From Deltaproteobacteria bacterium (GTDB taxonomy: Bacteria > Bdellovibrionota > Bdellovibrionia > Bdellovibrionales > JAMPXM01), in contig JAFLCB010000020.1 in NCBI GenBank assembly GCA_017302795.1, positions 1 through 36,534 on the forward strand: a DNA stretch of 36,534 nt. Direction: 5' to 3'. A program made the translations under genes and the position numbers. Positions 1-36,534 of this stretch are shown here, piece by piece. Position 1 is the first letter of the stretch. Every line of letters begins with the position of its first letter. The notes under the pieces were generated by a model. It saw only the letters and a program-made list of their open reading frames with translations, ran no database searches and was not told the origin of the DNA.

Positions 1-2
1 AA

Positions 3-116
3 AACGACATCGACCCGCGCTCATTTATTTTACTAAGCCTTCAGAAAGTCGCCGCCGGCGAAGAACTCGAAACGCCGATCGAACTAGCCCGCCGCCTTCG
101 TCAACACGCGAATTAG
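3..116 (+). CDS. C-terminal end of an unidentified protein (5' partial)
   Basis: The frame is open from the window edge to a TAG at 114-116 and gives 37 residues ending LARRLRQHAN. The composition (charged, helical, no low complexity) looks like a real C-terminus, but too little is present to name a family. The next ORF (HEMEH protein) is in exactly the same frame after this TAG, and the codons between 117 and 167 also read like protein. The TAG may therefore be a nonsense change or a recombination/assembly boundary rather than a normal gene end. Confidence 0.45.
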   Translation, partial: NDIDPRSFILLSLQKVAAGEELETPIELARRLRQHAN

Positions 117-167
117 GCAGGGGTTACATTCGAAGCGAGTGCTGCTGAAGTTTCTCTCCCTGAGGAC

Positions 168-683
168 TTGAGATTTACTGCAACGTCTTACGCGTCGATC
201 GTCCATGAAATGGAACACAACATCAATATCGATGCTCTAGAGACATCAGACCGCAGAACGGTATGGCTGTACCTTTTCAAATACTTCTATACACCGGCAC
301 CGAAATTTGTGGATGAACTTTCTGCAATGAAAGCCGAATGGGAATTTCTGCACAACATACCCAAGTTTGATCGAATGGCCGCGGTAGGGACTCTGAGCAA
401 AGTCGGATTGAGTAAAACCCATGAACGAATGTATCGAGATATGCTTGAAGCCGCAGATCTTCCACTCGAAGAATATCTGAAGTTTCAGCACGATTCGGGA
501 AGATACGGCTTCTTTGGCGTCGCTCTAAATACGGTGAACACCTACGCGATGACTTCGCCTCTTGCTGTACTGCCGCCGGTCCTCGCTATCTCGGGCTATA
601 AATGGGCTTGTGAAAAATGCGAAAACACCGGCGGCGAGTTTGGACGGTTCGCGTGCGAGATCACTTGCGCCGAACCGAAGTAA
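168..683 (+). CDS. Hypothetical protein with HExxH zincin motif, probably 5'-truncated
   Basis: This is a 171-residue product if read from the TTG at 168. It contains a textbook HExxH motif (HEMEH, residues 13-17), the zinc-binding helix of zincin metallopeptidases. The motif is almost at the N-terminus, with no room for the usual upstream domain. No convincing start exists: the only purine-rich stretch (GAGG at 162-165) is 2 bases from the TTG. The frame stays open and coding-like back to 117, where a TAG separates it from the preceding partial ORF. A hydrophobic stretch lies near residues 125-145 and the C-terminal tail has four Cys. It may be the remnant of a larger secreted or membrane peptidase. 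The third zinc ligand is not obvious and I do not recognise the family. Confidence 0.55.
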   Translation: MRFTATSYASIVHEMEHNINIDALETSDRRTVWLYLFKYFYTPAPKFVDELSAMKAEWEFLHNIPKFDRMAAVGTLSKVGLSKTHERMYRDMLEAADLPLEEYLKFQHDSGRYGFFGVALNTVNTYAMTSPLAVLPPVLAISGYKWACEKCENTGGEFGRFACEITCAEPK

Positions 684-960
684 TTCAGATTGAGATATAA
701 CCTGTGGCATTTCTTCCGGTATCTTTCATCCAGATTGCGTTGTTACAGATTGAATTCAAGGTTGCGAACAGTTCATAATCTCCTGTGTTTTGGTTGCGGC
801 GTGATTAGAATTTCGAACTGAGTATGATCGATCGCCTGTCGATCAACTCTTGCGATACCAGTCTCGCGCGATACCCGTCGTCGAAAACAGATTTCGGACA
901 TTTCTTAAAATTAACTTTTGAATTTCGATTTTTATTGACGGAGGTTTTGTTCGCTTTTTG

Positions 961-990
961 AAAGTGTCAATCGATTTGTCGACACACTTT
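961..990. promoter_or_regulatory. Inverted repeat AAAGTGT-N16-ACACTTT
   Basis: Perfect 7-base arms, AAAGTGT at 961-967 and ACACTTT at 984-990, flank a 16-base spacer. It lies just after an AT-rich region and about 165 bases before the HNH start. It could be an operator or an RNA stem. There is no T-tract after it, so it is not an obvious terminator. Confidence 0.35.
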
Positions 991-1128
991 ACACACGCTG
1001 ATTGAACGAACCGAGAGACGCCTATTCAGCGAGCTGCAGAGATCGGTCGCGTTCCTCCGCGGCTGACTTTTATGGACCTCACGGCGCAGATTTATGGGCG
1101 AAAAATCGGTCGCGAAAAACTGATGATA

Positions 1129-1153
1129 AAACCTCCTTATCCAAGGGAGGTTT
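1129..1153 (+). promoter_or_regulatory. Hairpin that sequesters the HNH gene ribosome binding site
   Basis: AAACCTCC (1129-1136) is perfectly complementary to GGAGGTTT (1146-1153), which contains the Shine-Dalgarno GGAGG for the ATG at 1156. The stem can extend by a T-G and a T-A pair, leaving a loop of about five bases. In RNA this would hide the ribosome binding site, so translation may need the stem to be opened. Confidence 0.55.
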
Positions 1154-1155
1154 CT

Positions 1156-2118
1156 ATGCTTGCACTTTCAAACGACAATTTGATCACGGCCGTTCGCTCA
1201 CTTGTGAAAGAAGAACGGCGAATCACCCGAGCGATTTTAGATCATATCAATGAGGTCGCCAGGCGCAGACTTTACGCCGATCTTGGTTTCTCCTCGATCT
1301 TCGATTGGTTAGTCAAAGACCTCGGCTATAGCGAATCGGCAGCCTATCGCAGGATGCAAGCCGCGAGGATTTTGCGAGCTGTCCCAGATGCGGCCGGCAA
1401 ATTAGAATCGGGAGCGCTCGGTCTCACCGTGCTCTCAAAAGTTCAGACCTTTATTCGAGCCGACGAAAAGCGGACCGGCCAGAAAATGTCGATCCAAGAA
1501 AAAACCGAAATTTTGACAAAAGTAGAATCATGTTCAGGCCGCGAAGCCGAACATCGATTGGCTCAGCACTTTCCCGAATTGGCCTCGCAATTTCCAGGCG
1601 GATTAGCTCCTAAAGAAAAGGTTCGTGCGATCAGCGAGGATCAAGTCAGCGTGCAGGTGACCTTCACTCGAGAGCAATTCGAAAAGCTAAAACGAATTCA
1701 AGAGCTGCTTTCACACACGCACATCGGCTCATCAAACGCTGAATCATTAGATGCCGCGATGGATGTTTTTCTTGAGAAAAAAGATCCGCTCAAAAGAATC
1801 GTCAAGCCCCGTGCGGCGCCATGCGACACCGCTGCGGAAACGGAAATGCCTTCGACAAAACCCGCACACTCACTAAAGCCGTCGACCCGAAACACGGTGC
1901 TGAGAAAATCCGGTGGTCAGTGCGAGTATCGTGAAACAAAGATGGGTCATCGATGCGCGAACCGCCATTTTCTAGAGGTCGATCACATTCAGCCTCGAGC
2001 CCTCGGTGGAACGAATGTGCCTGATAACCTCAGAGTCCTTTGTCGCACGCACAATCTATTGGTCGCAGAACGGGCATTTGGTCGGGAAAAGATCGAGGCG
2101 TTCCGGCGCCGGATGTAA
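1156..2118 (+). CDS. HNH endonuclease of the family repeated in Bdellovibrio-like genomes
   Basis: The 320-residue product is a predicted DNA nuclease. Residues about 1-150 are a helical N-terminal domain (ITRAILDHINEVARRRLYAD, later DLGYSESAAYRRM) typical of a paralogous family in Bdellovibrionota. The middle (about 215-275) looks like a flexible linker. The C-terminal HNH domain (about 250-318) has CEYR, a VDHIQP core, GGTNVPDNLRVLC and a final RTHN, which provide the metal-binding His/Asp/Asn set. The ATG at 1156 is preferred over upstream in-frame starts because GGGAGG lies 5 bases before it. The gene stands alone with no methyltransferase partner, so a restriction role is not supported. 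The family's biological role is unknown. A selfish or recombination-linked function is possible. Confidence 0.8.
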   Translation: MLALSNDNLITAVRSLVKEERRITRAILDHINEVARRRLYADLGFSSIFDWLVKDLGYSESAAYRRMQAARILRAVPDAAGKLESGALGLTVLSKVQTFIRADEKRTGQKMSIQEKTEILTKVESCSGREAEHRLAQHFPELASQFPGGLAPKEKVRAISEDQVSVQVTFTREQFEKLKRIQELLSHTHIGSSNAESLDAAMDVFLEKKDPLKRIVKPRAAPCDTAAETEMPSTKPAHSLKPSTRNTVLRKSGGQCEYRETKMGHRCANRHFLEVDHIQPRALGGTNVPDNLRVLCRTHNLLVAERAFGREKIEAFRRRM

Positions 2119-2443
2119 TCTGTAGCAAACGGTCATCAATTAAACGACCTCGAGCGAAGAGCGCCTCGGAAGCATTCCCTTATTTTATTTTCTACGTTTT
2201 CTTTTTAGAGCGAAGACGAAGGTGGTTCGGGTAAATTATATGTTATTTAACCATTAGCTCACACGACGCCGACTCTCTGCGAGGCTTAAATAACTGGCAT
2301 TGCTTGTGATTCCAGGACCTCGGTCGAGTTTGAATGGTTTGCGTCAGTCGGGGGATGTGCGGACGTCAGTCTGGGTAGTATCCTGGACTGAGGTTGTCGC
2401 GACTAACTGAAATCTTTCATTTCCGGCAGGCTCTGAGGTCCCC
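2119..2443 (+). other. Intergenic region and structured leader of tldD
   Basis: No gene is visible in these 325 bases. The first half is AT-rich (around 2185-2265) and may hold the terminator of the HNH gene (an imperfect GC-rich stem near 2146-2165 followed by T-rich sequence) and a promoter. The second half holds two nested inverted repeats, listed next, that place the tldD Shine-Dalgarno inside a possible long-range stem. Confidence 0.45.
2315..2441 (+). promoter_or_regulatory. Nested inverted repeats in the tldD leader
   Basis: The outer arms GGACCTC (2315-2321) and GAGGTCC (2435-2441) are perfectly complementary. The 3' arm contains the TGAGG that would serve as Shine-Dalgarno for the ATG at 2444. 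Inside lies a second stem: TCAGTC (2366-2371) pairs with GACTGA (2386-2391), extended by four more pairs (two of them G-U) around a six-base loop at 2376-2381. This is either chance or a structured regulatory leader that can mask the ribosome binding site. Confidence 0.4.
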
Positions 2444-3847
2444 ATGATTGATTTGCGTTCATTGAAGTCTGAATTTGCACCAGGCTCAGGCCCCAGCCGA
2501 GTCTACAGCGAACTTCGCTATCAGGACAATCGGGAGACACGGATTACTCTCACCAACGGACACCTAGAGACCAATGTGCAAGAAAGTTCGAGAGGTGTTT
2601 CCGCGCGGTCCTTTACCGGTGGATACTGGGGATTTTCGTCTTACTCAAATCCAACCAAGGACGCGCTTCATTCTGCCCTGAAAGAGGCCACCCGGAACGC
2701 AAAGTTTCTGACTAGTCGCTCGGGAAAAAGCAATAGTGAAATTGTCTATGCAGGTGTCATCAATTTCGAAAAAAGTTATGCGAGTCAGAAAACTCCGATG
2801 TCACCATCTATCTGGATCGAGTTGCTAAAGTCGCTCGATGCGACCATCGTAAAAAAATATCCCGATCTTCGTTCGCGAAGTCTTCGCCTTTGGTCTTTAG
2901 AAATCGAAAAACAGATTCTGACTTCCGATGGATCAGAACTGCATACGACGGTGCCACAATCCTTTTTTCAAGTATCGATGACTCGAGAATCGCCAACCGG
3001 CCCTGTTACGTTTTCGGACACTCGCGGTGGCTTAGGCGACTTGCAAGATTTTTTTCTCGCTGCGCCCGAATCCTTTGAAGGTTGGATTGATGAAATTCAC
3101 GAAATGACAGCGCGAAAAGCGGAAGGTGTTAGGCCCGAACCCGGGATGAAGGATGTCGTACTTGCTCCTGATCTCGCTGCCATTTTGATGCACGAAGCGG
3201 TTGGACATAGTGTAGAAGGTGATCTCATACAATCCGGTTCCATTTTGTGGGATAGACTGAAGCAAAAAGTCGCAAACCCAATTCTTTCGTTCGTCGACTT
3301 CGCTCATACCTACGAAGGCCTTCCATGCCCGCGCCCGGTGCATGTAGATGACGAAGGGATAGAAGCCGAGAACACAGTTATCATCGACAAAGGCGTGCTA
3401 AAGACTTTTCTCAACAACCGCGAGACGGCGGTACACTTTGAACAAAAACCTACTGGCCACGCGAGGGCGTATCAGTACTGTGACGAACCGCTGATTCGAA
3501 TGCGAAACACGGCGGTGCTGCCAGGGACCTCACGAATTGAGCACATGATCGCTTCAATTGAAGACGGGTATTATTTGATGAAAGCTGGTCGCGTGCAGGC
3601 AGACACGACTGGCGAGTTTCTTTTGCAGACAGGATCCGGATTTGAAATTAAAAGTGGAAAAATCGTGCGCGCCCTCCGCGACAGTTCTATTTGCGGCTTT
3701 GCCCTTGATTTTATGAACTCGATTTCCATGGTTGCCGATGAATTTCAGTGGGACACGTCCGGATACACGTGTCTGAAAAAGCAGTTGATGCCGGTCGGGT
3801 TAGGCAGTCCTGCGATCAAATGCAAAGTTCGAATAAGTGGTGATTGA
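2444..3847 (+). CDS. tldD: TldD-family metalloprotease (catalytic subunit)
   Basis: The 467-residue product is a member of the TldD/PmbA family, whose heterodimers cleave small or unfolded peptides inside a cavity, for example in microcin B17 and RiPP leader removal in enterobacteria. The zinc motif HEAVGH (HExxxH) is at residues 250-255, and a conserved Cys (C443, in a GYTCLKKQ context) matches the third zinc ligand near the C-terminus. Flanking family patterns are present (DVVLAPDLAAILMHEA, DTTGEFLLQTGSGFEI). Length is normal. The next gene starts at a TGATG junction, so the two subunits are translationally coupled. No RiPP precursor gene is evident nearby, so a general protein-turnover or unknown peptide role is more likely than a dedicated one. 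Confidence 0.9.
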   Translation: MIDLRSLKSEFAPGSGPSRVYSELRYQDNRETRITLTNGHLETNVQESSRGVSARSFTGGYWGFSSYSNPTKDALHSALKEATRNAKFLTSRSGKSNSEIVYAGVINFEKSYASQKTPMSPSIWIELLKSLDATIVKKYPDLRSRSLRLWSLEIEKQILTSDGSELHTTVPQSFFQVSMTRESPTGPVTFSDTRGGLGDLQDFFLAAPESFEGWIDEIHEMTARKAEGVRPEPGMKDVVLAPDLAAILMHEAVGHSVEGDLIQSGSILWDRLKQKVANPILSFVDFAHTYEGLPCPRPVHVDDEGIEAENTVIIDKGVLKTFLNNRETAVHFEQKPTGHARAYQYCDEPLIRMRNTAVLPGTSRIEHMIASIEDGYYLMKAGRVQADTTGEFLLQTGSGFEIKSGKIVRALRDSSICGFALDFMNSISMVADEFQWDTSGYTCLKKQLMPVGLGSPAIKCKVRISGD

Positions 3848-5145
3848 TGGAGCATTTAAATTTCGAATTTGTTAAAAAGGTGCTCACGCGGTTAAGTGCG
3901 TTGGGATTTGATAGTTCGGAAGCAGTCCTCGGAAACGAACATCTGACGGAAATGGAAGTCGATGTCAGTTCGATATCGCTCCTGCGAAATACAGAAAGTG
4001 ATTCACTCGTTTTGCGAGCCATTCAGGGCGGTCGATATGGAACTGTCAGTCTCTCGCAACTCGACGACAGTCGCCTTCAAATGGGAATTTCTAAACTTCA
4101 AGAGCAAGTGCAGTCGGCTCCCGTTGATTCTGCAAGGGCCTTTGCTCCGCAGCCCCTTGTTTCCACCAATGAAATGGGACCTCTCGAACCTATGCACTAT
4201 GCCATGCATAACAGCCTTTCGCGCTTTTTGTCCTCGGTAAGTGAGGCCTACCCTGAGTGTGTGTTAAAACAAGCACTGCTTCGGTATCATCGGACTCGCA
4301 GAATTCGCGTAAATTCCGTCGGACATGAAACTGACACCACCGAAGGGTACTACAGTTTTGGGGTTCGGTTTCTTTCAAAGAGAAATGGTAAAACCAGTCA
4401 AATTAATTTCAATGGTTCATGTGCTGCAGATCTCGATTCCGATCTCCTTGAATGGGGAGGAATTCGGCGCGCATTGGAAAGTTCAGTCCGAGAAATAAAC
4501 CTCACTCCCTTCCACGGTCGACTGCAGGGAAGAATGGTAATAGCACCAGAAGCCCTTTATATTTTAATGGGGCATTGGCTTTCGAACTTGCGAGACGAAA
4601 AGATTTTGTCGGGAATCAGCCCTTTCCGAAACTCCCTTGAACAGCCCGTGTGCTCCCCACTCATCACATTTGGAATTGAACCTCGAGGGCAAGGCTTCGC
4701 TCGACACGAGTTTTTGACCGACGACGGGTATGGCTCTGAACCATCGACGATTGTCGATAGCGGCAAACTAAAATCTTTTATGATCAGCGACTATGCTGCG
4801 CGAAAAACCTCGCTTCCGCGTGGGGAAAACTCTGGGTTGAATTGGGTTTTTGGCGCCGGAAAAACACCCCTGCACGAACTTTTTTCCGGTGTCGATAAGG
4901 GTTTAATGCTCGGTAGGATTTCCGGTGGTGTGCCCGCCGCCAATGGTGACTTCTCGGGAATCGCAAAGAATTCTTTTTTAATTGAGGGTGGCTATTTGAG
5001 CCGCCCCGTATCCGAGGCGGTTTTTTCCGGAAACATTTTCGAAATGTTCAATTCTATCACAGCTGTCTCAAAGGACCGGTCGAACGATGGAATCGCATTG
5101 ATTCCGTGGCTTGCGGTCGATGGCATGCGCGTCAAGGGCCGCTAG
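3847..5145 (+). CDS. pmbA: TldE/PmbA-family protein (non-catalytic partner of TldD)
   Basis: The 432-residue product has the TldD/PmbA fold but lacks HExxxH: the equivalent helix reads ALYILMGHWLSNL, with no Glu-metal site, as expected for the TldE/PmbA subunit. A C-terminal GGYLSRPVSEAVFSGNIFEM segment fits the family. The start ATG at 3847 shares one base with the tldD stop (TGATG), so TTG 3844 is unnecessary. It most likely forms a heterodimer with the upstream protein. It ends 9 bases before the convergent parvulin gene. Confidence 0.85.
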   Translation: MEHLNFEFVKKVLTRLSALGFDSSEAVLGNEHLTEMEVDVSSISLLRNTESDSLVLRAIQGGRYGTVSLSQLDDSRLQMGISKLQEQVQSAPVDSARAFAPQPLVSTNEMGPLEPMHYAMHNSLSRFLSSVSEAYPECVLKQALLRYHRTRRIRVNSVGHETDTTEGYYSFGVRFLSKRNGKTSQINFNGSCAADLDSDLLEWGGIRRALESSVREINLTPFHGRLQGRMVIAPEALYILMGHWLSNLRDEKILSGISPFRNSLEQPVCSPLITFGIEPRGQGFARHEFLTDDGYGSEPSTIVDSGKLKSFMISDYAARKTSLPRGENSGLNWVFGAGKTPLHELFSGVDKGLMLGRISGGVPAANGDFSGIAKNSFLIEGGYLSRPVSEAVFSGNIFEMFNSITAVSKDRSNDGIALIPWLAVDGMRVKGR

Positions 5146-5154
5146 GCTTTCGGC

Positions 5155-5424
5155 TTATGATTCACGAAGAATCAAATGGTAGCCGAATTTTGTGCGAACG
5201 GGACCAGAACGGCTTCCCGGTTTAAGAAGCTCCGCAGCTTCGCGAAAAGTTTCGTCGAGGCGATGGAGCTTTCCGGTGAGATCACCTAAGTCTCCTCCGG
5301 CTGATCGCGAGGAGCACAGCGAAAATTTCTCTGCGACCACCGAAAATTCTTCACCCGCGTCGAGCTTCCGTTCGAGATCGCGGGCTTCGTATTCATGTTG
5401 GACCAAGATGTGGCGGAGTCTCAT
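5155..5424 (-). CDS. Small parvulin-type peptidyl-prolyl isomerase
   Basis: The 89-residue product is a single parvulin (rotamase) domain. It shows RLRHILVQHEYEARDL at the start, FSVVAEKFSLCSSRSAGGDLGDL in the middle and GPVRTKFGYHLILRES at the end, which covers the whole PpiC-like fold. There is no signal peptide, so it should act in the cytoplasm on prolyl bonds, like E. coli PpiC (about 93 residues). Its start overlaps the 3' end of the RND pump gene by 32 bases, suggesting coupling and possibly a folding link to the pump, although the pump is membrane-bound and the link is only inferred. Confidence 0.85.
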   Translation of the reverse strand: MRLRHILVQHEYEARDLERKLDAGEEFSVVAEKFSLCSSRSAGGDLGDLTGKLHRLDETFREAAELLKPGSRSGPVRTKFGYHLILRES

Positions 5425-8400
5425 GTGGCTTGTTCCGTTCTAATTTCGACAACATTAAGTAGAGACATGGAACCACGAACAATGTGAAGACCGTGGAAAC
5501 AATCGTTCCTCCAATAATAGTAAGTCCCATTGGAGTTCGGGTCTCTTGCCCAATTGAATTTCCGATCGCCAAAGGAATCGCTGCGGCGACCGTCGCGACG
5601 GAGGTCATTAGAATCGGACGAAGTCGCACTGGGCAAGCGTTTAATAGAGCCTTCGTGACGTCTCGTTCTCCGCCTGCTCGCACGTGGTTGGTGAACTCGA
5701 CAAGCAGGATCGAGTTCTTTTTTGCAATCCCCATTAGTACGATAATGCCTATGAAGCTAAAAAGATTAAGCGAAACACCAAAGGCCCAAAGGATCAGAAG
5801 TGCACCGGTAATACTAAACGGTAGTGCCACTAGTACGGCAATCGGGTGAACAAAGGAATTGAATTGCGTTGCCAGAATCATGTAGGCGACCACGATGCCA
5901 AGGGTTAAAGCAACGAATAGACTCTTGAAACTTTCGGCCAGACCCGCGGCCGCGCCTTCAAGAGAGAAACGATATCCGGTAGGCAGCAGCTCGTTTGCAA
6001 TTGCTTGAGCGCGATTTAACACGCTTTGCTGGGACTGGCCCGTGGCCAAGTTTCCATAAACGCCTATCGAGCGTTGGCGATTGAGACGATTGATCGCCTG
6101 ATACGTTTGAGTTTCGGAAAATGTCACAAGGTTGGAAAGAGGGACTTGGTTCCCGTATTGATTTCTGACGTTGATTTTAGAAATGTCGGCTATGGATTTT
6201 ACTTTGTCATCGCGAAGTTTTATTCGGATATCGTAGCGTCTTCCGTCGCCAGTGAAGCGGCTGATTCGAGTTCCAGCGACCGTGGCGTTAAGCGTTTTTG
6301 CGACCGCATCAATTGAAACGCTATACTGCGCCATTTTTTCGCGATTAGGGCGAATAAGGAGCTCTGGGAATCCAAGCTTGAAGTCCGTATCTAGATCTTG
6401 AGTCAAACCCTCTTTGTTCAGGCGCTCCATCATCTCCGTCGCTTTTTCGTTGAGGATCTGAAGGTTCGGACCGCTAAGATTGAAGGACAAGGGAAACTGA
6501 CGGCCTGACGTTAGACCCCGTGCGGAGAGATCGCGAATGGAAAACCGCGCCCCCTTAACCTCCCGAAGTTTTCCTCGGATACGTTCCATGATTTCTAAGT
6601 GCGTTTGTTTTCTGGTTTCCCTCGGCTTCAAATAGGTCGGCAACGTCATTTGATTGACTTCCGAGTTCGGTCCACCTGCTCCGATGGAAACAAAGAAACG
6701 CTCTACATCGGGATCTTCGGCAAGAATCTTTTCAGCCAATATCGCTTGTGCTTGAGTGAATTCGAGAGAGGATCCGGGCTTGGTTTGTCCTGTAATAAAA
6801 AGGATATCTTGGTCTTGGCTGGGAACAAATTCTTTGTTCAGTCTTTGAAAGACAAATAGCGATGCGGCAAACAAGACCATCGAGACCAGTACCACGGACT
6901 TTGACCATTTGATGGTCCATTCCAAACGCCGCCGGTACCAGCTATTTACCTTGTCAAAAAGGTGGTCTAACTTCCGTTCCAGCGGCGAGATACCCTTTGA
7001 GGTCGATAGAAAAGCTGCTGCCCGCATCGGCGTGATCGTCACGGCCTCTAGCAGAGACAGTAAAACTGCTGCCGACATGGTGACGCCGAATTGGAAAAAG
7101 AATTTTCCAGTGATCCCATCCATAAATATGACGGGTAAAAACACGGCGACCACCGCAAGTGTTGCTGCTGTTGCAGCCGGAAGGATTTCAATAGAACCGT
7201 CGTAAGCTGCCTGCGCAGGCGATTTACCCATCCGGTGATGACGAACGATATTTTCTAGAAGCATGATGGCGTCGTCGACCACAATCGATATTCCAAGCGT
7301 CAGAGCTAGGAGAGAAAAAATATTGAGCGTAAAGCCCGCGAAATAAAGAATGATGAAAGTCCCAACGATCGAAGTGGGAATCGAAAACAAAATGTTGAGG
7401 GCTGCCTGAAAGCTTCCGAGGAAAAGAAAACAGATAACGATGGTTATGAGGCCTGCAACGAAGAGTTTTTCATAAGCTGTCTTAACCACTGCTTCAGTCG
7501 GCCGAGTGAAGTCGACATTGACGCGAAGGTCGTAGCCTTTTGCATTTAGAATAGGCCTTAAGGCTTCTATTTTTGCATGAACTGCTTTAGCAACTGCAAC
7601 TTCATTTCCCCCGCGCATTTTACGAACACTGATCGAGACAGCATCCTTGCCATTGACGCGAGCCAGTCGTCGGATGTCACTTAAACCGTCTTCGACTTCC
7701 GCTACATCACCAATTTTAATTACTGCGTCGTGAATCACGGATCCCGATCGACGGAGAATTCGGATCCCTTCAATTTCGTCAGGCGAAACGGCTTCTCCTA
7801 GCCAGCGAACTCGGCGTTCGGTTTTTCCGTCGGAAAACTGTCCAGCAGCTGTGTCCACGTGTTGAACAGTCACAGTGTCCACAAGGTCGGTCACTGTTAA
7901 ATCTCGGCGAGCAAGCTCTGCGAGGTTCGGCCAAATACGCAAGTTTCTTGACGAGAAACCGCCGATCGACACTTCGCCTATTTCAGGAATGAAGCGGAAT
8001 TGGTCGAGAACAAAGTCCTCAGCATAGGTCACGACTTCCCGAAGAGGTTTATCCGCAAAAATCGAAATGAACATGATGGGCGATTCTTCGGGGTTTTGCT
8101 TTCGAATGACCGGTGCATCAACACCCGGGGGAAGCCGAAGACTAGAAAGAGCCGCTTGAACTTCTTGAAGGGCGACGTCGATATCCCGATCGATATCGAA
8201 ATCGAGGGACACACTGCCGCCACCTTGGCGAACAGATGCTCGCATTTGTTTAATGCCTTCGATCGACAACAGCTGTTGCTCGATCGGGTCAACTAACTCC
8301 GCTTCTACGACCTCCGGTGCTGCTCCCTCGTAGGTGACGCTGACACTCAGGACCGGAAAGTCTACGTCTGGCAGTTGGCTGACGCCAAGTCTGTTGGCAA

Positions 8401-8518
8401 GGATCGCTCCGAACACGATCAGCGCGGACATCAGAATCCACGCAAAAACGGGACGACGAATTGAAATTGCAATCAAATCCATAGACTCATGGGACCTGAA
8501 GACGACCTTTTCGGTCAA
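5393..8518 (-). CDS. RND-family (HAE1/AcrB-type) efflux transporter
   Basis: The 1041-residue product is an inner-membrane proton-driven export pump. An N-terminal segment IRRPVFAWILMSALIVFGAI is followed by a porter domain, helix bundle, second porter domain and second bundle (12 helices expected). The proton-relay residues are present: the Asp pair in GISIVVDDAIMLLENI (about residue 415) and the Lys in MGIAKKNSILLVEF (about residue 930). The TTG at 8518 has GAGGA six bases upstream. ATG 8482 (MDLIAISIRRP) is an alternative. Unusually, no membrane-fusion (HlyD-like) or TolC-like gene is adjacent. The neighbours are a DUF454 protein 30 bases upstream and a parvulin overlapping its end. Substrate unknown. 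Confidence 0.93.
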   Translation of the reverse strand: MTEKVVFRSHESMDLIAISIRRPVFAWILMSALIVFGAILANRLGVSQLPDVDFPVLSVSVTYEGAAPEVVEAELVDPIEQQLLSIEGIKQMRASVRQGGGSVSLDFDIDRDIDVALQEVQAALSSLRLPPGVDAPVIRKQNPEESPIMFISIFADKPLREVVTYAEDFVLDQFRFIPEIGEVSIGGFSSRNLRIWPNLAELARRDLTVTDLVDTVTVQHVDTAAGQFSDGKTERRVRWLGEAVSPDEIEGIRILRRSGSVIHDAVIKIGDVAEVEDGLSDIRRLARVNGKDAVSISVRKMRGGNEVAVAKAVHAKIEALRPILNAKGYDLRVNVDFTRPTEAVVKTAYEKLFVAGLITIVICFLFLGSFQAALNILFSIPTSIVGTFIILYFAGFTLNIFSLLALTLGISIVVDDAIMLLENIVRHHRMGKSPAQAAYDGSIEILPAATAATLAVVAVFLPVIFMDGITGKFFFQFGVTMSAAVLLSLLEAVTITPMRAAAFLSTSKGISPLERKLDHLFDKVNSWYRRRLEWTIKWSKSVVLVSMVLFAASLFVFQRLNKEFVPSQDQDILFITGQTKPGSSLEFTQAQAILAEKILAEDPDVERFFVSIGAGGPNSEVNQMTLPTYLKPRETRKQTHLEIMERIRGKLREVKGARFSIRDLSARGLTSGRQFPLSFNLSGPNLQILNEKATEMMERLNKEGLTQDLDTDFKLGFPELLIRPNREKMAQYSVSIDAVAKTLNATVAGTRISRFTGDGRRYDIRIKLRDDKVKSIADISKINVRNQYGNQVPLSNLVTFSETQTYQAINRLNRQRSIGVYGNLATGQSQQSVLNRAQAIANELLPTGYRFSLEGAAAGLAESFKSLFVALTLGIVVAYMILATQFNSFVHPIAVLVALPFSITGALLILWAFGVSLNLFSFIGIIVLMGIAKKNSILLVEFTNHVRAGGERDVTKALLNACPVRLRPILMTSVATVAAAIPLAIGNSIGQETRTPMGLTIIGGTIVSTVFTLFVVPCLYLMLSKLERNKPHETPPHLGPT

Positions 8519-8548
8519 TCGAAGTCCTCGGAAAGTTGTAATAAAACC

Positions 8549-8929
8549 TTACGAATTTCGAGGTGGTGATGTTTTCGTGAAATACAGGAATAAAAAAATC
8601 GTAGAAAGGCCGGCTATGACTGCGTAGCGAGGAAAAACCGGCATCTCGGAGCTCAATATGAAGACTATTGATCCGGTGAGCGTCAGGCAGGCGACGAACT
8701 TATGTTTTTTAGATATTGAACGGTCGCGATTCCAGTTTTCGATAAGTGGACCGAACTCGCGGTGCCTGTGGATCCAGCGATTCCACTTTGGCGAGCCTTT
8801 CGCAAAGCACCAGCCGCTAAGTAAGATAAAGGGTGTGGTTGGCAACAGCGGCAAAAAAAGTCCGGCGAAGCCCAGACCTAAGCTTATGAAACCAACAGAA
8901 AGTAGCAAAATTCGAACGATTCTTTTCAC
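8549..8929 (-). CDS. DUF454 (YbaN-like) small membrane protein
   Basis: The 126-residue product has an N-terminal hydrophobic pair (VRILLLSVGFISLGLGFAGL, then PLLPTTPFILLSGWCFAKGS). The LPLLPTTPF and FAKGSPKWNRWIHRH...GPLIENW blocks are diagnostic of DUF454/YbaN. Two more helices follow at the C-terminus. It is an inner-membrane protein of unknown function. It lies 30 bases upstream of the RND pump on the same strand, probably the first gene of that operon. Confidence 0.88.
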   Translation of the reverse strand: MKRIVRILLLSVGFISLGLGFAGLFLPLLPTTPFILLSGWCFAKGSPKWNRWIHRHREFGPLIENWNRDRSISKKHKFVACLTLTGSIVFILSSEMPVFPRYAVIAGLSTIFLFLYFTKTSPPRNS

Positions 8930-8974
8930 TAGGTAGTTGGAATAGCACTGGGACTGCTGCGACGCAACAGGATG

Positions 8975-11056
8975 CTACTCAGACTTTTTCTTCTGGACGT
9001 AATCGCTTCTTGTAAAATTCCGAATGGATTTTTGGATTTCATCATCAACTCCTAGAAAAATGAAGTCCTCCTGAAAAAGCCCTTCCGGAGCCTCTGAAGT
9101 TCTCCGCACTCGCGACCAAACCGGCGATTTAATATCGGGCCACAGAGAACTGACGATTTGTAAACTGGCCCCAGGCTTAATCGGAATTTTATCTAAGATG
9201 GAAAATCCGGCCTCACTGATTGCGACTAGGGTTGTTGGTCGAAATAGAGCAGCGGTTACGTCCGTTTGAAGTCCTTGCACCGCAAGGCCGGGCGAGCTCC
9301 AAAGTTCTGGCCGTGAGAGATTTATGAAAAGTTCTGCGTGATACCTGCGATCGCTAAAGTCATAAATCATCTGTCTCACCTTTGTACCGCGAAAGACTTT
9401 AGCGGACAAAGTTTCCAGCGCGTTGAAAACGACGATCGGAGTAGGGTTTCCGAAAGCATTGCGAAGGGAGTAAGTTTCGCAAGCCCGGGATAGAGACACT
9501 ATTCGCTCCCGTGCTTCGAACTCTGGAAGTGAGGGTCCCTGGATAAGTGATGCGTCGATCAATACGACTTCATATTGATGAACTTTAGAGGAGGTCTCGG
9601 TTGCGGACGCTTCAAAGTTCTCGATGGAAATCTCGATCACCGGAGACTTAATGCCTTCTCTGGGAGCGATCAATTTCATTCGGCATTTAATTGTACCTTG
9701 AGCACTAGCTGATGCTGTAAAGAAGCCGACGAATTCGGCAATGTGGTTTTTCCATTCGGTTCCACTGCCAGAGGCGACCCAAGCGAGAAGTTCGTCGAAA
9801 GTTTCGCGATCACTAAGATTGAATCCCTTGGTCAGCTGCGATGCATCCCGTTCCCAGCTTTCCAATTTTGCACCAAGTAAAGATCCGTCGTTTGAAAGTT
9901 TCGGTTCAATAGACTCGACGAATAGATCGTCAAAGCGCAGCCGAACTTTTACGAGTTGGCGAGGCAAAAGCGGAATCAATTCTTCTGGGCGCTTCGGGCC
10001 AACGAAATTAGCATGGTGAAGTAAAAAGCTATTCGGCGCGGCGATTGTTCCCGCTGTGGACTTTTTATCGGAAAGATTTGCGAGAAGTTCCGCGGTGAAT
10101 CGTTTAAAGCCTGAAAACACTGTAACTTCAATCTGTGTGAGTTGCTCTAGAGAGGATCGCAACATCGACTGTGTGTCGATTCTCGGTGTGATCAACGCCA
10201 CGCGCATTCGATGTTCAGGTGCAGCGTCGGAGCGCTTAATCTCGGGAAGTCCGCCTGGGATATTGCGAGCTAGCCAAGTCCGCAGAAACTTTAACTGAAT
10301 CTGCTTTAAGCCAAAAAAACGAAGGCGGACCTCGTACTCGGGTGGGCGTTGATCGAGAGGGCGACCTGACGCATTCGCTACGTTGGACTCGAAGTAGGGG
10401 ACGCTGCTTTGAACTCTCACTTCTACTTGACGGCCGAGTCCTTCTTGCTCGCCAAGAAGTGAACATGACAGCGTGCCCTCGACTCCGACCGCGATCGGCC
10501 GCGGGGAAATGACAGTGCATCCGGTTTCGGAGATGTGGGTGATGTGAACCTGTTTTCCAAGTTCAAAGGTTATGCGAGGATCTTCGATTTTGGTTTGAAA
10601 CAGGAAGGTGGGAGTCACTGCTTGATCGCCAGCGACTAGGAGTTCGATTTTTTGCAAAAATAAAAGTCGGTCGAGTGGAACGTGTAGGATGTCATTAGCG
10701 GTGCTTAAGCCGGGATGTTGAGGGTGGAAGTTCGTGGCGTTATGAGAAAGCGCTATGATGGGAACATTTTTTAAATTCCACTTTTCGCGAATCACAGAAA
10801 GTGGAAGAAAGTGGTCAGAATCATAGATGCAAAATTTAAATTCAGCGTTCTCTGGTTGTGGTGATTTACCGGGCTCTAGCGCTGTGTCGGGGTCACCTGT
10901 TGGCGGCGGGCCGACGTCTTCCAGCTCAACTTCGCCAAATAATTCGGTAGTCCACTGGCGAATTTGATTTCGAAGGGTTTGATTAAGCCGCTGGTCAAAC
11001 GGGTGAGGCTTCTTGCCGTCATTCCCGTTGTTCAGGATCAGACCAATCCGTTCCAT
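8975..11056 (-). CDS. Multidomain PilZ/receiver-like protein
   Basis: The 693-residue soluble protein lacks a signal peptide or membrane segment. Residues about 70-150 resemble a degenerate response-receiver C-terminal half (PIIALSHNA, then a PLDRLLFLQKIELLVAG helix). About 165-270 looks like a PilZ beta-barrel (VHITHISETGCTVISP). A receiver-like start (HRMRVALITPRIDTQSMLRS) occurs near 280, another hydrophobic strand with Asp (VVLIDASLI) near 505, and a second PilZ-like barrel near 605-680. PilZ domains usually bind cyclic-di-GMP, but the canonical Arg-rich entry motif is not clear here, so binding is uncertain. It follows the Gcr-like gene by 84 bases on the same strand. A role in c-di-GMP-linked motility or predation control is inference only. 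Confidence 0.6.
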   Translation of the reverse strand: MERIGLILNNGNDGKKPHPFDQRLNQTLRNQIRQWTTELFGEVELEDVGPPPTGDPDTALEPGKSPQPENAEFKFCIYDSDHFLPLSVIREKWNLKNVPIIALSHNATNFHPQHPGLSTANDILHVPLDRLLFLQKIELLVAGDQAVTPTFLFQTKIEDPRITFELGKQVHITHISETGCTVISPRPIAVGVEGTLSCSLLGEQEGLGRQVEVRVQSSVPYFESNVANASGRPLDQRPPEYEVRLRFFGLKQIQLKFLRTWLARNIPGGLPEIKRSDAAPEHRMRVALITPRIDTQSMLRSSLEQLTQIEVTVFSGFKRFTAELLANLSDKKSTAGTIAAPNSFLLHHANFVGPKRPEELIPLLPRQLVKVRLRFDDLFVESIEPKLSNDGSLLGAKLESWERDASQLTKGFNLSDRETFDELLAWVASGSGTEWKNHIAEFVGFFTASASAQGTIKCRMKLIAPREGIKSPVIEISIENFEASATETSSKVHQYEVVLIDASLIQGPSLPEFEARERIVSLSRACETYSLRNAFGNPTPIVVFNALETLSAKVFRGTKVRQMIYDFSDRRYHAELFINLSRPELWSSPGLAVQGLQTDVTAALFRPTTLVAISEAGFSILDKIPIKPGASLQIVSSLWPDIKSPVWSRVRRTSEAPEGLFQEDFIFLGVDDEIQKSIRNFTRSDYVQKKKSE

Positions 11057-11140
11057 AATGTCTCAATGATAGCACGAAAGAACGGAAAAACCCAAATGGG
11101 TGGTTTGCCATTGGTCGAGCTTCTGGCAGCAAGTGTGCGC

Positions 11141-13195
11141 CTATTCTATGGGACGGAACAAAATCAATGGGTTTCGAGCGAGCTTTATTAGAAACGATTT
11201 GATCAAGGTCAGGCCGGTTCGGAATGAGATTTTCTTCGATCGCAGTGCAACTGCTAGCGCCAAAGAGAACGAAACGACGAGGTTTAACACCGCCATCGTG
11301 CCGATCCCCATGACCGCCAGCCAAAAACCCCATGTGGAAAGTGATGCGAAGCCGAGCGCCATAACTCCGGCGACCAAACTTCCTGTGGAAAGCGTCACAT
11401 GTCGCACATCCAACGGCACGCCAAGAAATTCAAAGATTGCGGGCGACAGTCCAAGAAGAAAACCAAGAGATATGTTAGCCGCTAGGCCGGCCGAGTTTTT
11501 GCGAAACCAAAATGAAGTTTTTCGTGCTCTGTCGGAGCCCAGCATAGAACAAATTCGAGGGCTTCTTGCGAATGCTTGCGGGAGGCGTCGAAACATCACC
11601 CAGTGATAAAACCACCCAGCAATTAAACTCGAAGTAAACAGAAGCACTCCTGTCCATGCAGCATAAAGCGGAGTTGGGCCCAGGAGCGAAATGCTCTCCA
11701 GCGACTTTAAGGCCTTTTCTTTAGAAATAAACGGTTGGCCAACGATGAGATCAAAGGTTCCACATAAAAGAAACACACCGGGAATCACAGCGAGCAAATT
11801 TCCTGCGACTGCCAACGTCTGTGATCGAAACAACGCCAGCACTTCATTGACGATCGGTTGGAGCGCCTTCTCTTCGTGATCATCCTTTGCTCGTTCGACA
11901 GGATCGTCAAAGGCGTGAATTTGATTGGCGAGTGTAGCCGCTGTCATCGCGGGCTGCTTGGTCGCAAGACTGAAGCCTTGGAACTGAATAGTTAAGAAAC
12001 TGATTGAGTAGTTGGCTGAAGCGAGGAGGCTGAGAAGAAAAGGAGCGCCAGGCAAGCCGGCGATCAGAAATTTAAAAATCGTTGTTACTGCGGTGATGGC
12101 ACCGCCACCAAGAGCACTGCGAAAAAGTGCAGCCTCCTCTTGTTTTGTTTTTGCAATATAATGCTCACCGGTTTCCGCGCTGTTCTCGGCAATCTTCTTT
12201 GCAATCAGTGCTGTGTTGTCATCGACCAGCGCACGAATACTATTGCTGTGGACGCAATCAAAAACTAATCGGGCGGCAAGGTTCTGAACTGATTCTGCCG
12301 AGAAGTGTCGGTCTTCGAAAAGTTTTAAAATAACACTGTATCTAGAAATGAGCGCCTTCGTGCGTTCAAGGTGGAACACGAGGTCGACACTCACGCCGTT
12401 TTCGTCCATGTGTGTGTAGACCGAATCGATCGCGTCCATGCACTCAGTGCAGGTGGCGCGAATTTCTTCAATTAATTTTGCGGCGACTTCTTTGTCGGAG
12501 GTTTGTAGCCATTCCAGATTTAACAGCTGCAAACGAGCAAATGACGTTGGGCCTCGCGATTGGTCTAGGCTCCTAGCTCTCAGCGCTGGGTGTGAACCGA
12601 GGGCAGCTATTTGCAAAGAAAGGTGAGCAGTAGAGTTAAAACAGTCTTCCTGCCAATTGGAAAGAAACGTAGTACCTGCGCTGGAGTCCGTTAAGAGCTT
12701 AGCAATCTGAGAAAAGGTCACGCGGTCGATGCGCGTGATCGCAACGGCGTCGGACTCGTCGTCAAACGAAAGATTGAACAACATTTCTAGGTTTTGGTCG
12801 TCTGGCGGACGCGGAAGAATGCGCCGCTGGAACCTTTCAAAAAATTCCGAAATAAGGCTGGAATGCTGATGAAGTCCCATCGACACGAGAAGTTCAAATA
12901 CGCGAGTTTCTGTAACGACTGATCGAATGAGTGTCTGGAATGCAGACTTCCAATTAGGATTGCGCTCGAGAACATGCATCAACCATTTTACTCTCAGTGC
13001 CTGAGGATGGCCCGTAGCAAAATCAAGTTCTGTCGTCTTCTGAATACCCCGCAAAGGTGACTCCGAGAAGACCCACATCAAGAGTTCGCGCATCCATTCT
13101 ATTCGTCTCCAAAGCGGAAGTTGGTTCGACGGGATCGAACCTAGAAGAATATCAAGTTCTTTACGGGAAGGCCCGCGCCCAAATTGTATTCTCAT
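11141..13195 (-). CDS. Membrane protein of the Gcr 'site-specific recombinase' family (COG4389)
   Basis: The 684-residue product has a long helical soluble N-terminal half (1-340), then a membrane region starting with ALGGGAITAVTTIFKFLIAG and the family hallmark ATKQPAMTAATLANQ near residue 410, followed by several transmembrane helices to the C-terminus (LGFLLGLSPAIFEFLGVPLD, MALGFASLSTWGFWLAVMGI). Length matches Neisseria/Burkholderia-type members (about 650-700). The family name comes from an early claim and there is no recombinase catalytic motif. The layout is that of an integral membrane protein of unknown role. It is encoded upstream of the PilZ protein on the minus strand. Confidence 0.75.
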   Translation of the reverse strand: MRIQFGRGPSRKELDILLGSIPSNQLPLWRRIEWMRELLMWVFSESPLRGIQKTTELDFATGHPQALRVKWLMHVLERNPNWKSAFQTLIRSVVTETRVFELLVSMGLHQHSSLISEFFERFQRRILPRPPDDQNLEMLFNLSFDDESDAVAITRIDRVTFSQIAKLLTDSSAGTTFLSNWQEDCFNSTAHLSLQIAALGSHPALRARSLDQSRGPTSFARLQLLNLEWLQTSDKEVAAKLIEEIRATCTECMDAIDSVYTHMDENGVSVDLVFHLERTKALISRYSVILKLFEDRHFSAESVQNLAARLVFDCVHSNSIRALVDDNTALIAKKIAENSAETGEHYIAKTKQEEAALFRSALGGGAITAVTTIFKFLIAGLPGAPFLLSLLASANYSISFLTIQFQGFSLATKQPAMTAATLANQIHAFDDPVERAKDDHEEKALQPIVNEVLALFRSQTLAVAGNLLAVIPGVFLLCGTFDLIVGQPFISKEKALKSLESISLLGPTPLYAAWTGVLLFTSSLIAGWFYHWVMFRRLPQAFARSPRICSMLGSDRARKTSFWFRKNSAGLAANISLGFLLGLSPAIFEFLGVPLDVRHVTLSTGSLVAGVMALGFASLSTWGFWLAVMGIGTMAVLNLVVSFSLALAVALRSKKISFRTGLTLIKSFLIKLARNPLILFRPIE

Positions 13196-13235
13196 CGATT
13201 TTCACTGTGACTTATTCCCGGTCTCAGTACAAGGA

Positions 13236-14042
13236 CTACATAAGTGGCGACACCGATAAAGATTCAATAATAGTCTCGATGTGTTTTCGCTCACGTTCGA
13301 TTCGAGCTATTCGACTCGTTTCGTCTTTTGGATTTTGATTCGGTTCAAAATGTAGTGTGTACTTCTCTTCGATATTCAGACATTCCAGATGTCTGGTCGC
13401 AGTCCTTTTTACCGTTCTGCGCTTCTCGCGACCTAAACGAGCATAGTAAGCAGGAGCTTCCTCTGCTCGCACCGACTGCTGGCTTTCGGCCAGTACAAAT
13501 TCGATTCCATACATCTGTCGGTTTGCCGGCTTCTCAGTCCATTCACGACAGCTGGTCCATTCAGTCCAAAATTTAGAATCGAGTTCGTTTTTTGGATGTC
13601 GCAAATTACCAATTTCAGTTTCAATCATCGCAAGAAGGCGGTTCGCACCGGACAACAAGTCGGATATTTTTTGTTTCTCTCCAAAGGCGACGTCTGGACG
13701 GTCAGCGATCTTGAGTACTTCTTCTGCATGACCAATATACTCGTGAACAATTTTTCTCCATTCCAGCAATTGTGATTCTGTTTTATTCAGAATCACATAC
13801 GTGGAAAGCTTAGGATGTTTAATCGAAACACCTGCCGCCCGCAATTCGGTGTCGATTTGTTCCATGCGCTGGAGTTTGCCGTTGCCGCTGGTGACTTGTG
13901 TCTGCGCCTCATCGGTTGAAGAACTACTGGGTTCACAGGCCGTTGTTAATGTGACCGTTGCCAATGCCAATAGGCCAAACTGTTTCAGTCGAATGAATGC
14001 GAGACTGACTGATTTTTTGACATCTGTGAAAAAGGGATTCAT
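13236..14042 (-). CDS. Predicted lipoprotein of unknown function
   Basis: The 268-residue product has a basic start, a hydrophobic stretch (FGLLALATVTL) and a lipobox TTAC with Cys at about residue 36, followed by a Ser/Thr-rich linker (EPSSSSTDEAQTQVTSGNG). The mature part is helical and charged, with two further Cys around residues 165 and 220. I recognise no domain. The start ATG has AGGAG about 11 bases upstream, rather far. It is divergent from the PEGA lipoprotein gene, sharing a 132-base intergenic region with a perfect dyad (14122-14138). Confidence 0.72.
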   Translation of the reverse strand: MNPFFTDVKKSVSLAFIRLKQFGLLALATVTLTTACEPSSSSTDEAQTQVTSGNGKLQRMEQIDTELRAAGVSIKHPKLSTYVILNKTESQLLEWRKIVHEYIGHAEEVLKIADRPDVAFGEKQKISDLLSGANRLLAMIETEIGNLRHPKNELDSKFWTEWTSCREWTEKPANRQMYGIEFVLAESQQSVRAEEAPAYYARLGREKRRTVKRTATRHLECLNIEEKYTLHFEPNQNPKDETSRIARIERERKHIETIIESLSVSPLM

Positions 14043-14121
14043 TTCGGACTGTGCTCCTGCCGCCTACATAAATGGGCTATCTCAATATCAAAGCAACATT
14101 CCGACCTCTGTCGAAATGCTT

Positions 14122-14138
14122 ACCTAAGGGTCTTAGGT
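14122..14138. promoter_or_regulatory. Perfect dyad ACCTAAG-GGT-CTTAGGT
   Basis: The seven-base arms (14122-14128 and 14132-14138) are perfectly complementary around a three-base centre. The dyad sits between two divergent lipoprotein genes, about 40-80 bases from each start. No T-tract follows, so it looks more like an operator than a terminator. The cognate regulator is unknown. Confidence 0.45.
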
Positions 14139-14177
14139 GTTGATCGTGCAAGGTATTCTCGAAAGAGATTCATTTTG

Positions 14178-14684
14178 GTGCCAAAAAACGTTACGACATG
14201 TGGTATGCGCGGATGTTTTCAAACGCTGGCTCTTTTAATTTTGATATCACAGTCGGCTTGCACGACGCTTTCGCGAGACTTTATACAGGTCATTCGAGTA
14301 GACTCTGCGGTGCCAGGAGCCAAAGTTGTCGTCGAAGGAAAACTGGTGGGAGTTACTCCTGGGTACTTCGAAGTTAGTAGAGGGTACTCCCCCAAGGTCG
14401 TCGTCGGAGATCGCGAAGTTTCTGTCCCTACAGCCTACCGTTGGTCTCGAAGTTTTTGGAGTGGGTTGGTTTTTTCTTTTTACGCACCAGTTGGCTGGTT
14501 AATGGACATCTCCACTGGCACCGCTTGGGATCTTGAAGACATCAGCGTCGGAACTTTGAATGCAGCCAATCGCCCGGCAAAATCAACTCAAGCCATATCA
14601 ACTCAAACCATTGCAATTGCGCCACCTCGCGCTGAATCGGTCGAAGTTTCGGATAATGCCGGGGCCTCTTGTACGAGACCCTAA
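14178..14684 (+). CDS. PEGA-domain lipoprotein, probably the 5' part of a frameshifted gene
   Basis: Starting at GTG 14178 (TTG 14175 and ATG 14205 are alternatives) this gives about 168 residues. The start at MRGCFQTLALLILISQSAC is a good lipoprotein signal, though the -3 residue (Gln) is unusual. The mature part begins CTTLSRDFIQVIRVDS and contains a PEGA-type repeat (GAKVVVEGKLVGVTPGYFEV), followed by a hydrophobic segment (SFWSGLVFSFYAPVGWLMDI). It is exported to an outer or inner membrane leaflet. The last residues (SCTRP) look non-native, because the next frame continues coding at once (LYETLKEKF). See the following entry. Confidence 0.6.
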   Translation: MPKNVTTCGMRGCFQTLALLILISQSACTTLSRDFIQVIRVDSAVPGAKVVVEGKLVGVTPGYFEVSRGYSPKVVVGDREVSVPTAYRWSRSFWSGLVFSFYAPVGWLMDISTGTAWDLEDISVGTLNAANRPAKSTQAISTQTIAIAPPRAESVEVSDNAGASCTRP

Positions 14685-15652
14685 AAGAAAAATTCAACAA
14701 TTCGAACGTGTTGAGCTATCAATCGACGCTCGCAAAGTTTCTTGAAAATGAGTATGTGTTTGATATTCACTCCGCGGACCGTGGACAGAGTCGGCGTCTT
14801 TACCGAGAAGTAGGTGCCGACATAATCTTCGAATCTACCGTCGGCGAAGAAAATGACCAGATTTTCCTCCGAGCAAACGAACTCAACGTCGTTACGGGAG
14901 AAAAAAAAGCGGGTCCGAAAATTCTTTTATCAGAGGCCGAAATTTCAAGAAAGATTCCAGGAACAAGTGTCAACTTAGGAACTAGTTGGTGGTCGAGGCT
15001 TGTTCCAAATACTTTGGGTGTCGACTTCGTCGATGAGCGCCTTCAAATCGAACTCGCTTCTACTGGGCTCGTTTATGACTTGAAGCCGGTTGAAAGTGAA
15101 GAGTGGTGGTCGACCGGGCTTCGATACATAAGTTCGATCAACATTTCCAGTACGCCAGATCGGCGACGTGAATTTGGTTCGAAGTGGATTTTCAGTGCAG
15201 TTCCAGCGCTGCGGCTATCGAGAAGAAATGTGAAGGCCGTTGACCTTCCAATTCCATCAGGTTCATTTGTTGAGCGCGATCCGGAGTTTACCCGTTGGAT
15301 CATTTCGGGTGGATACGGACTTCAAATTGGTTATTTAAGTGGACGTCATTATGTCTATATGGATTTGATCCCCACTTTCAGCTGGAACCAAGTTTCATGG
15401 CGCCAAAATAACAGTTTCCAGTCTGCGACGAGAACCGCTATGGGATCGCAAACGGAAATCGGCTACACCTACATATGGAGAAATGATTGGTTGATCAAGC
15501 TTTTCAGTCGTTCACAGTTGGAAGTGACGGAGGTTTGGAAAGACGCTCTTTCTAGTCGGCTGGGATCTACTCAGTATCCTGTGAGCGCTTCAACACTGCT
15601 AAGCGGGTTAACTGTCGCTTATCAGTTCGATACTTATAATCGCCGTTACTGA
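14669..15652 (+). CDS. Outer-membrane barrel-like C-terminal part of the same gene (frameshift)
   Basis: The 327-residue frame starts at a TTG inside the end of the previous ORF, has no signal peptide, and opens only after a stop at 14654-14656. Residues about 1-75 (NVLSYQSTLAKFLEN, GADIIFESTV) resemble the periplasmic CsgG/FlgT-like alpha-beta region, and the rest alternates aromatic and polar residues like beta strands (YVYMDLIPTFSWNQVSW), ending at TVAYQFDTYNRRY, a typical barrel end. An exported barrel needs an export signal, which only the upstream frame offers, so one inserted base near 14665 would give a single lipoprotein-like protein of about 490 residues. It may be an assembly error or a real mutation. 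It overlaps the convergent ABC-F gene by 7 bases. Confidence 0.6.
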   Translation: MYETLKEKFNNSNVLSYQSTLAKFLENEYVFDIHSADRGQSRRLYREVGADIIFESTVGEENDQIFLRANELNVVTGEKKAGPKILLSEAEISRKIPGTSVNLGTSWWSRLVPNTLGVDFVDERLQIELASTGLVYDLKPVESEEWWSTGLRYISSINISSTPDRRREFGSKWIFSAVPALRLSRRNVKAVDLPIPSGSFVERDPEFTRWIISGGYGLQIGYLSGRHYVYMDLIPTFSWNQVSWRQNNSFQSATRTAMGSQTEIGYTYIWRNDWLIKLFSRSQLEVTEVWKDALSSRLGSTQYPVSASTLLSGLTVAYQFDTYNRRY

Positions 15653-17529
15653 TTTCTAGAAAGATATTCCTCGGCAATGGTTAGCGACTCCATCATTTCC
15701 AAGAGCTCGTTTTCTACTTTTGATATTGAATCAAAAGTGTTGGCAAGCGCTGTTGAAGTTTCCTGTAACAGAAGCGCTTTCCCGCTATCAGATGCGTCTA
15801 ACGAACTGAGAAGAAGATTAAGCCTATTTTGTTCCGCGAGAAGCTTCTCTAGCTGCGCTTCGTGTTTAGCGATTTTTCGCTGAAGCTCTTTACTTTCAGC
15901 AAAATAACGTTTGCTGAGATCTTTTCCCGGTTTGGCAGAACTATTCGATCTGTTCGTGGACTCCGATGAAAGATGCGGACGAGATTCTATGAGCGGGCTC
16001 AAGGTGGCAGATGGCGGATTTGATCGGAGTTCTTTCAGCGCACCTTTTTCGAGACTCCACAAATAGTCATCGTAGGTACCTGGATAAATGTCGGCTCGTC
16101 CGTCTCGAATCTCTAAGATCTTTGTGGCAATTCGGCCGATGAAGCTGCGATCATGGCTGACGACCACCACGGTGCCTGGGTAATCGCGAAGAGCTTCTGT
16201 CATTGCCTCAACAGTATCAAAATCTAAGTGGTTGGTCGGCTCGTCCAAAAGTAACAGTGGACTTCGTTTCAAGAGAATCTGGCCTAGCGCAACCCGCGAT
16301 TTTTCTCCACCTGACAGAACTCGGATCGGCTTATCTACGGCGTCGCCACTAAACAGCAAAGATCCCGCAAGACTCAATATCTCTTGGCTCGTGACGTCCG
16401 AATGAGCTTTTGATTCCAATGCTCGACGAACCGTATCCGCAGGATCCAGATCTTCCGCTACGTGCTGTGCGAAGTAGGAAAGTGAGACTTGGTATCCGAG
16501 TTCGCGCTTGCCGGAAATCAAAGGCAGACGTCCGCCCAGAGTTTTAAGAAGCGTCGACTTCCCAGCGCCGTTGTATCCAACAACTCCCAAGTGAACGCCT
16601 CGTTCAAGTCGGATCGTCACATCTTTCAGAATCGGAACTCCCTCGTAACCGAGCACGGCGTTTTCTAAGCGCAGTGACTCTTTACCTGTGTGGTGTGGTG
16701 GAGGGATGCGAATTCTCGCACGGACCGGAAGGTCTTTGATTTCAACCTTCTCCATTTTGTCCAATTGTTTAAGTCGACTTTGGGCCTGCTTTGCTTTTGT
16801 TGCCTTAGCGCCAAATCGAGCGACAAAGTCTTCCACTTTTTTTCGTTTGGCGTCTTGGTGAGCGGCCTGTGCTTCAAGGATTTCGCGAAGTTGCGCCTTT
16901 TGTTCAAAGTAATCGTCGATGTGCCCTGGAAACTTTGTGATCTCTCCGAGCTCGACTTCAAGCGTGTGATCAGTAGTTCGTCGCAAAAACTCGCGATCAT
17001 GGGAGATCAACAGAAAGGCGCCATCATAGTTTTGCAGAAACTTTTCAAGTGCTAGGACGCTTTCAAGATCTAGAAAGTTTGTCGGCTCGTCGAGCAGCAT
17101 GAGGTTTGGCTCTTTGCCAACGAGTGACAAGAGTTTCATTCGCATCCGGTAACCACCGCTCAGTTCATGAAACGGCTGAGCGAAGTGTGAATCTGTAAGG
17201 CCAAGATCTTTTCCGAGGGCCTTGATTTCCCAAAGCGGCTTTGAGCAGGATTCTGCGAGGAATTCCTCGGCCGACTTATCAACGGGTTCGTGCGCTTCTT
17301 GTTCGAGGTAACCGATTCGCAATCGGTTCGATTTTATAACTTCTCCTTCGTCTAAGAACTCTTGTCCGACGAGGATTTTGAAGAGCGTCGTCTTGCCCGC
17401 ACCATTGGGTCCGATCACGCCTACGTGTTCGCCTTCGTTGATGGAAAACTGAGCAGACTCAAAAAGCGCACGGATGCCAAAGCGTTTCGTGCCTCGTTGA
17501 AGTTGCAGAAGGTTGGCCGGCGTCGACAT
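15646..17529 (-). CDS. ABC-F family ATPase (YheS/Uup-like)
   Basis: The 627-residue product has two ATP-binding cassettes and no membrane segments. The first cassette has Walker A GPNGAGKTT, signature LSGGYRMR and Walker B LLLDEPTNFLD. The second has GYNGAGKST, LSGGEKSR and LLLLDEPTNHLD. An arm/linker rich in Lys and Gln lies between (about 210-270), and a C-terminal coiled coil follows (about 540-620). YFAQHVAEDL in the second cassette resembles YheS. ABC-F proteins act on the ribosome (translation factors or antibiotic protection). The housekeeping-like layout favours a translation-factor role over drug resistance. Start ATG has no clear Shine-Dalgarno. Confidence 0.92.
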   Translation of the reverse strand: MSTPANLLQLQRGTKRFGIRALFESAQFSINEGEHVGVIGPNGAGKTTLFKILVGQEFLDEGEVIKSNRLRIGYLEQEAHEPVDKSAEEFLAESCSKPLWEIKALGKDLGLTDSHFAQPFHELSGGYRMRMKLLSLVGKEPNLMLLDEPTNFLDLESVLALEKFLQNYDGAFLLISHDREFLRRTTDHTLEVELGEITKFPGHIDDYFEQKAQLREILEAQAAHQDAKRKKVEDFVARFGAKATKAKQAQSRLKQLDKMEKVEIKDLPVRARIRIPPPHHTGKESLRLENAVLGYEGVPILKDVTIRLERGVHLGVVGYNGAGKSTLLKTLGGRLPLISGKRELGYQVSLSYFAQHVAEDLDPADTVRRALESKAHSDVTSQEILSLAGSLLFSGDAVDKPIRVLSGGEKSRVALGQILLKRSPLLLLDEPTNHLDFDTVEAMTEALRDYPGTVVVVSHDRSFIGRIATKILEIRDGRADIYPGTYDDYLWSLEKGALKELRSNPPSATLSPLIESRPHLSSESTNRSNSSAKPGKDLSKRYFAESKELQRKIAKHEAQLEKLLAEQNRLNLLLSSLDASDSGKALLLQETSTALANTFDSISKVENELLEMMESLTIAEEYLSRNQ

Positions 17530-17678
17530 ATCGGCATCATCATGCGGCTAGTGGTCTTGAAAGTCAGTTAAGAACTTTTCCGGGCGCAGGCCCCGGGGGG
17601 AAACGCAGTGCATTAGTGCCGCAGTAACAGGCGTATTTTGCGTTCACACTGTTGAAAAATTAACCTAACGTTTCCGCT

Positions 17679-19181
17679 ATGGAAATTCAGTCGGATCTCG
17701 AGCGAAAAGTATTTTCGAAACCAGCAGTCGCAAATTGCATGATCGGTGGAGAATGGATTCTTGGACAAGCAGGAGAATCGGCCGTGCATTCGCCCCACAC
17801 CGGCAGACGAATTGGAACCATGTCCGCAGCATCACCCTCTCAGGTAGATCAGGCTGTTTACTTAGCTGCGAAAGCTCAATTGGACTGGGGAAGGCTTACA
17901 GCTAAAGAGCGAGCAAAAGTTCTCTTTCGATTTCGCGAAATTCTACTTCGAGATTTAGATGAAATCTCCTTTCTAAAAAGTGCGGAAAGCGGAAAGACCT
18001 TGGATGAGGGGCGCGCGGGCCTGATGAAGGGGATCGAAGTCCTCGAGTTTGCCCTTTCAATTCAAAATCTCGATCTTGGCGGGCGTTTAGAAATTTCACG
18101 CGGAGTCACTTGTGAATATAGGCGCGAGCCATTGGGAGTGGTCGCCAACATTACGCCGTTTAATTTTCCGGCGATGGTGCCGATGTGGACAATTCCAATC
18201 GCCTTGGCTCTTGGGAACGCCTACATATGGAAGCCTTCTGACAAAACTCCACTGACTGCAACGCGGATTGCCGACGCATTAACGGAGGCGGGACTTCCCA
18301 AAGGTCTCTTCACCGTTCTTCATGGTGGTTCCTCTGTGGTCGAAGCGATCATTGATCACCCACTTGTTAAGGCGATTGGATTCGTTGGCTCGACGAAAAT
18401 CGCGAAGCTCGTTTACCAGCGGGGAACGGCTTTGGGTAAACGAGTCCTGGCACTTGGCGGAGCTAAAAACCACATCGTACTTTTGCCCGATGCAAATCTT
18501 GAACTTAGTGGGACAGGAATTTCTGATTCGTTTACTGGATGTGCAGGCCAGCGCTGTATGGCGGCTTCGGTCTTGTTGGCGGTGGGTGAGGAAGCAGCTT
18601 TGCAGCCTCATATCGATCGAATTCTTCGTCGCGCGAGTTCGCTCAAGCTTGGTGCTGATATGGGTGCGATGATCACTAAATCCCAAGTCGAATTTCTCAC
18701 TGAAGCGATCACTCGGGCCGAAAAAGCCGGAGCTAAAGTTTTGCTCGACGGTAGAAAGGCCTCAGTACCGAAAGGTAAAGAGGGCGGATACTGGCTTGGC
18801 CCAACCGTACTCGACGGAGTTCAGCCCGGATCTGAAGCGGCAAAAGTTGAGCTCTTTGGTCCGATATTGAGCATCGTGCGAGTACCCGACTTGACGACGG
18901 CCATGAAAATCGAAAATAGCGTCGAGTACGGCAATGCCTGCAGTGTTTTCACAAATAGCGGACCTCTTGCTGAGCGAGTTGCAAGAGAAGCTTCGACCGG
19001 AATGGTCGGAGTCAATGTAGGCGTGCCGGTACCGCGGGAACCATTTTCTTTTGGCGGTATTAACGCTTCGAAATTTGGTCACGGTGACATCACAGGACAT
19101 CAAAGTCTCGATTTCTGGAGCAATACTAAAAAAGTAACAACAAAGTGGGAACGCCAGTCCGATTCTAATTGGATGTCCTAA
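17679..19181 (+). CDS. mmsA: CoA-acylating (methyl)malonate-semialdehyde dehydrogenase, MmsA-like
   Basis: The 500-residue product is an aldehyde dehydrogenase of the CoA-dependent MmsA branch. NITPFNFPAMVPMWTIPIAL and ALGGAKNHIVLLPDAN match that branch, and the catalytic Cys is C293 in CAGQRCMA. Known family reaction: malonate or methylmalonate semialdehyde plus CoA and NAD+ gives acetyl- or propionyl-CoA, CO2 and NADH. It lies 10 bases before URC1 on the same strand, so it probably takes malonate semialdehyde from pyrimidine carbon rather than serving valine breakdown, though a dual role is possible. It differs from yeast, where the three-carbon product is reduced to 3-hydroxypropionate. 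Confidence 0.87.
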   Translation: MEIQSDLERKVFSKPAVANCMIGGEWILGQAGESAVHSPHTGRRIGTMSAASPSQVDQAVYLAAKAQLDWGRLTAKERAKVLFRFREILLRDLDEISFLKSAESGKTLDEGRAGLMKGIEVLEFALSIQNLDLGGRLEISRGVTCEYRREPLGVVANITPFNFPAMVPMWTIPIALALGNAYIWKPSDKTPLTATRIADALTEAGLPKGLFTVLHGGSSVVEAIIDHPLVKAIGFVGSTKIAKLVYQRGTALGKRVLALGGAKNHIVLLPDANLELSGTGISDSFTGCAGQRCMAASVLLAVGEEAALQPHIDRILRRASSLKLGADMGAMITKSQVEFLTEAITRAEKAGAKVLLDGRKASVPKGKEGGYWLGPTVLDGVQPGSEAAKVELFGPILSIVRVPDLTTAMKIENSVEYGNACSVFTNSGPLAERVAREASTGMVGVNVGVPVPREPFSFGGINASKFGHGDITGHQSLDFWSNTKKVTTKWERQSDSNWMS

Positions 19182-19191
19182 GGGGAAAACC

Positions 19192-20451
19192 GTGCTGAAT
19201 CAAACCAAGCAGAGTCGTCACTTGATTCTCGCTTCGCACAATAATCTGAAATTCAAAGAAATGCTGCCAATCAAGTGGGGTGCGCCTTCTGCTATGGAGC
19301 GTGGCCCGGTTGTCGCCAGTGTCACTAACACGCGAGCAAGAAATGCGATTGGGGCACACAGTGGTAGTTACACAGTTTATCGTGCGCTTTCTATTGCAAG
19401 CGGCAAGTTTCCACCGCAGCATCGGCCAGATTTGGAGAACACCCAAAGTCCTGTGTCCATCGGGCCTTATTCGCAGTGGTCTGATCCATTGAAGATCGTG
19501 ACAATTGATCCGTGGGGCCTCGATCCCTACGTCGGTTTCAGGCCGCTTTATGATCAAGGTTATGATATCCGCCCCTCAATCGCTGTCACACAAGCCCATT
19601 TGCAGATTCCCGAAATCAACGAAGCGATTGCAAAAAAAAGATTGGCGATTGACGGCAAAGTGGTTTTGGAAAATGGCGACATTCGGGTGACGAAAGTAGC
19701 ATTTGAACCAGTCTGGTACTTACCGGGAATGGCATCGCGCTTGGGAGTTGAAGAGGGCGATCTGCGCCGGATCTTGTTTCAGGAAACTGGAGGAATGTAT
19801 CCTGAATTCGTCACTCGACAGGATTTAAAGGTATGGCTTCCGCCAATTGGCAGCACGACCGTATACATTTTTGGCAACCCTCGCGATTTGGCAAACCCAG
19901 ATGTCACGCTGACCTGCAGGGTGCACGACGAATGCAACGGATCCGACGTTTTCGGTTCCGATATTTGCACCTGTCGCCCTTACCTCATGTATGGAATTGA
20001 GGATGCTGCTCGGACGGCGCAAAAAGGCGGAGTTGGGCTTATCGCTTACTACCGAAAAGAGGGACGCGCCCTAGGGGAAGTAACAAAGTTCCTTGTTTAC
20101 AACGCGCGAAAGAGACAAAAGGGCGGAGACTCGGCGGCGACCTATTTCCACCGCACAGAGTGTGTCGCGGGAACCGAGGACGCGAGGTTTCAAGAATTTA
20201 TGCCGGATTGCCTCCATTTTTTTGGCATTCAGAAAATTCACAATCTGCATTCAATGAGCAACATGAAATACGATGCGATTGTTAAAAGCGGGATCGAAGT
20301 TGTAAATAGAATTTCGATTCCCGACGCATTGATACCCAAAGACGCGCAAGTTGAAATGGAAGCGAAGAAAGCGGCTGGATATTTTTCTAAAGAGGGCGGA
20401 AAAGCCGGAAAAGATCTAGAAGGTATCAAGGGAAGAAAAATCGATGAGTGA
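19192..20451 (+). CDS. URC1-type GTP cyclohydrolase II homologue (uracil catabolism)
   Basis: The 419-residue product has an N-terminal extension (about 1-220) and a GTP-cyclohydrolase-II-like domain. Zinc ligands fit the RibA spacing exactly: C248, then C259 and C261 (C-x10-C-x-C), in CNGSDVFGSDICTC. The RKEGRALG loop corresponds to the RibA QEGRGIG. It differs from riboflavin RibA in length, in the C-terminal part and in context: the next gene is URC4. In Lachancea kluyveri URC1 and URC4 are both needed to degrade uracil. URC1 is thought to open the pyrimidine ring of a uridine nucleotide. GTG start at 19192 with AAGGGG 5 bases upstream. It overlaps URC4 by 8 bases. Confidence 0.85.
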   Translation: MLNQTKQSRHLILASHNNLKFKEMLPIKWGAPSAMERGPVVASVTNTRARNAIGAHSGSYTVYRALSIASGKFPPQHRPDLENTQSPVSIGPYSQWSDPLKIVTIDPWGLDPYVGFRPLYDQGYDIRPSIAVTQAHLQIPEINEAIAKKRLAIDGKVVLENGDIRVTKVAFEPVWYLPGMASRLGVEEGDLRRILFQETGGMYPEFVTRQDLKVWLPPIGSTTVYIFGNPRDLANPDVTLTCRVHDECNGSDVFGSDICTCRPYLMYGIEDAARTAQKGGVGLIAYYRKEGRALGEVTKFLVYNARKRQKGGDSAATYFHRTECVAGTEDARFQEFMPDCLHFFGIQKIHNLHSMSNMKYDAIVKSGIEVVNRISIPDALIPKDAQVEMEAKKAAGYFSKEGGKAGKDLEGIKGRKIDE

Positions 20452-21691
20452 GATTCCTATCTCTCATGCCGAGCTCGACTATCTGCTTTCCCCGCAAGCG
20501 ATTCGCGATGGCGCGCAGACAATTTATCAACGTGCGAAAAACGGCGCAGGTTACTTTCAGATTCACGAAGAAAACTTTGAAGCCTTGGTTTCCTACGTGA
20601 TGGAAACGATCGGGAAAAACTATCCGCACGGAAATATTCCATTTCATTCCAGGTGGGGACATTTCCGTGCCGGCGGTCGCGACCGGGTCAGCGAATTCAA
20701 AAAAGAAATTTCTCATCTAGACCTTCTTGAGCGAGCGCGAACGGAAATAGATCTCGTAGTCACTTCTGTTTTGCTGGATGCCGGGGCCGGCGCTGCCTGG
20801 TCTTACAAAGAGCCAGGGACAGGACTCACTTCAAATAGATCCGAGGGCCTTGGCGTCGCAAGTTTTCATATGTTTCGCTCGGGAATTATGAGCGAATCAA
20901 AAAGCGAATTTCGCGCGGAAGCAACTGGCTTGCGAGCGCTTCGAACCGTTGATCTCGAGAGGTGTTTTCAGGTTTCAGACTCCAATCCCTTGGTGGGAGT
21001 AGACGGGCGACTGGGACTTTTGAATTCGTTGGCGAGTGCTATTGAAAATAGAAATATTTTTAAGTCTCCTCGTCCAGGCGCGCTGATCGATTTTCTAAAA
21101 GATAGCCACGGTACGAAAATTCCTGCGACCGCTGTTTTGCGGACAGTATTGGATGGGTTCGGTCCGATCTGGCCGGGTCGACTGGTGGCTGTTGGTTCCT
21201 TCGGAAAAGTGAATCTCGGCGATGTTTGGCGACACAAAGGCCTCGCCAGCGAACTTTCGGGAACCCTAGGCGTGAAAAGCTTAGTCCCTATTCACAAATT
21301 ATCTCAATGGCTGACGTACTCCCTCATCGAGCCCATTCAAGATGCCGGATTCCAAGTGACTGGTATTGAGGAGCTAACGGGCCTCGCGGAATATCGAAAC
21401 GGCGGACTCCTTGTCGATCGCGACTTAATCTCATTGCGAGATCCAGGTGGATTGGAAAAAAAGTGGAAACCTGATTCGGATTTGATCATTGAGTGGCGAG
21501 CATTGACCGTCCATTTTCTCGATCGAATCGGATCTGAGGTTCAAAAGCGGCTTGGTCGATCAGCGGAAGAGTTTCCTTTGGCAAAAGTACTTGAAGGTGG
21601 GACATGGTGGGCCGGAAGATTTGCCGCAAAAGAAAAAAGGCCATCGGCTGATCCGCCGATTCAGATTGAAAGCGATGGAACAGTATTTTAA
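20444..21691 (+). CDS. URC4/DUF1688 uracil-catabolism protein
   Basis: The 415-residue product matches the DUF1688 (URC4) family. Recognisable stretches include ISHAELDYLLSPQAIRDGAQ, HSRWGHFRAGG, LLDAGAGAAWSY, RSEGLGVASFHMFRSG and the C-terminal ALTVHFLDRIGSEVQKRLGR. There is no signal peptide. The reaction of URC4 was first placed genetically, and yeast mutants implicate it with ribosylurea. I cannot assign catalytic residues from sequence. Its ATG overlaps the URC1 stop by 8 bases (ATGAGTGA), so the two are coupled. The phosphoribosyltransferase gene follows 14 bases later. Confidence 0.88.
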   Translation: MSEIPISHAELDYLLSPQAIRDGAQTIYQRAKNGAGYFQIHEENFEALVSYVMETIGKNYPHGNIPFHSRWGHFRAGGRDRVSEFKKEISHLDLLERARTEIDLVVTSVLLDAGAGAAWSYKEPGTGLTSNRSEGLGVASFHMFRSGIMSESKSEFRAEATGLRALRTVDLERCFQVSDSNPLVGVDGRLGLLNSLASAIENRNIFKSPRPGALIDFLKDSHGTKIPATAVLRTVLDGFGPIWPGRLVAVGSFGKVNLGDVWRHKGLASELSGTLGVKSLVPIHKLSQWLTYSLIEPIQDAGFQVTGIEELTGLAEYRNGGLLVDRDLISLRDPGGLEKKWKPDSDLIIEWRALTVHFLDRIGSEVQKRLGRSAEEFPLAKVLEGGTWWAGRFAAKEKRPSADPPIQIESDGTVF

Positions 21692-21705
21692 GGAAGGAAT
21701 TTTAG

Positions 21706-22347
21706 ATGTCTCCTCAGTTGCCTCAACTTACGGTCCTCGACCATCCGCTGCTAAAGCACAAGCTTGGTTATCTGCGTGATAAAAATACTTCGTCGGCAGA
21801 ATTCCGTGATCTGGTAAAAGAAATCAGCCGAATTCTTGCCCACGAAGTCATGCGTGATTGGAAAGATTTAAAGTTCGTTGATATCGAAACGCCAATTGCA
21901 AAGGCGAAAGTCGAAAGAATCATCAATGCACCGGTGGTTGTATCGATCATGCGTGCCGGAAATGGAATGCTAGACGCCGTGCTTTCGATGATTCCCTTCG
22001 CGTCCACGGGGTTCATCGGTCTTTACCGGGATAAGTTCATCCACAGCACGGTGGAGTATTACTTCAAAATGCCTGCGGACATTCAGGGAAAACAAGCAAT
22101 TCTTTGTGATCCGCTTGTTGCGACTGCGGATACAGCGATCGCCGCCATCGAGCGTTTAAAAAGCTATGAGGTTGGAGATATCCGAATTTTATCCATTTTG
22201 ATCAGCGAGTTTGCGGCAAAGAAAATTTCGGAACTTCACCCGGACGTAAAAATTTTCGCGGTTGCAGTAGAACGTGAAATGAACGAGCAAGGATACTTGG
22301 TTCCAGGTTTGGGAGATGCCGGTGACCGGCTCTACCAAACCAAGTAG
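21706..22347 (+). CDS. upp: Uracil phosphoribosyltransferase (URC6-like)
   Basis: The 213-residue product converts uracil plus PRPP to UMP. The GDAGDRLYQTK C-terminus and VVSIMRAGNGMLDAVL with GLYRDK match UPRT (E. coli Upp: 208). The PRPP-binding loop reads DPLVATADTAIAAIERL where housekeeping Upp has DPMLATGGS, so the usual ATG-x-S is altered. The strong Shine-Dalgarno AAGGAAGGA lies before the ATG. In yeast URC6 is the UPRT of the URC pathway, and this gene fills that place between URC4 and the kinase. A plain salvage role is the alternative. Confidence 0.9.
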   Translation: MSPQLPQLTVLDHPLLKHKLGYLRDKNTSSAEFRDLVKEISRILAHEVMRDWKDLKFVDIETPIAKAKVERIINAPVVVSIMRAGNGMLDAVLSMIPFASTGFIGLYRDKFIHSTVEYYFKMPADIQGKQAILCDPLVATADTAIAAIERLKSYEVGDIRILSILISEFAAKKISELHPDVKIFAVAVEREMNEQGYLVPGLGDAGDRLYQTK

Positions 22348-22963
22348 TAGTGGCTTACCTCAAATTATTGGAATTGCGGGCGGAAGCGGCTCCGGGAAAA
22401 CCTATTTTGCGAAGGCCTTAAAGCAAGAGCTGAACCGGCGCTCGAACGTTTGCGAAATTATTTATCAAGACTCCTATTACATCGATCAGTCTGCGAAATT
22501 TGACTTCGACGGAGGATCCGTCAACTTCGACCATCCGTCCAGTCTCGACTTCGATCTTCTGGCCTCCCACCTTCGGTCCTTAAAGTCAGGGTTACCTGTC
22601 GAAGTTCCAATTTATGACTTTGTCACACACTCGCGGAAGCTCGAAACCGAAAGAGTGAACGCGCTGCCGATCATTCTGGTCGATGGAATTCTCATTTTCC
22701 ATCCGCCTATTTTGCGTGACATCTTTGACGAGCGTGTGTTTTTCGAAACGTCCGAAAGCTTGCGCTTTCAGCGGCGCCTCGAGCGTGATGTGATCGAACG
22801 CGGACGCAAAGAAGACGGCGTGCGACAACAGTTTGCGAAACAAGTTAAGCCGATGCACGATCAGTTCGTAGAGCCGACCAAGTTTTCCGCCGACACGATC
22901 GTTCGTGAGGTCGGAGAATTTGATTTGATCCTGAAACTTTTTATTTCAAAACTATCTGTTTGA
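22316..22963 (+). CDS. udk: Uridine kinase
   Basis: The 215-residue product has the Walker A GGSGSGKT (about residues 22-29), YQDSYYIDQSAKFDF, the NFDHPSSLDFDLL substrate block, IYDFVTHSR, and IILVDGILIF, as in Udk (213 in E. coli). It phosphorylates uridine or cytidine to UMP/CMP. The ORF starts at ATG 22316, overlapping upp by 32 bases. A GTG at 22322 sits 6 bases after GGGAG and may be the true start. With UPRT it would feed both uracil and uridine (from prey RNA) into the same UMP pool for URC1/URC4. Confidence 0.9.
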   Translation: MPVTGSTKPSSSGLPQIIGIAGGSGSGKTYFAKALKQELNRRSNVCEIIYQDSYYIDQSAKFDFDGGSVNFDHPSSLDFDLLASHLRSLKSGLPVEVPIYDFVTHSRKLETERVNALPIILVDGILIFHPPILRDIFDERVFFETSESLRFQRRLERDVIERGRKEDGVRQQFAKQVKPMHDQFVEPTKFSADTIVREVGEFDLILKLFISKLSV

Positions 22964-22987
22964 ACGTCAATTTCAAGGAGGTTAGCA

Positions 22988-25900
22988 GTGACTACCGAAA
23001 CGAAATATCCGGCCTGGTCCATTTCTTCTTTCCTCGCAATCCTCCTCACCATGGCGTTGGTCGTCACCTCTGAAAGAGCTTCAGGAACGAAGGCTAGTGA
23101 TTCAGTTGGTGAAAAGAAAGATGTTTGGGCAGAGGTCGATCGCTTAGCGGGAGAACAGAAGTTACAGGCAGCACTCGATCGAGTCATCGAGATGACAAAG
23201 TCTGGTTCCCTTCAAGGGAATTCGGAGCTCAGTGCTGAGGCTATCATTCGTGCTGCACAACTCAAAATTGGGCTCCACGGCTACGAGACTGCTGTACGGG
23301 AGCTTAAAGCGGCGGCATGGCCGAAAGAGCCTGCGGTTAGAGTTTTACTGGGACTCTATTATGCGCACGCTTTGATGTCATATCATCAGATATACAATTG
23401 GGAAATTCGAACACGAGAAAAAACAGTGTCGTCGAAAGAAGTAGACCTGAAGGCCTGGACCACTGAACAGGTTGGCAGTGCGATTGGCGCTGCATTTGAC
23501 GACGTCATGAAAGAGGGCGGAGCTGCGTTGGAAGGGCCTGCGCCCGCGTTTTTCACAAAGTTTTTGGACAAGAATTCGTACCCGCCTGGTGTACGACCCA
23601 CATTGCGCGATGCCGTTGTTTACATGACTGTCGAACATTTACGAAACTCGCAGTTTTGGACGGCAGAACAGTCGGCAGAAGTTTATCGCATCGAAATAGA
23701 AAAGCAGTTTGAAGGGGTAGGCTCCTCAGAAGCTTCACGAATGGCGGCATCGGACGAACGGTTTCATCCACTTCGTCGTGCCGCATCCTGGTTAAACGAC
23801 CATCGTGAATTCCACACCCGTAGGGGCAATGTTGAAGCCGTTATGGAAACTCGCTATGTGCTGTTTGAAGTGTTGTTTGCAGCGATGACTGAATCTCAAG
23901 ATCGTCTCGAGTTAAGAAAAAGGTTGGCTAAGTTTCAAGAAAAATACTCGAACTTGCCGTGGTGGTCTCGCGGTCAGGCCTTATTAGCGGATTTTTTAAG
24001 GCAAGATGTCGCCCCCGGCATTCTTATCGAGGCGCGTGTGGCGGCGAAAGCCGGTCAAGAGCGTCATCCGTCCTCTTATGGCGGGAACCTGTGTGCGGCG
24101 ATTATAAATGAAATTGTGCGGCCTGATTTTCGAATGAATGCAATGGCTACAGATAGCGGAGACAAGCCTTCGATCTTGATTCAATACAAAAACCTTTCGA
24201 AGCTTTTCTTCAAAGCCTATTTGGTTGACGTCGAATCTGTTTTGAAATCTAAGAAAAATGGTGGTGATTTAATTTTGTCAGAGGACGCTTTTCGCCCGAT
24301 TCGTGATGGGCAAGCGAAGCAGGTTGCCGATTGGAGTGTCGCCTTATCACCCACGCCGGATTTTGCATTTCATCGAAAACTTGTGGTTCCGAAGCTGCCA
24401 AAGGCAGGCGGATATGTTATTCTTGCTAGCGGGAAAGCTGACTTTTCTGGCGACGACAACGTCGTTCTTTCAACGCGATTCTTACAGTCGAATTTAGTTC
24501 TTGCTGTTGGACCGCACGGAGCTCAGCAGGAAAACACCGGAAAGAATTCAGTCGAAGTACGAGCAGTCCTTGGGGACTCTGGTGCAGCGGCCGCGGGTGC
24601 CAATGTAAGTCTTTATCGCTTTCAGTGGGATAAGGGTACGGAACTCGTTGAAACTAAAGCAGCGAACGCGGAAGGCTTTGTTCATTTCAATGAGCCTTCA
24701 AGAGCGTCAAATGAATATTGGAACTATTTTGTTTTTGCCAAAAAAGGCGACTCTTATTCCTACCGAATGGACGGAGTTTACTTTTCGGGGCGCTACTCGG
24801 AAGGCAAACAATCTGCAGCACTCCTGTTCACAGATCGCACTGTTTATCGTCCCGATCAGAAAGTCCTTTGGAAAGCCGTTCTTTATTCTGGTCTGGGGCG
24901 CCAGGGTCAGTTGAAGACAGCTGAAAAAGGAACGAAAGCAACCGTACGATTTTACGATCCGAATTACCAGGTAGTGGGCACCGTCCAGGTTTCCGCCAAT
25001 GAATTTGGAACAGCTTCCGGTGAATTTAAAATTCCAACCGGTCGGCCGCTAGGTAGTTGGCAGATTTCAGTAGAGGGTGCGCATTCAGGAAGAGCTGGGA
25101 TTCGCGTAGAAGAATACAAACGCCCGACGTTTGAAACTTTCATCACTGATGCTGTTGAGCCCCTACGGTTAAATAAGCCAGCTAAGGTTAAAGGCGAGGC
25201 CAAGTATTATTTTGGGCTCCCTGTAACCAGCGGCAATGTTAAATGGCGAGTCACGCGTGAAGCACAGGCCCCGTGGTGGTGGGGATACTTTGGCCGCACG
25301 TGGTGGAGTCCGCCATCGCCTCCGCAAACTATCGCATCGGGAATCTCGGCAGTGAAGGCCGATGGTAGTTTTGAAATTTCCTTTCTGCCGGCAGCTGACG
25401 AAAGAAAAAATTCGGATCAGAGTAAAGACATAACTTATTCTTTCAATGTCGAAGCCAATGTGACGGACGACGGCGGGGAAACGCGGACCGGTAACAAATA
25501 CTTCCGAATCGGGTTCACGTCTGTCGAAGCGACTTTGACTTGGACCAGCCTCTTTTTTGACACTGGGAAACCATTTACAATTGATTCGCGACTTGCTTCT
25601 CTTGATGGTAAACCAAAAAAAGGCAGTGCAATTTACAAAATTGTTCGATTGAAAGCTCCGTCGGTAACGATGCCGCCTGCTGGATATACGCGCGACGCAA
25701 ATTTGGGACCCGATCGTGATTTGAACGCAGACTTTTTGAAATTCGCCACGCCCGACGATGCAAAACGCGCCAGGTGGGAAACGGACTTCCGATGGGAAGC
25801 ACTCGCTGCGAGCTGGGAAGATGGCGAGCTAATTAAGTCAGGCAATCTTGGACACGATTTAAAGGGCGAGGCAGTGATCTCGATCGACAAGATCGAGGAG

Positions 25901-28900
25901 TCCGGAGTTTACAAAGTATATTACGAAACGAAGGACGACTTTGGTGTACCATACAAAGTCTCGCGCTTGTTTTTGGTGGGAGATTCGAAACCTAAGCTAC
26001 CTGTTCCACTGTTGGCGTTGGGGCAAGAATCGTCCTACGAAGTCGGAGACACGGCGCGAATCCTCGTTCACACTGGGCTCGCCAATCAGCCAATGATGCT
26101 GGAAGTATATCGAGACGGAAGAGCTCTTTCTCGCAAACATTTTTTGTCGAGTAAAACTGCATCCATTCACGAGTTTCCAATCAAGATGGCTGATCGCGGC
26201 GGTTTCACGATTGCGGTGACAGCTTTACGCGACCATCAGATGATGCGCCAAGAGGTAAACGTTTTTGTCCCGTGGACAGATCGCGCGTTGGGTCTAGAAT
26301 TCTCGACCTTCCGTGACCAGCTTCGGCCAGGGTCGAAAGAAAATTTTCGTGTCAATGTAAAGAATCCTGACAAGACTTCCTTGAAGCAGGGTCCCGCCGA
26401 AGTTCTCGCTTACATGTATGACCGAAGTCTCGATATTTTTGCACCTCATGTCTTCCCGTCGGTGAGCGGTTTGTACCCATCGCGGCTGGGGGCCGTACAG
26501 TCGCAAGCGACTCTTGGGATGAGCTATGGTTCGCACTTGCGCGGAAGTTTTCGTTACTTTTCGCGCCCACCCGTTCCGCGTAGTGACAGTTTGAAATTCT
26601 ACAACAACTATGGCGTGGGTGGCCCGGGTAGACGAAATCGATATTTGGGAATGTCTAAAGGACGCGCCCATCGCGAAGAAGATTCGATGGAGGTTTTGGC
26701 CGAAGCGCCTATGGCTTCCGCATCGATGGCCGACAGTTCTGCTTTAAATGTGGTAGCAGGGAAATCTGTACCTGGCACAGGAATGGCTGAGCGACGGGGA
26801 GATGATAAGAAAAAAGATGAACAAAGTGCGGGACCAGCGGCAAGTGAAAAACCAGCAGCCGAAGCCCTGCGCACCAATTTTTCGGAAACCGCGTTTTTCG
26901 AACCACATTTGGTCACCGACAAAGATGGTTCTGTCGGATTCGAATTCCAGGTCCCTGACTCGGTGACTTCGTGGCGCGTTTTTGCCCACGCAATTACTAA
27001 AGATGTCCGCGGTGGATCCGTTTCTAAAGAAACGAAGTCGGTGAAAGAATTGATGGTACGCCCTTACGCTCCTCGATTCCTCCGTGAGGCAGACGAAGCT
27101 GAGATTAAAGTAGTTCTCAACAATGCCGGCGAAGCATTAATGACAGGTGAACTGAAGTTTGAAATTGAAGATCTCGATAATGGTGTCTCCGCGCTTTCAG
27201 AATTCGGAATAAAGACGAAAGAAGTAAAACGAACATTTAAAATGGAGAAAAGTGGTTCGGTGACGATTGGCTTTCCGCTCAAAGCTCCGAAGCGGGTTGG
27301 TCAGTTTGCTTTCAAAGTGATTGCCACTGCTTCGTCAGGCGGAAAAGTAAAAGGTGTGACCTTTAGCGATGGAGAACGTCGACCGTTTCCAGTTCTCCCA
27401 AGTCGGATGCATCTCGCTCAATCGAGATTTGTGACACTGAAAAACAAATCGACGAAAGTGTTGGAGTTTAAGGATTTAGCTAAAGATGAGGATAAGACCC
27501 TGTTAAACGAAAAAATGGTCGTCACGATCGATGCCCAGCTGTTTTACGGGGTTCTGAAGGCCCTTCCATACTTAGTGAAGTATCCCTACGAGTGCACAGA
27601 GCAAACTTTGAACCGGTTCCTGTCGACAGGAATTGTCATGTCCTTATTCAAAAAATATCCGTCGATCGAAAAGATGGCACAAGATTTTTCGAGCCGAAAA
27701 ACTCAAGTGGAGAGGTTCGATGATGCCGATGCCAATCGCCGGATGACACTGGAAGAAAGTCCCTGGCTCCAATCAGCGCAAGGTGGCTCGCGCGGTGAGG
27801 ACGAACTCATCAATGTATTGGACAGGCGCATTGCGGCCTCCGAGCGCGACCGCGCTCTTACTAGACTTAAGAAAATGCAGCTCCCGGGTGGTGCATTTCC
27901 TTGGTTTGAAGGTGGTCCCCCAGATCCGTATATGACCGTGTACACATTGATGGGTTTTGGAAGAGCACTTGAATTTAAAGTAGATGTTCCGAAAGATGTT
28001 ATTGCGAAGGCTTGGCGCTATACCAGGCAGTGGTTGGACGACGATCTCGAGCGAATGATGTCGATCAATTGCTGCTGGGAAATGATCACTATGATCAACT
28101 ATGCAGTCAGTCAGTATCCAGATGAATCTTGGTCCTCGGGAATGTTCGATAAGGCCTATCGGACTCGGCTCCTTAATTACAGCTTCAAGCATTGGAAAAA
28201 ACACTCGCCACTTTTGAAAGGATATTTAGCTCTTACGTTGCTGCGTTTAGATCGCAAGGCAGACGCGAAACTGGTGTGGGACTCTGTGATGGATTCAGCT
28301 AAATCCGACGACCAACTTGGCACTTATTGGGCGCAAGAAGATCGTTCTTGGCTCTGGTACAACGACACGATCGAAACGCACGCGTTTAGCTTGCGAACTC
28401 TTATGGAAATGGATCCTAAGGACAGTCGCAGTGAAGGTTTGGTCCAATGGCTGTTTCTGAATAAGAAGCTTAATCACTGGAAGTCGACCAGAGCTACTTC
28501 AGAAGTCATTTATTCTTTGGCACACTATCTTGATGAAACGGCGACCTTGGGAACTAGGGAAGTGATCGGTGTTGATCTCGGAAGCCAGAAAACGGAGTTC
28601 ATATTTGAGCCAGATAAATACACCGGCAGAAAGAATCAGCTCGTTGTGCCGGGTGAAAAAGTAGTTCCAGGAATTCATTCAAAAATCACGGTTTCGAAAT
28701 CGACACCTGGCTTTGCATTTGCCTCTGCTGTTTGGCATTTCTCGACAGAAGAGCTACCGAAAGAGGCCAGCGGAGATTTCTTTAATATCAATCGCAAGTA
28801 TTTCAAAAGGGAAAATAACGGCAAGGAATGGGTTCTTAAACCACTAGCTGATGGTGAACAAATTCGAATCGGTGACCAAATCGAAGTTCAAATTTCGATT

Positions 28901-29215
28901 ACTACGAAGCATGAAGCTGAATACGTCCACCTGAGAGATCCTCGAGCGGCCGGGTTAGAGCCAGAAAATCCAGTGTCTGGCTACAAATACGGACTTGGTA
29001 TCTATTGGTTTGAAGAGACTCGCGATAGCGGAGCGAATTTCTTCTTTAATCGCCTGCCGGTTGGTGAGTACACCTTTAAGTATCGCTTGCGAGCCAACAT
29101 GTCTGGAAACTTCCGGGTTGGGCCCGCCACAATTCAGTCAATGTACGCACCAGAGTTCAATGCTTACTCGGCTGGAAATACTATGAAGGTATTAGAAGCC
29201 GAGAAAGCAAAGTAG
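22988..29215 (+). CDS. Very large bacterial alpha-2-macroglobulin
   Basis: The 2075-residue product begins with a hydrophobic segment (ISSFLAILLTMALVVTS) that is a signal peptide or membrane anchor; no lipobox Cys. MG-type beta domains occupy the centre (TDRTVYRPDQKVLWKAVLYS, residues about 610-635). Residues about 1198-1294 are Gly/Ser/Lys-rich, low complexity, and fit a bait region. The thioester motif is CTEQ (C1536-Q1539) in YPYECTEQTLNRFL, followed by an all-helical domain (ALTRLKKMQLPGGAFPWFEG) and receptor-binding-like C-terminal strands. Such proteins trap proteases covalently in the periplasm. GTG start with AAGGAGG upstream, 24 bases after udk. No pbpC-like gene is adjacent. A role against prey or self proteases is plausible. 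Confidence 0.88.
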   Translation: MTTETKYPAWSISSFLAILLTMALVVTSERASGTKASDSVGEKKDVWAEVDRLAGEQKLQAALDRVIEMTKSGSLQGNSELSAEAIIRAAQLKIGLHGYETAVRELKAAAWPKEPAVRVLLGLYYAHALMSYHQIYNWEIRTREKTVSSKEVDLKAWTTEQVGSAIGAAFDDVMKEGGAALEGPAPAFFTKFLDKNSYPPGVRPTLRDAVVYMTVEHLRNSQFWTAEQSAEVYRIEIEKQFEGVGSSEASRMAASDERFHPLRRAASWLNDHREFHTRRGNVEAVMETRYVLFEVLFAAMTESQDRLELRKRLAKFQEKYSNLPWWSRGQALLADFLRQDVAPGILIEARVAAKAGQERHPSSYGGNLCAAIINEIVRPDFRMNAMATDSGDKPSILIQYKNLSKLFFKAYLVDVESVLKSKKNGGDLILSEDAFRPIRDGQAKQVADWSVALSPTPDFAFHRKLVVPKLPKAGGYVILASGKADFSGDDNVVLSTRFLQSNLVLAVGPHGAQQENTGKNSVEVRAVLGDSGAAAAGANVSLYRFQWDKGTELVETKAANAEGFVHFNEPSRASNEYWNYFVFAKKGDSYSYRMDGVYFSGRYSEGKQSAALLFTDRTVYRPDQKVLWKAVLYSGLGRQGQLKTAEKGTKATVRFYDPNYQVVGTVQVSANEFGTASGEFKIPTGRPLGSWQISVEGAHSGRAGIRVEEYKRPTFETFITDAVEPLRLNKPAKVKGEAKYYFGLPVTSGNVKWRVTREAQAPWWWGYFGRTWWSPPSPPQTIASGISAVKADGSFEISFLPAADERKNSDQSKDITYSFNVEANVTDDGGETRTGNKYFRIGFTSVEATLTWTSLFFDTGKPFTIDSRLASLDGKPKKGSAIYKIVRLKAPSVTMPPAGYTRDANLGPDRDLNADFLKFATPDDAKRARWETDFRWEALAASWEDGELIKSGNLGHDLKGEAVISIDKIEESGVYKVYYETKDDFGVPYKVSRLFLVGDSKPKLPVPLLALGQESSYEVGDTARILVHTGLANQPMMLEVYRDGRALSRKHFLSSKTASIHEFPIKMADRGGFTIAVTALRDHQMMRQEVNVFVPWTDRALGLEFSTFRDQLRPGSKENFRVNVKNPDKTSLKQGPAEVLAYMYDRSLDIFAPHVFPSVSGLYPSRLGAVQSQATLGMSYGSHLRGSFRYFSRPPVPRSDSLKFYNNYGVGGPGRRNRYLGMSKGRAHREEDSMEVLAEAPMASASMADSSALNVVAGKSVPGTGMAERRGDDKKKDEQSAGPAASEKPAAEALRTNFSETAFFEPHLVTDKDGSVGFEFQVPDSVTSWRVFAHAITKDVRGGSVSKETKSVKELMVRPYAPRFLREADEAEIKVVLNNAGEALMTGELKFEIEDLDNGVSALSEFGIKTKEVKRTFKMEKSGSVTIGFPLKAPKRVGQFAFKVIATASSGGKVKGVTFSDGERRPFPVLPSRMHLAQSRFVTLKNKSTKVLEFKDLAKDEDKTLLNEKMVVTIDAQLFYGVLKALPYLVKYPYECTEQTLNRFLSTGIVMSLFKKYPSIEKMAQDFSSRKTQVERFDDADANRRMTLEESPWLQSAQGGSRGEDELINVLDRRIAASERDRALTRLKKMQLPGGAFPWFEGGPPDPYMTVYTLMGFGRALEFKVDVPKDVIAKAWRYTRQWLDDDLERMMSINCCWEMITMINYAVSQYPDESWSSGMFDKAYRTRLLNYSFKHWKKHSPLLKGYLALTLLRLDRKADAKLVWDSVMDSAKSDDQLGTYWAQEDRSWLWYNDTIETHAFSLRTLMEMDPKDSRSEGLVQWLFLNKKLNHWKSTRATSEVIYSLAHYLDETATLGTREVIGVDLGSQKTEFIFEPDKYTGRKNQLVVPGEKVVPGIHSKITVSKSTPGFAFASAVWHFSTEELPKEASGDFFNINRKYFKRENNGKEWVLKPLADGEQIRIGDQIEVQISITTKHEAEYVHLRDPRAAGLEPENPVSGYKYGLGIYWFEETRDSGANFFFNRLPVGEYTFKYRLRANMSGNFRVGPATIQSMYAPEFNAYSAGNTMKVLEAEKAK

Positions 29216-29229
29216 CAAATCTAAACTGC

Positions 29230-29694
29230 CTATTTAGTTTGGCAGTGTGCCGTGTACCGAGCGCCATTGAAAACAGCTGTTGAATTGGCGCCGGTCTTCT
29301 CGAGAATGATTCTTACACTTGCTTTGAGATCGCTCGAATTCAAAGTGACGATTGTAGCAGCGTGGACGAAGAGTTGGCCCGCCGGAATAAATTCGCTGGT
29401 AAGCAGGAGCTCGTCGGTCTTTAGACGATCCAAGATTTCGATTTGCCGAGCAGTTCCATCTGGGAGCATTTCGGTTTCGAGTCTCGACATTGATATATCG
29501 GCTGAACCAGATTCATTTTCGATCAAAGGATAACCACTTGTAGCGACCTTTGTTACTTGAACGGTGCCTTCAAACTTATTTGTGAACGGCAACTCGGCTT
29601 TGCATTCTAGAGTGATCACGTTAGAAGAAATTTGAGTGGCATTGGATACCGAGGCAGTGACAATAACGATGAGTCCAAGTACTAGCGATTTCAT
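29230..29694 (-). CDS. Small exported protein of unknown function
   Basis: The 154-residue product has a clear signal peptide (MKSLVLGLIVIVTASVSNAT, cut near NAT-QI). The mature part is beta-rich with two Cys (LECKAEL and AHCQTK near the end) that could form a disulfide in the periplasm. No family recognised. Shine-Dalgarno GGGAG sits in the loop of an inverted repeat just before the ATG. It converges on the alpha-2-macroglobulin, with 14 bases between stops. Confidence 0.7.
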   Translation of the reverse strand: MKSLVLGLIVIVTASVSNATQISSNVITLECKAELPFTNKFEGTVQVTKVATSGYPLIENESGSADISMSRLETEMLPDGTARQIEILDRLKTDELLLTSEFIPAGQLFVHAATIVTLNSSDLKASVRIILEKTGANSTAVFNGARYTAHCQTK

Positions 29695-29714
29695 TCAAAA
29701 ACTCCCTTTTTGAA
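29694..29714 (-). promoter_or_regulatory. Hairpin at the start codon of the exported protein gene
   Basis: TTCAAAAA (29694-29701) and TTTTTGAA (29707-29714) are perfect arms with a five-base loop. On the minus strand the loop is GGGAG, the Shine-Dalgarno of the gene starting at 29694, and the 3' arm reaches the first base of the ATG. The stem is AT-rich and probably weak, so a thermosensor-like effect is possible but unproven. Confidence 0.4.
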
Positions 29715-29782
29715 GTGACTGTTGGCCTGGTTATAGAAGAAGTGTTTAAAAAAGTCACACCTAACCTTAGGAAGAAAATGTT

Positions 29783-31102
29783 TTGTCTTTGCGTAAACCC
29801 GACTGGTCTGTTCGAATCGGCCACATGAATAGCAAAACGCTTATTGGACTCTTGAAATCAGCTCATCGTGACTCTGCCGGACCATTGCGAGTATTTGTAC
29901 ACGGGGCAGCGGCAACACCTGTGGCTCTATTGCGCCGTTTGGTGGAATCTGCCGCCGAGCTTCCGCCACTTGAATTGGTTCATGTGCATACGGAAACACC
30001 CAAAGATTTGACCGCGCAGCTGGTAAAAAACTTTCGTGTTGTAAACCTGTTTATCGGCCGTAACATGCGTCCGTATATCAACTATGACTCAGTTGATTAT
30101 CTTCCAGTTTTTTTAAGCGAAACTCCGGCTCTATTTAGGAAAATGCATTATCCGCTAGATGTGGCGCTGGTTCATGTCTCACCACCAGATCGTCATGGAT
30201 ACTGTTCTTTGGGTACAAGTGTTGATTGTGCTCGCGCAGCTGTGGAATCAGCTCCGATTGTAATTGCTCAGGTCAATCCGAACATGCCCCGTGTCCACGG
30301 GGACGGGCTTATTCACGTTTCAAAATTTGCCGCGCGAATCGAAGTCAGTGACCTTCTTCCAGAAGTGCCGTCGCATCCGCTTACCGAAACAGGAAAGAAA
30401 ATCGGCGTTCATGTAGCAGGTATTGTAGAAAATGGCTCAACTTTGCAGTCGGGCATAGGAGGCATACCTGATGCCTGTATGGCAGCTCTTAAAGGTCATA
30501 AAAATTTAGGGATTCATTCCGAAATGTGGAGCGACTATGCGCTTGATCTGATTGAGTCCGGTGCAGTTGATAATTCAAAGAAAGTAGTACATCCAGGGAA
30601 GACGGTTTCGACGTTTGTGACTGGTTCGAAACGTGTTTATGATTTCATGCATGACAATCCAAGCGTGGTTCAGCTTGAAGCAAGTTACGTCAATCAGCCA
30701 AATGTGATTGCTCGCAATCCGAAGGTGGTTGCGATCAACTCCTGTGTCGAAATCGATTTGACCGGCCAAGTATGCGCGGACTCAGTCGGCTCTCGTGTGA
30801 TTAGCGGTGTCGGTGGACAAATGGATTTTCTTCGAGGAGCTGCGCTCAGCAAAGGTGGAAAACCGGTGATGGCGTTCACTTCGAGAACTGAAAAAGGGAC
30901 CAGTCGAATCGTCAATGCATTGAAGTCAGGGGCCGGAGTCGTGACCACAAGATCCCATGTCCACTGGGTGGTCACCGAATACGGCGTCGTGAATTTAGCA
31001 GGTATGACACTTAGCCGTCGTGCGAAAGCATTGATTGAACTTGCGCATCCAGAAGATCGCGAATTGTTGCTGGCTGACTGGAAATCAACACACAGGCTTT
31101 AA
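29783..31102 (+). CDS. Acetyl-CoA hydrolase/CoA-transferase family protein
   Basis: The 439-residue product fits the AcCoA hydrolase/transferase (4-hydroxybutyrate or acetate CoA-transferase) family. GIHSEMWSDYALDLIESGAV, INSCVEIDLTGQVCADSVGS (Glu 323 aligned with the catalytic glutamate) and ISGVGGQMDFLRGAALSKGG are family hallmarks. The TTG at 29783 has AGGAAG 8 bases upstream and keeps the N-terminal helix typical of the family. ATG 29825 is an alternative. It moves CoA between acyl groups. Substrate not readable. It could balance acetyl- or propionyl-CoA from the mmsA-like enzyme 10 kb upstream, but the genes are not in one operon. Confidence 0.85.
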   Translation: MSLRKPDWSVRIGHMNSKTLIGLLKSAHRDSAGPLRVFVHGAAATPVALLRRLVESAAELPPLELVHVHTETPKDLTAQLVKNFRVVNLFIGRNMRPYINYDSVDYLPVFLSETPALFRKMHYPLDVALVHVSPPDRHGYCSLGTSVDCARAAVESAPIVIAQVNPNMPRVHGDGLIHVSKFAARIEVSDLLPEVPSHPLTETGKKIGVHVAGIVENGSTLQSGIGGIPDACMAALKGHKNLGIHSEMWSDYALDLIESGAVDNSKKVVHPGKTVSTFVTGSKRVYDFMHDNPSVVQLEASYVNQPNVIARNPKVVAINSCVEIDLTGQVCADSVGSRVISGVGGQMDFLRGAALSKGGKPVMAFTSRTEKGTSRIVNALKSGAGVVTTRSHVHWVVTEYGVVNLAGMTLSRRAKALIELAHPEDRELLLADWKSTHRL

Positions 31103-31734
31103 CGTCGCTTTTCCCAGCCGGGCTTCATCGCACGAAATCTTGTGAGGGTGACGTCCGGTCTTTCAGCTTTCGCGGAAAGCCAGTCGACATCTCCCGACAC
31201 TGCCTTTAGCCATTCTTCAGCAGCTTTGGCGCTTAAAAATAAAGGCGAACGGTCGTGTCCGCTAGTTTCCACAAAAGCGAGGGGAGTTGTTGTAATAATC
31301 GAAAAAGATTCGATGACTTCTCCTGACTCTTTGTTCGTCCATTCGTCCCAGATTCCAGCTGCCATTAGCCAGTTCATATCTGGTTTGTGAAAGCTGACCA
31401 TGTGGCCGGCTTCACGGCCTTCATAGATGGGCTCGATAAACGATGTCATCGGTACGATGCAGTGGCGCTTTTTAAACGAATCTCGCCATGTCGGTTTCTC
31501 GATGATCGATTCTAGTCTCGCGTTGTGAGTTGCAAACTTGACCTTCGGCTCTTTGGACCAACGGGGCAGAAGTGAGAACTTCATCGGTTGGGCGACCAAT
31601 TCTTGATTACGAAACACAATCACCGGTGCGACTTTGTGCGGTGTTACCAGCAGATCGGTCTCATCGAAGGGTGTTCTGAGGGCCAAAGGAAATTCGCGCG
31701 TCACTTTGCTTTGAATCATGAATGACGCGCACAT
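31099..31734 (-). CDS. SRAP/YedK-type abasic-site DNA-protein crosslinking protein
   Basis: The 211-residue product begins MCASF, with the catalytic Cys2 that reacts with abasic sites in single-stranded DNA. THNARLE, KKRHCIVPMTSFIEP and SGHDRSPLFL correspond to the NARAE, C(L/I)IP..GFYEW and HDRMP motifs of YedK/HMCES. GFYEW is replaced by SFIEP, keeping the Glu. It shields abasic DNA from breakage. It overlaps the end of the convergent CoA-transferase by 4 bases and lies 9 bases downstream of the TerC gene on the same strand. Confidence 0.9.
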   Translation of the reverse strand: MCASFMIQSKVTREFPLALRTPFDETDLLVTPHKVAPVIVFRNQELVAQPMKFSLLPRWSKEPKVKFATHNARLESIIEKPTWRDSFKKRHCIVPMTSFIEPIYEGREAGHMVSFHKPDMNWLMAAGIWDEWTNKESGEVIESFSIITTTPLAFVETSGHDRSPLFLSAKAAEEWLKAVSGDVDWLSAKAERPDVTLTRFRAMKPGWEKRR

Positions 31735-31743
31735 CGTCGAAAC

Positions 31744-32451
31744 CTACGCTTTCTTTTTCTCGCGACGTTCCTGATTGTGCGAGAAGCGAAGCTGAAGAAG
31801 TTCGACACCTAGGCCAAAAGCCATTGGCAAGTAAATGTATCCCTTTGGAACTTCACCGCCTAGGCCCTCAATCGCAAGCGTCACACCGATTGTGATCAAA
31901 AACGAAAGTGCTAAAATTTTAAGCGTAACGTGTTTCTGCACAAAATCCGAAATGCCCTGCGAGAAAACAAGAACGACAACAAAAGACAAAATTACGGCCG
32001 AGTAAATAACGTAGAGATTGTCTGTAAGGCCGACGGCCGTGATTACCGAATCAATGGAGAATACTAAGTCGAGTAAGACAATCTGCGCAATGACGCCGGT
32101 GAAAGTAGCGGTCGCTTTACCGCTGGTAGAAAGTTCGTCGGTTTTTTCGACGACGTGATGGATTTCCTTGATCGCCTTAAATAGCAAGAAGCCGCCGCCG
32201 CTGATAAGAATGAGACTTTTCCAGCTAAGGCCAAATACAATCGGTTCATTGAGCTTCACAATGTAAGCAGCGCCTAGAAGAAGTAGTAGGCGAAGGCCAA
32301 GTGCCAGGCCAAGCCCTAGCATTCGGGCCTTATTTCGCACTTCTGCTGGAAGCCGGTCCGTGAGAATGGAAATGAGCAAAATGTTATCAATCCCAAGAAC
32401 GACCTCGAGACCGACCAAAAGAGCAAAAGTGGCGAGTAAATTTAAATCCAT
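31744..32451 (-). CDS. TerC-family integral membrane protein
   Basis: The 235-residue product has at least seven hydrophobic helices. Acidic membrane motifs EVVLGIDNILL (near residue 20) and DLVFSIDSVITAVG (near 130) are the TerC signature and likely bind metal. A Lys/Arg-rich C-terminus (NQERREKKKA) marks the cytoplasmic end. TerC proteins are linked to tellurite resistance and, in newer work, Mn2+ export for exoenzymes. No ter operon partners are here, so a metal-export role fits better. ATG 32451 chosen over TTG 32457. Confidence 0.88.
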   Translation of the reverse strand: MDLNLLATFALLVGLEVVLGIDNILLISILTDRLPAEVRNKARMLGLGLALGLRLLLLLGAAYIVKLNEPIVFGLSWKSLILISGGGFLLFKAIKEIHHVVEKTDELSTSGKATATFTGVIAQIVLLDLVFSIDSVITAVGLTDNLYVIYSAVILSFVVVLVFSQGISDFVQKHVTLKILALSFLITIGVTLAIEGLGGEVPKGYIYLPMAFGLGVELLQLRFSHNQERREKKKA

Positions 32452-32519
32452 GACCAAAGGCTAGTCATAGACAAGGCAGCGGACAAGCCAAAACTCACGT
32501 ATTCGATTCAAGCCTCAAG

Positions 32520-32945
32520 ATGAAGTTAAGAAAAAATCTTAAGTTTTCAGATCGAAAGATCTTTCTTGAACTAGAGGATATGGAAAATCGAACATTGCAT
32601 TTGGGTTCGACAGATTGGGACTCATTGGTATCTCGGTGGCGAATTAGCATCGAGAGTTACTACAGTTTGATATCAGGCGACGAAAGGACGGCTTCGCTAT
32701 TTCCGGGACGGGCCTATGCAGTTTATGGCGAGGTAGATAGTTTGGGCCGAGTGCTGTTGTTTGTAGTGACACGACAACAAACTACTTTTTGCGCAGAGGA
32801 AATCATTGAAAGCTGTTTAAGGGAATTGAACCCCAGTCTTGCTGAAGAACTCAATCGAGATATTGGAAGTATGTTAAAGATATTGTGTTTTTCTAATTGT
32901 GAGAAGTTGGAAAAACTTAATAATTTGGAAAAGGCATCGTCGTGA
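32520..32945 (+). CDS. Hypothetical protein heading the 32.5-35.2 kb cluster
   Basis: The 141-residue soluble product has no signal peptide or recognisable family. The middle (GRAYAVYGEVDSLGRVLLFVV) is strand-like, and the ends are helical and charged. The next gene begins at GTGA overlapping its stop by 4 bases, so it is the first gene of a coupled set. The codons look more AT-rich than in the flanking genes, hinting at separate ancestry. Function unknown. Confidence 0.6.
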   Translation: MKLRKNLKFSDRKIFLELEDMENRTLHLGSTDWDSLVSRWRISIESYYSLISGDERTASLFPGRAYAVYGEVDSLGRVLLFVVTRQQTTFCAEEIIESCLRELNPSLAEELNRDIGSMLKILCFSNCEKLEKLNNLEKASS

Positions 32946-33214
32946 CCGGATTTGGGAAAAATGCGTTAAATCGAGCGACGGCTGAGCAACTAGAGGGAAA
33001 CCTATTTCGGACCGCACGCCTCCAGTTGAGTCAAACGACATTGGAGCTTGCTCAGCTGGCGGGTGTAGATCATGAAACTGTTCTGAAAGTTGAATCAGAG
33101 CCACACCTCGTCTCTCTTCATGAGATCTGTGCTGTGGCTAACTGCCTAAATCTTGATCCTGGTTGTGTGCTTGAATATCTGCACATATTGGCTCTTTGTG
33201 GTGACCAAGTATGA
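32942..33214 (+). CDS. XRE-like helix-turn-helix protein
   Basis: The 90-residue product has a Cro/CI-type HTH at about residues 28-75: LSQTTLELAQLAGVDHETVLKVES then LHEICAVANCLNLD. It probably binds DNA, or may be a small regulatory partner. GTG start overlaps the previous stop (GTGA) and its own stop overlaps the next start (ATGA), so three genes are translationally linked. Confidence 0.75.
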   Translation: MTGFGKNALNRATAEQLEGNLFRTARLQLSQTTLELAQLAGVDHETVLKVESEPHLVSLHEICAVANCLNLDPGCVLEYLHILALCGDQV

Positions 33215-33849
33215 ACGAGAGCAAACGAGTCGTTTACTTGTTAGTGGCCGATCCAAGTAACTCTAGTCCTGCAGAACGTTCAATTTTATCAAAAGTGGCA
33301 GACTTGTCCGTTCTGCCAATCAAAGCTCAATCAGAAAGCTCAGAGAAAATTGATAAGACCATCGATGGCGGAGTTCTAATTATTCCTCCAGGGTTGTGGC
33401 CTGCCGGCACTCTTGCGCAATTGACCCATTTTTCAGATCTGCCATTTATCGCAATTGTCGAGGAGGGTTGTTCATTAAGTTTGGCAAAATTTTGGTATTC
33501 CCTAGGAGCTGACCTTGTTCTTGATTTAGCTACTTCAAGTGCAGTCTTGGTTTCGGCTGTCGAGCGACGAAGAGAACTTGATCGACGATCGACTCTCTCT
33601 CAGCTTACAAAAAAAGAAATTGTTTTATTTGAAATACTTCGGCGTGCTGGAGCTAACGGTCTGACCCGAAGGCAGTTGGCCGAGAGAGTTTGGCCTGATG
33701 TCCATGTTCATGACAAAACGATCGACGTTCATGTATTCAATCTTCGCAGAAAACTAAACGGTTCATTCTACCGAATTGAAGTTCAGAATTCGATGCTTCG
33801 GTTAATTGATAAATCAGTGACTAATATGCCGGGCGACCTAGGTCGGTAA
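33211..33849 (+). CDS. Winged-helix regulator with degenerate receiver-like N-terminus
   Basis: The 212-residue product has an OmpR-type winged helix at about residues 128-200 (LTKKEIVLFEILRRAGANGL, TIDVHVFNLRRKL). The N-terminal part (1-115) has receiver-like strands (GGVLIIPPGLW, LPFIAIVEE, GADLVLDL) but no clear phosphorylatable Asp with acidic pocket, so it is probably phosphorylation-independent or ligand-responsive. No sensor kinase gene is nearby. It likely controls this cluster. ATG overlaps the HTH gene stop (ATGA). Confidence 0.78.
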   Translation: MNESKRVVYLLVADPSNSSPAERSILSKVADLSVLPIKAQSESSEKIDKTIDGGVLIIPPGLWPAGTLAQLTHFSDLPFIAIVEEGCSLSLAKFWYSLGADLVLDLATSSAVLVSAVERRRELDRRSTLSQLTKKEIVLFEILRRAGANGLTRRQLAERVWPDVHVHDKTIDVHVFNLRRKLNGSFYRIEVQNSMLRLIDKSVTNMPGDLGR

Positions 33850-33897
33850 AGGAAACTTAACTCAAGCGCAAGTCCGTTTTGGTCCGATATCGCGCTC

Positions 33898-34602
33898 ATG
33901 CAGTTAAACTATTTCGATTTACAGGAACTAGACGGACTATCTAGCGATAGTCTTAGAACAATCGAATCGGTCTTTGATTTGTGGCAAGAGGTTTACAGGC
34001 CGATTCTTGCGGCAGCGAATGAGGAACTTCATCCTGATGCATTTTTTCGAGCAAGATATTTGCTTTGCATCTGCGATTCTGACCAGCCTCTTGCATTTTG
34101 TCTAATGAATTCGATCGACTTAAAGTTGGCACACAATGCGGGTCGCTCTTATTTTGGCCCTGTTCCGGCTTCGCGAATGAACGAGTTCTTAGTCTCTAAA
34201 GACAAGATATTGTCGGTTGAATGGGTGACTGTTCGCCCAGCGAGCCGTGTTCAATTCAAGAAAATTCAAATGGCCGACTTGGTAATGGGAGCCGCATTTC
34301 GATTTCTTCATCAAACCGATCATACTTTGGCCATGGGGTATTCTCGAACCGACGTTGGCGCAGATAGGATAGCGGCGCTGTTCGGCGTTAGGCCATTTGA
34401 AGAAACTCAGCTTCACGGAATCAATTGCCGTTTAATGATTGGCCGCCGCGAGTGGGTCGGAAAGCATCGTTTTTCTGTTGTTGAATCGGCAATCGAGTCG
34501 TTGTGGCGCTCGGCCCACAATTTCACAATGATTAAGTTTAAAATGGATGCTGATACTCAATTGATGGAGGCTGGTTTTGAAAACACTCGACGCTCTGCAT
34601 AG
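33898..34602 (+). CDS. GNAT-fold / N-acyl-amino-acid-synthase-like protein
   Basis: The 234-residue product has an ILSVEWVTVRPASR segment (GNAT-like strand and basic loop) followed by the helix VQFKKIQMADLVMGAAFRFL, and DTHTLA-like HTLAMGYSRTDVGADRIAALFGVRPF. This order fits autoinducer-synthase/FeeM-like acyltransferases that couple an acyl chain to a small amine. The similarity is at fold level and acyl substrate is not readable. No obvious Shine-Dalgarno at ATG 33898, 48 bases after the regulator. The oxidase gene starts inside its end (26-base overlap), implying a joint product. Confidence 0.5.
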   Translation: MQLNYFDLQELDGLSSDSLRTIESVFDLWQEVYRPILAAANEELHPDAFFRARYLLCICDSDQPLAFCLMNSIDLKLAHNAGRSYFGPVPASRMNEFLVSKDKILSVEWVTVRPASRVQFKKIQMADLVMGAAFRFLHQTDHTLAMGYSRTDVGADRIAALFGVRPFEETQLHGINCRLMIGRREWVGKHRFSVVESAIESLWRSAHNFTMIKFKMDADTQLMEAGFENTRRSA

Positions 34603-35212
34603 TGCAGTAAATGGGATGGTAGCAGATGTGGAACGATTAGATTTTTCTAATCAGGCTACTTACGCTCTTTGGTTGTCTCAGGCCTATCATTTCGTGCGAC
34701 ACTCCACGCCATTGCTGGCTCTCAGTTGTGGCCGCGCAGTGTCCAACAGAAGTTACCATTTGCGCTGCATCGGTCACTTGGCCGAGGAAAAAGGACACGA
34801 TCGACTATTGCTGAACGATCTAAAGCAACTTGGTTATTCAATTCATGACTGCCCAGAGTTCGCGTCGACGTCAGCGTTCTATCAGTCTCAATATTTTTGG
34901 ATCGAGCATGTTAATCCAGTTTCTTTTTTGGGATACATTTATGTGTTGGAGGCATTAGCAGTGCTTCAGGGGAAAGTAAAAATCAGTCAGGTGCAAGCTT
35001 TCGGAGCAGATTCGTTTTTGAAAATCCATGCTGACGAGGATTCCGCGCACCTAGAACAAGCGGCAAAACTCATTTCAACACTTACAGAGTCAGATCAGTT
35101 ACAAATCATTAAAAACGCCCAACAGGCCAGTGCGCTCTATCAATTGATTGTAAGGGACATCGCTGCTTCCGCAGCTAATTGGATCAAAGACCGTGATGCT
35201 TTAGTTGCGTGA
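34577..35212 (+). CDS. Haem-oxygenase-fold diiron oxidase-like protein
   Basis: The 211-residue helical protein of the iron-containing redox enzyme (TenA/PqqC/UndA-like) superfamily. Candidate metal ligands: E70/E71 and H74 in HLAEEKGHD, E125 in YVLEALA, and H151, D155, H158 in HADEDSAH. The H-x3-D-x2-H pattern matches haem-oxygenase-like diiron oxygenases such as CADD. TTG start chosen because GGAGG lies 6 bases before it. It overlaps the acyltransferase-like gene by 26 bases. Such enzymes oxidise fatty acyl or amino acid groups (alkene, nitro or decarboxylated products). The substrate here is unknown. Confidence 0.7.
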   Translation: MKTLDALHSAVNGMVADVERLDFSNQATYALWLSQAYHFVRHSTPLLALSCGRAVSNRSYHLRCIGHLAEEKGHDRLLLNDLKQLGYSIHDCPEFASTSAFYQSQYFWIEHVNPVSFLGYIYVLEALAVLQGKVKISQVQAFGADSFLKIHADEDSAHLEQAAKLISTLTESDQLQIIKNAQQASALYQLIVRDIAASAANWIKDRDALVA

Positions 35213-35648
35213 TCGCGACAAATGCTTTCGGCCTTCCAGTTAGGTCGAAGGCAATTCCAGTCGCCTTTACTCGAATCATGATTTTCACTTTTTTCGCAGA
35301 AGTTTCTTCAACGATGTGCCAGTCTGTTACGTCACGAACAAATGACTTTCCCAAAGACATCGCTTCAATTGCGCGAACAATTTTAAGTTTCTGTTCTTCT
35401 TCTCGCTTGAATAAAACCGCCCAGTCAGTTTCAGCTAGCTGCTGAAAAGCATAGGATGAAGCCTTCATAAAACCTTGGCTGCAGCCAATAAAGCGCATGT
35501 CCGTTGACCAAATTTCGAATTCATCCTCAGTGGTCAAGTTCAATAGAAACTCGGAATCTGTCTTCAGGCCCAAGCGGTTCATGTAACGTCGAAACTGGTC
35601 CCTTGAGCTGATTTTATTGTCGACGGTCCTTTGCGGCGGAGTATACAT
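35184..35648 (-). CDS. Hypothetical protein
   Basis: The 154-residue soluble product has no signal peptide. The N-terminal half is helical with an EDEFEIWSTDMRFIGCSQGF strand stretch that is faintly PAS-like; the C-terminus is beta-rich (KKVKIMIRVKATGIAFDLTG). I do not recognise it. It overlaps the convergent oxidase gene by 29 bases and diverges from the peroxiredoxin. Confidence 0.55.
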   Translation of the reverse strand: MYTPPQRTVDNKISSRDQFRRYMNRLGLKTDSEFLLNLTTEDEFEIWSTDMRFIGCSQGFMKASSYAFQQLAETDWAVLFKREEEQKLKIVRAIEAMSLGKSFVRDVTDWHIVEETSAKKVKIMIRVKATGIAFDLTGRPKAFVAITQLKHHGL

Positions 35649-35714
35649 TGCACGGTTTATAGGTGGGATTTCCTACTGCTGCAATTGTGCAATGCGAAAA
35701 CACGCTCAGATTTT

Positions 35715-35722
35715 GCTATAGT
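35715..35722 (+). promoter_or_regulatory. Possible extended -10 element upstream of the peroxiredoxin
   Basis: A G-C-TATAGT stretch (-10 TATAGT at 35717-35722, preceded by TTG) resembles a TG-extended -10. A good -35 at normal spacing is not present. It would give a leader of about 30 bases before the GGAGG (35749-35753) and ATG 35760. Confidence 0.35.
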
Positions 35723-35759
35723 GCTGTCAGCCCTACAGAATGTTTCCTGGAGGTATTTT

Positions 35760-36245
35760 ATGGCAAGCACATCGACAGCACCTGGCACCTTGAGTTTGGG
35801 CCAATCGTTCCCCGAGTTTTCACTTCAAAATCAGGACGGCAAAACACGCACGCTTCGCGACTACGCTGGGCGCTGGCTGATTTTGTACGTTTATCCAAAG
35901 GACGACACCCCAGGCTGCACAGTTCAAGGCAAGTCCTTTACAGAACAAAAGGCGGAGTTTGATCGCTTAGGTGTATCAATTGTTGGACTGAGCGCCGACG
36001 ATGTAAAATCGCACAAAGATTTCTGCTCGAAGTATTCGTTCACAATTGAATTGTTGGCGGATCCCAAGGGTGACCTTCTTCAGGCTGCAAAAGTTGGACA
36101 GTCCGAATACAAGGGCACGATGTACTGGGATCGAACCACATTTATGATCGATCCAAACGGAAAAGTTAAAAAGATCTATCAAAAGGTAAATCCAGTGGGC
36201 CACGAGGCGCTATTGCTAGGAGACCTGAAAGAGATCGTGAAGTAA
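35760..36245 (+). CDS. bcp: Bcp/PrxQ-type peroxiredoxin
   Basis: The 161-residue product reduces hydrogen peroxide and organic peroxides. The peroxidatic Cys is in YPKDDTPGCTVQGKSF (PxxxTxxC), with the FSLQNQDGKTRTLRDY start and RTTFMIDPNGKVKKIY end typical of Bcp. E. coli Bcp has a resolving Cys five residues after the peroxidatic one; here that position is not Cys. A second Cys occurs only in KDFCSKY. It may be a 1-Cys type or use that distant Cys. ATG 35760 is chosen over an earlier in-frame start because GGAGG lies 6 bases upstream. Confidence 0.93.
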   Translation: MASTSTAPGTLSLGQSFPEFSLQNQDGKTRTLRDYAGRWLILYVYPKDDTPGCTVQGKSFTEQKAEFDRLGVSIVGLSADDVKSHKDFCSKYSFTIELLADPKGDLLQAAKVGQSEYKGTMYWDRTTFMIDPNGKVKKIYQKVNPVGHEALLLGDLKEIVK

Positions 36246-36248
36246 AAT

Positions 36249-36419
36249 ATGTCGCAGATAGGTCTGTTCACTAAGAGAAAGTTTTGGCCTCTTTTTTGGA
36301 CTCAATTTTCCGGTGCGTTCAACGACAATTTGTTGAAGAACGCACTCGTGATCATGGTGACGTTTCAATCTGCGACAGTTTTTGGACTTCCGTCTTCGCA
36401 AATAGTTTGCGGTAGTTGA
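36249..36419 (+). pseudogene. Truncated start of an LplT/Aas-like MFS transporter
   Basis: It reads 56 residues, beginning SQIGLFTKRKFWPLFWTQFS then GAFNDNLLKNALVIMVTF, the first helix of an MFS transporter of the LplT/Aas (lysophospholipid) type. The frame breaks after SSQIV into CGS and a stop. A normal protein would continue for about 350 residues. Either the gene is disrupted here or the sequence joins unrelated DNA (assembly edge). Starts 3 bases after the peroxiredoxin stop. Confidence 0.55.
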
Positions 36420-36461
36420 GAATTGTGTTTACAGCGCGCCCTCGTTCGGGAGTTTTACGAG

Positions 36462-36533
36462 TTAGATCATTTCTTGTTCAGTCGTCACCTCCGTTTTTTC
36501 AATCACGTATTTTTTGTAGAGTTCGTAACCGTC
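36462..36533 (-). CDS. C-terminal tail of an unidentified minus-strand protein (5' partial)
   Basis: The minus-strand frame from the window edge reads 23 residues ending DGYELYKKYVIEKTEVTTEQ then EMI and a TAA. It looks like genuine coding sequence but is too short to assign. Its presence 43 bases from a truncated transporter start supports a junction between two unrelated pieces around 36405-36460. Confidence 0.35.
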   Translation of the reverse strand, partial: DGYELYKKYVIEKTEVTTEQEMI

Positions 36534-36534
36534 G

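Follow-up and report, generated by a model that had tools for sequence, protein, structure and literature searches.

Both the LuxI-type and the FeeM synthases acylate an amine, with an acyl thioester as the donor, the former including the acyl-homoserine-lactone (AHL) synthases RpaI, BjaI, LasI and EsaI, the latter being an N-acyl amino acid synthase (PF21926). An acyltransferase together with a haem-oxygenase (HO)-like oxidase occurs in natural-product pathways too, and the HO-like diiron oxidases of PF14518 include UndA, CADD, the mangotoxin biosynthesis protein MboA and the protein of PDB entry 3dde. Many members of the phylum of Bdellovibrio are predators and, to our knowledge, no self-made cell-to-cell signal has been described for predatory Bdellovibrio. 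The stretch of Bdellovibrionota DNA analysed here, hereafter the window, comprises 36,534 nucleotides and contains a locus to be compared with these systems, the features of which are as follows.

32520-32945, plus strand: gene 1, 141 aa; function unassigned; opens the local regulatory operon
32942-33214, plus strand: gene 2, 90 aa; XRE/HTH_3-like DNA-binding protein; GTGA overlap with gene 1
33211-33849, plus strand: gene 3, 212 aa; OmpR-type winged helix and degenerate receiver domain; ATGA overlap with gene 2
33898-34602, plus strand: gene 4, 234 aa; predicted GNAT acyltransferase of LuxI/FeeM fold; flexible C-terminus ending TRRSA
34577-35212, plus strand: gene 5, 211 aa; predicted HO-like diiron oxidase; TTG start; C-terminus DALVA
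34577-34602, plus strand: 26 bases shared by the GNAT and oxidase genes
35184-35648, minus strand: gene 6, 154 aa; predicted PAS-domain protein; convergent with the oxidase gene, 29-base overlap

The five plus-strand open reading frames and their GTGA, ATGA and 26-base junctions, described in a sequence-only reading as one candidate cluster for a small molecule, are all present at these positions; genes 3 and 4 are spaced by 48 bases, and the 26-base overlap between the GNAT and oxidase genes probably reflects translational coupling. The limits of the unit have nonetheless to be redrawn, as its conserved core is the GNAT and the oxidase, i.e. the last two genes of the original five, and one member of the conserved unit, the convergent gene 6, had been left out. 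Together with its partners, this core may constitute an acyl-signal synthesis-and-sensing module of Bdellovibrionota with enzymes kept short-lived, a proposal for and against which we consider the balance to be even.

Regarding the acyltransferase, gene 4 has no match in Pfam or NCBIfam, and a profile search of PDB sequences with the GNAT family gave nothing credible. It is by fold, and not by sequence, that the earlier assignment as a GNAT of FeeM- or LuxI-like type is borne out: the AlphaFold model (pLDDT 91.8, with a low-confidence stretch just before the C-terminal tail) has both kinds of synthase among its best structural matches in the PDB, namely RpaI (Z 16.5; 195 residues at 3.0 A), BjaI (Z 15.4), FeeM (Z 14.8) and LasI (Z 14.0), while many further GNATs reach Z 13-15. 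Judged from this model, the GNAT fold is certain, and a place in the AHL synthase/FeeM subgroup of GNATs is likely but not proven. The resemblance to the LuxI-type synthases extends to the fold along most of the protein (Z 14-16.5), a similar size and the adjacency of a sensor or regulator, whereas identity is about 10%; membership of the LuxI family was rejected at the sequence level, PF00765 matching neither the window protein nor any of 35 GNAT members, and so was that of the FeeM family, with which the fold is shared, PF21926 being matched neither by the window GNAT nor by the GNAT members. Unlike in LuxI/LuxR quorum sensing, the window-type GNAT is paired with an oxidase, and no LuxR-type receptor was found next to the GNATs, whose partners are PAS, XRE, OmpR-type and histidine-kinase proteins. 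The want of a LuxI or FeeM sequence match from which a substrate could be assigned is a point against a signal module.

The prediction of gene 5 as an HO-like diiron oxidase, already put forward in the sequence-only reading, is supported by a match to PF14518 (Haem_oxygenas_2) at E 7e-14, with 52.5 bits against a cut-off of 28.9, and by the presence of the ligand set H151-x3-D155-x2-H158. In the alignment of 36 gene 5 relatives, E71, H74, E125, H151, D155 and H158 are invariant, and these six ligand residues are aligned with the same residues in PDB 3dde (E 1.8e-20), an alignment that served as the check on whether the metal ligands cluster. While the Pfam family and the metal ligand set are thus those of the described HO-like diiron oxidases, gene 5 belongs to a distinct subfamily, for which the best solved match is 3dde, with UndA and CADD far by score, and which is set apart by a constant GNAT partner and a C-terminal tail. 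MboA also figures among the named solved relatives, and this would suit a secondary metabolite cluster of toxin or antibiotic type, directed against prey or competitors; such a cluster appears improbable to us, given that no resistance, export or scaffold-synthesis genes were found beside the pair and that its conserved partners are sensors and regulators. Nothing that was tested points to the toxin role once envisaged for the product. The want of a dedicated exporter next to the pair also counts against a signal module, though perhaps none is needed.

The co-occurrence of acyltransferase and oxidase in other genomes, on which the original proposal hinged, is extensive. Members of the GNAT family were found in 106 of the 291 phylum genomes (97 of the 223 good ones), and GNAT and oxidase are direct neighbours in 101 fetched loci across Bdellovibrionota, order and phylum alike, 97 of them with both genes on the same strand and 86 with the GNAT first, at a median gap of 0 bases; half overlap and 98 of the 101 lie within 50 bases, and two genomes have the two proteins fused (L066, L170). 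Counts over loci are to be read as those of a set selected for the presence of the pair or the GNAT, with heuristic ORF calling and with related loci taken as independent except where clustered at 50% identity. Genes of the module are carried by Bdellovibrio bacteriovorus strain kdesi (NZ_CP102930.1), as well as by a plasmid of Bdellovibrio sp. HM001, where they are annotated as hypothetical proteins, and several diverged copies can reside in one genome, e.g. three pairs in G019; GNAT identity is near 20%. Scanning of genome contigs with a single Bdellovibrio oxidase sequence retrieved nothing; a second scan, with an alignment, retrieved 15 loci of Bdellovibrionota type and one alphaproteobacterial locus. 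As for the suggestion that the genes, being more AT-rich than their neighbours, were acquired, the GC content is indeed slightly lower (44.5-46.6% vs 46-52.5% in the rest of the window) but is weak evidence of acquisition, and a recent one is not supported, given the occurrence of the pair throughout the phylum and in same-genus genomes, the oxidase and GNAT of one of which (G002) are 54% and 50% identical to those of the window.

In loci lacking the oxidase, the GNAT is usually accompanied by an acyl-CoA dehydrogenase, a fatty-acid desaturase or an FAD_binding_4 oxidase; desaturase and oxidase also coexist in some loci. The GNAT is fused in one genome to what looks like an FAD_binding_4 oxidase (L169), and an AMP-binding enzyme directly precedes it in two clusters (L074). 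All in all, 115 of 119 GNATs have a tailoring oxidoreductase from one or more of four classes nearby. The distribution of these exchangeable enzymes points to an acyl product that would be oxidised differently from species to species, and the synthesis of such a product followed by its oxidation, as originally proposed for the window, is plausible but unproven.

The other constant company of the pair consists of candidate sensors. The family of gene 6 occurs near 87 of 119 GNAT genes, mostly in convergent orientation to the enzyme genes and often sharing an operon with an XRE gene, and the XRE family near 53 of 119, on the same strand as the PAS gene in 35 of the 40 cases where the two are neighbours. 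In other families of the phylum, a histidine kinase adjoins the GNAT, often replacing the PAS protein, and a rough hydropathy count gives 6-7 hydrophobic segments for about half of the kinases so counted; a PAS protein or a histidine kinase is found near 113 of 119 GNATs. No Pfam PAS family was matched above cut-off (best E 0.0053, in 3 of 36 members; 0.11 for the window protein against PAS_9), and the profile search of PDB sequences with the PAS family yielded nothing credible. The assignment of gene 6 as a PAS-fold protein is made by structural modelling: in a full-length relative (AlphaFold pLDDT 95.1), the C-terminal half is predicted to be a PAS/LOV domain (Foldseek probability 1.00, with Z up to 7.7, which is moderate). 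The window protein is a short form, from which the helical N-terminal portion of its relatives is largely missing.

Besides ligands, PAS domains can sense oxygen, redox state or light. The pair could accordingly be imagined to make a non-signal lipid, for example a modified membrane lipid, an N-acyl amino acid or something akin to a cofactor, with the PAS protein sensing oxygen or redox state and matching supply to an O2-dependent oxidase. The PAS/LOV-type fold and the O2-dependent family of the oxidase would both fit, the tailoring enzymes resemble lipid enzymes, and in NCBIfam the neighbours of an alphaproteobacterial analogue presented below are acyltransferases of PEP-CTERM type and OlsB type. 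Conversely, a patchy distribution (97 of 223 genomes), multiple diverged copies and GNAT identity near 20% would be unusual for a housekeeping lipid, and the histidine kinases are often membrane-anchored, so that we find a non-signal lipid somewhat unlikely.

In contrast with this recurrent company, genes 1 to 3 look like a local regulatory set, and neither the five-gene layout as a unit nor their membership of the conserved unit can be maintained, gene 1 being found in two loci and gene 3 having family members near only 10 of 119 GNAT genes. Gene 1, with no match in Pfam or NCBIfam, has a single other relative among about 120 loci, in the same-genus genome G003, where it lies beside the XRE, winged-helix and PAS genes; the relatives of genes 1 to 3 are there on the PAS side, outside the enzyme operon. 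The domains read from the window sequence are upheld, with a weakly matched XRE-like HTH in gene 2 (HTH_3 at E 0.0023 and couple_hipB at E 8.5e-6, both below cut-offs) and, in gene 3, a C-terminal winged helix (Trans_reg_C, E 1.5e-10) as well as a degenerate receiver, seen by alignment with relatives, some of which (L073, L079) keep canonical receiver motifs. The proximity of a GNAT to a HipB-like XRE protein calls to mind a toxin-antitoxin or phage-defence module, with the GNAT as toxin and the HTH protein as antitoxin, but acyl-signal synthases are nearest in fold, and it is with the oxidase, not the XRE gene, that the GNAT is coupled; this idea, highly improbable in our view, was dropped as PADLOC returned only weak generic HTH matches and no defence family.

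Enzymes of these loci are further marked at their C-termini, where a (K/R)-x-(A/V)-A tail is present in about 77% of diverged GNATs and oxidases. The pattern was noticed in the first 41 loci, where both enzymes tend to end AA; in 60 loci fetched later, the terminal residue is A in 38 of 55 GNATs and 38 of 55 oxidases vs 19 of 275 neighbours. After clustering at 50% identity, 74 of 97 GNAT clusters and 55 of 70 oxidase clusters end in A, AS, AV or AG, against 37 of 583 other neighbours (unclustered; 6%) and 3 of 75 PAS clusters (4%). AA itself terminates 33 of 97 GNAT and 35 of 70 oxidase clusters, many others ending VA, SA, AS or AV, with the sequence information concentrated on the final four positions, approximately (K/R)(K/I)(A/V)A. 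The tail is on both enzymes in 69 loci, on neither in 11 and on one of them in 9 (p 1e-7). It is restricted to enzymes of the pathway, as it occurs on 13 of 16 cluster desaturases vs 2 of 18 desaturases elsewhere in the same genomes, and, in these loci, also on each of the two acyl-CoA dehydrogenases and on both unfused FAD_binding_4 oxidases, whereas, of 20 HO oxidase paralogues away from a GNAT, one ends in A and none in AA. The window tails, RRSA for the GNAT and ALVA for the oxidase, are weaker variants, neither ending AA; the tail is not essential, because about a quarter of loci are without it.

ClpXP reads mainly a terminal Ala-Ala, which also ends related native degrons (PMC7652416). 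As the tmRNA tag of the window genome ends ALAA and ClpX is present there, the simplest reading of the tail would be a ClpXP degron. The ssrA/tmRNA tag and the native ClpXP C-degrons share with it the terminal Ala-Ala or Val-Ala-type ending, but the tails of the module are encoded in the genes, are basic at -3/-4 and are common to a whole pathway of unrelated enzymes. Specificity for enzymes that act together, across unrelated folds and often with basic residues at -3/-4, is also what could be expected of the main rival, namely a docking peptide gathering the pathway enzymes on a scaffold, a membrane site or a compartment, which would replace the degron step alone. Docking seems unlikely to us, however, as the loci showed no conserved gene for a scaffold and the terminal dipeptide is both the element that ClpXP reads best (PMC7652416) and the ending of the organism's own tmRNA tag.

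Outside the phylum, two arrangements are reminiscent of the module. In a Hyphomicrobiaceae genome, an HO-like oxidase lies beside a FeeM-family GNAT matching PF21926, the two proteins ending RRRAA and AMAA; hhalign found no alignment between the window GNAT and this alphaproteobacterial FeeM-type GNAT. On Pseudomonadota plasmids, another operon combines PF12261 with genes for an AMP-binding enzyme, an HO-like oxidase and an SDR, plus one more small gene. This thermostable-haemolysin operon (PF12261, AMP-binding, PF14518, SDR, TPR) is alike in having a short first gene of similar size and in uniting an AMP-binding enzyme with the PF14518 oxidase family, but it has five genes and the terminal AA is absent from its listed proteins, among which only the oxidases end in A. 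Membership of the T_hemolysin family was rejected for the window GNAT, which, like the other GNAT members searched, has no PF12261 match (hhalign probability 0.05%). Because neither the PF12261 protein nor the FeeM-type GNAT aligns with the window GNAT, the Hyphomicrobiaceae and Pseudomonadota systems are best regarded as analogues, not as demonstrated relatives. In the literature searched on a Bdellovibrio signal synthase, HM001, Bdellovibrio degrons and cluster mining, to which subscription papers mostly did not belong, no description of the system was found.

Taken together, the acyl-signal module would operate in four steps. Judging from its fold, the GNAT would transfer the acyl moiety of an acyl thioester onto an amine, after which the HO-like diiron oxidase, from its family and ligands, would oxidise the acyl product with O2; in other species, the place of this oxidase is shared or taken by an acyl-CoA dehydrogenase, an FAD oxidase or a fatty-acid desaturase. 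The gene neighbourhood suggests that the PAS-domain protein, acting together with the XRE regulator, would then sense the product, a role that would fall in other families to the neighbouring and often multi-pass histidine kinase, with genes 1 to 3 presumably controlling the operon in the window. Finally, ClpXP would recognise the enzyme tails, so that synthesis would stop soon after transcription stops, resulting in a pulse.

Extended to the whole phylum, this would amount to a chemical communication of Bdellovibrionota, in which species-specific acyl signals would be perceived by PAS/XRE or kinase receptors and ssrA-like degrons would pulse their synthesis, a broader view that we advance as a tentative possibility. 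It takes in Bdellovibrio bacteriovorus. Short genes annotated as hypothetical, in culturable strains, can now be named as signal candidates, and through them the coordination of attack, prey exit or host-independent growth in Bdellovibrio becomes directly testable. A degron-like tail on unrelated folds, mainly within one pathway, would if true be a rare case of marking a whole pathway for turnover and, if the degron reading is true, the phylum would possess a fatty-acid-like signalling system with a built-in off switch.

In the Bdellovibrionota genome G019, the module is present twice at one locus (L074) as two adjoining and complete copies, each made up of the GNAT, the oxidase, the PAS protein and the XRE regulator, and in each of them the GNAT is preceded by a gene of ~435 aa, which proved to be AMP-binding in the one copy scanned. 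The contig also bears another pair, away from these two copies (L075). Besides, some Bdellovibrio genomes, with G039 and G037 among the second-copy carriers, harbour a second GNAT devoid of an oxidase neighbour, as in the following locus (coordinates here and below are local to each locus):

L100, 5951-6727: second GNAT, no adjoining oxidase

There, it is followed by genes named by eye as glutathione-S-transferase-like and subtilisin-like protease.

Other associations of GNATs were also encountered:

L169, 2568-4877, minus strand: GNAT fused to an apparent FAD_binding_4 oxidase
L260, 4001-5567 (likewise L262 and L263): alphaproteobacterial FeeM-type GNAT adjoining an HO-like oxidase

The fusion, whose partner domain looks like a FAD_binding_4 oxidase, is a single protein of 770 aa lacking the AA tail; in L260, both the oxidase and the FeeM-type GNAT end in -AA.

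Outside the phylum, a 'thermostable haemolysin' operon is found on plasmids of Vibrio, Citrobacter and Variovorax:

L268, 2919-7070; L269, 2931-7097; L270, 2819-7204: PF12261 operon

It encodes the 'thermostable hemolysin' (PF12261), an AMP-binding enzyme, an HO-like iron oxidase, an SDR and a small fifth gene product, i.e. a TPR protein in the Vibrio copy. Since this operon looks biosynthetic, the haemolysin name may be misleading.
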